Shown: in pieces, positions 1 through 64,000 of the stretch
How the letters are laid out: every line of letters begins with the position of its first letter
Numbering within the stretch: position 1 is the first letter of the stretch
Source of the DNA: Janthinobacterium sp. UMAB-56
GTDB taxonomy: Bacteria; Pseudomonadota; Gammaproteobacteria; Burkholderiales; Burkholderiaceae_D
Reading direction: 5' to 3'
Length of the DNA stretch: 64,000 bases
NCBI RefSeq assembly: GCF_900095265.1
Contig: NZ_LT607651.1
Location: forward strand, 550,660 to 614,659
Notes under the pieces: generated by a model
The model's input: the letters and a program-made list of their open reading frames with translations, nothing else
What the model was told of the DNA's origin: nothing
Database searches by the model: none
Position numbers and translations under genes: made by a program

Positions 1-559
1 GCCAGCCGGAGAAGGTTTCCATGATCCAGCCAGACAGGGGGCCGCCGATCAGGCCCGCCACCGGAATGGCGGCCATGAAGGTGCACACCATGCGCGCGCG
101 GCGCTCGGACGGATACCAGTAAGTCAGATACAGGATGATGCCGGGGAAGAAGCCCGCCTCGGCGATACCGAGCAGGAAGCGCATGATGTAGAACTGGGTC
201 GGCGTGGTGACGAACATGAAGGCGCCCGAGATAATGGCCCAGGTGATCATGATGCGGGCGATCCACACGCGCGCACCGATCTTGTGCAACATCACGTTGC
301 TGGGCACTTCGAACAGGAAGTAGCCGAGGAAGAACACGCCGGCGCCCAGGCCATACACGGTTTCCGAAAATTGCAGGTCGGCCAGCATTTGCAACTTGGC
401 GAAGCCCACGTTCACACGATCGAGATAAGCGACGATGTAGCACAGCATGAGGAAGGGGATGATGCGCCAGGTCACCTTGCGGTAGACGGCATCGTCGATG
501 ATTTTCTGGCTGGCGGCCGCGCCAGCCGGCTGCCCGGGCAATGCTTGTGATACTTCCAT
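1..559 (-). CDS. MFS transporter, anion:cation symporter type (3' end outside window)
   Basis: Only the N-terminal 186 residues are present; the gene runs off the left edge. The visible part has a soluble N-terminus of about 30 residues, a first membrane helix followed by the YLDRVNVGFAK signature typical of ACS-family permeases (sugar acids, phthalate, tartrate), and further helices separated by short basic loops such as YPSERRARM. The family imports organic anions with protons across the inner membrane. It is divergent from the FadR-type regulator at 747, the usual arrangement for a catabolic permease and its repressor. The substrate cannot be read from this fragment. The ATG at 559 follows a plausible AGGAGAC ribosome site. 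Confidence 0.85.
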   Translation of the reverse strand, partial: MEVSQALPGQPAGAAASQKIIDDAVYRKVTWRIIPFLMLCYIVAYLDRVNVGFAKLQMLADLQFSETVYGLGAGVFFLGYFLFEVPSNVMLHKIGARVWIARIMITWAIISGAFMFVTTPTQFYIMRFLLGIAEAGFFPGIILYLTYWYPSERRARMVCTFMAAIPVAGLIGGPLSGWIMETFSGW

Positions 560-684
560 GCTTGTCTCCTGATCGCTGAGGGATCGACCGTGCCGGGTTT
601 TTATGGTCCACAGGAGGTGGCTGGCAACTTGTCTAAAATTTGTATGGATGTATATTATGTGTGTGTTTTGTGTGTGTCAAGCTG

Positions 685-697
685 TATATTCCATATA
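685..697. promoter_or_regulatory. short AT-rich inverted repeat, possible FadR-type operator
   Basis: TATAT-TCC-ATATA lies in the divergent gap between the MFS permease and the GntR regulator. The region just left of it (about 656-680) is a GT-rich low-complexity tract. GntR-family proteins bind short palindromes in divergent gaps, so it could be an autoregulatory operator. The arm is only 5 bp and AT-rich, so chance is a real alternative. Confidence 0.25.
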
Positions 698-746
698 ATG
701 GCAAGCAGGCAAGCCCCATGAGAACCGCTAGTACAAGGATGCACCG

Positions 747-1559
747 ATGGACCGCACGTTCAGCTTTACCCTTCCCCCGCCGGAACCCGCCGCTGGCAGT
801 TTCACCACCGGCACCCTGGGTGCGCGCGTGGCGGCCCGGCTGCGCCAGCAAATCCATCACGATGGCCTGGCCGGCGGCACGCGTTTGCCATCGGAGCAAG
901 CGATGGCCAGCCACTTTGGCGTGAGCCGCACGGTGCTGCGCGAAGCCATCGCCCTGCTGCAGGCGGACGGCATCGTCGTCACGCGCAAGGGCAGCGGCAC
1001 ATTCGTGTGCGCGCAGGATGGCGCGAAGGCCGGAGAAAGGGGCGACGCGCTGACGGAGCAGTCGGTGCAATCGCTGCTGAACCTGATCGAAGTGCGGCAG
1101 GGACTGGAAGCGGAAATCGCCGCGCTGGCGGCCGTGCGGCGCACGCCGGGCCAGCTGGCCGATATCGAACATGCGCTGCGGCGCATCGAGGAAGCGGTGG
1201 CGGCCGGCGTCGATGGCGTGGAAGAAGACGTGCGCCTGCACCTGTGCATCGCCGAAGCGACGGGCAATCCCTACTGGCCGAAATTCGTTGCCATGTTCGC
1301 CGACCCGATCCGCGCGGCCGTCAAGGTGACGCGCGCGAATGAAGCGCGGCGCACGGATTTTTCCATCGAAGTGCGGCGCGAACATGAAAAAATCGTGCAG
1401 GCGATTGCCGACGGCGACCCGCAGCGGGCACGCCAGGCGGCCATGGAACACATGCAGCACGCGGCCGAGCGCGTGCGCCTGGCCGACCGCGAATTCTGGC
1501 GCGGCGACGGCGGCGCGCTGGCGCGCACCCTGGGGCGCGATCCCATCATGCAGAAATAG
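747..1559 (+). CDS. GntR/FadR-family transcriptional regulator (FCD domain)
   Basis: The 270-residue protein has an N-terminal winged helix-turn-helix at about residues 25-95 with the diagnostic run LPSEQAMASHFGVSRTVL and the wing KGSGTFV. An all-helical C-terminal FCD ligand domain starts near residue 105 (LIEVRQGLEAEIAALAA) and contains the histidines expected of the metal/ligand site (RLHLCIAEATGN, RREHEKIVQAI). Such regulators bind organic acids or sugar acids and usually repress the neighbouring catabolic or transport operon. Divergence from the MFS permease suggests that permease is a target. The start at 747 was chosen because the wHTH begins shortly after it. Confidence 0.9.
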   Translation: MDRTFSFTLPPPEPAAGSFTTGTLGARVAARLRQQIHHDGLAGGTRLPSEQAMASHFGVSRTVLREAIALLQADGIVVTRKGSGTFVCAQDGAKAGERGDALTEQSVQSLLNLIEVRQGLEAEIAALAAVRRTPGQLADIEHALRRIEEAVAAGVDGVEEDVRLHLCIAEATGNPYWPKFVAMFADPIRAAVKVTRANEARRTDFSIEVRREHEKIVQAIADGDPQRARQAAMEHMQHAAERVRLADREFWRGDGGALARTLGRDPIMQK

Positions 1560-1570
1560 CCTGCTCCCGT

Positions 1571-2197
1571 TCAGGGGTAGCTTGGCCGGCGCATCTGGAA
1601 CAGGCTGTCTGCACCGATTTCAAAATAATCGGCCGGCCCGCCGCCGCGCAGGATGGGCGCAGCGGCGGCCGTGTCGTACACGCCGTCCTTGAGCAGATGG
1701 CGCGCGATGTGCACGCCCACCACTTCACCGAGCACCAGCCAGCTGCCGACACCTTGCCCATTCAAGCCTTGCAGTTCGATGATCTGCGTCGTCCGGCATT
1801 CGAAGGACACGGGGCTTTCGGCCACGCGCGGCACGTTCACGATGCGCGAGGCGAGCGGACGCAATCCAGCCAGCGCAAATTCGTCGACCTCGGGTGGCGC
1901 CGGCGCGCAGCTGGTGTTCATCGCCACGGCCAGCGGACGGGTCGCCAGGTTCCACACGAATTCGCCCGTCTGCTCGATATTGCGCAAGGTATCCTTGCGC
2001 CCGATGCTGGAAAAACCGATCAGCGGCGGCGTGTAATTGAAGGCATTGAAAAAACTGTAGGGGGCGAGATTGAACACGCCCGCGCTGCTGCGGGTGGCGA
2101 TCCAACCGATGGGACGCGGCCCCACGATGGCATTGAAGGGATCGTGCGGCAAGCCGTGGCCCTGAGCGGGTTCATAAAAATAGCGATCGTCGGTCAT
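1571..2197 (-). CDS. flavin reductase-like domain protein (flavoredoxin family)
   Basis: The 208-residue protein begins with the typical N-terminal strand set of FMN-binding split-barrel flavin reductases: an IVGPRPIGWIATR motif near residues 25-37, NLAPYSFFNAFNYTPPLIGFSS, and RKDTLRNIEQTGEFVWNLA. Family members bind FMN and act as NAD(P)H:flavin oxidoreductases or electron carriers in the cytoplasm. No oxygenase partner gene is adjacent, so the physiological partner is unknown. It converges on the GntR regulator, with only 11 bp between stop codons. Confidence 0.8.
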   Translation of the reverse strand: MTDDRYFYEPAQGHGLPHDPFNAIVGPRPIGWIATRSSAGVFNLAPYSFFNAFNYTPPLIGFSSIGRKDTLRNIEQTGEFVWNLATRPLAVAMNTSCAPAPPEVDEFALAGLRPLASRIVNVPRVAESPVSFECRTTQIIELQGLNGQGVGSWLVLGEVVGVHIARHLLKDGVYDTAAAAPILRGGGPADYFEIGADSLFQMRRPSYP

Positions 2198-2369
2198 GCA
2201 ATTCCTGTCGTGTAGCGTGGGAGCCGGACTGGCAGCTTAACAAAATCAGCGCATGGGCGCATTTCCCGGTACCTCGGGGGGCGCTATCCGCCTACTGCGA
2301 GAAAGCTGTTTACAGCGCTGTTGCAAATTTGCATACTGGTGTTACCTTACTTGTGGGAAACATGAACAG

Positions 2370-3125
2370 ATGAGCACCGGCCCTGCGCAGCACCGCTTTG
2401 CTTTCCATCAACACCGTCACGGCTGGACCATCGCCGCCATCGCCGCCTTGCACCTGGCGCTGTTCTGGACGGTCACGCGCCCCGTGCACCAGAGCATGGT
2501 TCGCGATGACCGGGTCTGGCTGCAGCTGATGCCGCCACTGCCAGCAGCATCGGGCTTCGTTGCGCGCGCCAAGTCTGAGTCTGAGTCTGAGTCTGAGTCT
2601 GAGTCTGAGTCTGAGTCTGAGTCTTACCCTGCGCCGCCGCCCTTGCCGGTGCTTCCTGTCGATCCCGCTAGCATGGCCTCAGCACCCAGGACCGCACTTG
2701 CCACCACGCCGCCGGACAGGCCACAAGACGACGCCCTGCCGGCCACAACGGCGCCTGCGGCATCCAAGGCCGGCGCCCTGCCTCTGGCGCAACTGGCATT
2801 GCAGGCAGCCGGCGCCATCGACCGCCAGCTGCGTGCCGAGCATCCGCAGCAATTCGTGGCGCCGCCCGATACGGCGCAGACGCGCCTGGCGAAAGGCTTC
2901 GCCGAAGCGCATGCGGCGGTCAAGCCGAAGTGGTTCGAAGCGGCGCGCATCGAGCTGTTCAGCGCGCCCAACGATCCCAAGCGCATCTACCGCGTCATCA
3001 CGGCGACCGGCGAATACTGCATCTATTTACCGGACAAAGGCAATATGACCTTGAACCTCAGCGCGCGATCCGGCTATGCCGGTTTTGGCGAAGGGACTGC
3101 GGCGCCTTGTCCCATCAGGTTTTAA
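2370..3125 (+). CDS. membrane-anchored protein of unknown function with Ser-Glu repeat
   Basis: The 251-residue protein has a short basic N-terminus, one membrane helix (about residues 18-34, AAIAALHLALFWTV), a proline/alanine-rich periplasmic linker, and a C-terminal domain with the conserved-looking segment RLAKGFAEAHAAVKPKWFEAARIELFS. The topology resembles TonB-like proteins, but no TonB C-terminal signature is visible, so no function is assigned. Eight TCTGAG repeats encode a Ser-Glu tract just after the anchor. An earlier in-frame ATG at 2253 exists, but the extra residues look non-coding and the ATG at 2370 immediately precedes the membrane anchor. Confidence 0.6.
   Translation: MSTGPAQHRFAFHQHRHGWTIAAIAALHLALFWTVTRPVHQSMVRDDRVWLQLMPPLPAASGFVARAKSESESESESESESESESYPAPPPLPVLPVDPASMASAPRTALATTPPDRPQDDALPATTAPAASKAGALPLAQLALQAAGAIDRQLRAEHPQQFVAPPDTAQTRLAKGFAEAHAAVKPKWFEAARIELFSAPNDPKRIYRVITATGEYCIYLPDKGNMTLNLSARSGYAGFGEGTAAPCPIRF
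2574..2624 (+). repeat. hexanucleotide simple repeat (TCTGAG)8 plus TCT
   Basis: Eight perfect tandem copies of TCTGAG, followed by a partial unit, encode alternating Ser-Glu inside the membrane-anchored protein at 2370-3125. Because the unit is 6 bp, copy-number change would lengthen or shorten the protein without shifting the frame. Confidence 0.95.
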
Positions 3126-3155
3126 TGGTGGTCGATGGAGGGCAAGCGCACCGTT

Positions 3156-3461
3156 TCAGCCAAACACAGGCCGGAAAAAACTGCGCTCATAGCTGACGAT
3201 GCAGCGCGTCTCCTCGGCGTAGCGGAAGGCAGCCTGGCATTCGGCGTCCTGCATCGAGTCGCTGCGGTACTGTTCGTACAGGGCCAGGCTGGGAAATGAG
3301 AACATGGCCAGCGCCACGTTGCTGGCGCCTTCGGACGGCAGGAAGTAGCCGTGGTGCTGGCCGCCGAAACGTTCCACCAGCGGTATCCACAGCTTGCCGT
3401 AGGCTTCGAATTCCCGCAGTTTGTACGGGTCGATGATATAGCGTAAATAACAGGTGATCAT
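3156..3461 (-). CDS. NIPSNAP-family protein
   Basis: This 101-residue protein has the ferredoxin-like alpha/beta-barrel pattern of NIPSNAP proteins: an N-terminal strand (MITCYLRYIIDPYKLREFE), the central GGQHHGYFLPSEG segment, and ALAMFSFPSLALYEQYRSD. The family function in bacteria is not established. The ATG overlaps the stop of the WD40 gene (ATGA), indicating translational coupling in an operon with the WD40 and GNAT genes. Confidence 0.8.
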   Translation of the reverse strand: MITCYLRYIIDPYKLREFEAYGKLWIPLVERFGGQHHGYFLPSEGASNVALAMFSFPSLALYEQYRSDSMQDAECQAAFRYAEETRCIVSYERSFFRPVFG

Positions 3462-4384
3462 GCGGTTTCCTCGTGTACGTTCAAATCCATCAACATACCC
3501 GCTTCCCAGGAGCCGATGGCGGCCAGTGGCGAAGCTGGCAGAAAGTCCAGCGCGCAGGGATAGGTAAAAGCGTGTTGTGCCAGCACGTCGAGCCCAGGCC
3601 AGCCGTAAAACAGCAGCTTGCCCTTGCCGATGCGCCCCAGCGCGCTGCCGTCGGGCAGCCAGCGCAAGCCGTCACCCGTGCCGCCGCCCGCCTCCACGGC
3701 CACCCTGGCCAGGCAGCGGCCGTCGGCCAGCGCGTACATGGAGAGGAACTCCTCGCCGCCTGTATGGTGCAGCACGGCCAGATATTGCCCGTCCGGCGAC
3801 GGCGCGCAAGACATCAAGCGTGGCAGCGACAGCACCATGCGCCCGCCGCCGTCCTGCAAGGGCCAGTCCCACACGCTGCAGTAGTCGGGCGGCTGCACTT
3901 GCCCCTCGTCCACCGATTTGACGCCATGCTGTACCAGCAAGCGCCGCCCGCCATCGATGGCATGGACAGCCCGCAACATCTCGCCCGCATGCGCCTGCGT
4001 GAAGAGCAACTCGCCCGTCGCCGCCGCGCGCATCCGCAGGCAGCCATCCCAGCCGCCGTCGGCCAGATACCGGCCGCAAGGCGACCACGCGGGACCGCAG
4101 CCTTCGCCATCCTTCCTGTTCTGGAAGTTCAGCAGCAACTGGCCCGTCTGGACATCCACCACGGCCATCTGCCCCGTGGTGCTCTTGATGGCCAGCCGGC
4201 CGCCGTCAGGCGAGAAGGCCATGCCCGACATGTGCGCGATGAATTTGCCGCGCCACAGCTTGCTGCGCGCCGCCACGTCCCACAGGACCAGGTCGCGTCC
4301 CAGCACGGCCAGACGCGTACCATCGGGTGAAAAGCGCACGCCGTAGCTGCAGCCCAGCCTCAGGGCCTTCTGCATTGCCGTCAT
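3458..4384 (-). CDS. WD40 repeat domain-containing protein
   Basis: The 308-residue cytoplasmic protein is built from beta-propeller blades. Several blades carry the GVRFSPDGTRLAVLG, GMAFSPDGGRLAIKS and PAWSPCGRYLADGG type of signature, each followed by a structural Trp or Val-Asp strand (LVLWDVAAR, MAVVDVQTG). There is no signal peptide and no fused enzyme domain. WD40 propellers are protein-interaction platforms, so a specific role cannot be given. It overlaps both neighbours by 4 bp (the GNAT gene upstream, the NIPSNAP gene downstream), so the three are probably one transcript. Confidence 0.8.
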   Translation of the reverse strand: MTAMQKALRLGCSYGVRFSPDGTRLAVLGRDLVLWDVAARSKLWRGKFIAHMSGMAFSPDGGRLAIKSTTGQMAVVDVQTGQLLLNFQNRKDGEGCGPAWSPCGRYLADGGWDGCLRMRAAATGELLFTQAHAGEMLRAVHAIDGGRRLLVQHGVKSVDEGQVQPPDYCSVWDWPLQDGGGRMVLSLPRLMSCAPSPDGQYLAVLHHTGGEEFLSMYALADGRCLARVAVEAGGGTGDGLRWLPDGSALGRIGKGKLLFYGWPGLDVLAQHAFTYPCALDFLPASPLAAIGSWEAGMLMDLNVHEETA

Positions 4385-4890
4385 GGGCGCGGCAGGCGGT
4401 ACACGACGCTATCGATATCGTAATGGCGTTGCATGCCCACGTATTGCATGCCCAGGCGCGTCATGACCTTGATCGAGGCGGCGTTGTCCGGGTGCGCCAC
4501 GGCCACCACTTCGGGCGCGCCGACGACGTTGAAGGCGTGTGCGACGATGGCGGCAGCCGCTTCGCTGGCATAGCCCTGGCCCCAGCCAGCCCGGGCGAGG
4601 CGCCAGCCGATTTCGTGCGGCTGCGCCTTGTCGCCACCGATATGCTGCAGGCAGGCCAGCCCCACCAGCACCTCATCTCCGGTACGGATCAAGGCCCACC
4701 ACGAATAACCCCACTCGGTCCAGCGCCCCATGATGCGGGCAACGGCGGCGCGCGTGTGCTCTTCCGTCTCCGGCTGGCCCGCATTGAGATAAGTCATCAC
4801 TTCGGTATCCGAGTTCATGGCATGCATGGCGTCGTAATGCTTGTCGGTGACGGGTTCGAGGCGCAGCCGCGCCGTGTGCAGGATGGTCAT
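4381..4890 (-). CDS. GNAT-family N-acetyltransferase (RimJ/RimL-like)
   Basis: The 169-residue protein opens with ILHTARLRLEPVTDKHYDAM, the usual start of RimJ/RimL-type acetyltransferases. It has the acetyl-CoA motif A region GWRLARAGWGQGYASEAAAA near residues 96-115, then HPDNAASIKVMTRLGMQYVG near the C-terminus. The family transfers acetyl from acetyl-CoA to N-terminal amines, polyamines or antibiotics; the substrate is unknown here. The reading frame is open to 5067, but that extension overlaps the phosphoribosyltransferase and crosses a terminator hairpin, so the ATG at 4890 is preferred. Confidence 0.85.
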   Translation of the reverse strand: MTILHTARLRLEPVTDKHYDAMHAMNSDTEVMTYLNAGQPETEEHTRAAVARIMGRWTEWGYSWWALIRTGDEVLVGLACLQHIGGDKAQPHEIGWRLARAGWGQGYASEAAAAIVAHAFNVVGAPEVVAVAHPDNAASIKVMTRLGMQYVGMQRHYDIDSVVYRLPRP

Positions 4891-4910
4891 GCCAGATTCC
4901 TTCAGATGAA

Positions 4911-4939
4911 AAAAAAGACGATACACGATCGTCTTTTTT
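4911..4939. terminator. bidirectional Rho-independent terminator-like hairpin
   Basis: A perfect 12-bp inverted repeat, AAAAAAGACGAT and ATCGTCTTTTTT, flanks a 5-nt loop. It lies between the phosphoribosyltransferase stop and the GNAT start. It would end minus-strand transcription from the phosphoribosyltransferase. Confidence 0.75.
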
Positions 4940-4960
4940 TCGCCAACACGCAAGCAGTGA

Positions 4961-5506
4961 TTACTTGCTCGACTCGCCCTTCTTGATCCACGCCGCCAGC
5001 TGGTGCGGACGCAGGCCGTCGTAGTCTTCGAATGGCTGGTGGATCCACGGGTTGTGTGGCAGCTCATCGAGGAAATAGTCGGGACGCACGACGGAGCAGC
5101 CCTTCAACCAGATCACGGCCGATTTGACTTCGGTCACGCCCGGGAAGTTGTCCTTCAGGTGACGCGTGACCTTGTCCAGCGTGACGCCCGAATCGGCCAG
5201 GTCGTCGACCAGCAGGATGCGGCCGGCCAGCGGGCCCTTGGTCATGGTCATGTACTTGGCGATATCGAGGTCGCCCTGGGTGGTGCCCTTGTCTTCGCGG
5301 TAGGAGCTGGTAGACAGGATGGCCAGTGGCAGGTCGAAAATGCGCGAGAATACGTCGCCAGGACGCACGCCGCCGCGCGCCAGGCACAATACCTGGTCAA
5401 ATTTCCAGCCCGATTCGTGGACCTTGAGCGCCAGGCGCTCGATCAGGCGGTGGTACTCTTCCCAGTTGACCCAGAGATGTTGATCGTTCGATTGTGGGGT
5501 AGTCAT
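4961..5506 (-). CDS. phosphoribosyltransferase (xanthine/hypoxanthine-type)
   Basis: The 181-residue type I phosphoribosyltransferase carries the PRPP-binding loop RILLVDDLADSGVTL near residues 88-102 and an N-terminal nucleobase region VLCLARGGVRPGDVFSRIF. Family members salvage purine bases with PRPP in the cytoplasm. Its position just downstream of purA fits purine salvage, but a terminator separates the two, so it may have its own promoter. Exact base preference cannot be read from the sequence. Confidence 0.85.
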   Translation of the reverse strand: MTTPQSNDQHLWVNWEEYHRLIERLALKVHESGWKFDQVLCLARGGVRPGDVFSRIFDLPLAILSTSSYREDKGTTQGDLDIAKYMTMTKGPLAGRILLVDDLADSGVTLDKVTRHLKDNFPGVTEVKSAVIWLKGCSVVRPDYFLDELPHNPWIHQPFEDYDGLRPHQLAAWIKKGESSK

Positions 5507-5535
5507 GATAGTGAACTCTTATTATTAGCGTGATT

Positions 5536-5560
5536 AAAAAAATCCGCCTTGCGGCGGATT
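5536..5560 (-). terminator. Rho-independent terminator after purA
   Basis: On the minus strand the stem AATCCGCC-GCAA-GGCGGATT is followed by a run of T. It starts 13 bp past the purA stop and would end the hfq-to-purA transcription unit before the phosphoribosyltransferase gene. Confidence 0.85.
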
Positions 5561-5572
5561 GTGTCCAGCAGC

Positions 5573-6889
<1,317 letters not shown>

Positions 6890-8062
6890 TCAACCTAAGT
6901 TTTTAAGAATCCAGCTACTACCATTATCGGCAAGTACCAGCACGCGATCGCACTCGAACTCGTCTTGTTCATTACTGTGACCCGGCATACTCTGGATCAC
7001 GACCTCGCCCGCCTTGCGCAACTCGGCGATTTTTTCCTTCAGTTCTGGTGCGCTGCCCCACGGCGCGCGGATCGAATGCTTCCGTTCCGCGGTCGGCAAC
7101 AGGCGCGCCAGTTCGCGCAAATCGAGCGAGAAGCCGGTCGCGGGACGTGCCCGGCCGAACGCTTCGCCGACGTGGTCATAACGGCCGCCGCGCGCAACCG
7201 CGTTCGGCAAGCCAGGTACATACAGCGCAAACATCGCGCCGCTTTCATATTGGTAGCCGCGCAGGTCGGCCAGGTCGATCGCCACTTCGGCGCGGCCCAG
7301 GGCCTTGGTTTCCACAGTCGCGGCAAGCGCGGCCAGTTCGGCCAGTGCCTTGAGCACGCCCGGCAGCGGCGGCAGCACTTCGCGCGCACGCGCCAGCACG
7401 TCGATGTCGCCATACAGACCAGGCAAGGCCAGCAGCGCATCGCGCGTCACGGCGTCGTAGTCTGCCGTCAGGGCGCGCAGGCCAGGCGCATCTTTCGCGC
7501 GCAGCAAGGTGTACAGCGCAGCCTCGTCGCGCACGGCGGCGGCGTCTTGCGCAATGATAGCGCGCAACAGGCCGACGTGCGACAAATCCAGGCGGACCGA
7601 GTCGAAACCGGCCAGTGCCAGCGAAGCGAGCGCCAGTTCCTGAATCTCGGCATCCGCTTCCAGGCCGGCGTGGCCATAGATTTCGGCGCCGATCTGCAGC
7701 GGCTCGCGGGTGGCGTGCAGACCCGAAGGACGGGTATGCAGCACGCTGCCGGCGTAGCACAGGCGGGTCACGGTGGCACGGTTGAGCAGGTGCGCGTCGA
7801 TGCGCGCCACTTGCGTCGTCATGTCGGCGCGCAGGCCGAGCATGCGGCCAGACAGCTGGTCGACCAGTTTGAACGTGCGCAGGTCGGTATCCTTGCCAGC
7901 GCCGGTCATCAGCGATTCCAGATACTCGAGCAGCGGCGGCATCACCAGTTCATATCCGTACAGACGGAAATTATCCAGCATGAGGCGGCGCAGCTCTTCG
8001 ATCTTGCGCGCTTCCGACGGCAGAACATCGGCAATATTTTCGGGCAAAAGCCAATTCGGCAT
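6890..8062 (-). CDS. hisZ: ATP phosphoribosyltransferase regulatory subunit
   Basis: HisZ is a catalytically dead paralogue of histidyl-tRNA synthetase that binds the short form of HisG and confers histidine feedback on the first step of histidine synthesis. The 390-residue protein starts [18 protein letters not shown] and has the class II aminoacyl-tRNA synthetase fold motifs ([45 protein letters not shown]), but no anticodon-binding domain. Its neighbour purA makes it part of the common betaproteobacterial hflC-hisZ-purA order. An upstream in-frame extension to 8131 was rejected because this start matches the family. Confidence 0.95.
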
Positions 8063-8251
8063 GAGGGAGCGAGATACGGAAGAAAGTTGAAAAAATGCAT
8101 CATGCGAGGCAGCGGCGGGCGCACCAGGCAAGAGGCCGAACCTGATATTTTACGCGAAAACATGGGGCTTTAGGGATAAGTTGTCCGAAACGCTGGCGCA
8201 CAGCCCTAAAAACACCGCATTTACGCCTTCCCGCAACAGCATGGCGGGCAC

Positions 8252-8285
8252 AAAAAAACGGGGCCGGCATTGACGCCGACCCCGT
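8252..8285 (-). terminator. Rho-independent terminator-like hairpin after hisZ upstream region / near hflC end
   Basis: On the minus strand an 11-bp stem (ACGGGGTCGGC with GCCGGCCCCGT, one wobble pair) is followed by seven T. It lies between the hflC stop and the hisZ start, so at least part of hisZ-purA transcription is likely separate from hflKC. Confidence 0.8.
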
Positions 8286-8336
8286 TGCTGCTGTCACCCG
8301 TCCTCGCGGACGGATGCAGCCTGGATGCTGCCGTGC

Positions 8337-9224
8337 TTACTTCTTGGGCGAACCGGCTGCGCCGCCGCCCTTGAAGTACTTGAAGAATTCCGAACTCGGA
8401 TCGATGACCATCACGTCGCCCTTGTCCTTGAAGGTGGCGCGGTAGGCTTCCAGGCTACGGTAAAACTTGTAGAACTCCGGATTCTTGCCAAACGCTTCCG
8501 CATAGATCTGCGATGCCTTGGCGTCGCCCTCACCGCGGATCTTCTCGGCTTCGCGATACGCTTCGGCCAGGATCACCGTGCGCTGCTTGTCGGCGTCGGC
8601 GCGGATTTTCTCGGAGTCGGCCGAACCGGTCGAACGCAGCTCATTGGCCACGCGCACGCGCTCGGACTTCATGCGCTCATACACCGAGTTGTTGATCTGC
8701 TCGACGTAATCGACGCGTTTCAGGCGCACATCGACGATGCCCACGCCGATGGCCTCGGCTTCGGCCGCCACCTTGACCTTGATCGCCTGCATCACCTTGC
8801 CGCGCTCGCCCGAGATCACTTCGCGCACGGTGCGCTTGGTGATTTCATCGTTCAGGGCGGCCTTGACGATTTGCGACATGCGGTTGCGGGCGCGGCTTTC
8901 ATCGCCGCCGAAGCTGCGGAAATAGGTCTTCGGATTGACGATGCGCCACTTCACATATGCGTCGACGAGGATATTCTTCTTCTCGGCCGTGATGAAGCGC
9001 TCCGGCTCCGGCGTATCGAGCGTCAGGATCCGCTTGTCCAGGTAGATGACGTTCTGGAACGGCGGCGGCAGCTTGAAGTACAAGCCTGGCTTACTGATCT
9101 CGTCCTTGACCTCGCCCAGGGCGAAGACGATGGCGTATTTACGCTGATCGACGACGAACACGGTCGAGGACAAGAGCATGATCGCGATGAAGCCCGCGAT
9201 CAGGGCGGCAACGATACGGTTCAT
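8337..9224 (-). CDS. hflC: protease modulator HflC
   Basis: HflC forms with HflK the large SPFH/band-7 cage that surrounds and modulates the membrane protease FtsH. The 295-residue protein has an N-terminal membrane anchor (IVAALIAGFIAIMLLSSTVFVV) followed by the SPFH domain and a long helical region rich in Glu, Ala and Arg (DADKQRTVILAEAYREAEKI). The ATG overlaps the hflK stop as TAATG, a sign of translational coupling. Confidence 0.97.
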   Translation of the reverse strand: MNRIVAALIAGFIAIMLLSSTVFVVDQRKYAIVFALGEVKDEISKPGLYFKLPPPFQNVIYLDKRILTLDTPEPERFITAEKKNILVDAYVKWRIVNPKTYFRSFGGDESRARNRMSQIVKAALNDEITKRTVREVISGERGKVMQAIKVKVAAEAEAIGVGIVDVRLKRVDYVEQINNSVYERMKSERVRVANELRSTGSADSEKIRADADKQRTVILAEAYREAEKIRGEGDAKASQIYAEAFGKNPEFYKFYRSLEAYRATFKDKGDVMVIDPSSEFFKYFKGGGAAGSPKK

Positions 9225-10513
9225 TAGCGGCTCTCCCGTTCACGCGAAGAGCGGCTGTCGCGACGCGAATTGACTTCTACTGTCTGCATGGCTTCCTGTG
9301 GCATTACGGTATTGGCTGCGGGTGTGGCCGCAGCGGCGCGCGCTGCCGCGGCCGAGGCGTCCGACGCCGCCTGCTGGGCGATCAATTTGTCGAGCGGCAG
9401 ATACAGCAGATTGCTGCCCGTCTTGGCGTCAACCATGACCTTGCTGGCACTGCTGAACACCTGCTGCATGGTTTCCAGGTACATGCGGTCGCGCGTCACG
9501 GCCGGCGCCTTCTGGTACTCGACCAGCACTTGCTTGAAGCGCGACGCATTACCTTCCGAGTTCTCGGTCACCATGGCCCGGTAGGCCTCGGCTTCCTGCA
9601 CCAGGCGGAATGCTGCGCCGCGTGCTTTCGGAATCACGTCATTGGCGTAGGCTTGGCCTTCATTCTTCTGGCGCTCACGGTCCTGGCCAGCCTTGACGGC
9701 ATCGTCGAAGGCGGCTTGCACCTGCTCCGGCGGCTGCACGGCCTGCATCGTCACATTGTTAATCAACACGCCAGATTTGTAATCTTCAAGAATCTGCTGC
9801 ATCAATTTTTGCGTGTCAAAGGCCACTTTTTCGCGGCCTTCATACAGCACGAAGTCCATCTTGCTGCGGCCGACCACTTCGCGGATCGCCGTCTCGGCGA
9901 CCTGGCGCAAGGTGTCTTCCTGGTCGCGCAGGCTGAACAGCCATTCCACCGGATCTTTCAAGGTGTACTGCACCGCAAACTGGATATCGATGATATTTTC
10001 ATCGTCCGTCAGCATCAGCGACTCGCTGGCCTGCTTGTTGCGCAGCGACGTGCGATAACCGACTTCCACCGTGCGCACCTGCGACACGTTGACGGTTTCA
10101 TCGGTCTGGAACGGGTACGGCCAGCGCCAGTTGAGACCGGCAGGCGCCGTGCGCGTGTATTGACCAAACGTCAGCACCACGCCGCTCTGGCCCTCTTGCA
10201 CGATGAAGGCGCCGCTGGCGAGCCAGATGAAGACGGCGATCACGCCGACCACGCCGGCGGTGATGCCGGCACCCTTCATGTCGGGACGCGGACCACCGCC
10301 GCCGCCATTGCCGCCGTTGTCGGGACGGTTCTTCTGTCCGAAAAAGGCGTTCAGGCGCTGATTGAAATCGCGCCATAACTGATCGAGGTCCGGCGGACCT
10401 TCGCCGGGCTTTTTGCCTTCTTGGGCTTTCTTGCCGTCGTCCTTGCGATTGCCCCAGCGGGGATCGTTCAGGGATAACTTCAAGCCTGTTTTTTTGAGTA
10501 GGGAGACAAGCAT
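9224..10513 (-). CDS. hflK: FtsH protease activity modulator HflK
   Basis: HflK is the partner of HflC. The 429-residue protein has a basic Gly/Pro-rich cytoplasmic N-terminus (residues 1-85), one membrane helix (GITAGVVGVIAVFIWLASGA), an SPFH domain with the QEGQSGVVLTFGQY entry motif, and a helical C-terminal region ending in an Arg/Ser-rich tail. It starts 2 bp after the hflX stop, in the usual hfq-hflX-hflK-hflC order. Confidence 0.97.
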   Translation of the reverse strand: MLVSLLKKTGLKLSLNDPRWGNRKDDGKKAQEGKKPGEGPPDLDQLWRDFNQRLNAFFGQKNRPDNGGNGGGGGPRPDMKGAGITAGVVGVIAVFIWLASGAFIVQEGQSGVVLTFGQYTRTAPAGLNWRWPYPFQTDETVNVSQVRTVEVGYRTSLRNKQASESLMLTDDENIIDIQFAVQYTLKDPVEWLFSLRDQEDTLRQVAETAIREVVGRSKMDFVLYEGREKVAFDTQKLMQQILEDYKSGVLINNVTMQAVQPPEQVQAAFDDAVKAGQDRERQKNEGQAYANDVIPKARGAAFRLVQEAEAYRAMVTENSEGNASRFKQVLVEYQKAPAVTRDRMYLETMQQVFSSASKVMVDAKTGSNLLYLPLDKLIAQQAASDASAAAARAAAATPAANTVMPQEAMQTVEVNSRRDSRSSRERESR

Positions 10514-10515
10514 AA

Positions 10516-11739
10516 CTATCGTGTTCCGACTTGGGAGTGGGTGGAAATCCTATCGTCCTCGCCAGGCTCTTCGTCCTGGTCCGGGGCGGCGCAATCGTGC
10601 TGGTCGTACTGACCGTCCAACTGATCTTCCTGCGGTGCTGCGTCGTGTTGATACAGGTGCGCCGAACCGGGCGCCTTCCTGGCCATCTCGACTATCGCAT
10701 CGCGCAGCAGGTCGAGCCCACTGCCCTTCTGCGCACTGACGAACACGCGACTGATCGTAGCATATTCGTCACGCTCCACCGAAGGCTCCAGCCCCGCAGC
10801 ATCAATCTTGTTCCACACGAGAATCTGCGGAATATGATCGGCGCCGATCTCTTTCAAGACCAGGTTGACCTGCTCGATCTGCTCCATGCGTACCGGCGAC
10901 GCAGCATCGACGACGTGCAGCAGCAAATCGGCATGGATGGTTTCTTCGAGCGTGGCGCGGAACGCTGCCACCAGTTGATGCGGCAATTCGCGCACGAAGC
11001 CGACCGTGTCGGAGATCACCACATTGCCCACTTCCTGGCCCAGGTAAACCCGGCGCGAGGTGGTGTCGAGGGTGGCGAACAACTGGTCGGCGACATACAC
11101 GCCGGCCTTGGTCACGGCATTGAACAGGGTCGACTTGCCGGCATTGGTATAGCCGACCAGTGACACCGAGAATGTGTGATTGCGGCCGCGCGCGCGGCGC
11201 TGTGTTTCGCGCTGCTTGTGCAGCTTTTCCAGGCGCGCGCGCAAGGCCTTGACGCGGTCGCCGATCAGCCGGCGGTCGGTCTCGAGCTGCGTCTCGCCGG
11301 GACCGCGCAAGCCGATACCGCCCTTTTGCCGCTCAAGGTGGGTCCAGCCGCGGATCAGGCGTGTCGCCAGATGCTGCAACTGGGCCAGCTCGACTTGCAG
11401 CTTGCCCTCGTGGCTCTTGGCGCGCTGCGCGAAGATATCGAGGATCAGGCTGGTACGGTCGAGCACCCGCACATTCAGGCGCTTTTCCAGATTGCGCTGC
11501 TGGGCAGGTGACAGGGCGTGATTGAAGATGACGATTTCCAGGCCATCGTTGACGACGACGTCGCCAATTTCATCGGCCTTGCCGCTGCCGACGAAATACG
11601 CGGAATCGGGACTGGAACGCTTGGCCGTGATGGTGGAAATCGGGTCTGCGCCAGCCGAACGCGACAACAGCATGAGTTCCTCCATGCTGGCGGCGAAGTC
11701 GCTGTGACCGAAGTCAACCCCGACTAGTGCCGCGCGCAT
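10516..11739 (-). CDS. hflX: ribosome-associated GTPase HflX
   Basis: HflX is a GTPase that binds the 50S subunit and rescues or splits stalled ribosomes under stress. The 407-residue protein has the N-terminal HflX domain (SPDSAYFVGSGKADEI and FNHALSPAQQRNLEKRL), a glycine-rich linker helix (RLIRGWTHLERQKGGIGLRG), then the GTPase domain with G1 GYTNAGKST, G3 DTVGF and G4 NKID. The C-terminal tail is acidic and rich in Asp and Gln, longer than the minimal family domain. It follows hfq by 114 bp. Confidence 0.96.
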   Translation of the reverse strand: MRAALVGVDFGHSDFAASMEELMLLSRSAGADPISTITAKRSSPDSAYFVGSGKADEIGDVVVNDGLEIVIFNHALSPAQQRNLEKRLNVRVLDRTSLILDIFAQRAKSHEGKLQVELAQLQHLATRLIRGWTHLERQKGGIGLRGPGETQLETDRRLIGDRVKALRARLEKLHKQRETQRRARGRNHTFSVSLVGYTNAGKSTLFNAVTKAGVYVADQLFATLDTTSRRVYLGQEVGNVVISDTVGFVRELPHQLVAAFRATLEETIHADLLLHVVDAASPVRMEQIEQVNLVLKEIGADHIPQILVWNKIDAAGLEPSVERDEYATISRVFVSAQKGSGLDLLRDAIVEMARKAPGSAHLYQHDAAPQEDQLDGQYDQHDCAAPDQDEEPGEDDRISTHSQVGTR

Positions 11740-11853
11740 GATGGCATCAAATGAGTTGCGGCGGACGCCGACGCCGATGCAAACGCATCAGCGCCGCTGG
11801 CGCGGACGGGGGCGATGGAGGGTGAAAGGCGCTGGGCCGTCAAGCTCAACGCT

Positions 11854-12090
11854 TTACTCCGCTTCAGATTCAATATTGAGATTGACGGCACGGGCCGGCA
11901 CCACTGTCGAGATGGCATGCTTGTACACCATCTGTGTCACCGTATTGCGCAGCAATACGACATATTGATCGAACGATTCGATATGGCCCTGCAATTTAAT
12001 GCCATTGACCAGGTAGATCGAGACAGGAACATGCTCTTTGCGTAATGCATTGAGGAATGGGTCTTGTAACAGTTGCCCTTTGTTGCTCAT
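11854..12090 (-). CDS. hfq: RNA chaperone Hfq
   Basis: Hfq forms a hexamer that pairs small RNAs with mRNAs. The 78-residue protein contains Sm1 ([21 protein letters not shown] and the following [18 protein letters not shown]) and Sm2 ([15 protein letters not shown]) motifs, including the YKHA segment of the proximal RNA-binding face. The acidic C-terminal tail is very short, as in many betaproteobacteria. A 241-bp gap separates it from der upstream and probably holds its promoter; no tRNA or obvious small RNA was seen in that gap. Confidence 0.98.
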
Positions 12091-12331
12091 AACAGCTCCG
12101 TTGTTTATGTTGTTGTGTAAGAATTGGAGGCGACTCGCTTGATTTCAAGTGCTCTCACACCTTTCAAAGAGAGAAAGATGCGTCATAGCTACTGTAACCT
12201 GTTTTCGCGATCGCTGTCGCGCACGGCGCATTAACACTTTATTATTTTCGTGCAAAAGCCATTCAATCGGCTATCGGCGCCGCATTATCTCTGCGGCGCC
12301 TTAATATGCACTTAATTCAGCCGTTAAATTA

Positions 12332-13678
12332 TTACTTGCTTGGCGTGCGCGCAAACGGGTTTTTACCCGTGCGCAATTCGATGCGCAGCGGCGTGCCGAC
12401 CAGGGCAAACGTATCGCGGAAATGTTTTTCCAGATAACGTTTGTAAGGATCGCCAACGGCGTCGAGCGCATTACCGTGTATCACGATCACAGGCGGATTC
12501 ATGCCGCCCTGGTGGGCGTAGCGCAGCTTCGGACGAATCGAGCCCTTGCGGCGCGGTTCCTGCTTCTCCACGGCCTCGATCAGGGCGCGCGTCAGCTTCG
12601 GCGTCGACAAGTCGCACATGGCGGCTGCATACGCGGCGTTGAGCGACTTCATCAGCGGACCGATGTTGGTGCCCTTCAGCGCCGAAATGAAATGCATCTG
12701 CGCGAACGACAGGAAGTCGAGCTTGCGGTCGATATCGATCTTGATTTCATCGCGCTGGTGCGATTGCAAACCATCCCATTTATTCACGGCCACTACCAGC
12801 GCGCGGCCCGATTCCAGGATGAAGCCGGCAATATGCGCGTCTTGTTCTGAAATATCCTGCTGCGCGTCGAGCATCAGCACCACCACGTTGGCTTCGGAAA
12901 TCGACTGCAGGGTTTTCACCACCGAGAATTTCTCGATCGCCTCAAACACCTTGCCACGGCGGCGGATACCGGCCGTGTCGATCAAGGTGTATTGCTGGCC
13001 ATCGCGCTCGAACGGGATTTCGATCGAATCGCGCGTCGTGCCCGGCATGTCGAAGGCGATCACGCGCTCTTCGCCCAGCAGGGTGTTGATGAGCGTCGAC
13101 TTGCCCACGTTAGGACGGCCGACGAGGGCAATCTTGATGCCGCGGTCGGTCTTTTCCAGTTCTTCAGGCTCATCCGGACGCTGCGCGAATGCCAGGTCCA
13201 GCATCACTTCGACGAGGTCGTTGACGCCGTCGCCGTGCGCCGACGAGATGGCATACGGATCGCCCATGCCCAATTCATAGAATTCGGAGACGACGGCCGT
13301 ATAGCGCATGCCTTCGCTTTTATTGACCACCAGCAAGACCGGGCGACCGCTCTTGCGCAGGAAGTCGACGATGGTCTTGTCGTGCGGGGTCAGGCCTTGA
13401 CGGCCGTCCACGATGAAGACCACCACGTCGGCCTCGGCCACGGCCTGCTTGGTCTGCAGTGCCATCTGGTGCATGATGCCTTCCTTGGCGACGGGTTCGA
13501 AACCACCCGTATCGATGACCAGGAAGGGACGTTCGCCGACACGGCCTTCGCCATAGTGACGATCGCGCGTCAACCCAGGCAAATCCGCCACCAGCGCATC
13601 GCGCGAGCGGGTCAGACGATTGAATAAAGTCGATTTCCCAACATTGGGTCGACCTACTAGTGCAATTACCGGCTTCAT
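12332..13678 (-). CDS. der: ribosome biogenesis GTPase Der (EngA)
   Basis: Der is an essential double GTPase acting in 50S maturation. The 448-residue protein shows two full G domains, each with a [10 protein letters not shown]-loop (residues 8-16 and about 187-195), G3 motifs DTGGF and DTAGI, and G4 motifs NKSE and NKWD. A KH-like RNA-binding domain follows at the C-terminus ([13 protein letters not shown]). Only 4 bp separate its start from the bamB stop, so the two are co-transcribed. Confidence 0.98.
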
Positions 13679-13682
13679 TGTA

Positions 13683-14828
13683 TTACTCGACCGCGAGAGC
13701 GGTCACTGTCCCTGATTGGGTTTGAAAAATCAAATTCGAACCGGCAACGACGGGAGCCGAAACAATCGGGCTACCGTCGGTACTGACACGACCTATTAAT
13801 GCGCCATCTTCCCGTGACAGGAAGTGGATATAACCTTGATAGTCGCCGACGGCGACGCTGCGGCCGTAGGAGGCCGGCGTCGACAGGCGGCGGCGCGCCA
13901 GCGCCTCGTTCTTCCAGGCGCTCTGACCACCGTCGCGGCTGAATGCCACCACGGCGCCCTGGTCATCGGCAACAAACACGAACCGCTGGTCGACGGCCAC
14001 GCCCACATCGGACGAGATCGGCTTAGTCCAGCGCGGCACGCCCGTGGCGGCATCGAAGCAACCTGCCTTGCCCTGGTACGTGACGGCACACACTTCGCCT
14101 TCGAACACGACCGGCGTGCCGGCGATGTCGGAGACGCGCTCCAGTTCGGTGGCGCCGCGCGGTTCGCTGACGACGATCTCCCAGCGTACCACACCGGTGG
14201 CCGCCGTCAGTGCCAGCAGCTTGCCGCCCGGCTGGGCCACGTAGATATTCGTACCGCCCAGCACCATGCCCGGCGCATTGCGCAAGGTCAAGGCCGGCGT
14301 AGCGCGCTGCACCGTCCATTTGCGCTCGCCCGTCTTGGCATCGAAGCCGACGATGCGGTTGTCCACGCTGCGCACCACGACCACGCCATCGCCTACGACG
14401 GGCGCCGTCAATACTTCGCTGGACGCCTGCGCCTTCCACAACTGATTGCCATCGACATCGAAAGCCAGCACGGCACCCTTGGCAGCACCCACGGCCACCA
14501 GCGCGCCATCGCTGCCGGCGCCGGACGTGATGTCGCTGCCGGCCTTGATGCGCCACGTTTCACGGCCGCTGGCCGCATCCAGGCGCGCCAGCGCGCCATC
14601 GGCGCTGACCACGTACAGGCTGTTGCCGGCCAGCGCAGGCGTAAAGGCGTACACACCAGCCTTGCCGATCGAATACTTCCAGGCGTCGCGCACGGCGATG
14701 CTCGATTTTAACTCGACCAGCTTGGCCGGTTCGACTTTCGGATCTTTCGAGGCGAACGGGTTCCAGGACGAGCAACCGGCCATCAGGGCCAACAGACTTG
14801 CAGCTACCAGCTTTTCAGTGACACGCAT
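13683..14828 (-). CDS. bamB: outer membrane protein assembly factor BamB
   Basis: BamB is the beta-propeller lipoprotein of the BAM complex that inserts outer-membrane proteins. The 381-residue product has a lipoprotein signal peptide with lipobox LMAGC near residue 18 and a propeller of PQQ-like repeats ([47 protein letters not shown]). The start at 14828 puts the signal peptide at the extreme N-terminus; an in-frame extension to 14897 was rejected. It lies in the conserved hisS-yfgM-bamB-der order. Confidence 0.95.
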
Positions 14829-14913
14829 AAGTGTTATCCAACCTTTTTCTTGTACTTTTGAGGGCAAGGCAGGCGACGCAAAACGCCGCGCGGCCATAGC
14901 ATCAGTGTTCCTG

Positions 14914-15582
14914 TCAGGCGGCAGCCTTGTCAGCCTTGGCCTTGTCTTCCGGCACCGTACCGCCGATCGCTTCCAGTTTGACCTGGATCAGTTGACGGCC
15001 TGGATTGTTCTTGTCCGTCGCGGCTATCGCGGCCAGGTAAGACGTACGCGCCTCTGCCAGCTTGTTTTGCGCCACCAGGATGTCGCCCTTGCGGTCGGCC
15101 ACGGCGCCGGCAAATTGCGCCACGGACGCCGTCGCCAGCACTTTCAACGCGTCATCGTAGGCTTTTTCGTCCAGCAGGACGCCGGCCAGGCGCAGCTTGG
15201 CGATGGCCTTGTACTCTTCCGTGCCATGCTCGGCCACCCATTGCAGCTGGGTCTTGGCCGTTTTCAGGTCATTCGCGTCGAACGCCACCTTGGCAGCGGC
15301 CAGGGCGCTCATCTGCGCATACGCCGTGCCGCTGAAACGCGATTGCATGTCGCCGGCAGCGCGCATCACCTTGGCAGTGTCCTTGGCGGCGATGGCGTTT
15401 TGCAGTTCGTCGTACAACTGGCCCGCTTGCGCAGCCTGGGTGCGCTGGTAGTACTGCCAGCCAGCCCAGCCGCTGTAACCTGCCAGCGCCACGATCAGGA
15501 CCCAGGAGGTCAGATTGCCATTGCGCTGCCACCAGGCTTTGAGGGTTGCCAGTTGTTCTTGTTCTTCGTGATCGTATGCCAT
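14914..15582 (-). CDS. YfgM-family tetratricopeptide protein (SecYEG ancillary subunit)
   Basis: The 222-residue protein has a cytoplasmic N-terminus (MAYDHEEQEQLATLKAWWQR), a single membrane helix (VLIVALAGYSGWAGWQYY) and a periplasmic TPR-like helical domain with LYDELQNAIAAKDTAKV and YLAAIAATDK repeats. In E. coli, YfgM binds SecYEG and PpiD and links periplasmic chaperoning to translocation; the same role is inferred here. Its place between hisS and bamB is conserved. Confidence 0.9.
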   Translation of the reverse strand: MAYDHEEQEQLATLKAWWQRNGNLTSWVLIVALAGYSGWAGWQYYQRTQAAQAGQLYDELQNAIAAKDTAKVMRAAGDMQSRFSGTAYAQMSALAAAKVAFDANDLKTAKTQLQWVAEHGTEEYKAIAKLRLAGVLLDEKAYDDALKVLATASVAQFAGAVADRKGDILVAQNKLAEARTSYLAAIAATDKNNPGRQLIQVKLEAIGGTVPEDKAKADKAAA

Positions 15583-15636
15583 GGGTCGTCAGTTTTAATG
15601 AGTAGTTGATCGAGGGTAGTACGGTCTTGCTGCAAA

Positions 15637-16998
15637 TCAATGGTGGTGATGCACATGGCCGCCAGGACCGTGGTCATGGCCGCAATCGTGCTCGCCGATG
15701 ATCTGGTCCACCACGTAATCGACGACATCGTCGAACGGCACCGTATTTTGCTGCGCGCCAGCATCGGCTTCGCGCATGGCTTTCACCGTCGCGACATTGT
15801 TGGCGATTTCATCGTCGCCCATGATCACGGCAAACGCCGCACCGCTGGCATCGGCCTTTTTCATTTGCGTCTTGAAGCTGCCGCCGCCGTTGCTCGCTGC
15901 GCAATGTAGCACAACGTCCAGGCCCGCATCGCGAATCCGCTCTGCCAGCACGAAGGCTTGCAAGCCTGCCTGCTCGCCCTGGTGCACCAGGTAGACGTCG
16001 CACTGGGCCGGTTGCTCCGGCTCAGCGGCATCCTTCATCAGCAGCACCAGGCGCTCGACGCCCATGCCGAAACCGACGGCTGGCGTCGATTTGCCGCCAA
16101 ACATTTCCACCATGCCGTCATAGCGGCCACCGGCACATACCGTGCCTTGCGCGCCCAGCTTGTCGCTGACCCACTCGAACACCGTGCGGTTGTAGTAATC
16201 GAGGCCGCGCACCAGGCGTGGATTGATGGTGAAAGGAATATTGTTGTGGTTCAAGATCTTCTGCACGCCGTGGAAGTGGGCCAGCGATTCCTCGCCCAGG
16301 TAATCCAGCAGCTTCGGCGCGCCATTGACCAGCTCCTGCATGGCAGGGTTCTTGGTATCGAGGATGCGCAGCGGGTTGCTGTGCAGGCGGCGCTTGGCTT
16401 CTTCGTCGAGCAGCTCGCTGTGGCCTTCCAGGTAGGCGATCAGATCGGCGCGGTGGCGCAGGCGCTCGGCCGCGTCGCCGATCGAATTCAGTTCCAGGCG
16501 GATGCCTTCCAGACCCAGGTCATCCCACAGGCGGCGCGACAGCATGATGATCTCGGCATCGATATCCGGGCCCGTAAAACCGATGGCTTCCACGCCGAAC
16601 TGGTGGAACTGGCGGTAGCGGCCTTTCTGCGGGCGCTCGTGGCGGAACATCTGGCCCTTGTACCACAGGCGTTTCGGACCTTCATAGACGAGGTTGTGCT
16701 CGACCACGGCGCGCACCACGCCAGCCGTGCCTTCGGGACGCAGGGTCAGGTTGTCGCCGTTCATCGAATCGGTGAACGAATACATTTCCTTTTCCACGAT
16801 ATCGGTCACGGCGCCGATGGCACGCGCGAACAATTTTGTTTCTTCCACGATCGGCGTGCGGATCTGCTGGAAGCCGTAGCTTTGCAGCACGGATTGCGCC
16901 GTGTTTTCAAACAATTCCCACAGCGGTGCGTCAGCCGGCAGAATATCGTTCATGCCTTTGACTGCGGTGATTTTATCGGCTTTTTTATTTTCTGACAT
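15637..16998 (-). CDS. hisS: histidine--tRNA ligase with His-rich C-terminal tail
   Basis: HisRS charges tRNA-His. The 453-residue protein carries class II motif 1 (the region [19 protein letters not shown]), motif 2 ([20 protein letters not shown]), the histidine-specific motif [13 protein letters not shown]-like [15 protein letters not shown], and motif 3 ([13 protein letters not shown]). An anticodon-binding domain follows. The last 18 residues, [18 protein letters not shown], hold eight histidines and a cysteine, an extension beyond the normal domain end that looks metal-binding. Confidence 0.98.
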
Positions 16999-17067
16999 GG
17001 TATCTACTTTTATTGGCTACGATTGCTGTTCAATTTTTGGGGTATTCAGGGGTATCGGCTTGCAAGC

Positions 17068-18366
17068 CTATACCGCTACGCTGGCGAGCGACATGTCGCT
17101 CGAAACCCCAGCTACGCCATAGTGACTCTGTACATACTTCAAGACGATGTCCTGGAATTCCTCGACGATGCGTTCGCCGCGCAGGGTGACGACTTTTTCG
17201 CCGTCGACAAACACGGGCGCGGCCGGCGACTCGCCCGTACCGGGCAGGCTGATGCCGATATTCGCATGCTTCGATTCGCCGGGACCGTTGACGATGCAGC
17301 CCATGACGGCCACGTTCATCGCTTCCACGCCCGGATACGATTTCTTCCACTCCGGCATCTGCTCGCGCAGATACGTCTGGATATTATCGGCCAGTTCCTG
17401 GAAAGTGGTCGACGTGGTGCGGCCACAGCCCGGGCAGGCAATCACCATGGGTGCGAATTTGCGCAAGCCCATGGTTTGCAAGATTTCCTGGCCGACGATG
17501 ACTTCGCGCGTGCGGTCGCCGCCCGGTTCAGGCGTGAGCGAGATGCGGATGGTGTCGCCGATGCCCTCTTGCAACAGCACGGCCAGCGCAGCGGTGGACG
17601 CCACGATGCCCTTGCTGCCCATGCCCGCTTCCGTCAAACCCAGGTGCAGCGGATAGTCGCAGCGCTGGGCCAGTTCGCGGTACACGGCGATCAGGTCTTG
17701 TACGCCAGAAACCTTGCACGACAGAATAATCTTGTCGCGGCCCAGGCCCAGCTCTTCGGCGCGCACGGCGTTTTCAATCGCCGACGTCACCAGCGCTTCA
17801 TACATGACGGCTTGCGCCGGCCATGGGTCGGCACGGCCCGCGTTTTCATCCATGATGCGGGCCAGCAAGGCTTGATCGAGGCTGCCCCAGTTCACGCCGA
17901 TGCGTACCGGCTTGTCGTACTTGCAAGCGGCTTCGATCATTTGCGCAAATTGCGTGTCGCGCTTGGCGCCCTTGCCCACATTGCCCGGATTGATGCGGTA
18001 CTTCGACAGCGCGCGCGCACAATCGGGGTAATCGTTGAGCAGGGTATGGCCGTTGTAATGGAAATCGCCCACCAGCGGCACGTCGATGTCCATCTTGTCG
18101 AGCTGCTCGCGGATATACGGCACGGCGGCAGCCGCCTCGGGACGGTCTACCGTCAGGCGCACCAGTTCCGAACCGGCACGCGCCAGCTCCTTGATCTGGA
18201 TGGCCGTGCCAATGGCGTCGGCCGTATCCGTGTTCGTCATCGACTGCACCACGACGGGGGCGTCGCCGCCCACCCAGATCTGGCGCTGGCCATGCGAGAT
18301 CAGCACCTTGCGGCTGTCGCGCCGGCCGGATGGACCGGAGCCGATCGCTGTTTTCGAGGTAGCCAT
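17068..18366 (-). CDS. ispG: 4-hydroxy-3-methylbut-2-en-1-yl diphosphate synthase (flavodoxin)
   Basis: IspG (GcpE) is the [4Fe-4S] enzyme of the penultimate MEP-pathway step, converting MEcPP to HMBPP. The 432-residue protein starts its TIM-barrel with [20 protein letters not shown] and has the cluster cysteines in [15 protein letters not shown] and in the [16 protein letters not shown] region. It is longer than the E. coli enzyme because of an insertion ahead of the C-terminal domain, as usual in betaproteobacteria. Confidence 0.97.
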
Positions 18367-18405
18367 AAATATTATCTTCAGAGTTTGCTTGAACGATTAC
18401 TGCGT

Positions 18406-19374
18406 TTATTTGATGCTGACACGGGAAATCGTGCCACCGGCAACGGTCGGCAAGTCCAGCTTGGCGCCGCGCAAGGTTGCCTGCACGACACCCGGCTTAC
18501 CCACCACCAGGGTGGCCGGTCCCGTGATATCGAACGTTTCCGTGCTGCCCGCCTTGACCATCCGCGAAATCAGCGGCGTGCTGCCAGGGCGGCGGATTTC
18601 CACCCAGGAATCCTGCTCCACCTTCAGCACCAGCGCATTCGCGCCCACGGCAGCGGCGGCCACGGGCGGCGTGGCGCCAGGCGTTACCGCTGCCGCAGGG
18701 GCAGCGGCTGGCGGCAAGGCGGCGGCCGGCGCCGAAGCGACAGCGGCGGCGGGTGCACCGGTCTGCGTATCGTTGCCTGGCGGCGGCGGCACGGAAATCA
18801 AGGGCACGGACGGCGACTGCACGGGCGTCAAGTCCTGGCCCGGCTTGATCAGGGTCGTTTCCACGGGCCCCACTTCAGCATGCGCCGTTTCTTTCTCGGC
18901 ATGGGCAGAGAGCAGGCCTGCCGGCACATAGCCGAGCTTGTACGCGCCAAAGGCAGCCGCCACGACGACGACGACGGCACCGGCGATCCAGACGGTGGCC
19001 TGGTTCGACGAGCGCTGCGTCATCGACGGGAAGCGCGATTCGGAAAACGTGGCGGAAATTTCACGCCGCACGGGCGCTGCCGGATCTTGCGCCGGCGCCG
19101 GATGGACTTCGATCATGGCCACCAGCGGCGCCGCGTCGAGACGCACCACCTTGGCGTAGGCGCGCACGAAACCGCGCACCACAGCCACGTTCGGCAAGGC
19201 CGCCATGTCGCCCTCTTCCAGCGCGATCACCTGGCGTGGCGCCAGCTTGAGCTGGTCGGCCACCTGTTCCACTGGCCAGCCCAGCGCTTCGCGCTGCGCC
19301 TTCAACTGTGCGCCTGCCAAGGCAAGATTGCCCTGGGGCTGCTGCTGAGGCGTTTCTGCCCACTCTGAATTCAT
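18406..19374 (-). CDS. rodZ: RodZ-like helix-turn-helix membrane protein
   Basis: RodZ links the MreB cytoskeleton to the cell wall machinery. The 322-residue protein has an N-terminal HTH_25-type domain (LKAQREALGWPVEQVADQLK, then RQVIALEEGD), one membrane helix (VWIAGAVVVVVAAAFGAYKL), a Pro/Ala-rich periplasmic linker and a C-terminal beta domain (VEQDSWVEIRRPGSTPLISR). The ATG at 19374 is preceded by ACAGGGATACC; an in-frame ATG at 19395 that overlaps the pilF stop is an equally possible start. The HTH domain may bind MreB rather than DNA. Confidence 0.88.
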   Translation of the reverse strand: MNSEWAETPQQQPQGNLALAGAQLKAQREALGWPVEQVADQLKLAPRQVIALEEGDMAALPNVAVVRGFVRAYAKVVRLDAAPLVAMIEVHPAPAQDPAAPVRREISATFSESRFPSMTQRSSNQATVWIAGAVVVVVAAAFGAYKLGYVPAGLLSAHAEKETAHAEVGPVETTLIKPGQDLTPVQSPSVPLISVPPPPGNDTQTGAPAAAVASAPAAALPPAAAPAAAVTPGATPPVAAAAVGANALVLKVEQDSWVEIRRPGSTPLISRMVKAGSTETFDITGPATLVVGKPGVVQATLRGAKLDLPTVAGGTISRVSIK

Positions 19375-19387
19375 TGGTATCCCTGTC

Positions 19388-20176
19388 TCACTCATCAAAC
19401 GCCCCATTTTGATAAGCAGCATATTCGGGGGAGCCGGCATGGTGGTTGCGCAAATGCGCCGCCAGGTCAGCTTCCGCGCCCACATCCCCGAGCTTATGCT
19501 GCACCTTGATCCCGAGCCACAGCACATCGGCCGTCTGGCTCTCCATTGTTGCTGCCTTACCGAGGCGCTGCCAATAATCAGCCGCCTGCCGGTAGTCTTG
19601 CTGTTGGTAATACACGCGCACCAGGCCGGCATAGGTGATTGCCGTAGCAGGTGCGATGCGCTCCGCCTTGAGCCAGTAGTCAGCGGCGCGCGGGTAATCT
19701 TTCATGACCAGGCTGCACGCCGCCGCATTGTGCAGCGCAAGTTCAGGCGTGCCATAGGCGACATCTTGCAATGCGGCATCGAAATACGCCAACGACTGCG
19801 CCGCGCGCCCGGTCTGGCACAGAAACAGGCCATAATTATTACTCAACTCGGGATTGTGGGGCGCGAGGCGCAATGCGTAAAGAAAATCTTTTTCAGCAGC
19901 CACGGGTTGGCGCAGGGCAGCAAAAATCAGGGCGCGCATGCCGCGCACCTGGGCGTTGCCCGGCACCAGTTGCACCGCCTGCTCTGCTTCGGCCAAGGCC
20001 ACCACAAACTGCTCTTGCATATAATAGGCGCTGGCCAACTGCAAGCGCAAGGCGGCGCGCTGCTCGACAGAGGCAGCCTGCTCCTTGTCTGCGGTGGAAG
20101 CACAGCCGGCCAGCAGCACGCCCAGGCTGACAACAGCCACGGCAAGTGCGCCAGGATAAGCCATGCCTCCCCGCAT
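19388..20176 (-). CDS. pilF: type IV pilus biogenesis/stability protein PilF (PilW)
   Basis: PilF is the TPR lipoprotein pilotin that places the PilQ secretin in the outer membrane. The 262-residue protein has a lipoprotein signal with lipobox LLAGC near residue 25 and several TPRs (ALRLQLASAYYMQEQFVVAL, LRLAPHNPELSNNYGLFLCQ, QALHNAAACSLVMKDY-like region). Its ATG overlaps the rlmN stop as TGATG; an ATG at 20164 is an alternative start. The rlmN-pilF-rodZ-ispG order is conserved in proteobacteria. Confidence 0.92.
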   Translation of the reverse strand: MRGGMAYPGALAVAVVSLGVLLAGCASTADKEQAASVEQRAALRLQLASAYYMQEQFVVALAEAEQAVQLVPGNAQVRGMRALIFAALRQPVAAEKDFLYALRLAPHNPELSNNYGLFLCQTGRAAQSLAYFDAALQDVAYGTPELALHNAAACSLVMKDYPRAADYWLKAERIAPATAITYAGLVRVYYQQQDYRQAADYWQRLGKAATMESQTADVLWLGIKVQHKLGDVGAEADLAAHLRNHHAGSPEYAAYQNGAFDE

Positions 20177-21357
20177 CAGGAGCGGATCTCCACGATCTTG
20201 CCGAAGTTGGCGCCAAATTTCTGTTGGTACTCAGTCATCTTTTCCATGCGCTCCTGCACCCGCGTGCGATCCTTGACTTCGCCGGCCAGCTGGCCGCAGG
20301 CCGCATCGATATCGTCGCCGCGCGTCTTGCGCACGGTGGTGATGATGCCGCCATCCATGAGCACCTGGGCAAATGCCTTGATACGCGGATTCTTCGAGCG
20401 GAACAGGCCCGACTCGGGAAACGGGTTGAAGGGAATCAGGTTGAACTTGCAGTTCACGCCGAACTCGCGGTCTTGCACCAGCGCCAGCAGTTCGCGCGCA
20501 TGTTCGTCGCTGTCGTTGACGCCATCGAGCATGCAGTATTCGAAGGTAATGAAGTCGCGTGGAGCAAATTCCAGGTAGCGCTTGCACGCCGCCATCAATT
20601 CCTTCAGCGGATATTTCTTGTTCAGTGGAATCAAACCGTCGCGCAAGGCGTCGTTCGAGGCGTGCAGCGAGACGGCCAGTGCCACCGGCACTTCCTGCGA
20701 CAGCTTGTCCATCATCGGCACCACGCCCGAGGTCGACAGGGTGACGCGGCGGCGCGACAGGCCGTAGGCATTGTCGTCGAGCATCAGCTTCAGGGCCGTG
20801 ACGGTCGGTTCAAAGTTCAGCAGGGGCTCGCCCATGCCCATCATCACCACGTTGGTGATCTGGCGCTCGCCTTTCGGGCCAGGCTCGATGCCCTTGGTGC
20901 GGCGCAATTCAAATTCGGCCATCCACAGCTGGCCGATGATTTCGCCCACGGACAGGTTGCGGTTGAAGCCTTGCTTGCCCGTCGAGCAGAAACGGCAGTT
21001 CACGGCGCAGCCGGCCTGCGTCGAGATGCACAGGGTGCCGCGATTTTCTTCCGGAATGAACACGGTTTCCACGGCATTGCCATTGCCCACATCGACCAGC
21101 CACTTGCGCGTGCCGTCAAGCGACGTGTGATCGCTGATGATGGCCGGGGCGCGCACTTCGGCGCGCGTGGCCAGCTTGTCGCGCAGCGACTTGGCCAGGT
21201 CCGTCATGGCGTCGAAATCGGAGGCGCCGAACTGATGTATCCAACGTTGCAATTGTTTCGCACGAAACGGCTTCTCTCCCAACTCGGCGCAGTAGGCGAT
21301 GAGTTGCGCGGGATCGAGGTCCAGCAAGTTGGTGAGTGTCGTCGTATGCATGATCAT
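20176..21357 (-). CDS. rlmN: dual-specificity RNA methyltransferase RlmN
   Basis: RlmN is a radical SAM enzyme that methylates C2 of A2503 in 23S rRNA and A37 in some tRNAs. The 393-residue protein holds the radical SAM cysteines as CAVNCRFC within [18 protein letters not shown], the [12 protein letters not shown]-binding motif and the catalytic Cys region [14 protein letters not shown]. The ATG at 21357 (second ATG at 21351) follows an unusual structured gap after ndk. Confidence 0.97.
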
Positions 21358-21432
21358 GTCTATTCTAAAAATCCGTCCCCGCGCGCATCCGGAGCGAAAA
21401 CTCCACAGCGCAGCGGGAACAGGGGGTGATAA

Positions 21433-21469
21433 GTTATTTCACAGATAACGCCAGGAAATAACGTTATCT
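21433..21469. repeat. two interleaved inverted repeats between ndk and rlmN
   Basis: GTTATTTC (21433-21440) pairs with GAAATAAC (21455-21462), while AGATAACG (21443-21450) pairs with CGTTATCT (21462-21469). Both are perfect 8-bp arms, and they are interleaved. The transcript can form one hairpin or the other, or a pseudoknot-like fold. No T-run follows, so this is not a canonical terminator. Confidence 0.7.
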
Positions 21470-21476
21470 AAGGCAA

Positions 21477-21893
21477 TTAAGCCTTCAGTTCTGGGAAGAA
21501 GTAAGCGATTTCCACTTTAGCAGCTTCGACAGCGTCGGAACCGTGTACGGCGTTAGCGTCGATCGAATCGGCGAAATCGGCGCGGATCGTGCCTTTTTCT
21601 GCTTTCTTCGGATCGGTCGCGCCCATCAGGTCACGGTGGGCCAGAACGGCGTTTTCGCCTTCCAGGGCTTGAATCATGACTGGACCGGAAACCATGAAGT
21701 CGACCAGATCCTTGAAGAAGCCGCGTTCCTTGTGCGCTGCGTAGAAGCCTTCAGCTTGTTCGCGCGACAGTTGGGTCATACGCGCTGCAACGATTTTCAG
21801 GCCAGCGTTTTCAAAACGGGAGTAGATTTGACCGATTACGTTTTTTGCAACTGCGTCTGGTTTGATGATCGACAGGGTGCGTTCGATTGCCAT
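21477..21893 (-). CDS. ndk: nucleoside-diphosphate kinase
   Basis: Ndk equilibrates nucleoside di- and triphosphates through a phosphohistidine. The 138-residue protein starts [17 protein letters not shown] and ends with the family tail, with the active-site histidine in [12 protein letters not shown]. The frame is open to 21950, but the first 19 residues there lack family similarity and the ATG at 21893 matches other Ndk proteins. Confidence 0.98.
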
Positions 21894-22115
21894 GTGTGAA
21901 AACTCCAATAAAAAGAAAGGTTTAAAACGATAAATTGATAACTCAATCAACCTTTGATTTTACCATACTCCACCCCATATCACCCAGACAGGCTGGTTGG
22001 CATCTTGCGGCCCTGCCTGAGTTTAATTAAATCTTAAGCTGGTTTTTTTGTAAAAACCGGGGTCCATGCTATCCTTGGGGAAAGTAGTAATTTGAATTGA
22101 CAACACGGAGGCACT

Positions 22116-22802
22116 ATGAATCAGAACATGCAACGCACCTTTGACCTGTCGGGAGGCATGCAGCAAGTCCGCCACCAGGTCTTGCGCAATACCTACTGGC
22201 TGCTGGCACTGTCCATGATACCGACCGTGCTGGGCGCCTTCATCGGCGTGCAAATGCATTTGCCGATGCTGACCGGCGGCATGGGTTTCATCATCTTCAT
22301 GGCCGTCGCCTTCGGCTTCATGTACGCGATTGAAAAAACCAAGAACTCGGGCCTCGGCGTTGCCGTCCTGCTGGGCTTTACCTTCTTCATGGGCCTGATG
22401 CTCACGCCTATCCTGACGCGCACGCTCGGTTACTCGAACGGCGGCATGCTGATCATGACGGCATTCGGCGGCACGGCCACCATCCTGGCCGTGATGGCGA
22501 CCATCGCCACAGTGTCGAAGCGCGACTTCTCGGCCATGGGCAAATGGCTGTTCGCCGGCGTGATCGTGCTGATCCTGGCCTCGGTGGCGAATATTTTCCT
22601 GGGCCTGTCGGCTCTGTCGATCGTGATCTCCATGGTCGCCATCGCCATCTTCTCGGCCTACATCCTGTATGACGTGCAGCAAATCATCAACGGCGGCGAG
22701 ACCAACTACATCTCGGCCACCCTGCGCATCTACCTGGACGTGTACAACATCTTCACCAGCCTGCTGTCCTTGCTGGGTTTCGCCGGCGGCAGCCGCGACT
22801 AA
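22116..22802 (+). CDS. Bax inhibitor-1/YccA-family membrane protein
   Basis: The 228-residue protein has seven closely spaced hydrophobic helices (for example LLALSMIPTVLGAFIGV, VAVLLGFTFFMGLMLTPIL) and ends with the family region SAYILYDVQQIINGGETNYI, holding the conserved aspartate pair of the pH-sensing site. E. coli YccA modulates FtsH; this one is likewise probably an inner-membrane protein interacting with FtsH or acting as an ion leak. It is preceded by an ACGGAGGC ribosome site and is divergent from ndk. Confidence 0.93.
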   Translation: MNQNMQRTFDLSGGMQQVRHQVLRNTYWLLALSMIPTVLGAFIGVQMHLPMLTGGMGFIIFMAVAFGFMYAIEKTKNSGLGVAVLLGFTFFMGLMLTPILTRTLGYSNGGMLIMTAFGGTATILAVMATIATVSKRDFSAMGKWLFAGVIVLILASVANIFLGLSALSIVISMVAIAIFSAYILYDVQQIINGGETNYISATLRIYLDVYNIFTSLLSLLGFAGGSRD

Positions 22803-22818
22803 TCACTTGCGATTCAAC

Positions 22819-22847
22819 AAAAAGCCGACCCTCGGGTCGGCTTTTTT
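22819..22847. terminator. Rho-independent terminator after YccA-family gene
   Basis: GCCGACC and GGTCGGC enclose the loop CTCG, preceded by an A-run and followed by six T. It ends the plus-strand gene and, because of the A-run, can also end the convergent cupin-like gene. Confidence 0.9.
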
Positions 22848-22914
22848 ACGTCTGTGAAAAAAGCCGCCTGTACGGCTGCTGTTCGCGGCAGGTTCGCACC
22901 AATCGGCATCGCCA

Positions 22915-23961
22915 TCAAAAGTCGTGATTCGACGGATACTTGCTGTAGAAATCGTTATCCCATTTGAAGTTGGTGAAGGCCACTGTCACCGATATATCGA
23001 GCGCTTCGACAAAATGCCAGCAGCCGACGGGCAGAAACAGGATCTCTCCCGGCGCCAACACGCATTCGCGCACTTGCACGTCGGCCATCAGCGGATAGCG
23101 CTGCAAGTCGATGTCGCTCCCGTCGACAGGCGTAAAACAGTGGCGCTGGTTGTACACGCGTGCCACCTCGCAGGCAGCCATGATGCGCAGCCGCTTGCGC
23201 CCTCTTACCTGCGCCATGAAGTTGTTGGTCAGGTCGTGATGAAACGGTGTCACCGTGCCGGCCGGGCCAAACCATAAAAAGCCCGTGGGGGCACCTTCCT
23301 GCTTCAGGTATTCAGGCAGTTGGCCGATGTCATCCCACAGCTCGCGCAGCGCTTGCCGGTTCTGCGAATTGTTATTCGCCGTCATATAGAAATCGTTGCT
23401 CACGCCGCTGTCCTCGACCAGGCTGGCGTACTCGCCAAAGGCCATCTTGCGCTTGTGCGCCACGCTGTTCATTTCGTACTGCGCGTCCGCCTCGCGGCCG
23501 AACTGCACTTCCACTTCGCGCTGCGCATATTGTGCGCGGAAGTAGGCCGGGCTCCATTTGGCCATGGCCGGCCAGTCGTCCAGCATGCCGGTGATGATCA
23601 CGGGCTGGTTGGTGGAATAGTATTCGTCCAGAAACGCTTGCGCCGTCAATTTGTCGCGGCGGGGAATCTCGCTCGGACGCAACTGGTTCAGCTTGCGCTG
23701 GATATCGATCACCCAGTCGCGCTTGGCCAGGCGGTTCGACAGGCGCACGGCGCCCGCCAGGTAGGGGCTATGCAGTGCCAGTTCCACTTCGCGGCGCGCC
23801 AGGGGCTCGGCGATGCCAGCCTGTTGCAGCACCGGCATCAGCGCCGAAGGATGACTGCCCAGCATGAGGTTTTCCGCGATCCAGCTGCGCCACTCACGGC
23901 TCAGTTCCTGCTCCGGCTGCTGCTCTTTCTGCTTGACTCCGAATGTCGATACCGCCGCCAT
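22915..23961 (-). CDS. cupin-like (JmjC/FIH-type) domain protein
   Basis: The 348-residue protein has an N-terminal helical part of about 100 residues and a C-terminal cupin-like Fe(II)/2-oxoglutarate domain. The metal site reads as HHD in TPFHHDLTNNFMAQ near residues 235-237, with the distal His in FLPVGCWHFVEALD. The YSTNQPVIITGMLDDWPA motif is the standard entry of the family. Such proteins are oxygenases that hydroxylate protein residues or small molecules; the substrate is unknown. Confidence 0.85.
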   Translation of the reverse strand: MAAVSTFGVKQKEQQPEQELSREWRSWIAENLMLGSHPSALMPVLQQAGIAEPLARREVELALHSPYLAGAVRLSNRLAKRDWVIDIQRKLNQLRPSEIPRRDKLTAQAFLDEYYSTNQPVIITGMLDDWPAMAKWSPAYFRAQYAQREVEVQFGREADAQYEMNSVAHKRKMAFGEYASLVEDSGVSNDFYMTANNNSQNRQALRELWDDIGQLPEYLKQEGAPTGFLWFGPAGTVTPFHHDLTNNFMAQVRGRKRLRIMAACEVARVYNQRHCFTPVDGSDIDLQRYPLMADVQVRECVLAPGEILFLPVGCWHFVEALDISVTVAFTNFKWDNDFYSKYPSNHDF

Positions 23962-24037
23962 CGCCCGTCTCCTGGATTTATGTGAATAAGCGACCGGACA
24001 GCATGGCTATCCGGCCGCGTCTTACCCTACATCAACA

Positions 24038-26002
24038 TTACCGCACCTTCCACACCTCGGTCGCCAGCACGCCATTCGCGTCGCCATCGAGTTCCCACGA
24101 GAACGCACCGCGCAAGCCCTGGTCCTTGACGTATTTCACCTTGGTGCCGATGACGGTCGGGTCATCATAGCTCCACCACTGGCCGCCCGCACCCGTGTAC
24201 AGGTACAGTTGCTTGGTCACGGGATGGTAGTAGCGCGTGCCGGCCTTGGCGACGAGGATTTTATAGTCCTCGATGCCCGACTCGTACGTGCCTGGCGCCG
24301 TGCCGGTGGCCGCCTGGTACAGGCCATCGCCATTCGGTCCTGGCGCCACGCCCGTCCAGCCGCGGCCATAGAACGGTATGCCCAGCAGCAGCTTGTCGCG
24401 CGGCACGCCGGCGGCAATCATGTACTGCACCGCCTTGTCGCCCACGTATTCGCGCGCCATGCCCGTCGACGGATCGGCAGGGTCGGCAAACAGCTGGGCG
24501 TTGAAGTTGGTGCTCGTTTCCCAGCCGCCGTGGAAGTCATAGGTCATCAGGTTGATCCAGTCCATATACTGCGAGTACAGGGCCGGTTCCGTGTTGTCGA
24601 TCTTGTCCTTGCCGGCGCCGACGGCCGCCGTCAACAGGTAGCGCTTGCCGTTGGCGGCACCGAGCGCATCGAGCTGGCTGCGGAATTCCGCCATCAGCAA
24701 GGTGAAGTTGCGCTTGTCGTTGGGGCTGACCGTGTTGTACGGCTGGCCGCCGCCGACCGGGTATTCCCAGTCGATGTCGATGCCATCAAAGATGTTGGCT
24801 GCCGCGCCCACGCCGCCGCGCCCGCCCTGCACCGGCAGGTTGCCCTTGATATAGATATCGATGCAGGAACGCACCATCTGCTTGCGCAGCGCATCGGTGG
24901 CCGAACCGACGGAGAAGTTCTTCGACCAGCTCCAGCCGCCCAGCGAGATGAACAATTTGAGATTCGGGTGCGCCGCCTTCAGCTTTCTCAGCTGCAGGAA
25001 GTTGCCCGACAGAGGAGCATCCCACGGGATGGCCTGGCCATCGACGGTACGCTTCGGCGTGCGGATGTAGTCGGCCTCGGCATCGCCGCCCGTGCCCGCT
25101 TCCGGCGAATTCGGATTCGTCGCGCCCGGCTCCGTCTTGGTGATCATGGCGCATTCATAGCCACCGTTCTTCGGATAGATGTTGCCGAAAGCATAGTTGA
25201 TGAAGGTCAGCTTGTCAGCCACGCCGCTGGAATGCACGTTCGCCACTTCGTAGTCGCGGCCATACACGCCCCACTGCGCGAAGTAGGAACCGACTTCGCG
25301 ACCCGTTGGCGTTGGCGTAGGTGTAGGCGTTGGAGTTGGAGTCGGCGTTGGGGTCGGCGTCGGAGTCGGCGTCGGCGTCGGCGTCGGCGTGATGCTGCAG
25401 ATCTCCTGGCTGGTCCATGGCTTGCCCGTGCCGGCGGCGCCGCTGCTGGTGGACGGGTTGTCGCCCTGGGTCCAGTAGTTGGCGCGATAATTCGTGCCCG
25501 CGTAGCTGACGGTAGCGCCGGCGCTGTAGGCCGTCCCGGCCACCCACGCCAGCGCGCAGCTGCCACCGGTTGGCGTTGGCGTTGGCGTCGGGGTGGGCGT
25601 AGGTGTAGGCACCGGCGTCGGGGTAGGCGTCGGGGTGGGAGTAGGCGTCGGGGTGGGAGTAGGCGTTGGCGTTGGTGTGGGCGTCGGCGTGGTGCCGCCA
25701 TCGCAAGTACCGCCGGCACTCCACAGGCTAGGCGTGGAAACGGGATTCCAACCCGAGCCCACGTGATCGGTCTGCGTTACCAGTGCGGTGTAGTTGGCGC
25801 CCAGGTAAGTGACCACCGTGCCAGCATTGTAAGTGCCGCCCTCTTGCCACGGCACGCACGCGACCACCGTGCTGGCCGCCAGCAATTGCGAACCAGCCGG
25901 TGCGCCTGCGTCGTCGCCGCCCCCGCACGCTGCCAGCACGCCACCGCTGGCCAGACATACCATCATGTTCCTGATCGTTTTTTTGAGTATTAAATTTTCC
26001 AC
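24038..26002 (-). CDS. secreted GH18 chitinase with two CBM5/12 modules
   Basis: The 654-residue protein hydrolyses chitin outside the cell. It starts at a GTG after an AGGAGAC site and has a lipoprotein-like signal peptide (lipobox LAAC near residue 26). Two carbohydrate-binding modules (CBM5/12 type, [20 protein letters not shown] and [20 protein letters not shown]) are joined by Thr-Pro repeat linkers, followed by the GH18 catalytic barrel. The active site is DGIDIDWE at residues 406-413, with the proton donor Glu413. It is monocistronic, with a 360-bp upstream gap containing a GntR-type palindrome. Confidence 0.95.
25305..25391 (-). repeat. Thr-Pro linker repeat (second linker of chitinase)
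   Basis: A degenerate 6-bp periodic tract encodes alternating Thr-Pro between the second chitin-binding module and the GH18 domain. Third-position variation distinguishes the units, so it is older than a perfect microsatellite. Confidence 0.9.
25568..25693 (-). repeat. Thr-Pro linker repeat (first linker of chitinase)
   Basis: A second 6-bp periodic tract of Thr-Pro codons lies between the two chitin-binding modules, interrupted by a Val-Pro unit. The two linkers share the unit sequence and could exchange by recombination. Confidence 0.9.
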
Positions 26003-26362
26003 GCTGTCTCCTGTTCAGGTTTGCGGAAATACCGCTCTGCTTCAATGAAAAGCTACCCTGTGATCTTGTTTTTTGCAGTTGCAAGAACAGCATGCTGCCG
26101 AAAAAATAGGCGGTCAAGTGGTTTTGAAGTGGACTCAAAGTGGGCAATACCACTTCGCGCGAAAAGCGCGGCGGCAACGGCGACTGGCGTGTTGTCCTAC
26201 TGGACAATGAAAAAACACAGGGGGAGAATGAAAAAAGACGCTTGAAGAGGGAAATACAGACCAGTTTTATAACTCGCTGCAAGTGGTATTGGGGTAGCGT
26301 GCCGTGCCGTTAAATACGGCAGCGGCGGGTGCCTGCCTGGCCACCCGCCGCGCAAGGCAGAC
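26003..26362. other. 360-bp intergenic region upstream of chitinase
   Basis: No credible gene is present. The stretch holds the presumed chitinase promoter, the 18-bp palindrome at 26138-26155, and additional AAGTGG half-sites at 26116, 26127 and 26281. The base composition is lower in GC than the neighbouring genes. Confidence 0.7.
26138..26155. promoter_or_regulatory. GntR/DasR-like operator upstream of chitinase
   Basis: AAGTGG-GCAATA-CCACTT is a perfect 6-bp-arm inverted repeat. Its inner 16 bp match the DasR/NagR-type consensus AGTGGTCTAGACCACT at 13 of 16 positions by my comparison. That family senses GlcNAc-derived ligands and represses chitin utilisation. It is 136 bp upstream of the chitinase start. 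No such regulator gene is in the window. Confidence 0.55.
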
Positions 26363-27706
26363 TTATTGAGGCAAATCAAATACCGCCATCGACTCCACGT
26401 GCGAGGTATGCGGGAACATGTTGACCACGCCCGCCTTGCTCAGCACATAGCCCGCTTCCAGCGCCAGGATGCCGGCGTCGCGCGCCAGGGTCGACGGGCT
26501 GCAGGACACGTACACGATGCGTTTCGGCAGCAGGTCAGGACGCACCTGCGACAGGCCGACCAGCGCCTGGCACAGGGCCATGGCGCCATCGCGCGGCGGG
26601 TCGACGAGAATGCGGTCAAACTTGCCCAGGGCGATCAGGTCGTCCGTCGTCACTTCGAACAGGTTGCGCGTCGAGAACGAGGTTTTTTCCGCCAGGCCAT
26701 TGGCCAGCGCATTTTCCAGCGCCCGCTCCGTCAGGGTGGTGCTGCCTTCGATACCCACCACTGCGCTGCCTTGCGTGGCCAGCGGCAAGGTGAAATTGCC
26801 CAGGCCGCAGAACAGGTCGGCCACGCGGTCGGTCGGCTGCACTTCCAGCAGGCGCAGGGCTTTCGACACCAGCACGCGGTTGATGTGGTGGTTCACCTGG
26901 GTAAAATCGACAGGCTTGAACGGCATCTTAACGCCGAACTCGGGCAGCAAATAATGCAATTGCTTGTCGAGCGGATAGAACGGCACGGCCGTTTCCGGGC
27001 CTTTCACCTGCAACCACCATTGCACGCCGTATTCGTCGGCAAAGGCCTTCAATTTCGTTTCATCGTCTGCCGTGAGCGGCGCCATGATGCGCAAGACCAT
27101 GGCGGTGACGTCTTCACCCACGGCCAGTTCGATCTGCGGCATCTGGTCGAAGATGGACAGCGAACCAATCAACGCACGCAGGGGCAGCAGCATGGCGGAG
27201 ATGTGCGGCGGCAAGATTTCACAGCTATCCATGTCGGCAACGAATGCCGATTTCTTTTCATGGAAACCCACCAGCACGGCGTCTTTCTTCTTGACGTGGC
27301 GCACCGACAGGCGCGCGCGATAACGGTAGCCCCAGGTCGGGCCATACATGGGACGCATGATGCTTTGCGGACGCACCTTGCCGATATGCCACAGGTTGTC
27401 TTCCAGCACGCGCTGTTTGATCGCCACCTGCGCCGATGGCTCCAGGTGCTGCATCGAGCAGCCGCCGCAATTGTCGAAATGCTTGCACTTGGGCGTCACG
27501 CGCATGGACGATTCGCGGTGCAGCGCCGTCATGCGGGCCATTTCCCAGTTCTTCTTTTTCTTGAACGTCACAAAGCTGACGCGCTCGCCCGGCAGCGCGC
27601 CTTCGACAAACACGACCTTGCCCGGCGAGCCGTCTTCGTTCTCAATATGGCCAACGCCACGGGCGTCCATGTCGAGCGATTTGATTTCGATGATATTTTC
27701 TTGCAT
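26363..27706 (-). CDS. rlmD: 23S rRNA (uracil(1939)-C(5))-methyltransferase RlmD
   Basis: RlmD methylates U1939 of 23S rRNA with SAM. The 447-residue protein has an N-terminal TRAM domain, the [4Fe-4S] cysteines in [17 protein letters not shown] motif [16 protein letters not shown], and the catalytic nucleophile region [12 protein letters not shown]. The frame extends to a TTG at 27715, but the ATG at 27706 is preferred. Confidence 0.96.
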
Positions 27707-27838
27707 AGCGATCAATAGGTAAGAGTGGGCCAGGATGCAAGGCCGCGCTGGAACTTGAAAGAATAGGGGAAAGGTCAGGCGCCGCGAGCGGGGCGTATGA
27801 TAGCAGATGCGGCCCCGGAAATACCGGGACAGGGTGCC

Positions 27839-28870
27839 TTACAGTAAGGAGTCGCGCACGACGCCGCGTGCGGCCATCGCCCGTTTGAGCTTGATCAAGG
27901 CTTCCTGCTGGATCTGGCGCACGCGCTCGCGCGTTACGCCCATTTCCTCGGCCAGGGTTTCCAAGGTGGCCGGGTCGTCATTGTCCAGGCCGAAACGGCG
28001 CATGATCACCACGCGTTGCTTGTCGGGCAGTTTGGTCAGCCAGTCGCGCACCAGCACCGTCATCTCGTGGTGTTCGGCACGCGCGTCGGGACTGTCTTCG
28101 CTGGCGCCGGGCAACATATCCATCAGCGACGATTGCGGGTCGTTGTCGAGCGGCGCGTCGAGCGAAGTGGCATGCTCGGACAGGGCCAGGATATCCTGTA
28201 CCTCTTCCACGGGACGGCCCACCAGGTGGGCGATGTCTTCCGCAGTGGCATCCTTGCCATCGTGGTGCTGGGCTTCCAGGTGGTATTTGCCGCGCAAAAT
28301 TTGATTCAGTTCGCGCACCATGTGCACGGGCAAACGCACCGTGCGCGCCTGGTTCATGATGGCGCGCTCTATGCTCTGGCGTATCCACCAGGTGGCGTAG
28401 GTGGAAAAGCGGAAACCGCGTTCGGGCTCGAACTTGTCGATGGCCCGCATCAGACCGATGTTGCCCTCCTCTATCATGTCGAGCAAGACCACGCCGCGGT
28501 TGATGTAATGCTTGGCGATCGACACGACCAGACGCAGGTTGTGCTCGATCATGGTTTGCCGGGCTTCGAAATTGCCCTGCTTGGCGAGGGTGGCGTAATG
28601 CACCTCTTGCGCCGCCGTCAGCAGGGGGCGCGTACCGATCTGGTTCAGATAGTGCTGCGTGGTATCGGTCGACAGCTCGGCGGCCAGCACTTTTTTCAAT
28701 TCATCGACACTTTCGACCAGCACGCTGACGCTGGCCACCTCGCCGCCCTCGCCCGCGTCGACGGCATCAACGCCGTCGAGTTCGCCGGCATCGTCCGTCA
28801 CGACTTCGTCGACCCCGTCTTCCGGCAGTTCCGGCTCATCGTCCAGCTGATCGTGCGGCGCGTGTGTCAT
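27839..28870 (-). CDS. rpoS: RNA polymerase sigma factor RpoS
   Basis: RpoS directs transcription in stationary phase and general stress. The 343-residue protein has an acidic N-terminus of about 60 residues, region 1.2/2 ([40 protein letters not shown]), region 3, and region 4.2 with the [19 protein letters not shown]-type sequence [20 protein letters not shown]. It follows nlpD by only 8 bp, as in most proteobacteria, where a promoter inside nlpD often drives rpoS. Confidence 0.97.
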
Positions 28871-28878
28871 TGCTTTAC

Positions 28879-29796
28879 CTAACGGTTAGGCAGGAATTTC
28901 GAAGGATCGACAGGCTTGCCCTGCTGGCGGATTTCAAAGTGCAGCTTCACGCGGTCGGCATCGGAATCGCCCATTTCAGCGATCGCCTGGCCTTTGTTGA
29001 CGTTCTGGCCTTCCTTCACCAGGATGCTGCGGTTATGCGCATACGCCGACAATAAACTATTACTGTGCTTCACGATGACAAGATTACCATAACCACGGAT
29101 TCCGCTCCCGGCATACATGACTTTTCCCGCGCCGGCGGCCACGACCTGCTGGCCCGCCTTGCCGGCGATATCGACGCCCTTGTTCTTGCCTTCGTCAAAA
29201 GTGCCGATGACCTTGCCTTCGGAAGGCCACATCCAGCTGATCTTCTCGTCGCCAGGCGCCGAGGCCGCCGGGGCTGCTGCTGCTGCGGCCGGTGCGGCGG
29301 CTGCAGCCGGGGCCGGCGCAGGCTTGGCGTCGGTGCTGCCGCCATCGGCGCGCAGCTCGGCCAGGGTGGCGTCGGAATACGCGCGCTTCTCGCCGCGTGG
29401 GCCTGTTTTCTTCGGCACGACAGGTGCCGCCGGCTTGACTTCCGTCACTGGCGGCATGACGATGGCCGACGTTTGCGCGCCGCCCGTGTCTCCATTCGGC
29501 GGCAACACGCGCAGCACCTGGTCGACCTTGATGTCGTTCGGGTTGCTCAAGTCATTCCACACCACCAGGTCGCGGTAATTCTGGCCGTACTCGAGGGCGA
29601 TGCGCAACAGGGTGTCGCCGCGCTTGACCGTGTAATAGGCCGGGTCGCGGTCGCGCGGATCGCTGGCGGCGGCACTGCTGCTCGATGGATGGCGTTCCAC
29701 GACGGGCGCCTGGACGCCCGTGGTGCCGCAACCGCTCAACAGCGCGGCCAAAGTGATGCTACATAGAAGTACGTTACTTTTCTTAATCATTCGCAT
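28879..29796 (-). CDS. nlpD: NlpD-type LysM/M23 lipoprotein (degenerate peptidase, amidase activator)
   Basis: NlpD activates the septal amidase AmiC. The 305-residue protein has a lipoprotein signal (lipobox LLSGC near residue 22), a LysM domain ([20 protein letters not shown]), a Pro/Ala linker and a C-terminal LytM domain. As in E. coli NlpD, metal ligands are lost: the HxxxD motif reads NKGVD and the HxH motif reads KLH, so it should be a non-catalytic activator. ATG at 29796, with an alternative at 29790. Confidence 0.93.
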
Positions 29797-29832
29797 GTAA
29801 TTGTATGTCCTGCTTGCTAGCTGATCCGGGGA

Positions 29833-30723
29833 TCATATGGTGCCCGGGCGCAAAGGTACGAAATGGCAATCTTCCAGGGTTTGGCTAGTCCATTCCATTT
29901 TCCCCACCCGGGTAATGAGTTGTAAGTGTTGCAATTTAGCCCCCACCGGCGCAACCAGACGCCCGCCGGGCGCCAGCTGTTCCAGCAAGGCTTGCGGGAC
30001 TTCCGGGCCGGCTGCGGCAAGGATGATCCCATCGAAGGGCGCCGCCTGCGGCAGGCCAAGCATACCATCTCCGTACTGCAAGCGCAGATTTGACACGCGC
30101 AGCGGGCGCAGATTGGCCTTCGCCAGCTCGTGCAGGGGCCGGATGCGCTCGATCGAATACACCTCTTTCGCCACCAGCGACAGCACGGCAGCCTGGTAAC
30201 CGCAGCCGGTGCCGATTTCCAGCACGCGCTGCAAGCTGCCGCCCTGGCGCATCACTTCGATCATGCGCGCCACGATGTACGGCTGCGAAATAGTCTGGTG
30301 GTGGCCGATGGGCAAGGAGGCGTCGATATACGCCTGCGACGCCAGCGCCTCGTCCATGAACATGTGGCGCGGCACGGCTTGCATGGCGTCGAGCACCACC
30401 TGGTCCTTGACGCCCTGTTTCGCGACACGCGCCACCATGGCCCGGCGCACGGCCTCCGAAACGAGCGGATTTTGCCGTGGCGGCGACACCACCGCCGGCT
30501 GCGCCCGCTCATTGGCGATGGCCTGCGCGCGCGATGGCGTGATGGCCGCGTGCGTGCCATACGGCTGCGCAATCCCCCGCGCCGCGTTTTGCGCCGCATT
30601 CTGCGTCGCCGTCTGCGGCGTGGCGATGCGCGACTGGGCCAGCGACTGCCCCCCACCCGGCCTGGCGGGCTTGCCGGCCAACGAGTCGAGGGAAAGGGGA
30701 AAAGTACGCGGCTTATCGGTCAT
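29833..30723 (-). CDS. pcm: protein-L-isoaspartate O-methyltransferase
   Basis: Pcm methylates isoaspartyl residues to start repair of aged proteins. The 296-residue protein has the catalytic domain from about residue 85 ([20 protein letters not shown]), [19 protein letters not shown], and SAM motif [16 protein letters not shown]. About 80 extra N-terminal residues, rich in Ala, Gln and Thr, precede it; their function is unknown. The ATG overlaps the surE stop by 4 bp (ATGA). Confidence 0.95.
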
Positions 30724-31457
30724 GCCAGGCCTTTTGCCAGTGCATCGAGTTGGGTGGCATGCGTCAGGTCGATCTGCAGCGGCGTGATCGACACTTGCCC
30801 ATGTTCAACCGCATGGAAGTCCGTGCCCGGGCCGCCTTCCTTGGCGGCGCCGGCGGGGCCGATCCAGAAAATTTCACGACCCCGCGGATCGAGCGCGCGT
30901 ATCACGGGCTCGGCCGAATGACGCTTGCCCAGGCGCGTGGCCACCATGCCTTGCAATTGCTCGTAAGGGATGGCGGGGATATTCACATTCAATAAATACG
31001 GTTTCTGCAGGGCGTCAAACTGGCGCTCGACGATTTCCCTCGCCACGCGGGCGGCCGCGTCCAGGTTGGCCCAGCCGAACTGCGACTGGGAAAAGGCGAT
31101 GGCGGGAATGCCGAACAGATAGCCTTCCGTGGCAGCGGCCACGGTACCCGAATACAGGGTGTCGTCGCCCATGTTGGGGCCGTTGTTGATGCCGGACACC
31201 ACCAGGTCGGGGCGCTCGATCAGCATGCCCGTGAGCGCCACGTGCACGCAGTCGGTGGGCGTGCCGTTAACAAAATAAAAGCCGTTGGCAGCCTTGTGCA
31301 CGGACAAGGGCCGGTCCAGGGACAGCGAATTGGAGGCCCCCGAACGGTTGCTGTCAGGCGCTACCACGACAATCTCGGCAATGGGCGCGAGCGCGTCGGC
31401 CAGGGCCGCAAGGCCAGGCGCCAGGTAACCGTCGTCGTTACTGATAAGAATTCTCAT
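30720..31457 (-). CDS. surE: 5'/3'-nucleotidase SurE
   Basis: SurE is a stationary-phase survival phosphatase acting on nucleoside 5'- and 3'-monophosphates. The 245-residue protein starts with the metal-binding [14 protein letters not shown] motif and has [19 protein letters not shown] in the central region and [14 protein letters not shown]. It is the first gene of the surE-pcm-nlpD-rpoS block. Confidence 0.97.
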
Positions 31458-31551
31458 ACCGAGATTTTACCTGAAGCAATGCCAACACTGCGCGTACCGC
31501 ACGCTGATAGTCGGCAATATTTGTGCCGCCGCGAGGCCATGGCATGCGGCG

Positions 31552-34017
31552 TCAGCGCTGCTCGATGCGCGCCTCAGATAACGCCCCTTCCAGCGCCTGC
31601 ACTTCATCTTCTTGCAAGGCCAGCAAGGCATTCAGGTCGCCTTGCAATTTGTACATTCTTTTTAGCTGTGCCATGCCGCGCCTGCGCAACTTGCCTGGCA
31701 CGCCGGGGCGCAGCAGGCAGGGCTTCAAATGGTCGGCCAGTTCGCCCGCCTGCGCATACTGGTCGCGCTCTATCATGCCTTGCAACATCGAGATCATGCT
31801 GGCCAGGGTATCCGGCTCGGCCCCTTCGTGCCCGTTGGCGCGGCCGGCGAGGATGGTTTCCTGCAAATGCCGCGCACCGTCCAGCACGCTCTCCACATGC
31901 CGGGTGACGGGCGCATTCAAGAGCCGGTCGCTGCCGCTGAGCACGGCGTCTTCCAGCCGGTGCGCCGCCTCGCTCTCGCCCTGCTGCTGCAAGGTGCCGG
32001 CCAATTGCGTCTTGCTGTGCAAGGTATCGAGGTGGTCTTCGCCCAGCAGACGCGCATGCACTTCCAGCACCTGCTCTTGCACGCTGCGCGCCGCATCGAG
32101 TTCACCGCGCCGCAGCAGCGCCTCGGCCAGCTTGCGCTGACTCATCAGGGTTTCCGGATGGTCGAGCCCGCGCGTGCGCTCGCGCGCCGCCACCTGGTCT
32201 TCATGCAACTGGCGTGCGCCGGCCCAGTCGCCCTGCCCGGCCACGATGTCGGCCAGCAAATCGCGCGTGGCCAGGGTGGCCGCATGGTCGCTGCCCAGGC
32301 GCCGCTCCTGTGCCTGCAGCACGGCAACGAACAGGCGCCGCGCAGCTTCCAGCTCGCCTTCGCGCCCCAGCGCCTGCGCCAGGGCCAGCTTGCTGCGCAA
32401 GGTATCGCCATGCTCGGCGCCAAACAGGCGTTCGCGCGCCGCCACCACCGTGAGCAGCACTTGCTGCGCCTGCGCCAGCCGGCCCATGCGCAGCAAGGTG
32501 GCGGCGCGACCATCCATCGCTTCCAGGGTCAGCGGATGCTCGCCGCCCAACTGGCGCGCATAGCTTGCCAGCACTGCATCCTGCAGCAGCAGCGCCGCCG
32601 CCAGTTCCCCCTGCAGCAACAAGGTTTGCGCCAGGCAGGCCCGGGCGGCCAGGGTGTCGAAATGGTCGCTGCCAAGCACGCGCTCGCGTACGTCGAGCAC
32701 GTCTTCTTCCAGGAAGCGGGCTTCATCGAGCTTGCCCAGCTGGCGCAGCAGGCGCGCCATGCCACTCTTGCACGCCAGGCTGTCGGGATGCTCTTCGCCC
32801 AGCAGCTGCACGCGGATCTCGACGCTCTGGCGGAAGGCATCGAGCGCCTGCCCGCTGCGCCCATCCTTGCGGTACAGCTCGCCCAGACAGGCCAGGTCGC
32901 GCGCCAGCGGCAGGGCAACGGCGCGGCCCGGCTCGAGCAGCAAGGCCTGGCGCGCTTCGCTGATGGCGCCCAGCAAGGCGATTTCACGGCTCGACTGCCA
33001 GGGGAAATAGCCGCCCGTCAGCCAGTGCAGGAAGGCTTCGAAGGTGCGCGTGAGGGAAAAGCGGTCGCCGCCCTGGTCGATGCGTACGGCCAGCTGCTCG
33101 CCATAGGCAAAGGTTTTCGTCTGTTGCAGCTGGACTTCGTCGAAATAGCTGTCGAGGGCGATCTGCGGCAAGCCGTAGGAGGCGCGCAGCAGGCGCTCGA
33201 ACAGGGGCTGAAAACCGGCGATGCCCTTGTGCGCGTCGCCGCGGCGCCACTCGGCCCGCTGCGCACCATCGCCCATTTCTATGCGCGAGGGCAAGGGGTA
33301 CACGAGCAAGGGACGCTGTTCGTCTTCATGGCTGCGGCGATACTCGATGGCCCGCGTGACGAGCGCATCGACGCCTTCGAGACTTTGCCTGTTAGGCGTG
33401 AAGACCACCACCAGCTTTTTCGGCAGCAAGGTGGTGCAGATGCCGGCGCTGTCCGTGCGGCCCGTGCGCGAATCGACCAGCACATAGCGGAAATGCCGGG
33501 CCAGGGTATCGGCGAAGCAGCGGAACAGTGCCGGGCAGCTGTCGAACAGCCGATCCCAGCGCATCTGCGCCAGGCGCTCGCTGTAGCTGGCGTCGAAGCG
33601 CCCCGCGCGCATCAGATACAGTGGACTGCCCTGGTCGACGCGCACCACGTACTGCTGCCAGTCGATGGCGTCGAGCACGCGCTGGGCCAGCGCCGCATCC
33701 TCGCGCCCCGCCTCTTGCCCGCCGGCGCGCGCGCCCGCCGTTTCCAGTCGGATGCGCTCGAGCTGCTGGCGACACGCCTCGAAGAACTCGAGCACGCCAG
33801 GTCGCTCCTCGTGCTGCTCGAAATAATGGTGCAGGCCCGGCGCTTCCATGTCCCAGTCCAGCATCAGCACGGGCACGCTGGCGTTTTCGCGGCGCGCCAG
33901 CAGCACGGCGATGTTCGACAGGGCCATGGTGCGACCGGTGCCGCCCTTGTAGGAATAGAAGGTGACGACTTCGCCAGGGGCGCTCAAAGGTGGCAGGGAC
34001 AGGCGCTGGCATTCCAT
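31552..34017 (-). CDS. ParA/MinD-like ATPase with KLC-type TPR array (partner of TIR protein)
   Basis: The 821-residue protein has an N-terminal SIMIBI ATPase domain. Its deviant P-loop is KGGTGRT at residues 24-30, keeping the signature lysine but replacing the usual P-loop lysine with arginine. It is followed by LMLDWDMEAPGL and the Walker-B-like DSRTGRTDSAGI. From about residue 380 it is a regular 42-residue tetratricopeptide array with seven histidines at positions 410, 452, 494, 536, 578, 620 and 662 in the motif G.(D/E)H..TL, typical of kinesin-light-chain repeats. It starts 20 bp after the TIR gene, with AAAGG before the ATG, so the two are one operon. The overall architecture is known from TIR-associated and FxSxx-type systems; function here is inference. 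Confidence 0.85.
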   Translation of the reverse strand: MECQRLSLPPLSAPGEVVTFYSYKGGTGRTMALSNIAVLLARRENASVPVLMLDWDMEAPGLHHYFEQHEERPGVLEFFEACRQQLERIRLETAGARAGGQEAGREDAALAQRVLDAIDWQQYVVRVDQGSPLYLMRAGRFDASYSERLAQMRWDRLFDSCPALFRCFADTLARHFRYVLVDSRTGRTDSAGICTTLLPKKLVVVFTPNRQSLEGVDALVTRAIEYRRSHEDEQRPLLVYPLPSRIEMGDGAQRAEWRRGDAHKGIAGFQPLFERLLRASYGLPQIALDSYFDEVQLQQTKTFAYGEQLAVRIDQGGDRFSLTRTFEAFLHWLTGGYFPWQSSREIALLGAISEARQALLLEPGRAVALPLARDLACLGELYRKDGRSGQALDAFRQSVEIRVQLLGEEHPDSLACKSGMARLLRQLGKLDEARFLEEDVLDVRERVLGSDHFDTLAARACLAQTLLLQGELAAALLLQDAVLASYARQLGGEHPLTLEAMDGRAATLLRMGRLAQAQQVLLTVVAARERLFGAEHGDTLRSKLALAQALGREGELEAARRLFVAVLQAQERRLGSDHAATLATRDLLADIVAGQGDWAGARQLHEDQVAARERTRGLDHPETLMSQRKLAEALLRRGELDAARSVQEQVLEVHARLLGEDHLDTLHSKTQLAGTLQQQGESEAAHRLEDAVLSGSDRLLNAPVTRHVESVLDGARHLQETILAGRANGHEGAEPDTLASMISMLQGMIERDQYAQAGELADHLKPCLLRPGVPGKLRRRGMAQLKRMYKLQGDLNALLALQEDEVQALEGALSEARIEQR

Positions 34018-34037
34018 GACAGGACCTTTTACGTGAA

Positions 34038-34643
34038 CTAACGTGGAAAGTGCGGAGGCGGAATGGCGCGCCACTCCGGTGGAATAGCGGGCAACACGAA
34101 ACGGCTGCAATCGTGGCCGGGCGGTGTTGAGCGCTTGAGCAAGTGGTAATGCGTGGCGATGCGCTGCACGATGCGTTCGATGTCGGGCAGGTATTGCGGA
34201 TTCGACTTCAGGTCGCCGCTGGCCAGGGTGTAGCCGGAGAAGTCGACGTACAGGCCCGACTCCGTGATTTGCGGCGGCAAGCCGTCCGGATGGCGCGTCA
34301 TGATGATGGGGATGATCAGGTGGCTGGGCAAGTCATACCAGGCGCGCCGCTCCTGTTCGATCAGTTGCATGGCGGCAAATTCGCGCCGCGTATAGCCGTG
34401 CGCTTCATATTTGGGCGTGTACAGCACGATCATGCAAACGCTCTGGCACATGGCGCGCGCCACGCGCAGGTCGATATCGTCGCCACCGCCCAGTTGCTCG
34501 CTATCGATGAACAGCACTTCCTCGCGGTCCAGGTGCGGCTCCAGATAGCAAGCCAGCGCCTCGATGAGGTCATTCTTGAACTTGTTCATGAACGCATATT
34601 GGCCGTGCGCGTAGCTCAAGAAACAGCCGTAGCGGATCTCCAT
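34038..34643 (-). CDS. TIR-domain-containing protein
   Basis: The 201-residue protein opens with RYGCFLSYAHGQ, the first strand of a TIR domain, followed by LFIDSEQLGGGDDIDLRVARAM (box 2 region) and SVCMIVLYTPKYEAHGYTRREFAAM, which corresponds to the helix carrying the catalytic glutamate of TIR NADases (candidate Glu88). The remaining residues hold LIIPIIMTRH. No membrane segment or signal peptide is present. The ATG at 34643 has a GGGGAGGGGGATGCC ribosome site; the frame is open to 34694. It is upstream in one operon with the ParA-TPR gene, suggesting an effector/sensor pair. Confidence 0.82.
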   Translation of the reverse strand: MEIRYGCFLSYAHGQYAFMNKFKNDLIEALACYLEPHLDREEVLFIDSEQLGGGDDIDLRVARAMCQSVCMIVLYTPKYEAHGYTRREFAAMQLIEQERRAWYDLPSHLIIPIIMTRHPDGLPPQITESGLYVDFSGYTLASGDLKSNPQYLPDIERIVQRIATHYHLLKRSTPPGHDCSRFVLPAIPPEWRAIPPPHFPR

Positions 34644-34877
34644 GGCATCCCCCTCCCCGTGCGGCCCTGCCATCGCCGCGCCTTGATCCAGCAAGGCATG
34701 CGCTCACTGTAGACCGCTCGGCAACAGCCCTGTTTGCGCTGGCGCAAAGATGTGTCTGGTGTCCTGGAACTCCGGGAAAAAGCCAGAAACTGGCGCGATC
34801 ACGCTTAGTTCTGGCATGCCAGGCGCGCAGGCAGGCGCCGCGCAAGAAGCGCTAGTGGCTTGATAACAAAGGGAAAT

Positions 34878-34903
34878 ACGCCGGCGCGCGGGTGGCGCCG
34901 GCG
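34878..34903. terminator. GC-rich hairpin after DinG-family helicase
   Basis: CGCCGGCGC (34879-34887) and GCGCCGGCG (34895-34903) form a 9-bp stem with a 7-nt loop, just past the helicase stop on the minus strand. The following sequence is not a strong T-run, so termination is likely but unproven. Confidence 0.4.
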
Positions 34904-34910
34904 ACGACGG

Positions 34911-36965
34911 CTAGGCGCCCTTGGCGGGCAGGTTGCGGAAGAACTCCACCACTTCGGCAGTATCGCGCGTGCGCTTGAACGGTGGCAGGCTTTGCCAGAT
35001 ACGCTTGCCGTACGGCTTGGAAATGAGGCGCGGATCGCAGATCATCAGCACGCCACGGTCGCCCTCGTCGCGGATCAGCCGGCCCGCGCCCTGCTTCAGG
35101 TTGATGATGGCTTCCGGCAGCGAATGGTGCATGAAGCCGTTCTTGCCCTGCTTTTCCATCACTTCGATGCGCGCCGCCAGCACCGGGTCGTCGGGCGGCG
35201 CGAACGGCAGCTTGTCGATGATCACCAGAGACAAGGCATCACCGCGCACGTCGACGCCTTCCCAGAAGCTCTGGCTGCCGATCAGCACACCATTGCCGGC
35301 CGCGCGGAACTGATCGAGCAATTCCGTGCGGCCCTTGTCGCCCTGCACGAACAGGGGAAAGTTCAGGCCCCGCTGCTTGAATTCGTCGGCCAGGCGCTCG
35401 GCGGCGCGCTTGACGGCGCGCAACGTGGTGCACAGGAAGAAGGTGCGCCCACCTGCCGCCTCGATGATGGGCAAGGCGCAGTCGATGACGGCATCCGTGT
35501 AGCCCAGCGAATTGGGTTGCGGCAGGTTTTGCGGCACGAACAGCAAGCCTTGCTGGCCATAGTCGAACGGGCTCGGCCAGGTGTGCGAGGGTTCGCCCGT
35601 CAAGCCCATCTGTTCGGAAAAATGCTTGAAGTCGTTCTTCACGGCCAGGGTGGCGGAAGTAAAAATCCAGCTGCGCGGCGTGCCTTCGCGCTGGTTGTTG
35701 AAAATCGGCGCAATCGACAATGGTGTTTTATGCAACTGCAAGGAGCTGGAAAACGCTTCCACCCAGAACACGGCTTCTTCGCCGGCCGCCACTTTCGCCT
35801 TCGGATCGAACTTCCAGCCGCTCAGCTGTTGCGCCAGCTCGACGCCGCGCACGCGGCACTGCTCCAGGGTTTCCGCCCGTTCCGCCTGGGTTTCCAGCAC
35901 GGCCACCATGCCGTCAAGCTCATCCTTGAGGGTGTCGAGCGCGGGGAAAAAATCGCTCGAGGGGGCGATTTGCGGCAACGACAGGCGCACGATATCCTGC
36001 GGGAAGGTCAGACGCAGGTCGCGCGCCGCCTTTTCCACCACCGTGACGGTTTTGGCCCAATCGATGCCGCGCGCGTGCGCCAGGCCCTCGGCCAGCACGT
36101 CGCGGCACAGTTCCAGGATTTGCGAGGTCGACACCGTGTTACCGAAGAACAAGGTCGCCGTATCGGGCAACTGGTGCGCTTCATCGAAGATGATGGTGTT
36201 GGCCGAAGGCAGCAATTCCGCCACACCCGTGTCTTTCAGCGCCACGTCGGCAAAGAACAGATGGTGGTTGACCACCACCACGTCAGCCTGCTGGGCTTCC
36301 TTGCGGGCCTTCATGACGAAACAATCCTGGTAATACTGGCACTCGGCGCCCATGCAGGTATCGCGCGTGGACGTCACCAGGTTCCAGATCATGGCGTTTT
36401 CCGGCACCTTGGCCAGCTCGGCCTTGTCGCCCGAACTGGTCATCTTGATGAAGCGTGAGATTTCGCGCAAGTGCCCGACGTCGTCGCGCGACGTCATGCG
36501 CCCGTTCTGCAGGGTGCGTTCCAGGTGGTAATGACAGACGTAGTTCGAGCGCCCCTTGAGCAAGGCGACGGAAACGGGTGCCTGCAGCGCGGCGCGCACG
36601 GTGGGTATATCGCGCAGGAACAATTGATCCTGCAAGTTCTTCGTGCCGGTGGACACAATGGTCTTGCCGCCCCACATCAGGGCCGGCACCAGGTAGGCAA
36701 AGGTTTTGCCCGTTCCCGTGCCCGCCTCGGCGATCAGAGTCGTCTGGCTGTCGATGGCGTGGGCGATGGCCTTGGCCATTTCCGTTTGCGAACGACGCGG
36801 CTTGTAGCTGCCCACGGCCGGACCGAGCGGGCCGCCGGCGCCAAACAGGCGCTCGATGTCGGCATCGTGCTTGCCAGGCGCGGCCTGGGGTTCGGCTGGC
36901 AGACTGGCTTGCAGATCGGCAAGCTGGTCATCTGAACTGGCGGGCAATAAATTGTGATCGGTCAA
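34911..36965 (-). CDS. ATP-dependent DNA helicase, DinG/YoaA family
   Basis: The 684-residue protein is an XPD-like superfamily 2 helicase unwinding damaged or structured DNA 5' to 3'. It has Walker A EAGTGTGKTFAYLVPALMW, Walker B-type IFDEAHQLPDT, and the iron-sulfur cysteines in YVCHYHLE and CMGAECQYYQDC between motifs I and II. Motif VI is GAGRLIRDEGDRGVL. The family acts in DNA repair and R-loop removal. It is the right-hand neighbour of the TIR operon; the 267-bp gap between them holds a perfect palindrome CTGGCATGCCAG. Confidence 0.93.
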   Translation of the reverse strand: MTDHNLLPASSDDQLADLQASLPAEPQAAPGKHDADIERLFGAGGPLGPAVGSYKPRRSQTEMAKAIAHAIDSQTTLIAEAGTGTGKTFAYLVPALMWGGKTIVSTGTKNLQDQLFLRDIPTVRAALQAPVSVALLKGRSNYVCHYHLERTLQNGRMTSRDDVGHLREISRFIKMTSSGDKAELAKVPENAMIWNLVTSTRDTCMGAECQYYQDCFVMKARKEAQQADVVVVNHHLFFADVALKDTGVAELLPSANTIIFDEAHQLPDTATLFFGNTVSTSQILELCRDVLAEGLAHARGIDWAKTVTVVEKAARDLRLTFPQDIVRLSLPQIAPSSDFFPALDTLKDELDGMVAVLETQAERAETLEQCRVRGVELAQQLSGWKFDPKAKVAAGEEAVFWVEAFSSSLQLHKTPLSIAPIFNNQREGTPRSWIFTSATLAVKNDFKHFSEQMGLTGEPSHTWPSPFDYGQQGLLFVPQNLPQPNSLGYTDAVIDCALPIIEAAGGRTFFLCTTLRAVKRAAERLADEFKQRGLNFPLFVQGDKGRTELLDQFRAAGNGVLIGSQSFWEGVDVRGDALSLVIIDKLPFAPPDDPVLAARIEVMEKQGKNGFMHHSLPEAIINLKQGAGRLIRDEGDRGVLMICDPRLISKPYGKRIWQSLPPFKRTRDTAEVVEFFRNLPAKGA

Positions 36966-37008
36966 AATATACTTAGGTGTAGGCTGGACTGGACGCTACT
37001 GGCGCCCC

Positions 37009-37209
37009 TCAGGCGGGAACATCGGGCACCAATTGCATTTTCAGCAAGGTGATGTGGTCCTTCAATTGCAATTTGCGCTTTTTCAGGCGGCGCAGTTGCA
37101 GCTCGTCATGGTGACCATCGAGTATCAGCAACTCTATGACGGCATCGAGGTCACGGTGTTCCACGTTGAGTTCTATCAGGCGCCGCTCTATTTGCTGTGC
37201 ATCGCTCAT
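37009..37209 (-). CDS. YdcH-family (DUF465) small protein
   Basis: This 66-residue basic helical protein (IERRLIELNVEHRDLDAVIE, LQLRRLKKRKLQLKDHI) matches the short DUF465 family widely found in proteobacteria, whose function is not established. An in-frame extension to 37269 was rejected because the ATG at 37209 begins the conserved helix. Confidence 0.85.
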   Translation of the reverse strand: MSDAQQIERRLIELNVEHRDLDAVIELLILDGHHDELQLRRLKKRKLQLKDHITLLKMQLVPDVPA

Positions 37210-37367
37210 GTGTTGCGTTCCAGGCAGTGTTGGTAACAGTGTTGTCAAACCGGCGCGCGCAGCGTACACAGGCAGCCATAGACGCCGGCATCGCCGGCGC
37301 GTGCATAGTTTAACCTGCCGCGCGTGTTAGGGCACGCCATTTCGGGCACGCCCCGCGCACGGTGGTG

Positions 37368-38096
37368 TTAATTGGCAGGCGGCACAGGCACAGCAACGGC
37401 CGGCGTGCTGGCAGCTGCGGCGGCCGCCTTGGCAGCCTTGGCCTGCGCTTCGGCCTGGCGCTCGGCCAGCCGTTGCGCCACGCGCTTCTGGCGCGCCTCG
37501 GCGTCAGCCTGCTTGCGGGCGTAGGCTGCCTCGCGGGCCGCGCGGCGCGGCGCTTCTGTAGCGTCATCGGCAGCCTGTTTCGCCACCTTCGCCGCTTGCG
37601 CAGCCTCGCGCTCGGCAACGCTCTTGCCTTCCGGTTTGGGCGGCGCCGGTTCGGGCGCAACGATCTTCACGGGCTTGGGCGTGGCTGCGGCGCGCTGCTC
37701 GGCGTCCAGGCGCGCACTTTCCTGCGTCCTGGCCAGGTCGATATCGCGCAGGCGCACGGACTCGGCGCGCTTGAAGTAGTTCGCTTCCGCTTCGACGGCA
37801 CGCAGGCGCACGAGGACCAAGCGGCGCTTTTCCTTGGCCTGGTCCAGGCAGTTATTCACGAAAAACTTGTTGTAGCATTCCAGTTCGCGCGCGGAGAACT
37901 CGTTTTCAGCGGCCTCGCGTTCGCTGGCGACCTGCTTCAGCTTGGCGTCCGCTTCTTCCACAGACAAGGTGGCAGGCACCTGCGGTGCACCGACCTCATC
38001 CAATGCAGCGGCCCCCTGGTGCGCGCAGGCCGACAATGCCATGGCCAGTCCCAGCGCCGCACCCAGCTTGTATAGTGTATTTGCCATCATGTTCAT
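37368..38096 (-). CDS. lipoprotein of unknown function with basic coiled tail
   Basis: The 242-residue protein has a lipoprotein signal (lipobox ALSAC near residue 24), then a helical domain with conserved-looking cysteines (LECYNKFFVNNCLDQAKEKRR) and a long Ala/Lys/Arg-rich tail of repeated EAQAKAAKAA-type helices. Function is unknown. It sits 10 bp after the zapE stop on the same strand and is probably co-transcribed with it. The ATG at 38096 gives a compact signal peptide; ATGs at 38090 and 38087 follow. Confidence 0.65.
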   Translation of the reverse strand: MNMMANTLYKLGAALGLAMALSACAHQGAAALDEVGAPQVPATLSVEEADAKLKQVASEREAAENEFSARELECYNKFFVNNCLDQAKEKRRLVLVRLRAVEAEANYFKRAESVRLRDIDLARTQESARLDAEQRAAATPKPVKIVAPEPAPPKPEGKSVAEREAAQAAKVAKQAADDATEAPRRAAREAAYARKQADAEARQKRVAQRLAERQAEAQAKAAKAAAAAASTPAVAVPVPPAN

Positions 38097-38106
38097 TATC
38101 CCTGCA

Positions 38107-39204
38107 TCAAACGATCGCGTCGGCCGCGCCGCGCTGTTCTTTTTCCATGTATTCGCGCGATTGCATCTCGATGATACGCGAAACGGTACGGTGAAACTCG
38201 TTGGCCAGCATGCCATTCGTGTATAGCTGGTCCGGCGCCACTTCAGCCGACATGATCAGCTTGACCTTCTGGTCATAAAATACGTCGATCAGCCAGGTAA
38301 AGCGGCGCGCTTCGGACGACTGCGCCGCCGACATGGCCGGTATGCCGGACAATATCACCGTATGGAAGCGGCTGGCGATTTCCAGGTAATCATTTTGCGA
38401 GCGGGGGCCGCCGCACAGCGTGGCGAAATCGAACCAGATGATGCCGCCGGCGCGGCGCAGGCAATGGATTTCGCGGCTCTCGATGCGGATGCGCGCGTCT
38501 TCGTCCGCCGTCTCGGCGATGCGCGTGTAAGCGTCGCGCAAGGCCTTGTCGGTGGCGGCACCCAGCGGGGTATAGTAACTTTCCACCTGTTCCAGCGCGC
38601 GGCCGCGGTAATCGACGCCGGCATCGACGTTCATCACGTCGAGCTTATCCTTGAGCAGCGCGATGGTCGGCAGCATGCGGTCGCGGTGCAGGCCGTCCGG
38701 ATACAGCAGGTCCGGATCGTAATTCGAGGTCATGATGAAAGACACGCCATTGTTGAACAGGGCCGACAGCAAGTTGTACAGTATCATCGCATCGGCGATG
38801 TCGGAGACGTGGAATTCATCGAAACAGATCAAGCGGTATTTCTTGGCGATGCGCTTGGCCACCTCATCTAACGGGTCGGCCACGCCTTTCAACTCATCGA
38901 GCTGCTGGTGCACGCCGCGCATGAATTCGTGGAAGTGCAATCGCGTCTTGCGCACGAGGGGCACGACCGAGTAAAAACTGTCCATCAGGAACGATTTACC
39001 GCGCCCCACGCCACCCCACATGTACACGCCTTTCGGCACGGCAGGACGGTTCAGCAGGCGCTTGAAGGTACTCGAGCGCTGGCCCTTGTAGGCCACCCAC
39101 TCGTCATAGCACAGCTGCAGGCGGTCGACCGCGCGCCGCTGGGCGGCATCGGCCTTGAAATCGCGCTTCTGCAACGCGTGCTGGTAAAACTCTTCTACGT
39201 TCAT
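38107..39204 (-). CDS. zapE: cell division protein ZapE (AFG1-family ATPase)
   Basis: ZapE is a cytoplasmic AAA-type ATPase that acts on Z-ring stability under stress. The 365-residue protein has P-loop WGGVGRGKSFLMDSF, Walker B CFDEFHVSD, and the arginine-rich C-terminal region of the family. It is adjacent to the lpdA end, with a hairpin between them. Confidence 0.93.
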   Translation of the reverse strand: MNVEEFYQHALQKRDFKADAAQRRAVDRLQLCYDEWVAYKGQRSSTFKRLLNRPAVPKGVYMWGGVGRGKSFLMDSFYSVVPLVRKTRLHFHEFMRGVHQQLDELKGVADPLDEVAKRIAKKYRLICFDEFHVSDIADAMILYNLLSALFNNGVSFIMTSNYDPDLLYPDGLHRDRMLPTIALLKDKLDVMNVDAGVDYRGRALEQVESYYTPLGAATDKALRDAYTRIAETADEDARIRIESREIHCLRRAGGIIWFDFATLCGGPRSQNDYLEIASRFHTVILSGIPAMSAAQSSEARRFTWLIDVFYDQKVKLIMSAEVAPDQLYTNGMLANEFHRTVSRIIEMQSREYMEKEQRGAADAIV

Positions 39205-39220
39205 GGGATTCGCTTTAACG

Positions 39221-39260
39221 CACAGGGGCGCCGGCGGAAAAAATCCGCGAGCGCCCCTGA
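39221..39260. terminator. two-part hairpin between lpdA and zapE
   Basis: CAGGGGCGC (39223-39231) pairs with GCGCCCCTG (39251-39259), and the inner arms GCGGA (39234-39238) and TCCGC (39244-39248) extend it around an A-rich loop. No T-run follows. It could act as a terminator or mRNA stabiliser for the lpdA operon. Confidence 0.5.
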
Positions 39261-39274
39261 AGGACTAACTACAA

Positions 39275-40705
39275 TTAAAAGTTCAACGTGCGCTTGTCAA
39301 CCGCCAGTGCCGCTTCCTTGGTCGCTTCCGACAGGGATGGGTGAGCGTGGCAGATGCGTGCGATGTCTTCGGCCGAAGCCTTGAATTCCATCGCCACGAC
39401 GGCTTCGGAAATCAGTTCGGAAGCCATCGGGCCGACGATATGCACGCCGAGGATTTCATCGGTGGTCGCATCGGCCAGGAATTTCACCATGCCCGATGTG
39501 TCGCCCAGCGCGCGCGCACGGCCGTTGGCCATGAACGGGAAGGTACCGGCCTTGTAGGCGATGCCTTCGGCCTTCAGGGTTTGCTCGGTCTTGCCAACCC
39601 ACGCGATTTCCGGCGAGGTGTAGATCACCCAGGGAATCGTGTTGAAGTTGGTGTGACCGTGCTGGCCGGCGATACGCTCGGCCACGGCAACGCCTTCTTC
39701 TTCCGCCTTGTGCGCCAGCATCGGGCCGCGCACGACGTCACCCACTGCCCACACGTTCGGCAGGTTGGTCTTGCAGTCGCCGTCGACGGCGATGAAGCCG
39801 CGTTCGTCCAGCTGCAGGCCGACTTTATCGGCACCCAGGCCATTCGTGTTCGGCGTACGACCGATCGAGATGATCAGTTTGTCGAACACGGCTTTTTGCG
39901 CTTCGCCCTTGGCGTCCACGAATTCCACGGTGACGTCTTTCTTGCCTGGCGTGATCGCACCGATCTTGCAACCGAGGTTGATCTTCAAGCCTTGCTTGAT
40001 AAACAGCTTCGACGCTTCCTTGGCGATCTGCTCGTCGACGGCGCCGAGGAAGACCGGCAGGCCTTCCAGCACGGTGACGTCGGAACCCAGGCGGCGCCAG
40101 ACGCTGCCCATTTCCAGACCGATCACGCCGGCACCGATGACGCCCAGCTTGGCTGGTACGGCGTCGATGGCCAGTGCGCCCGTGTTCGACAGGATCAGTT
40201 TCTCGTCGAATGGTGCGCCCGGCAGTTCGCGCGCGTTCGAACCCGTGGCGATGACCACGTGCTTGGCGCTCAGGGTCTCATTGGCTTCACCCGTCACGCT
40301 GATCTCGTACGTGCCAGCGGCGGCAGCGGCAAAGGCGGCGCGGCCGTGGAAGAAGGCGATCTTGTTCTTCTTGAACAGGTACAGGATGCCGTCGTTGTTT
40401 TGCTTGACGACCGTGTCCTTGCGCTTGAGCATCTGGCCCAGGTTCAGCTTCAGGCCGGCGACGTCGATGCCGTGCTCGGCGAAGCTGTGGCCCGCGTGTT
40501 CGAAATGCTCGGACGATTGCAGCAGCGCTTTCGACGGGATGCAACCGACGTTGGTGCAAGTACCGCCAGGCGCGGCGCCGCCCTTGGCGTTCGACCACTC
40601 GTCGACGCAGGCGACGGAAAAGCCCAGCTGCGCTGCGCGGATGGCGGCGATGTAGCCGCCAGGGCCCGCGCCGATGACAACTACGTCAAATTGTTTAGTA
40701 CTCAT
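39275..40705 (-). CDS. lpdA: dihydrolipoyl dehydrogenase (E3)
   Basis: This is the E3 of the 2-oxoglutarate dehydrogenase complex, reoxidising dihydrolipoamide with NAD+. The 476-residue protein has the N-terminal FAD motif VVVIGAGPGGYIAAIRAA, the redox-active disulfide GGTCTNVGCIPSKALLQSS, the NAD motif VIGAGVIGLEMGSVWRRLG and the His-Glu pair in HAHPSLSEATKEAAL. It ends the odhA-odhB-pspC-lpdA operon and overlaps the pspC stop by 11 bp. Confidence 0.96.
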   Translation of the reverse strand: MSTKQFDVVVIGAGPGGYIAAIRAAQLGFSVACVDEWSNAKGGAAPGGTCTNVGCIPSKALLQSSEHFEHAGHSFAEHGIDVAGLKLNLGQMLKRKDTVVKQNNDGILYLFKKNKIAFFHGRAAFAAAAAGTYEISVTGEANETLSAKHVVIATGSNARELPGAPFDEKLILSNTGALAIDAVPAKLGVIGAGVIGLEMGSVWRRLGSDVTVLEGLPVFLGAVDEQIAKEASKLFIKQGLKINLGCKIGAITPGKKDVTVEFVDAKGEAQKAVFDKLIISIGRTPNTNGLGADKVGLQLDERGFIAVDGDCKTNLPNVWAVGDVVRGPMLAHKAEEEGVAVAERIAGQHGHTNFNTIPWVIYTSPEIAWVGKTEQTLKAEGIAYKAGTFPFMANGRARALGDTSGMVKFLADATTDEILGVHIVGPMASELISEAVVAMEFKASAEDIARICHAHPSLSEATKEAALAVDKRTLNF

Positions 40706-41078
40706 GTTTTGTTATTCCAATCTCTTCGTCTGGTACGAAAATCCACAATAGAAGGTAAATCACCACGCCGAAGCCGAAGGTCAATGTAAACAGGACGAAG
40801 ACGAGGCGCCAGATCCACGCTTCCATGCCGGAAGCGCGGCCCAGTCCACCGCAGACGCCGCCAAGCCAGCGGTCGTTGCGCGAACGGCGCAGGCGGTTGA
40901 ATTCCTGCACCAGGTCGTTCGCCGGGCCGGAGGCGGCATCGGCGCCGGACGTGCTGCCCGGCTTGTCCAGGTTGATATTGCTCAGGAGCTTGGCTTTCGC
41001 TTGCGCGAATTCCGCGTCGCTCAGGGCGCCCGCCAGGTGCAACTCGTGCAGACGCTTGATTTCTTCAGAGACGTTCAT
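40695..41078 (-). CDS. SHOCT-PspC domain membrane protein inside the odh operon
   Basis: The 127-residue protein has an N-terminal SHOCT-type helix pair (EEIKRLHELHLAGALSDAEF), a linker, the PspC motif NDRWLGGVCGGLGRASGMEAWIWRL, and a membrane helix (LVFVLFTLTFGFGVVIYLLLWIFV). PspC proteins are linked to phage-shock membrane stress responses. The gene lies between odhB and lpdA, in the same direction, and overlaps lpdA by 11 bp; a role in the dehydrogenase is not suggested by its domains. Confidence 0.85.
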   Translation of the reverse strand: MNVSEEIKRLHELHLAGALSDAEFAQAKAKLLSNINLDKPGSTSGADAASGPANDLVQEFNRLRRSRNDRWLGGVCGGLGRASGMEAWIWRLVFVLFTLTFGFGVVIYLLLWIFVPDEEIGITKHEY

Positions 41079-41172
41079 GGGAATCCTCTTTCAATGAGAT
41101 CAGCCAGCTGCGTCTTCTGGCAAGGGGTATCAACTACATTGCCCCGGCGGCGACGCCGGGGGACTACAGTGC

Positions 41173-42429
41173 TTACAGGTCCAGCAACAGGCGTGCAGGA
41201 TCTTCCAGCGCTTCTTTCATTGCCACCAGGCCCAGGACGGCTTCGCGGCCGTCGATGATGCGGTGGTCGTAGGACATGGCCAGGTAGTTCATCGGACGTA
41301 CCACGATCTGGCCGTTTTCGACGACAGCGCGGTCCTTGGTCGCATGCACGCCCAGGATGGCCGATTGCGGCGGGTTGATGATCGGGGTCGACAGCATGGA
41401 GCCGAAGGTGCCGCCGTTCGAGATCGAGAACGTGCCGCCCGTCAGGTCGTCCAGGGTCAGCTTGCCTTCCTTGGCTTTCGCGCCGAATTCACCGATTTTT
41501 TTCTCGATGTCGGCGATCGACAGCTGGTCCGCGTTGCGGATGATAGGCACGACCAGGCCGCGCGGCGAACCGACAGCGATACCGATGTCGAAGTAGCCGT
41601 GGTAGACGATGTCGTTGCCGTCAACGGAGGCATTGATGATCGGGTACTTTTTCAGGGCAGCGACGGCGGCCTTGACGAAGAAGGACATGAAGCCCAGCTT
41701 GACGCCGTGCTCTTTCTCGAACTTGTCCTTGTACTTGTTGCGCAGGTCGATGACCGGCTGCATGTTCACTTCATTGAACGTGGTCAGGATGGCGTTCGTC
41801 GATTGCGATTGCAGCAGGCGCTCGGCGATACGCGCGCGCAGGCGGCTCATCGGCACGCGCTCTTCAGGGCGGTCGCCCAGGCTGGCGGCCGACGGCGTGG
41901 CAACTTGTTGCAGCGCTGGCTTGGCAGCGGCTGGTGCCAGAGGCGCGACAGCTGGCTTGGCGGAAGCGGCCAGGGCGTCGCCCTTGGTCACGCGGCCGTC
42001 TTTGCCCGAACCGGCGACGTCGCCAGCGGACAGGCCTTTTTCCGACAGGATCTTGGCGGCGGCAGGCATGGCGACATCGCCTTTGCTTGCGCCAGCTGGT
42101 GCGGACGCGCTAGCGGCGTCTTGCGCGGCGGCGGCCAGCGCTGGTGCGGCAACGGCCGACACTTCCATCGGGCTGACCTTGGCCGAGCCGTCGGTATCGA
42201 TAATGGCGATGACTTCGCCGGCAACGACGGTGGCGCCGTCAGCCTTGATGATCTGCACGATCACGCCAGCGGCCGGCGCTGGCAGTTCCAGCACCACTTT
42301 ATCGGTTTCGATATCGATCATGTTTTCGTCGCGCGCGACTGGCTCGCCGACTTTTTTGTGCCATGCAAGCAAGGTCGCTTCTGCGACCGATTCCGACAAT
42401 TGGGGAACTTTGACTTCGATTTGTGCCAT
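41173..42429 (-). CDS. odhB: 2-oxoglutarate dehydrogenase E2 (dihydrolipoyllysine succinyltransferase)
   Basis: E2 of the complex. The 418-residue protein has an N-terminal lipoyl domain with the lipoylated lysine in [15 protein letters not shown], an Ala/Pro hinge, the E3/E1-binding domain ([20 protein letters not shown]), and the acyltransferase core with the catalytic motif [15 protein letters not shown]. Confidence 0.97.
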
Positions 42430-42516
42430 GTAAAACTCCGTTTATTTTGTTATTGCGGCGCCGCCCTTGCGTAGCAAGGGCGGCGCTCCGTCACGATGTA
42501 TGCGAGCTCCTGCCAC

Positions 42517-45369
42517 TTACTTGGTCAGGATAAAACCCTTCAGCTTCGAGAATGCCGTTTCCAGCAGATCTTTTTGCTGGGCGTAGTGCTTGTCATAGTA
42601 ACCGACAGCAGGCGACGCCGAAGCAGGACGGCCGGCGTAGGCCAGACGCTGACCCGATTCCAGGCCTTCGAAGATATTGTGCTGGATCTGGAACCAGGCA
42701 CCCTGGTTTTGCGGCTCGTCCTGCGCCCAGACCACTTCGACCAGATTCGGGAACTTCTTCAGTTCAGCAGCGAACGACTTGTGCGGGAACGGATACAGCT
42801 GTTCCAGGCGCACGATGGCCGTGTCGGTCTGGCCACGGGTCTTGCGTGCGTTGACCAGGTCGTAATAGACCTTGCCCGAGCAGGCGACCACGCGCTTGAC
42901 TTTCTTGGCGTCGATTTTGTCGTCGACTTCGCCGATGACAGTCTGGAAACCGCCCTTGGCCAGGTCGGTCAGCGGCGAACCGGCATCCTTGTTGCGCAAC
43001 AGCGACTTCGGCGTCAGGATGACCAGCGGCTTGCGGAACTGGCGCACCATCTGGCGGCGCAGCAAATGGAAGATCTGCGAAGCCGTCGTCGGCTGCACCA
43101 CTTGCATGTTGTTATCTGCGCACAGTTGCAGGAAACGCTCAGGACGCGCGGACGAGTGCTCAGGACCCTGGCCTTCGTAACCGTGCGGCAGCATCATGAC
43201 CAGGCCCGAAGCGCGGCCCCACTTCACTTCGCCGGAGCTGATGAATTGGTCGATCACCACTTGCGCGCCATTGGCGAAGTCGCCGAACTGGGCTTCCCAG
43301 ATCGTCAGGGTGTTCGGTTCAGCCGTCGAGTAGCCGTATTCGAAGGCCAGTACGGCTTCTTCCGACAGCACCGAGTCGATGACGGTGAACGGCGCCTGGT
43401 TGTCCGAGACGTTTTGCAGCGGAATGTAGGTACCCGCATCCCAACGCTCGCGGTTCTGGTCATGCAAGACAGCATGGCGGTGCACGAAGGTGCCACGGCC
43501 GGCATCCTGGCCCGTCAGGCGGATAGCGTAACCGGACGATACCAGCGAAGCGTAGGCCAGATGTTCGCCCATGCCCCAGTCCAGGTTCATTTCGCCACGG
43601 CCCATGGTGCCACGGTCGCCCAGTACTTTTTCAACCAGCGAGTGGACCTTGAAGTCTTCCGGCACGGTGGTGATGCGGGTGGCCAGGCGTTTGAGTTCCG
43701 TCATCGGCACGGCGGTGTCGGCCGAATCGGTCCATTTCTTGTTCAGGAACGGCAGCCAGTCGACGGCGTACTTGTTCTTGAAGTTCGAGATGACCGGATC
43801 GACGGTGTGCTTGCCGGCGTCCATGGCGTCGCGGAAAGCGGCCACCATCTTGTCGCCGCCATCGGCAGGGATCACGCCTTGCGCTACCAGCTTGTCCGCG
43901 TACAGCTTGCGGGTGCCCGGATGCTGGCCGATCTTCTTGTACATCAGTGGCTGCGTCAGTGCCGGCGTATCTTGCTCGTTGTGGCCAAGCTTACGGTAGC
44001 AGATGATGTCGAGGACGATGTCCTTCTTGAATTCCATGCGATAGTCGAGCGCGATCTGCGTCGCCAGCACCACGGCTTCCGGATCATCGGCATTGATGTG
44101 CAGGACCGGTGCTTCGATCATCTTGACGACGTCCGAGCAGTACAGGGTCGAGCGGGCATCGCGCGGATCCGAAGTGGTGAAACCGATCTGGTTGTTGATC
44201 ACGATATGCACCGTGCCGCCGGTATGGTAGCCACGGGTTTGCGCCAGATTCAGCGTTTCCATGACCACGCCCTGGCCGGCGAAAGCGGCATCGCCGTGCA
44301 CCAGGATAGGCAGCACTTGCGCGCCCTGCGCATCGCCGCGGCGATCCATGCGCGCCTTGACGGAACCTTCGACCACGGGGTTGACGATTTCCAGGTGCGA
44401 CGGGTTGAATGCCAGCGACAGGTGGACCGGGCCGCCTGCGGTGGAGATGTCCGACGAGAAGCCTTGATGGTACTTTACGTCGCCGGCAGGCAGGTCATCG
44501 CCATGCTTGCCTTCGAATTCTTCGAATAGTTCCTGCGGCGCCTTGCCCAGGGTGTTGACCAGCACGTTCAGGCGGCCGCGGTGGGCCATGCCGATAACGA
44601 TTTCCTGCACGCCTTTTTCGCCGGCGCGCTGGATGGTTTCATCCATCGAGGCAATGAAGGTTTCGCCACCTTCCAGGGAGAAGCGCTTCTGGCCCACGTA
44701 GCGGGTGTGCAGATAGCGTTCCAGGCCTTCAGCCGCGGTCAGGCGGTCGAGGATGTGGATTTTTTTCTCTGGGGTGAAATTCGGGGTGGAGCGGATCGAT
44801 TCCAGTTTCTCTTGCAACCAGCGCTTTTCGGCCGGATCGGAGATGTACATGAATTCGGCGCCGATCGAACGCGTGTAGGTATCGCGCAGATAGTTGAGCA
44901 GATCGCGCAGGGTGGCAGTCTCGGGGCCAAAATAGGTATTGCTGATGTTGAACACGGTGTCCATGTCCGCGTCGCTGAAACCGTAGAAGCTCGGCTCGAG
45001 TTCAGGGATCATCGGACGTTCCTGGCGCTGCAGCGGGTCCAGATTGGCCCAGTGCGAACCGAGGTAGCGGTAAGCGGCGATCAGTTGCGTGGCGGCGACG
45101 CGCTTGCGGCCCATTTCAACATCGAAGGAAGCGCTCACTGTGCGAATCGGACCGGCTTTTGCGCGCTCGGCGAACGAGGCAACGACGGAGGCATGCGCCA
45201 CGTCAGGCTTGTTGGTGCCATCGACGGCAGGCACGTGCTGCATGGCATCGAAGTAAGAACGCCAGTTATCGGGTACCGAGCCTGGATTGTTCAGATACGC
45301 CTCGTACAAGTCTTCCACGTACGGAGCATTCCCACCGAACAGGTAGGAGTTGGTCGTTAATTGCTGCAT
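42517..45369 (-). CDS. odhA: 2-oxoglutarate dehydrogenase E1
   Basis: The thiamine-diphosphate E1 decarboxylates 2-oxoglutarate. The 950-residue protein matches SucA/OdhA length and has the N-terminal NSYLFGGNAPYVEDLYEAY, central MAHRGRLNVLVNTLGK, ThDP motif GDAAFAGQGVVMETLNL, and QFGDFANGAQVVIDQFI. It is the first gene of the operon; the 257-bp upstream region to the LysR gene holds a possible minus-strand promoter (TATTCT with upstream TTGTTG). Confidence 0.98.
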   Translation of the reverse strand: MQQLTTNSYLFGGNAPYVEDLYEAYLNNPGSVPDNWRSYFDAMQHVPAVDGTNKPDVAHASVVASFAERAKAGPIRTVSASFDVEMGRKRVAATQLIAAYRYLGSHWANLDPLQRQERPMIPELEPSFYGFSDADMDTVFNISNTYFGPETATLRDLLNYLRDTYTRSIGAEFMYISDPAEKRWLQEKLESIRSTPNFTPEKKIHILDRLTAAEGLERYLHTRYVGQKRFSLEGGETFIASMDETIQRAGEKGVQEIVIGMAHRGRLNVLVNTLGKAPQELFEEFEGKHGDDLPAGDVKYHQGFSSDISTAGGPVHLSLAFNPSHLEIVNPVVEGSVKARMDRRGDAQGAQVLPILVHGDAAFAGQGVVMETLNLAQTRGYHTGGTVHIVINNQIGFTTSDPRDARSTLYCSDVVKMIEAPVLHINADDPEAVVLATQIALDYRMEFKKDIVLDIICYRKLGHNEQDTPALTQPLMYKKIGQHPGTRKLYADKLVAQGVIPADGGDKMVAAFRDAMDAGKHTVDPVISNFKNKYAVDWLPFLNKKWTDSADTAVPMTELKRLATRITTVPEDFKVHSLVEKVLGDRGTMGRGEMNLDWGMGEHLAYASLVSSGYAIRLTGQDAGRGTFVHRHAVLHDQNRERWDAGTYIPLQNVSDNQAPFTVIDSVLSEEAVLAFEYGYSTAEPNTLTIWEAQFGDFANGAQVVIDQFISSGEVKWGRASGLVMMLPHGYEGQGPEHSSARPERFLQLCADNNMQVVQPTTASQIFHLLRRQMVRQFRKPLVILTPKSLLRNKDAGSPLTDLAKGGFQTVIGEVDDKIDAKKVKRVVACSGKVYYDLVNARKTRGQTDTAIVRLEQLYPFPHKSFAAELKKFPNLVEVVWAQDEPQNQGAWFQIQHNIFEGLESGQRLAYAGRPASASPAVGYYDKHYAQQKDLLETAFSKLKGFILTK

Positions 45370-45626
45370 ATATTGCTCACCTTTCTTCGCGCTTCGCGAG
45401 GAATTAGCGGGTTAATCTAACCTTCCGCGACACGGCCTGACCGGTTAGCGGATTGCACATCAAGTTGTGGGGGAAGGGCTTTTTTATTACGCCAGCATTC
45501 TGCATACCGTCATTTAGAATAGCACGCGGTATTGTAACGCAACAACCACTAGTTGAATTTTATTTGGCAAGCAAATGTAAGCTGTGTTGTTGATTTTCCC
45601 GGGCTTGCAGCCCGTTACTGTTGCGC

Positions 45627-46601
45627 TTATACAATTCCGCTGCTGGCACCGGCACGGCGCTGGCGCGCAAGTGGTCTGACTGATAACGCCGGCGCCCCGA
45701 TGGCCGCCAGCCACCCGGCATCACCGGCAAACCAGTCCACCAGGAAATCGAGCATGGTGCGCAACAGCGGCGACATGTGCTGGCGCGAGGTGTAGATGCC
45801 GTAGATGCCCATGTCCTGCGGCACGTAAGCTGGCAAGAGTTCCACCAGTTGGCCGCTGGCGATCAGCGGCGCGGCCGAATAGCGCGGCTGCATGGCGATG
45901 CCAGCCCCCGCCACCGTGGCCACCAGCAGCACCAGTGACTCATTCGCCGACAGGCGGCCGCTGACGGGGACAGTGAGCGCTTCCCCGGCATGCGTGAATT
46001 GCCACAGGCTCTTGCCGAAATACGTATAGGTCAGACAATTATGCAAGGCCAGGTCTTCCGCCCGGCGCGGCGTGCCATGCGCGGCCAGGTACGCTGGTGC
46101 GGCGCACACCACCGAAGCGCAACTGGCCAACTGGCGCGCGATCAGGTTCGGTTCGAGCGCATTCGTGATGCGGATCGCCAGATCGATGCGCTGCTCCACC
46201 AGATTGACGGCGCGGTTCTCCATCTGCAGGTCGACGGCGGCGCGCGGGTAGCGCTGCAGGTAAGCGGTCACTGCGCCGGCGAGCGCCGCCTGCGCAAGGG
46301 ATTGCGAGCAGCTAATGCGCAGCAAGCCGTGTGGCGTGTCGACTCCCTCGGACGAGGCGACGGCCATGGCGCCGGCCACCTCCAGCATCTGGCGGCAGCG
46401 CGCCAGAGTGGCCTCGCCTGCATCCGTCAGGCTCAGACGGCGCGTGGTGCGATGCAAGAGGCGCGCCCCCGCCCACTGCTCCATCTCGGCCAGGTAGCGC
46501 GTCACCATGGCGCGCGACATGTCGAGCGCCTCGCTGGCAGCCACCATGCTGCCCCGCTCAGCGATGGCGACGAATACTTGTGCGGCGGTGATGCGGTCCA
46601 T
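45627..46601 (-). CDS. LysR-family transcriptional regulator
   Basis: The 324-residue protein has an N-terminal winged HTH (MDRITAAQVFVAIAERGSMV, then SRAMVTRYLAEMEQWAGARL) and a substrate-binding domain (LLRISCSQSLAQAALAGAVT, and LPAYVPQDMGIYGIYTSRQH near the end). It is of the type that often regulates a nearby oxidoreductase. The ATG at 46601 has GGAG 7 nt upstream; the frame also opens at 46619. Confidence 0.9.
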   Translation of the reverse strand: MDRITAAQVFVAIAERGSMVAASEALDMSRAMVTRYLAEMEQWAGARLLHRTTRRLSLTDAGEATLARCRQMLEVAGAMAVASSEGVDTPHGLLRISCSQSLAQAALAGAVTAYLQRYPRAAVDLQMENRAVNLVEQRIDLAIRITNALEPNLIARQLASCASVVCAAPAYLAAHGTPRRAEDLALHNCLTYTYFGKSLWQFTHAGEALTVPVSGRLSANESLVLLVATVAGAGIAMQPRYSAAPLIASGQLVELLPAYVPQDMGIYGIYTSRQHMSPLLRTMLDFLVDWFAGDAGWLAAIGAPALSVRPLARQRRAGASSGIV

Positions 46602-46698
46602 CTGCTGCTCTCCATTCATTGTTGGGTCCCTGCGACCAGGTATGGCAATCTACCCTATTTTTTGCGCCCAGTCGCCTGGCCTTACCCAGGCGGCGGCC

Positions 46699-47238
46699 TT
46701 ACAGCGCTGCCAGGAAATGCTGATACTCTTGCGCGCTTTGCGCCAGCCGGTCCGCATAGCCCGCTTCCTTCGGCCCATCTTCCGCGCCATAGAAGGCAAA
46801 GAAGCGGCGGTTGTCGGCGCCGATATACGCCAGGGTGACATCGAACGGCGCCAGCAGCTGCGCCATGGTGACGTTCCACTTGCCTTCCGGCGTGAAGTCT
46901 TCCTGGCGGATGCCTGCCGTGACGGCCAGCGCCACCTTCCTCCCACTGAAGGCATCGCCGCCCGTGCCGTAGGCCCAGCCATATGCCAGCACCGCGTCGA
47001 GCCAGCGCTTCAGCAAGGGCGGGCAGTTGAACCAGTACACGGGAAACTGCAAGACCACATTGCCATGCGCCTCCACCAGCGCCTGCTCGCGCGCCACATC
47101 GATGTTTTCATCCGGATAAGCCTGCTGCACATCATGAATCGTGTAACGGTCGGGATACTGCGCCAGTTCCTGCAGCCAGCGCTTGTTGGCCACCGAGGTG
47201 GCGATGGAGGGATGGAAGACGATAACGAGGGTTTTCAT
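46699..47238 (-). CDS. NAD(P)H-dependent flavodoxin-like oxidoreductase
   Basis: The 179-residue protein is a flavodoxin-fold quinone reductase-like enzyme of the MdaB/KefF group: LVIVFHPSIATSVANKRWL at the start, PDENIDVAREQALVEAHGNV, and FPVYWFNCPPLLKRWLDAVL followed by YGWAYGTGGDAFSGRKV, the flavin-binding loops. Such enzymes reduce quinones by two electrons with FMN/FAD. Its transcription is probably controlled by the HxlR regulator upstream, through the palindrome at 47381-47398. Confidence 0.85.
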   Translation of the reverse strand: MKTLVIVFHPSIATSVANKRWLQELAQYPDRYTIHDVQQAYPDENIDVAREQALVEAHGNVVLQFPVYWFNCPPLLKRWLDAVLAYGWAYGTGGDAFSGRKVALAVTAGIRQEDFTPEGKWNVTMAQLLAPFDVTLAYIGADNRRFFAFYGAEDGPKEAGYADRLAQSAQEYQHFLAAL

Positions 47239-47380
47239 GGTTGCTTTCAGGTCGATGGGAACGCCAGCGCGCATGCATAAAAAAGCAGGCGAGCCGGGGC
47301 CCTACCCCGAGGCGCGTCATTGCACCTCCAGAGGCAGAGCCAGCATAGCCATAGTGAGTATGTTTCACAAGTACGCACAT

Positions 47381-47398
47381 TTACTACCTATACAGTAA
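47381..47398. promoter_or_regulatory. HxlR-type palindrome upstream of oxidoreductase
   Basis: TTACT-ACCTATAC-AGTAA is a perfect 5-bp-arm inverted repeat of the TTACT/AGTAA type recognised by HxlR-family regulators such as YodB. It lies between the HxlR gene and the oxidoreductase, 143 bp before the latter's start. Confidence 0.5.
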
Positions 47399-47449
47399 GA
47401 AAAGTAAGCAACAGGACCGCAAAAAACCGTTTTAGTACGCGCCTGCGTA

Positions 47450-47791
47450 TCAGACTGGCTGGTGCCGCTCACCCCACTCGCACAAGGTATGCAGTACGGG
47501 GATCAGCGAGACGCCCTTGCTCGAGAGGAAATATTCAACCTTGGGCGGTACTTGCGGGTATTCCTTGCGGATGATCAGCGCGTCGGCTTCCAGTTCCTTC
47601 AGGACGACGCTGAGGGTCTTGAAGGCGATGCCGCCGAGATGGCGCTTGAGTTCGTTGTGCCGCAGCACCTTGTTTTCCGCCAGCGCGTACAGGATCAGCA
47701 TCTTGTATTTGCCGCCGATCAGCGACAAGGTATAGCCAAATCCCGTGTCGTTCAGGGCCACGCCGCTGGGGGCGCATGTTTCTTCATTCAT
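47450..47791 (-). CDS. HxlR-family winged-helix transcriptional regulator
   Basis: The 113-residue protein is a single HxlR domain: GFGYTLSLIGGKYKMLILYAL, VLRHNELKRHLGGIAFKTLS, and the wing KEYPQVPPKVEYFLSSKG. A single cysteine (Cys6 in NEETCAPSG, counting from the ATG at 47791) sits in the N-terminal extension, where YodB/QorR-type regulators carry their redox switch. A GTG at 47794 is an alternative start. Confidence 0.9.
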   Translation of the reverse strand: MNEETCAPSGVALNDTGFGYTLSLIGGKYKMLILYALAENKVLRHNELKRHLGGIAFKTLSVVLKELEADALIIRKEYPQVPPKVEYFLSSKGVSLIPVLHTLCEWGERHQPV

Positions 47792-47872
47792 CACGTTCTG
47801 CTTCTAGCTTTCCTGGGTGGTGCTACACAGCGTAGCAGCTTTGCGCTGCGCCGGCCATGCCGGGCGCGCATA

Positions 47873-47902
47873 AAAAAAGCGAGCCATGCGGCTCGCTTTT
47901 TT
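47873..47902 (-). terminator. Rho-independent terminator after gltA
   Basis: The perfect 13-bp inverted repeat AAAAAAGCGAGCC and GGCTCGCTTTTTT with loop ATGC lies 42 bp past the gltA stop on the minus strand. It separates the TCA cluster from the HxlR gene. Confidence 0.9.
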
Positions 47903-47943
47903 GCACCGGGCCGCAAGGCCCGGCAAGAACACGGCGCCGTAAC

Positions 47944-49248
47944 TTAGGCGCGCTTGTCCAGTGGCAGTACTTCGCGGGTCGTAGCACCGACGAACAGCTG
48001 GCGCGGACGGCCGATTTTCTGTTCCGGGTCGGCGATCATTTCGTTCCACTGGGCGATCCAGCCGATGGTACGGGCCATGGCGAAGATACCGGTGAACAGC
48101 GAGACAGGGATGCCCAGCGCCGATTGCACGATGCCCGAGTAGAAGTCGACGTTCGGGTACAGTTTGCGCGATACGAAGTAGTCGTCGTTCAGTGCAATCT
48201 TTTCCAGTTCCATCGCCAGCTTGAACAGTGGATCGTCTTGCAGACCCAGTTCTTGCAGCACTTCGTAGCAGGTTTCACGCATCAGCTTGGCGCGTGGATC
48301 GAAGTTCTTGTACACACGGTGGCCAAAGCCCATCAGCTTGACGCCGGAGTTCTTGTCCTTGACTTGCTCGATGAAGGCAGGGATGTTCTCGACGGTGCCG
48401 ATTTCCTTGAGCATGTTGAGTGCCGCTTCGTTGGCGCCACCGTGGGCAGGGCCCCACAGGCAGGCGATACCGGCAGCGATACAGGCGAACGGGTTGGCGC
48501 CCGACGAACCGGCCAGACGGACGGTCGAAGTCGATGCGTTTTGCTCGTGGTCTGCGTGCAGGATCAGGATTCGGTCCAGGGCGCGCACCAGCACGTCGTT
48601 GACCTTGTACTCTTCGCACGGATTGGCGAACATCATGTGCATGAAGTTGGCGCTGTACGACAGGTCGTTGCGTGGGTACACGAACGGCTGGCCGACCGAG
48701 TACTTGTAAGTCATGGCGACCAGGGTTGGCATCTTGGCGATCAGGCGGATGGCCGACACTTCGCGGTGATGCGGGTCGTTGATGTCCAGCGAGTCATGGT
48801 AGAACGATGCCAGCGCGCCGACGGTGCCCACCAGGACCGACATCGGATGCGCGTCGCGGCGGAAGCCACGGAAGAAGAATTGCATCTGTTCGTGCACCAT
48901 CGTGTGCTTGGTGACGGTATCGACGAACTTGGCTTTCTGCGCCGCGTTCGGCAATTCGCCGTTCAGCAGCAGGTAGCACGATTCCATGAAGTCGGCGTTA
49001 ACGGCCAACTGTTCGATCGGGTAACCACGGTACAGCAGCTCGCCCTTGTCACCGTCGATGTAGGTGATCGACGAGTTGCAGGCGGCCGTCGACATAAAGC
49101 CTGGGTCGTAGGTGAACTTGCCGCTACCGGCGTACAGTTTGCGGATGTCGACGACGTCCGGACCAACCGTGCCTTTGTAGATTGGAAATTCAAGCGATGG
49201 GCTGCCATCGGAGAACGACAGGGTAGCTTTTGTGTCAGAGATATTCAT
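47944..49248 (-). CDS. gltA: citrate synthase
   Basis: Type II citrate synthase condenses acetyl-CoA with oxaloacetate. The 434-residue protein has the catalytic His in [20 protein letters not shown] and the [15 protein letters not shown] motif, [17 protein letters not shown], and the N-terminal beta strand domain of NADH-sensitive hexameric enzymes. It follows sdhE by 122 bp. Confidence 0.98.
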
Positions 49249-49370
49249 GGGCTCTTCCTTCTCGGGAGTGAGTCGAAATTAAAATCAAAAATTCTGGCTG
49301 CAATTCGCACCGCAATTCGGCAGTGCTACAGCGCGCCACTCGCACCGTTTGCAATATATCGCCCAGGCGT

Positions 49371-49652
49371 CTAGGCAATGCGCAGTCGTTGCAGCAGTGC
49401 GCGCACATGCGGCAGATCGACTTCGCCTTCCGGCTCTTTACGGGCCAGTACCAGATCCATTAACGCATTGTCCGATAAATCCAGCAAACGCGTCAGCGCG
49501 TCAACTTCTTCATCGGTCAATTCGGTTTCATACGCATCGAGAAAACGGGTCAGGATAATGTCGTTTTCCAGCAGGCCACGGCGTGAACGCCAGCGCAGGC
49601 GGGCGCGGTTGGCCGGGTCGGCCTGATGCGAGGACAAAATTGATTCTGTCAT
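49371..49652 (-). CDS. sdhE: succinate dehydrogenase assembly factor SdhE
   Basis: SdhE helps attach FAD to SdhA. The 93-residue protein contains the signature RLRWRSRRGLLENDIIL with the conserved RGxxE motif and ENDIILTRFLDAYE. It is on the same strand right after sdhB, consistent with its partnership. Confidence 0.95.
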   Translation of the reverse strand: MTESILSSHQADPANRARLRWRSRRGLLENDIILTRFLDAYETELTDEEVDALTRLLDLSDNALMDLVLARKEPEGEVDLPHVRALLQRLRIA

Positions 49653-49767
49653 TTGGTTTACCACTTTACGTGTGCCTTGCGGCACGGTGCTGCTTTGCAG
49701 GCGCCGCCTGCAGGCCAGAGGATACCCCCTTCCCGCAAACGGCGCCCGGCGGACGCGAACAGGGGAA

Positions 49768-50478
49768 TCAGATCGCGCGGCGGACCATCAATTCCTTGAT
49801 CTTGCCGATCGCCTTGTTCGGGTTCAACCCTTTCGGGCAGACGTCGACGCAGTTCATGATCGAATGGCAGCGGAACAGGCGGTACGGGTCTTCCAGGTTA
49901 TCCAGACGCTCAGCGGTGGCTTCGTCGCGCGAGTCGGCGATGAAGCGGTAGGCTTGCAGCAGGCCGGCCGGGCCGACGAATTTGTCCGGATTCCACCAGA
50001 ACGACGGGCACGACGTGGAGCAGCACGCGCACAGGATGCACTCGTACAGGCCATCGAGTTCTTCGCGCTGTTCCGGCGACTGCAGGCGTTCTTTTTCAGG
50101 CGGGATCGAATCGTTGATCAGGAAAGGCTTGATCGAATCGTATTGCTTGAAAAATTGCGTCATGTCGACGATCAGGTCGCGGATGACCGGCAAACCTGGC
50201 AACGGACGCAGCACGATAGGCTCGGACAGCTCGTTCAGGTTGGTGGTGCATGCCAGGCCATTCTTGCCGTTGATGTTCATCGCGTCCGAACCGCACACGC
50301 CTTCGCGGCACGAGCGGCGCAGGGCCAGCGAGTCATCGACGTCCGCCTTGATGCGCTGCAGTGCGTCGAGCAGCATCTTGTCGGTGTCTTTCAGTTCGAC
50401 CGTCAGGTCTTGCATGTACGGCTTGGCATCCTGGTCAGGATCGTAGCGGTAGATTTTGAATTTAAGAGTGCGTGCCAT
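49768..50478 (-). CDS. sdhB: succinate dehydrogenase iron-sulfur subunit
   Basis: The 236-residue protein carries the three iron-sulfur clusters of complex II: [2Fe-2S] in [22 protein letters not shown], and the [4Fe-4S] and [3Fe-4S] motifs in [17 protein letters not shown] and [17 protein letters not shown]. It overlaps no neighbour and starts 9 bp after the sdhA stop. Confidence 0.98.
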
Positions 50479-50487
50479 GGTATAGCC

Positions 50488-52269
50488 TTAGAAAGTACGT
50501 GGTTTCGGTTTGAAGGTATCAACCGTCAGCGGCTTGGTCACGACTGGCTTGTATTCCAGTCGGTTGCCTTCCGAATACCACAGAGTGTGCTTCATCCAGT
50601 TGTCGTCGTCACGTTGCGGGTAGTCATCCTGGGCGTGGGCGCCGCGCGATTCCTTGCGGGCAGCTGCCGAAACGATGGTCGCTTTCGCCGTCTCGATCAG
50701 GTTGTCCAGCTCCAGCGCTTCCACGCGGGCCGTGTTGAAGACCATCGATTTATCCTTGAAGGAGACGTGCTTGCGGCGCTCGTCGAGCTTCATGATTTCT
50801 TCGACGCCCTTGTTCAGCATCTCGTCGGTACGGAATACGCCGCAGTACTTCTGCATCGTTGCGCGAATGTCGTTCGCCACGCCCTGCACGGTTTCCGTGC
50901 CGGTCGAGTTTTCCAGGCGCGCCAGGCGGCCCATGGCAAAGTCGGCTGCATCGGCTGGCAAAGGCTTGTTTTCCTTGGCTTTCAGGCCGCTGTTGACAAT
51001 GTGGTTGCCGGCCGCGCGGCCGAAGACCACCAGGTCGAGCAGCGAGTTCGTGCCCAGGCGGTTGGCGCCGTGCACGGAAACGCAGGCGCATTCGCCGATC
51101 GCGTACAGGCCGTTGACAACTTTCGCCGAATTGTCCGGACCGGTCGGGGTGACGACCTGGCCGTGGATGTTCGTTGGGATGCCGCCCATCTGGTAGTGAA
51201 TCGTCGGCACGACAGGAATCGGTTCCTTGGTGGCGTCGACGTTGGCGAACTTGTGGCCGATTTCCAGGATCGATGGCAGGCGCTTGGCGATGGTGTCGGC
51301 GCCGATATGGCGCAGGTCCAGCATCACGTGGTCCTTGTTCGGGCCGCAGCCGCGGCCTTCCTTGATTTCCTGGTCCATCGAACGCGAGACGAAGTCGCGC
51401 GGTGCCAGATCCTTCAGGGTAGGCGCATAGCGCTCCATGAAGCGTTCGCCTTCGCTATTGATCAGGATGCCGCCTTCGCCGCGCACGCCTTCGGTGATCA
51501 AGACGCCTGCGCCGGCCACGCCGGTCGGGTGGAACTGCCAGAATTCCATGTCTTGCAGCGGCAGGCCTGCACGTGCCGCCATGCCCATGCCGTCGCCCGT
51601 GTTAATGAAGGCGTTGGTCGACGCGGCGAAGATGCGGCCAGCGCCGCCCGTTGCCATCACCGTCGTTTTTGCTTCCAGGATCATGCATTCGCCGGTTTCC
51701 ATTTCCAGCGCAACAACACCAATCACATCGCCTTCGGCGTCACGGATCAGGTCGATTGCCATCCATTCGACGAAGAAGTGCGTACGCGCACGCACGTTGC
51801 GCTGGTACAAGGTATGCAACAGGGCATGACCCGTACGGTCGGCTGCCGCGCAAGCGCGCTGCACCGGCTTTTCGCCGAAGTGGGCCGTGTGGCCGCCGAA
51901 AGGACGCTGGTAGATGGTGCCGTCAGGGTTGCGGTCGAAAGGCATGCCGAAGTGTTCCAGTTCGTACACAACCTTCGGTGCTTCGCGGCACATGAATTCG
52001 ATGGCATCCTGGTCGCCCAGATAGTCGCCACCCTTGACGGTGTCAAACATATGCCAGAACCAGTTGTCTTCGGCCATGTTGCCGAGCGATGCGCCGATAC
52101 CGCCCTGCGCCGCAACGGTGTGCGAGCGGGTCGGGAAGACTTTCGACAAAACAGCGACGTTCAGGCCGGCTTCAGCCAGTTGCAACGACGCGCGCATGCC
52201 GGAACCGCCGGCGCCAACGATTACCGCATCAAAGCGGCGGGTAGGGATTGCAGATTTATATGCTGCCAC
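50488..52269 (-). CDS. sdhA: succinate dehydrogenase flavoprotein subunit
   Basis: SdhA oxidises succinate to fumarate with covalent FAD. The 593-residue protein has the dinucleotide motif [19 protein letters not shown], the FAD-linked His in [18 protein letters not shown], and the substrate loop [20 protein letters not shown]. The start is a GTG at 52269 with GGAG upstream; the longer open frame to 52404 overlaps sdhD and is not used. Confidence 0.97.
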
Positions 52270-52271
52270 GA

Positions 52272-52637
52272 TTACACACTCCAGAGTATCTGTACCGTCC
52301 AACCGGCACAAGCGATCAACCACAGCATGGTGGCAATTTGCAGAGTCAGACGGAGGCCAGCGCTTTTCACGTAGTCCATCCAGATGTCGCGTACGCCGAC
52401 CCATGCGTGGTAGAACAGCGCCAGGAAGGTCACCAGGCTGAACAATTTAAACCACTGCTGTGCGAACAGACCAGCCCAGCCTTCATAGCTGAAGTTGCTG
52501 CCGGTCAGGAAAGAAATAAGCAGGATGGCAACATAAGCCACCATGACGATGGCGGTGACGCGTTGCGCCAGCCAGTCGCGCAAGCCGTAATGGGCACCGA
52601 CGACGAGGCGTTTCGGTCCGATATTATTGTCTGCCAT
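52272..52637 (-). CDS. sdhD: succinate dehydrogenase membrane anchor subunit D
   Basis: The 121-residue protein has three membrane helices ([51 protein letters not shown]) with the heme/quinone-site [14 protein letters not shown] motif. It begins 2 bp before the sdhA region and 2 bp after sdhC. Confidence 0.93.
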
Positions 52638-52639
52638 GT

Positions 52640-53062
52640 TTAAAATACTCCAAACAGTTTCAAAGCGACCAAGGCCGTCAACACCAGGCTCACGACCAGC
52701 ACGGAGCTAGCGGTCTTGCGTGCCGAATCTTTTTCGATAGCGACGTGCACATCCATGAACAAATGGCGGATACCGGCGCAGAAGTGGTGCAGGAAGGCCC
52801 AGACCAGGCCCAGGGTAATGAGCTTGACGAACCAGTGCGAGGCGATGCCCTGGAAGTAGGCGTAGGACATTTCGGAACGCAGGCTCAGCTCCAGCATGTA
52901 CAGTATGCATGGCAGCAAGGCGAAAATGATGAAACCGCTGATGCGATGCAGGATCGAGACGATGGCGCCGACAGCCATACGGTAGTTCGACAATTCGGTA
53001 ACATGAATGTTACGGAATTGCGGCCGTTCTTTTTTTGGTACTTCTCTTACGGCTTCAGACAT
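52640..53062 (-). CDS. sdhC: succinate dehydrogenase cytochrome b556 subunit C
   Basis: The 140-residue protein has three membrane helices, the quinone/heme motif SILHRISGFIIFALL near residue 45, and HHFCAGIRHLFMDVH, which holds the heme-ligand histidine. It is the first sdh gene; the upstream gap carries a small palindrome AACCA-AAA-TGGTT (53155-53167). The ATG at 53062 is preferred over the open frame to 53089. Confidence 0.94.
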   Translation of the reverse strand: MSEAVREVPKKERPQFRNIHVTELSNYRMAVGAIVSILHRISGFIIFALLPCILYMLELSLRSEMSYAYFQGIASHWFVKLITLGLVWAFLHHFCAGIRHLFMDVHVAIEKDSARKTASSVLVVSLVLTALVALKLFGVF

Positions 53063-53368
53063 AACAAAAACCTCCCCTTTGAATTTCAACTAAATATTGA
53101 AGCCGCGATTTTCGCCGATTTTCGCAACCCACACCAATATCTATTGTTACATATAACCAAAATGGTTTTTTACTACAAAATACCGCGCTACTTTCCGTAG
53201 TTCACGTAATTTAATTACAGAATCGCCGGCAAAACACGGCCCGCCGGGGCGGGCCATGCTGTCGCTGCGCTTTCCGTTGTCTCCGGTGCCCGCCTTGCGG
53301 CAGGCATCTTGCAAGCGATGCACTTCAGCCTTGCTGCTTGTGCGGACACCCATGGGCGCCCCGCCGCT
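53063..53368. other. 306-bp gap between sdhC and the GntR gene
   Basis: No credible gene is present. The stretch is partly AT-rich, with the palindrome AACCA-AAA-TGGTT at 53155-53167, a plausible regulatory site in the sdhC promoter. No strong terminator was seen. Confidence 0.6.
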
Positions 53369-54256
53369 TCAGCTGAGTTCATTCTGATAATGATGACGAC
53401 CGGTCAAGTACAAGCCGCGGCGCAGTTCGACCGGCTTGTCGCCGTAGGTAAACGACACGCGCTCGGAACTGAGCAAGGGCGTGCCGAGGTCGATATTCAA
53501 CAGTTGCGCGGCGCCCGCATCGGCGCACACGGCGCGGATCTGCTCGGACGCGCGTATCATGCGCGTGCCAAATTCCGTTTCAAACAGGCCATACATCGGG
53601 CCCTTGTATTCCACCAGCCGCTCGGCCGTCAGCCCCTTGAAGATCAGGCCGGGCAGCCACAGTTCCTCGACGATGGTCGGCACGCCGTCGAAATACTGCA
53701 CGCGCTTGATGAAGATGACGGCGTCGCCAGACTTCAGGTCCATCAGGCGCGCCACGTCGGCCGGCGCGCGCACGCGCTTGACTTCAATAAACTTGCTTTC
53801 GGGATAGTGCGGCACGCCTTCGTCCGGCACCAGGCGCAGGAAGCGGAAATGCGCGCGCGCCTCATGGTGGGTGGAAACGAAAGTACCCTTGCCCTGGCGG
53901 CGCATGACAAGATTCTCGGCGGCCAGCTCATCGATGGCCTTGCGCACCGTGCCCTGGCTGACCTTGAAGCGCCCTGCCAACTCGACTTCGCTGGGAATCA
54001 GTTCGCCCGGCTTCCACTCGCCCGATTGCAGGCTCTGCGTGATGAGCGCCTTGATCTGCTGGTACAGGGGACTGAAGGTGGGCGATGCTGTCGCCGCAGG
54101 CGCGACCACGGCGGCGGCAGTGGTATTAGGGCTGGCGACAGGGGTGGCGGTGCTGCCCGCTGCGACAGCAGGCGTGGCCGGGGTGCCCGCGGTCGGACTG
54201 ACCGCCCCGCTTACAGCAGTGGCATTGTTGGTCAGATTGGACGAGGCGGAATTCAT
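53369..54256 (-). CDS. GntR-family regulator with UTRA domain and low-complexity N-terminus
   Basis: The 295-residue protein has about 65 N-terminal residues almost entirely of Ala, Thr, Pro and Val, then a winged HTH (PLYQQIKALITQSLQSGEWK, LIPSEVELAGRFKVSQGTVR) and a C-terminal UTRA ligand domain. It stands between mdh (divergent) and sdhC (downstream, same strand), which suggests it controls TCA-cycle genes. A perfect 16-bp palindrome in its promoter region is probably its operator. Confidence 0.9.
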   Translation of the reverse strand: MNSASSNLTNNATAVSGAVSPTAGTPATPAVAAGSTATPVASPNTTAAAVVAPAATASPTFSPLYQQIKALITQSLQSGEWKPGELIPSEVELAGRFKVSQGTVRKAIDELAAENLVMRRQGKGTFVSTHHEARAHFRFLRLVPDEGVPHYPESKFIEVKRVRAPADVARLMDLKSGDAVIFIKRVQYFDGVPTIVEELWLPGLIFKGLTAERLVEYKGPMYGLFETEFGTRMIRASEQIRAVCADAGAAQLLNIDLGTPLLSSERVSFTYGDKPVELRRGLYLTGRHHYQNELS

Positions 54257-54560
54257 AGTCCGACATTTCAACACAAATCACTGCCCGCGTCCAGTAAAAC
54301 ACTCGCAGTTATCTGTCTTATATAAGACATAAGATATGATTGACAGATACAGATCAGAGGCCTAAACTGCCCCCGATAAAACTTGTGAGCCAGCGTTTTA
54401 TGTTGTCGGCCAGCCACTCTGGCCTCGTGCAACACAGGCGTGACGGCGGCGTTCACCAGCAATTCGGTGGCGCGGGCCGGTTTTGGTATCATTATAGTTT
54501 TTCCGGATAAGCGTAAGCCTAGCTTCAAGCCCGTTTTCTTTCCCACTTTGGAGATTCATC
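54257..54560. other. 304-bp divergent gap between GntR regulator and mdh
   Basis: No credible gene is present. It contains the palindrome at 54314-54329 and the mdh ribosome site TTGGAGATTCATC before the ATG. The promoters of both divergent genes must lie here. Confidence 0.7.
54314..54329. promoter_or_regulatory. perfect 16-bp palindrome, probable GntR operator
   Basis: TGTCTTATATAAGACA is its own reverse complement over all 16 bases. It lies 58 bp upstream of the GntR start and 232 bp upstream of mdh, the expected position for an autoregulatory site of a UTRA-type GntR repressor. Confidence 0.65.
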
Positions 54561-55550
54561 ATGGCTAAAACCCCAATGCGTGTTGCAGTGACCGGCGCCG
54601 CCGGCCAGATCGGCTACGCCCTGTTGTTCCGCATCGCCAATGGCGACATGCTCGGCAAAGACCAGCCTGTCATCCTGCAACTGCTTGAAATCCCGGACGA
54701 AAAAGCCCAGAAGGCGCTCAAGGGCGTGATGATGGAGATCGACGACTGCGCCTTCCCGCTGCTGACGGAAATGACCGCCCACTCCGATCCGCTGACGGCA
54801 TTCAAGGATGTCGACGTGGCCGTACTGGTAGGCGCGCGCCCACGCGGCCCAGGCATGGAACGCAAGGACCTGCTGGAAGCGAACGCCCAGATCTTTACGG
54901 TACAAGGCAAGGCGCTCGACGCCGTCGCTTCGCGCAATGTCAAAGTACTGGTGGTCGGCAACCCTGCCAACACCAACGCCTACATCGCCATGAAATCGGC
55001 GCCATCGCTGCCAGCGAAAAACTTCACCGCCATGCTGCGCCTTGACCACAACCGCGCGCTGTCGCAAGTCGCTGCCAAGACCGGCACCGCCGTGAAAGAC
55101 ATCGAGAAGCTGACCGTCTGGGGCAACCACTCGCCAACCATGTACGCCGACTACCGTTTCGCCACTGTCAACGGCAAGGCTGTCAAGGACTTGATCAACG
55201 ACCAGGAATGGAATGCCAACACCTTCCTGCCGACCGTAGGCAAGCGCGGCGCTGCCATCATCGAAGCACGCGGCCTGTCGTCGGCAGCGTCGGCAGCGAA
55301 CGCGGCCATCGACCACATCCATGACTGGATGCTGGGCACGGCTGGCAAATGGACCACCATGGGCGTACCTTCGGATGGCTCGTATGGCATCCCTGAAGGC
55401 ACCGTGTTCGGCTTCCCGGTCACCACCGACAACGGTGAGTACACCATCGTTCAAGGTCTGGAAATCGATGCATTCTCGCAAGAGCGCATCAACCTGACCC
55501 TGAAAGAACTGACCGAAGAGCGCGAAGGCGTGAAGCACCTGCTGGCATAA
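54561..55550 (+). CDS. mdh: malate dehydrogenase
   Basis: Mdh oxidises malate to oxaloacetate with NAD+. The 329-residue protein is of the cytoplasmic-type long Mdh ([19 protein letters not shown] at the start), with the active-site region [15 protein letters not shown] and [18 protein letters not shown]. It is divergent from the GntR gene and followed by the CoA ester lyase. Confidence 0.97.
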
Positions 55551-55661
55551 ATCCAGTATTGGCGGCGCGGCCTGAGCGCCGCCCGCCAAGAAGGCCGCCC
55601 CGCGAGATTCGCGGCGCGGCTGTTTTATCAAGTAGTTTTTACCTGCAGAAATGCCTTAAGC

Positions 55662-56660
55662 ATGCACCCTTCCGAGGTTTTATTCCAAGGCAAACGCCAG
55701 CCGCTGTTGCTCGCCGCTTGCGACCACTACGCCGGCTCTGAAAAGCTGATGCGTAAATCGATTGCTTTGCAACAAGAGCTTGGGCCCCTGTTCGACATCA
55801 CGTTCGACTGCGAAGATGGCGCCAGCGCCGGCAATGAAGAAGCCCACGCCCACATGATCGCCGGCCTGCTGGCCAGCGACGGGAACCAGTTCAACCGCAT
55901 CGGCGTGCGCGTGCACGACGTCGACAGCCCGTTTTTCGCGCGTGACGTGGAAATCATCTGCGCTGCCGCGTCCCGCCTGGCCTACATCGCCGTGCCCAAG
56001 GTGGGCGGCGTGCAGGATGCCATGCTGGCCATCGACCTGATCAACCTGCATGCGCGCCGCGCCGGGCGCGACAACCTGCCCGTGCATATCCTGATCGAAA
56101 CGCATGGCGCGCTGCGCGACGCCTACGCGATCGCCGCCTTGCCCCAGGTCGAATGCCTGTCCTTCGGCATCATGGATTTCGTTTCGGCCCATTACGGCGC
56201 CATTCCCGCCGCCGCCATGCGCACGCCGGGCCAGTTCACGCACCCGCTGGTGGTGCGCGCCAAGCTGGAAGTGGCGGCCGCCTGCCACGCGCACGGCAAG
56301 GTGCCGTCGCACAATGTAACGACGGACGTGCGCGATTCGGCCGTGGTGGCGAATGACGCCCAGCGCGCGACAGCCGAGTTCGGCTACACGCGCATGTGGA
56401 GCATCCACCCGGACCAGATCAAGCCCATCATCAAGGCCTTCACGCCGCGCCTGTCGGAAGTCAACGAAGCCAGCAACATCCTGAATGAGGCGCTGCGCGC
56501 CAACTGGGGACCGATTGCACAAAATGGCCGCTTGCACGACCGCGCCAGCTACCGATATTATTGGACCGTTTTGCAACGCGCCAAACTGGCAGGCCTCGGC
56601 CTGCCCGAGGCGGCCGCTGCATTACTCAACACCCCCTCTTCCAGCACCACTGAAAACTGA
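55662..56660 (+). CDS. CoA ester lyase (HpcH/HpaI aldolase/citrate lyase family)
   Basis: The 332-residue protein belongs to the malyl-CoA/citramalyl-CoA lyase group: FDITFDCEDGASAGNEEAHA gives the metal-binding Glu/Asp residues, RIGVRVHDVDSPFFARDVEI, and VPKVGGVQDAMLAID. It lies between mdh and aconitase, the usual place of this paralogue in betaproteobacteria. The exact substrate (malyl-CoA, citramalyl-CoA) cannot be told here. Confidence 0.85.
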   Translation: MHPSEVLFQGKRQPLLLAACDHYAGSEKLMRKSIALQQELGPLFDITFDCEDGASAGNEEAHAHMIAGLLASDGNQFNRIGVRVHDVDSPFFARDVEIICAAASRLAYIAVPKVGGVQDAMLAIDLINLHARRAGRDNLPVHILIETHGALRDAYAIAALPQVECLSFGIMDFVSAHYGAIPAAAMRTPGQFTHPLVVRAKLEVAAACHAHGKVPSHNVTTDVRDSAVVANDAQRATAEFGYTRMWSIHPDQIKPIIKAFTPRLSEVNEASNILNEALRANWGPIAQNGRLHDRASYRYYWTVLQRAKLAGLGLPEAAAALLNTPSSSTTEN

Positions 56661-56673
56661 CAGGAATTACACG

Positions 56674-57228
56674 ATGTCCCTCTCCAAATTAGCCATTGCC
56701 TGCAGCGTCGCGCTGGGCGCCATGACCCTTACGCTGGCGCCCGCCAGCTTCGCTGCCACGGCCAGCAAAGAGCCGGCAAAAGCCAAGGCTGTGAAGGCCA
56801 AGCCGAAAGCCAGGGCCGTCAAGGCCAAGGCAGCCGCCAAGGAAGCGCATCCGCTCGCCATGTCGGTGCTCGACAAGGAAGAAGCCGATGAGCCGGACAC
56901 CGTTGGCTCGGCCTCCACCGATTTCAATTGTGAACTTGGTAATAAAATTACCATCTACACCAATGCTACTGACGACAAACACATCGCCCTGCGCTGGAAG
57001 AAGCGCCTGCACCGCCTGAGCCGCGTTGGCACCACCACCGGCGCCAACCGCTTCGAGAACCGCTTGTACGGTCTCGTCTGGATCGGCATCCCGGCCAAAG
57101 GCATGCTGCTCGATTCCAAGCAAGGCCGCCAGCTGGCCAATGAGTGCAAGGATGCGGAGCAAGCCAAGCCGGCAACAGTAGTGGAAGCGGCGCCATCGCT
57201 GGGCGTGCTGCCGGCAAGCGGCGGCTGA
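56674..57228 (+). CDS. secreted protein, possibly MliC-like, between CoA ester lyase and aconitase
   Basis: The 184-residue protein has a signal peptide cut near AFAATA-type SFAATA, a Lys/Ala-rich stretch (residues about 32-60), then a compact domain with Cys residues in FNCELGNKITIYTNATDDKH and ANECKDAEQAKP. The pattern LRWKKRLHRLSRVGTTTGANRFENRLYGLVWIGIPAKGMLLD resembles the fold of lysozyme-inhibitor MliC proteins, but this is only a structural impression. The frame is open upstream to 56485; the ATG at 56674 gives the signal peptide. Confidence 0.6.
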   Translation: MSLSKLAIACSVALGAMTLTLAPASFAATASKEPAKAKAVKAKPKARAVKAKAAAKEAHPLAMSVLDKEEADEPDTVGSASTDFNCELGNKITIYTNATDDKHIALRWKKRLHRLSRVGTTTGANRFENRLYGLVWIGIPAKGMLLDSKQGRQLANECKDAEQAKPATVVEAAPSLGVLPASGG

Positions 57229-57316
57229 TGTGCGTAGCAAGGGCCTCTTCGGGGGCTCAGTCATGTTTTGTAATTTGAATCATCAATAAATAGACGATAC
57301 CCAACAAGGAGAGGTC

Positions 57317-60037
<2,721 letters not shown>

Positions 60038-60063
60038 TCAGCCCAGCTGTGAGGTAAGATAAA

Positions 60064-60090
60064 AGCGCCGGTTCCGACCGGCGCTTTTTT
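60064..60090 (+). terminator. Rho-independent terminator after acnA
   Basis: AGCGCCGGT and ACCGGCGCT form a 9-bp stem around TCCG, followed by a run of T. It ends the mdh-to-acnA transcription unit. Confidence 0.9.
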
Positions 60091-60250
60091 TCGTCCCGGC
60101 GCCCCGTTTTTCCTTGAAATTTAGACTATTGGCATGATCTAGGGACAGCTTACGCATTGCGTGTGGCTGAATCCTCTACAATACGGTTATAAGGGTTTAT
60201 CCTTGTTTGACTGATCCACTTTTTTCACTTTACGAGACTCTTATCCCGCC

Positions 60251-61504
60251 ATGCGTCGTCCTTCCAAAGATTCATCCCATAAACTGACTGCCGACAGCCA
60301 GCGCCTGGTCACCTTTGCCCAGGCGATTGTACAGGCAGCCAGCCGTCTCGAAGAGCGGTCCTGGGAACACAGCCTGGATACGCAGCTCCAGAAATTACTC
60401 AAAACCGGCCACCAGGACACCATCGACAACACCCTGGGCAGCCTGTTCAAGGAAGACTTGAACGCCTACGACGTACTGATGGACTGCGTTGAAGCCATCA
60501 GCGAATCGACCGTCATCACGCATGAAGACGTGCGCTACGACGCTCTGCTGGTCGCCGTGCCCATCCTCGCGTGGACGCGCTTTTCCATCGCCTCCGGCCC
60601 CATGGCCGGCGACGCGCACGGTGTGCTGTCGGCGCATTTCGCCGCCCACCTGCTGGCCGATGGCACGAAGATGGCCATGGCGCCGACCCTGTATTCGATC
60701 GACCAGCTGCCGCGCAGCCACGTCGAAACCTATGCCAAGACGCAGAAGCTGGCACTGGCCGCCCTGAAAGGCACGGCCGTCAAGCCGTCGCCCAAAGAGG
60801 CGGAAACGGCGCCCTTCCTGGCCGATACGCGCTATTTGCTGGTGGCCGTGGTGGCGCCCAGCGGCGCCCCGCTGTTCCGCTGGCAGACGCCGTCGAGCCA
60901 GCTCGACTTCATCGCCGAGCGCAGCGCCGCCCTGGAGCAATGGCGCACGCAGGCAACGCCGACGATTGCCCGCCTGCTGCCCGGCTGTGGCCTGGAACTG
61001 CTGTTGCCGGAAGCGTATTACGTGGCCTGCCGCGAAGCGGACAAGCTGATACGTCCCGTCTCCGTGCGCGCCGCCGTGCACTACCTGACGCACACCCTGG
61101 CCATCGAGCCATCGGAACTGCGCGCCGTCATCGCCGGCTTCGGCGAAGAAGCGGCCGATGGCCAGGTCGATGAGTACCGCATCGCTTTCACCCTGCGCCA
61201 GGCGCCGGACGTCATCTACGGCATCGTCTGGCCTTTGTATGGCCAGGAAGACGAGGATGGCACGCCCATCGAAGGCCTGATCCAGGTCGGCATCGCCGCG
61301 CTGGACAAGCAAAAGACGCCCGTCGATGAAATCATCGAGCACCTGAACGCCGCCGGCGTGACGCAGATCAAACGCCACGCGGAACGTTTTGTCGGCGAGT
61401 ACTGCGACGATTGCGGCGCGCCCCTGTTTGCCGATCCGGTCGGCGAGCTGGCGCATGCGGAAATGCCGGAAGATACGCCGCAAGGTACCGAGCACTTCCA
61501 TTAA
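60251..61504 (+). CDS. DUF2863-family protein
   Basis: The 417-residue protein matches the betaproteobacterial DUF2863 family of unknown function: LVTFAQAIVQAASRLEERSW, YDALLVAVPILAWTRFSIAS, and a C-terminal CxxC motif YCDDCGAPLF that may bind zinc. No membrane segment is visible. It is followed by a long hairpin and a terminator. Confidence 0.8.
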   Translation: MRRPSKDSSHKLTADSQRLVTFAQAIVQAASRLEERSWEHSLDTQLQKLLKTGHQDTIDNTLGSLFKEDLNAYDVLMDCVEAISESTVITHEDVRYDALLVAVPILAWTRFSIASGPMAGDAHGVLSAHFAAHLLADGTKMAMAPTLYSIDQLPRSHVETYAKTQKLALAALKGTAVKPSPKEAETAPFLADTRYLLVAVVAPSGAPLFRWQTPSSQLDFIAERSAALEQWRTQATPTIARLLPGCGLELLLPEAYYVACREADKLIRPVSVRAAVHYLTHTLAIEPSELRAVIAGFGEEAADGQVDEYRIAFTLRQAPDVIYGIVWPLYGQEDEDGTPIEGLIQVGIAALDKQKTPVDEIIEHLNAAGVTQIKRHAERFVGEYCDDCGAPLFADPVGELAHAEMPEDTPQGTEHFH

Positions 61505-61510
61505 TCTGAT

Positions 61511-61561
61511 GACACGCTCTTCAAACCTACTGCGCAGCCCGCTACGGTTTGAAGAGGTGTC
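61511..61561. repeat. long imperfect inverted repeat after DUF2863 gene
   Basis: GACAC-G-CTCTTCAAACC (61511-61527) pairs with GGTTTGAAGAG-GTGTC (61546-61561), a 16-bp stem with one bulged base and an 18-nt loop. No T-run follows, and a separate terminator stands 30 bp further on. Confidence 0.6.
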
Positions 61562-61590
61562 GATACCTTGATTAATAGTCGTTTAAAAAC

Positions 61591-61620
61591 AAAAAGGCGG
61601 AACCCCGGTTCCGCCTTTTT
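61591..61620. terminator. bidirectional Rho-independent terminator
   Basis: AAAAAGGCGGAACC and GGTTCCGCCTTTTT form a perfect 14-bp stem with an A-run before and a T-run after. It separates the DUF2863 gene from the convergent CYTH gene. Confidence 0.9.
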
Positions 61621-61647
61621 CATTGCAACAAGCTTTTTAACGCGCCA

Positions 61648-62112
61648 TCACCACCGTGAAAACGGCTGGCGGATCAAATTCGCGTTATAGTAACGCGCAT
61701 CGCCCGACACTTCGGCGCCGACCCAGTCGGGTTTCTCGAAGGGCTGGTCTTCCGAAGCCAGTTCGATCTCGGCCACCACCAGGCCCGCATTGGCGCCCAG
61801 GAACTCGTCGACTTCCCACACCATGCCAGCGTAGCCGATGCGGTGACGGTACTTTTCGATCAGCGGCTGTTCGCACAGGCCGTCGAGCAGTTCGGCGGCG
61901 TCGGCCAGCGGGATAGGATATTCCCACTCGCCGCGCGTCGCGCCCACGTTCGCCCCCTTGATGGTCAGCATCGCCTGCTCGCCTTCGATACGCACGCGCA
62001 CCACGCGCTCGCGCGCGGACGATAAATAACCCTGGCGCAGCAGGACCGGCTGGCCCAGGCCGCGCCAGGCATCGCCTTGCAACAGGAACTTACGCTCGAT
62101 CTCGACGCCCAT
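61648..62112 (-). CDS. CYTH-domain protein (triphosphatase family)
   Basis: The 154-residue protein begins with the MGVEIERKFLL signature giving the ExExK metal/triphosphate-binding motif, then the beta-strand tunnel (RVRIEGEQAMLTIKG, EWEYPIPLADAAELL, and VWEVDEFLGANAGLVVAEIE). The family hydrolyses tripolyphosphate or related triphosphates. The ATG at 62112 is preferred over the TTG at 62118. It lies 12 bp after the M14 gene, so the two may be co-transcribed. Confidence 0.88.
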   Translation of the reverse strand: MGVEIERKFLLQGDAWRGLGQPVLLRQGYLSSARERVVRVRIEGEQAMLTIKGANVGATRGEWEYPIPLADAAELLDGLCEQPLIEKYRHRIGYAGMVWEVDEFLGANAGLVVAEIELASEDQPFEKPDWVGAEVSGDARYYNANLIRQPFSRW

Positions 62113-62124
62113 GATCAACGCCGC

Positions 62125-63246
62125 TCAATCCAGCGACAGCAGGATAGGCTGCAGCATGGCCGCGCCCAGGGCTGCGCTGCGCGCGCCATTCCAGCCCACG
62201 GCCGGATCAGGCAAGTCGGCGTTTTCCTTGAACGGCATTTCCAGGGTCAGTGCCAGGCAGCCGAAGTGGTGGCCGATGTATTTCGATGCCAGGGTCAGCA
62301 TGTCCGACTTGTACTTGCTGGCCGCATAGCCGAATTTATCCTGGAAGTCGGGGCTGGCCTGCTTGTAGCGCTCGATGAAGGCTTTCTGGTGCGCCGCTTG
62401 GGCAGGCGTAAAGTTTTCCAGCATTTCATTGCCGGCCACAAAATTGTACGGCAGCGCTTCATCGCCATGGATGTCGAAGAACATGTCGACGCCCGTTTCG
62501 TGGATCTTGTTTTTCACGCACAGCACTTCCGGGCTGGACTCCAGCGATGGCGTCATCCATTCGCGGTTCAGGTTGGCGCCAGCCGCATTCGTGCGCAGGT
62601 TGCCGCGGATGGAACCGTCCGGGTTCATGTTTGGCACGATGTGGAACACGGCGCGCTGCAAGAGCTTGCGCGCGATCGGATTGGCGTCGTCCAGCAGCGA
62701 GTCGATGAGGCCTTCGACAAACCATTCGGCCATCGATTCGCCCGGATGCTGGCGCGCGATGACCCAGATTTTCTTTTCCGCCTGCGGGTTGCCGATGGTG
62801 ACCATGTTCATGTCGCGGCCATCGACCGTGCTGCCCAGGTCAGAGACGCGCGCCAGCGGATGCTCGGCCACTTCGCCCAGCAGGCGCAAATGGCGTTCCC
62901 ACGAATACGGCTCGAAATAGGCGTAGTACACGCTGTCGAGTTCCGGCGTGTGCGAGATCGTCATGACCTGGCCGTCGAACGCGGTCGGCACGCGGAACCA
63001 GTTTTCGCTGTCGTAGCTGGCCACGGCCTGGTAGCCTTCATAGCCGGCCGGATAGGTGGCCTGGCCCGCGTTCAGGATGCGCAGCGTGCATGCCTGGTCA
63101 CGCGCGCCCTGCAGGCGAAAGTGGAACCACTGGTGGATGTCGGCGTGGCTATCCTTGCGCAAGTTCAGGTCGATGGCGTTGGCGCTGGTGGCGTTCACCA
63201 CCTCGATGGCGCCCGAGTCGAAGTTCTGGCTGATTTTAATGGTCAT
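62125..63246 (-). CDS. M14-family carboxypeptidase (cytosolic carboxypeptidase-like)
   Basis: The 373-residue zinc peptidase has an N-terminal beta domain and the M14 site: HxxE in ARQHPGESMAEWFVEGL, NPDG in IVPNMNPDGSIRG, and DIHGDEALPYNF, with the catalytic Glu in LTLEMPFKENADL. The protein resembles CCP-type carboxypeptidases, which trim C-terminal amino acids; no signal peptide is present. The ATG at 63246 was chosen over the open frame to 63309. Confidence 0.88.
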   Translation of the reverse strand: MTIKISQNFDSGAIEVVNATSANAIDLNLRKDSHADIHQWFHFRLQGARDQACTLRILNAGQATYPAGYEGYQAVASYDSENWFRVPTAFDGQVMTISHTPELDSVYYAYFEPYSWERHLRLLGEVAEHPLARVSDLGSTVDGRDMNMVTIGNPQAEKKIWVIARQHPGESMAEWFVEGLIDSLLDDANPIARKLLQRAVFHIVPNMNPDGSIRGNLRTNAAGANLNREWMTPSLESSPEVLCVKNKIHETGVDMFFDIHGDEALPYNFVAGNEMLENFTPAQAAHQKAFIERYKQASPDFQDKFGYAASKYKSDMLTLASKYIGHHFGCLALTLEMPFKENADLPDPAVGWNGARSAALGAAMLQPILLSLD

Positions 63247-63548
63247 GTAATGATCCCGTCCTAGGTAAGTGTTCCGGCGTCGCCTCGTGGGCCACCGCCG
63301 TTGCGCCAAAAAACGCAGTGTAAGCTATCCCGCTATTTTCCGCCCTTTGCCCCCGTTCGCAAAGCCTGGGCAGGCGATTTATGCACCAATCCGGGGCATC
63401 GATGGAAAAGTGCCGGGCAAAAAGGGCGAAAAATCGGTCCGCTGTCGCCAAGACCGGACAAAAAACTGAATTGTAACAATGCCAGACACATTGGCAGCGC
63501 ATCGCCCCCCTATAATTCTTGCTTTCATAGAGTCGCCAGGAAAGAGTC
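63247..63548. other. 302-bp divergent gap between M14 gene and TetR gene
   Basis: No credible gene is present. It contains the probable TetR promoter with a TATAAT at 63511-63516 and the inverted repeat TGCCA-N7-TGGCA at 63480-63496 just upstream, which could be an autoregulatory operator. Confidence 0.55.
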
Positions 63549-64000
63549 GTGGACAAGAAGTTGACCAATATTCAGGAAAGAAAATTACGCGAGGCCCAGG
63601 CGCGGCGCGAGCACATCATCGACGTCGTCAAGGATCTCATCAAGAAGGGCGGCGCGCGCGCCGTCTCCATCCGCAAGGTGGCCGAGGCGGCCGGCTTTTC
63701 CACCACCGTCGTATACGCCCTGTTCCGCGACAAGGCCACCCTGATCGCCCAGGCCATGGACAAGGACTTGCTGGAACTGGTGCGCGCCATGCGCACGGCT
63801 TGCGCCAGCAGCACTGACCCGTGGGAACGCATCCGCCTGGTCGGCCGCGCCTACATCGAATACGGCTTCCAGCATCCCGACGAGTATTCACTGATCTTCA
63901 TGGAATTGCGCCCGCATGCGGAGATCGACGCCGTTGACGTCGAGCACGGCAATATCGAGCAGGACCCGTATGCCTATGCGCTGCACCTGTTCGGCGAACT
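63549..64000 (+). CDS. TetR/AcrR-family regulator (3' end outside window)
   Basis: The visible 150 residues from a GTG start hold the TetR DNA-binding domain: a helix starting REHIIDVVKDLIKKGG, the HTH SIRKVAEAAGFSTTVVYALF and the recognition helix tail RDKATLIAQAMDKDL. The rest, with AYIEYGFQHPDEYSLIFMEL, looks like a WHG-type ligand domain. The ribosome site AGGAAAG precedes the GTG by 5 nt. The gene continues beyond the window. Confidence 0.9.
   Translation, partial: MDKKLTNIQERKLREAQARREHIIDVVKDLIKKGGARAVSIRKVAEAAGFSTTVVYALFRDKATLIAQAMDKDLLELVRAMRTACASSTDPWERIRLVGRAYIEYGFQHPDEYSLIFMELRPHAEIDAVDVEHGNIEQDPYAYALHLFGE

Follow-up and report, generated by a model that had tools for sequence, protein, structure and literature searches.

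The closest described system is SdhR, a factor of the HutC subfamily of GntR-type regulators whose binding motif is given as TCTTATGTCTTATATAAGACATAAGA, a palindrome with additional symmetry, in the comparative study of Suvorova, Korostelev and Gelfand (2015, PMC4494728), which for SdhR refers to Suvorova, Ravcheev and Gelfand (2012, J Bacteriol). According to the same study, most HutC sites follow the pattern GT-N4-AC, with 4 nt between the arms, SdhR being among the exceptions, and SdhR was omitted from the correlation analysis, its sites being unalignable with the rest. It is also reported there that weaker extra half-sites flank many GntR operators, and that in a divergent gene pair one site usually governs both sides. 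The motif printed there includes, letter for letter, the palindrome TGTCTTATATAAGACA that is the subject of this study, while the left outer half-site is missing from the window (the whole stretch of 64,000 nucleotides that was analysed). The core of the operator was thus already known and its motif already predicted in print, and the promoter geometry described below is a modest, testable addition.

The palindrome, the core of the SdhR box, is 16 bp long and fully self-complementary and occupies positions 54314-54329 of the window. It lies between a GntR-family (HutC subfamily) regulator gene, sdhR (53369-54256, minus strand), and the divergent malate dehydrogenase gene mdh (54561-55550, plus strand; NCBIfam NF003916, above the cut-off), a predicted direct target. 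Past the regulator stands sdhC (52640-53062, minus strand; named from its position and from inspection of the sequence), the first gene of the sdh cluster, with its start about 306 bp beyond the sdhR stop. On one side of the regulator are the sdh genes and gltA, all identified by inspection, and on the other mdh, a CitE-like lyase gene and acnA (57317-60037, plus strand; NCBIfam aconitase, above the cut-off). A first-pass annotation, made from the letters of this DNA, had described a perfect palindrome between a divergent GntR gene and mdh with sdhC past the regulator, and the gene coordinates agree with it in each respect. The name SdhR was assigned here from the motif and the neighbourhood; the regulator adjoins the sdh genes, which agrees with the name, although taking adjacency as a mark of SdhR is a reading of that name.

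The regulator protein consists of an N-terminal GntR winged helix-turn-helix (PF00392, 4.7e-22, residues 64-127) and a C-terminal UTRA effector domain (PF07702, 2.9e-30, residues 152-287), and its nearest named relatives are from Janthinobacterium, with 95% protein identity; on this basis we assign the window to Burkholderiales at the level of order. Against the equivalog model of the histidine-utilization repressor HutC (TIGR02018) it scored 120.6 bits, below the cut-off of 220, and hence it is not HutC proper. DasR and NagR (YvoA), HutC-branch regulators whose structures have been solved, share the layout of GntR helix-turn-helix plus UTRA with SdhR, with phmmer matches extending over approximately 230 residues, whereas the recognition helix reads VSQGTVRKA in SdhR, TSRTTVRQA in DasR and ISRMTVRQA in YvoA. 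By text search, 108 of 110 orthologue loci contained the letters VSQGTVRKAI, two being without a match. For the UTRA part (residues 136-294) the best sequence match, with E 1e-51, was PDB 3CNV, a putative GntR-family regulator whose 162-residue chain is of the size of an effector domain and lacks the DNA-binding domain; we take its source organism to be Bordetella bronchiseptica. The operator in the window has the spacing GT-N10-AC rather than the GT-N4-AC usual for HutC sites, and this was not counted against HutC membership because SdhR is listed as an exception in PMC4494728.

Symmetry by itself says little about function in this case. The window holds three perfect 16-bp palindromes compared to a mean of 2.27 in 60 dinucleotide-preserving shuffles, 53 of which contained at least one, and even the 304-bp intergenic stretch yielded a perfect 16-bp palindrome in 22 of 5000 shuffles. 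A longer perfect palindrome, CGAGCGACATGTCGCTCG, of 18 bp, is present at 17085-17102. As the number of palindromes is near that expected by chance, the symmetry is weak proof, and the case for an operator stands on conservation. We looked for the site in the best 80 of 413 genome stretches encoding a relative of the regulator, a set including Janthinobacterium, Duganella, Massilia, Undibacterium and similar genera, with SdhC detected in all 80 of these loci. The site preceded the regulator in every one of them, in 75 exactly and in five with one change (15/16). Conservation upstream of orthologues was the test that the first-pass annotation had set beforehand for its proposal of an operator of the GntR regulator, and the outcome, together with the match to the published motif core, upholds that proposal. 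When 81 sequences were aligned on the operator, the palindrome and the TAAGATA on its right were kept, followed by TTGACA and a -10 element, with more variation outside operator and promoter. A chance palindrome, which the near-random palindrome count in the window might have suggested, is refuted by this conservation amid more variable surroundings, and we give it practically no weight. In a second collection of genomes the site was found before sdhR in all 30 loci fetched of 53, the reversed-letter control reaching at most 11/16.

Presence and absence of the site also follow the regulator. Among 59 genomes of the family that were at least 95% complete, the site (at most two mismatches) was present in 53 and SdhR (E at most 1e-50) likewise in 53, the same six genomes, belonging to three genera, being without either (G374, G378, G400, G406, G421 and G425). 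Identical absence sets would arise by chance with a probability of 1/C(59,6) = 2e-8, a figure that ignores kinship, as the six fall in three genera. These six genomes have icd, and neither type of isocitrate lyase was matched in them. Altogether, 175 sites with at most two mismatches were counted in the 59 genomes against 28 for the reversed control. In an order-level sample of 110 genomes the site, at the same threshold, was present in 68 and missing from 42 (135 sites versus 22 in the control), and 23 of the best 28 newly fetched order-level sites lay between mdh and an SdhR-like gene, with 30-79% identity. The window has no other match to the 16-mer with up to three mismatches (0.03 expected), the 6.1-Mb genome contains a single exact copy, and class-wide the exact 16-mer was found in two of 369 genomes, namely the genome studied here and G348, from another order. 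In G348 (L082, 1501-1516) the exact 16-mer precedes a GH31 glycosidase gene, and on its other side there is a permease-like frame and then, about 0.9 kb off, a different GntR/UTRA gene with the helix letters VSQGTVRKA. This is one case which would tie the recognition helix to the operator independently of TCA cycle genes.

It is therefore probable that the palindrome is a strongly conserved binding site of the neighbouring GntR-type regulator, and we hold with good confidence that it is the operator of the adjacent HutC-type SdhR, serving both sdhR and mdh; binding, autoregulation and the sign of regulation are what we infer from sequence. In the mechanism that we propose, an SdhR dimer would bind the inverted half-sites GTCTTAT/ATAAGAC, and from this single site it would control sdhR as well as the divergent mdh. 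A third half-site, ATAAGAT (54329-54335, plus strand), follows at a 7-bp step to the right, on the side of the mdh promoter, and is conserved in the alignment of 81 sequences; it may take a further subunit. The published motif with additional symmetry has two outer boxes; this half-site matches one of them, the left box is missing in the window, and one of the other loci (L192) has both outer half-sites. To the left of the operator, at 54287-54299, the letters CGTCCAGYAAAA were noticed, which are also seen left of the operator in several icd upstream regions (L219-L248).

The operator contains the letters TATAAG, and part of its conservation could stem from a promoter on the sdhR strand. Taken further, the palindrome could have been kept mainly because TATAAG serves as the -10 element of sdhR, or for the sake of another factor. 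In 83 of 105 sequences the best promoter-like match on the sdhR strand does lie within the palindrome, although TATAAG is part of every exact copy. However, the symmetric arms flanking TATAAG are conserved equally in the alignment of 81 sequences, the letters of the palindrome are found again at aceA and icd with other offsets, and they are absent from the six genomes without SdhR, which makes this explanation highly improbable.

In the first-pass annotation one regulator was suggested to coordinate mdh, sdh and possibly acn. The part concerning mdh is the natural reading of the divergent operator, while the sdh and acn parts are not supported, as no operator was found upstream of sdhC or acnA. 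In the gap between sdhR and sdhC the operator was absent in all 80 loci, where the best matches were 8-11/16, and in the 400 nt or less before acnA the best match was 9/16 in the window and 7-11/16 in 78 loci, which is background. Before gltA the values were likewise those of background (9/16 in the window, 8-12/16 in 75 loci), and the statement that there is no second copy near gltA or acnA was thus correct. With the operator absent before sdhC, acnA and gltA, direct control of sdh or acn is unsupported. Upstream of sdhC (53063-53175, minus strand) the alignment of 81 upstream regions contains a conserved block of a different kind, GTTATATGTAACAATAGATATTGGT ... GCGAAAATCGGCGAAAATCGC, which is not an SdhR site and may be the sdhC promoter with a site for another factor. 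At this conserved leader no Rfam element was found, the sole hit lying inside mdh on the minus strand and far under the gathering score, and no unusual fold was detected (z -0.7). Stable hairpins follow sdhR and mdh (z -3.5 and -3.8), with weak U-tracts, and a simple terminator scan made no call after either gene, so that transcription may run on from the sdhR promoter into sdh. Direct coordination of mdh, sdhCDAB and acnA by one operator is in keeping with the gene neighbourhood, with the literature name SdhR and with such read-through; given the missing operators, the separate block before sdhC and the hairpins, we consider it unlikely.

The motif scan near TCA cycle genes of related genomes that the first-pass annotation had proposed located sites at mdh/sdhR, at both types of isocitrate lyase and at icd. 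In the genome studied here, sites with one or two mismatches precede aceA (the 530-aa isocitrate lyase), icd2 (the monomeric isocitrate dehydrogenase, seen as a fragment and under the family cut-off because it is incomplete) and icd (the dimeric enzyme). At a threshold of two mismatches this genome has four sites against one in the reversed control, and at three mismatches six against seven, and for that reason sites with three mismatches were given no weight. Such sites are seen in this genome in the clpX-clpP interval (L087, named by eye) and upstream of a DUF3579-like gene; the latter (L086, C14:74960-74975; gene recognised by eye) runs into TATAAT and is probably a matter of chance.

When the genes were taken as the starting point, the site preceded the 530-aa isocitrate lyase gene in 13 of 14 loci, the remaining one lacking upstream DNA, and that of the 432-aa type in all 30 loci fetched of 45. 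One member of the 432-aa type is an isocitrate lyase by NCBIfam, and the 30 fetched loci are 86-100% identical to that member. For icd, 59 matches were obtained in 57 genomes, and 25 of the 30 loci fetched from among them had the site (at least 13/16). The other five had no good site (best 10-12/16); two of the genomes concerned (G403 and G423) have a site upstream of icd2, on the same contig at a distance of a few kb. Apart from the set of 14 loci of the 530-aa lyase, the loci fetched were those with the highest similarity to the query, and the reversed control reached at most 12/16 in the gene-first regions of the lyases, icd and sdhR. Starting from the sites instead, 60 regions of 19 genomes were hand-picked among the matches listed, and because of this selection we rely on the gene-first counts. 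Of 94 site-first loci, many of them fetched twice, 87 were at mdh, icd, icd2 or aceA and one at a DUF3579-like gene; the remaining six (L087, L116, L120, L129, L148 and L157), like five at the order level (L177, L178, L183, L191 and L193), were at none of the tested genes. In L116 the site is directly before a haloacid dehalogenase gene, and in L193 (1501-1516) an acetate-CoA ligase gene follows about 60 bp after a one-mismatch site, on whose other side a fumarase-like frame (by eye) lies farther off. No newness is claimed for the sites at aceA, icd and icd2, further copies through which these genes would come under SdhR.

Some features of the lyase loci were noted by eye. Many promoters of the 432-aa type (L249-L278) have a second inverted repeat, TTGyTGC-N3-GCAaAA, between the site and the -10 element, and a TAAGTnATTGA block is seen approximately 30-40 bp upstream of the site in the 432-aa and also the 530-aa type. 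Further regulators are likely to act at the promoters of the 432-aa lyase. Three of the 45 matches to this lyase (G385, G414 and G401; 62-71% identity) have an in-frame TGA. An idea of AceK replacement was dropped, since AceK is present in the genome studied here and in 46 of the 59 genomes.

The position of the operator relative to the predicted promoters differs between the targets. At mdh a sigma70-like scan predicts a promoter at 54340-54368 (plus strand), with the -35 element TTGACA at 54340-54345, a 17-nt spacer and the -10 element TAAACT at 54363-54368. In 101 of 105 distinct sequences the best sigma70-like site of an unconstrained scan had a fixed offset, 41-42 nt from the operator centre; the pattern is TTGACA-17-TA(A/C)ACT, and TTGACA is present in 101 of the 105. 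With the -10 hexamer numbered -12 to -7, the predicted centre of the operator is at about -53/-54 at mdh, upstream of the -35 element, and for both types of lyase it is at about -42 to -44. In a search restricted to 26-36 nt, the offset from operator to -10 was 30-31 nt in 12 of 13 sequences of the 530-aa lyase and 31-32 nt in 29 of 30 of the 432-aa lyase; the unconstrained scan gave scattered results for the aceA and icd groups, which are small sets. A C-TAt-ATt block at the lyase -10 position is conserved, as judged by eye and from column counts. In the 530-aa lyases the -10 is conserved, and the -35 position scarcely so (13 sequences, fixed 17-nt spacer), a combination as expected of an activated promoter.

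At icd the order appears to be reversed. All 25 sequences have a conserved promoter-like hexamer (ATAAT) 30-34 nt ahead of the operator centre, and if this block is the promoter, the operator is at about +18 to +22, although the block may instead serve the divergent neighbour gene. The unconstrained scan placed five of 16 icd sequences at one upstream offset and three inside the operator, with the others elsewhere. A promoter downstream of the operator was rejected, as no downstream column was conserved in 70% of 16 sequences and the upstream block recurs. At mdh and icd alike, the extra half-site lies towards the presumed promoter: at mdh it follows the core on the right, and at icd it precedes the core on the left. 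The five letters preceding the core at icd read TCTTA in 20 of 25 sequences, TCTTG in four and TCATG in one. For icd2 the geometry sample comprises four loci.

Most HutC-type regulators are repressors. In the GntR family, E. coli FadR acts as an activator at a site near -40 and as a repressor at sites around the start; it differs from SdhR in subfamily, effector and operator, and we see in it a precedent for a dual mode in the family. By analogy, SdhR could activate where its site is just upstream of the -35 region, at aceA (about -43) and mdh (about -53), and repress at icd, where the site would be past the start (about +18 to +22). With one operator sequence, SdhR would then activate isocitrate lyase and mdh and repress icd, acting as a switch at the isocitrate branch point, which we propose only tentatively from these positions. 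The perfect TTGACA at the mdh -35 means that no activator is needed there and counts against the dual mode, as do the scattered results of the unconstrained scan at aceA and icd and the doubt over which gene the icd block serves. SdhR could instead be a plain repressor at all its sites, released by a metabolite, with the sites at mdh and aceA hindering RNA polymerase. Such repression follows the family habit and fits the perfect mdh -35 in 101 of 105 sequences, as well as an operator that overlaps or abuts the aceA -35 position and is probably downstream of the icd start. Less easily reconciled with it are the mdh operator centre upstream of the -35, the distance of about one helical turn between the mdh and aceA positions (41-42 versus mostly 30-32 nt from the -10) and the 530-aa aceA promoters with their conserved -10 and little conserved -35. 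We give the plain repressor about an even chance and regard it as somewhat more likely than the dual role. The effector is, as a guess, a metabolite of acetate or glyoxylate metabolism.

The finding of the operator is in itself ordinary, the motif being in print, and it is the set of targets that would matter. The theme of the predicted targets is the isocitrate node together with the use of acetate, not succinate dehydrogenase, and these results question the idea, based on the name, that SdhR chiefly controls sdh. The gene-first sites at both types of isocitrate lyase and at icd make control of the isocitrate branch directly testable. If the dual role proved true, a single regulator would shift carbon between the oxidative TCA cycle and the glyoxylate shunt across much of the order.
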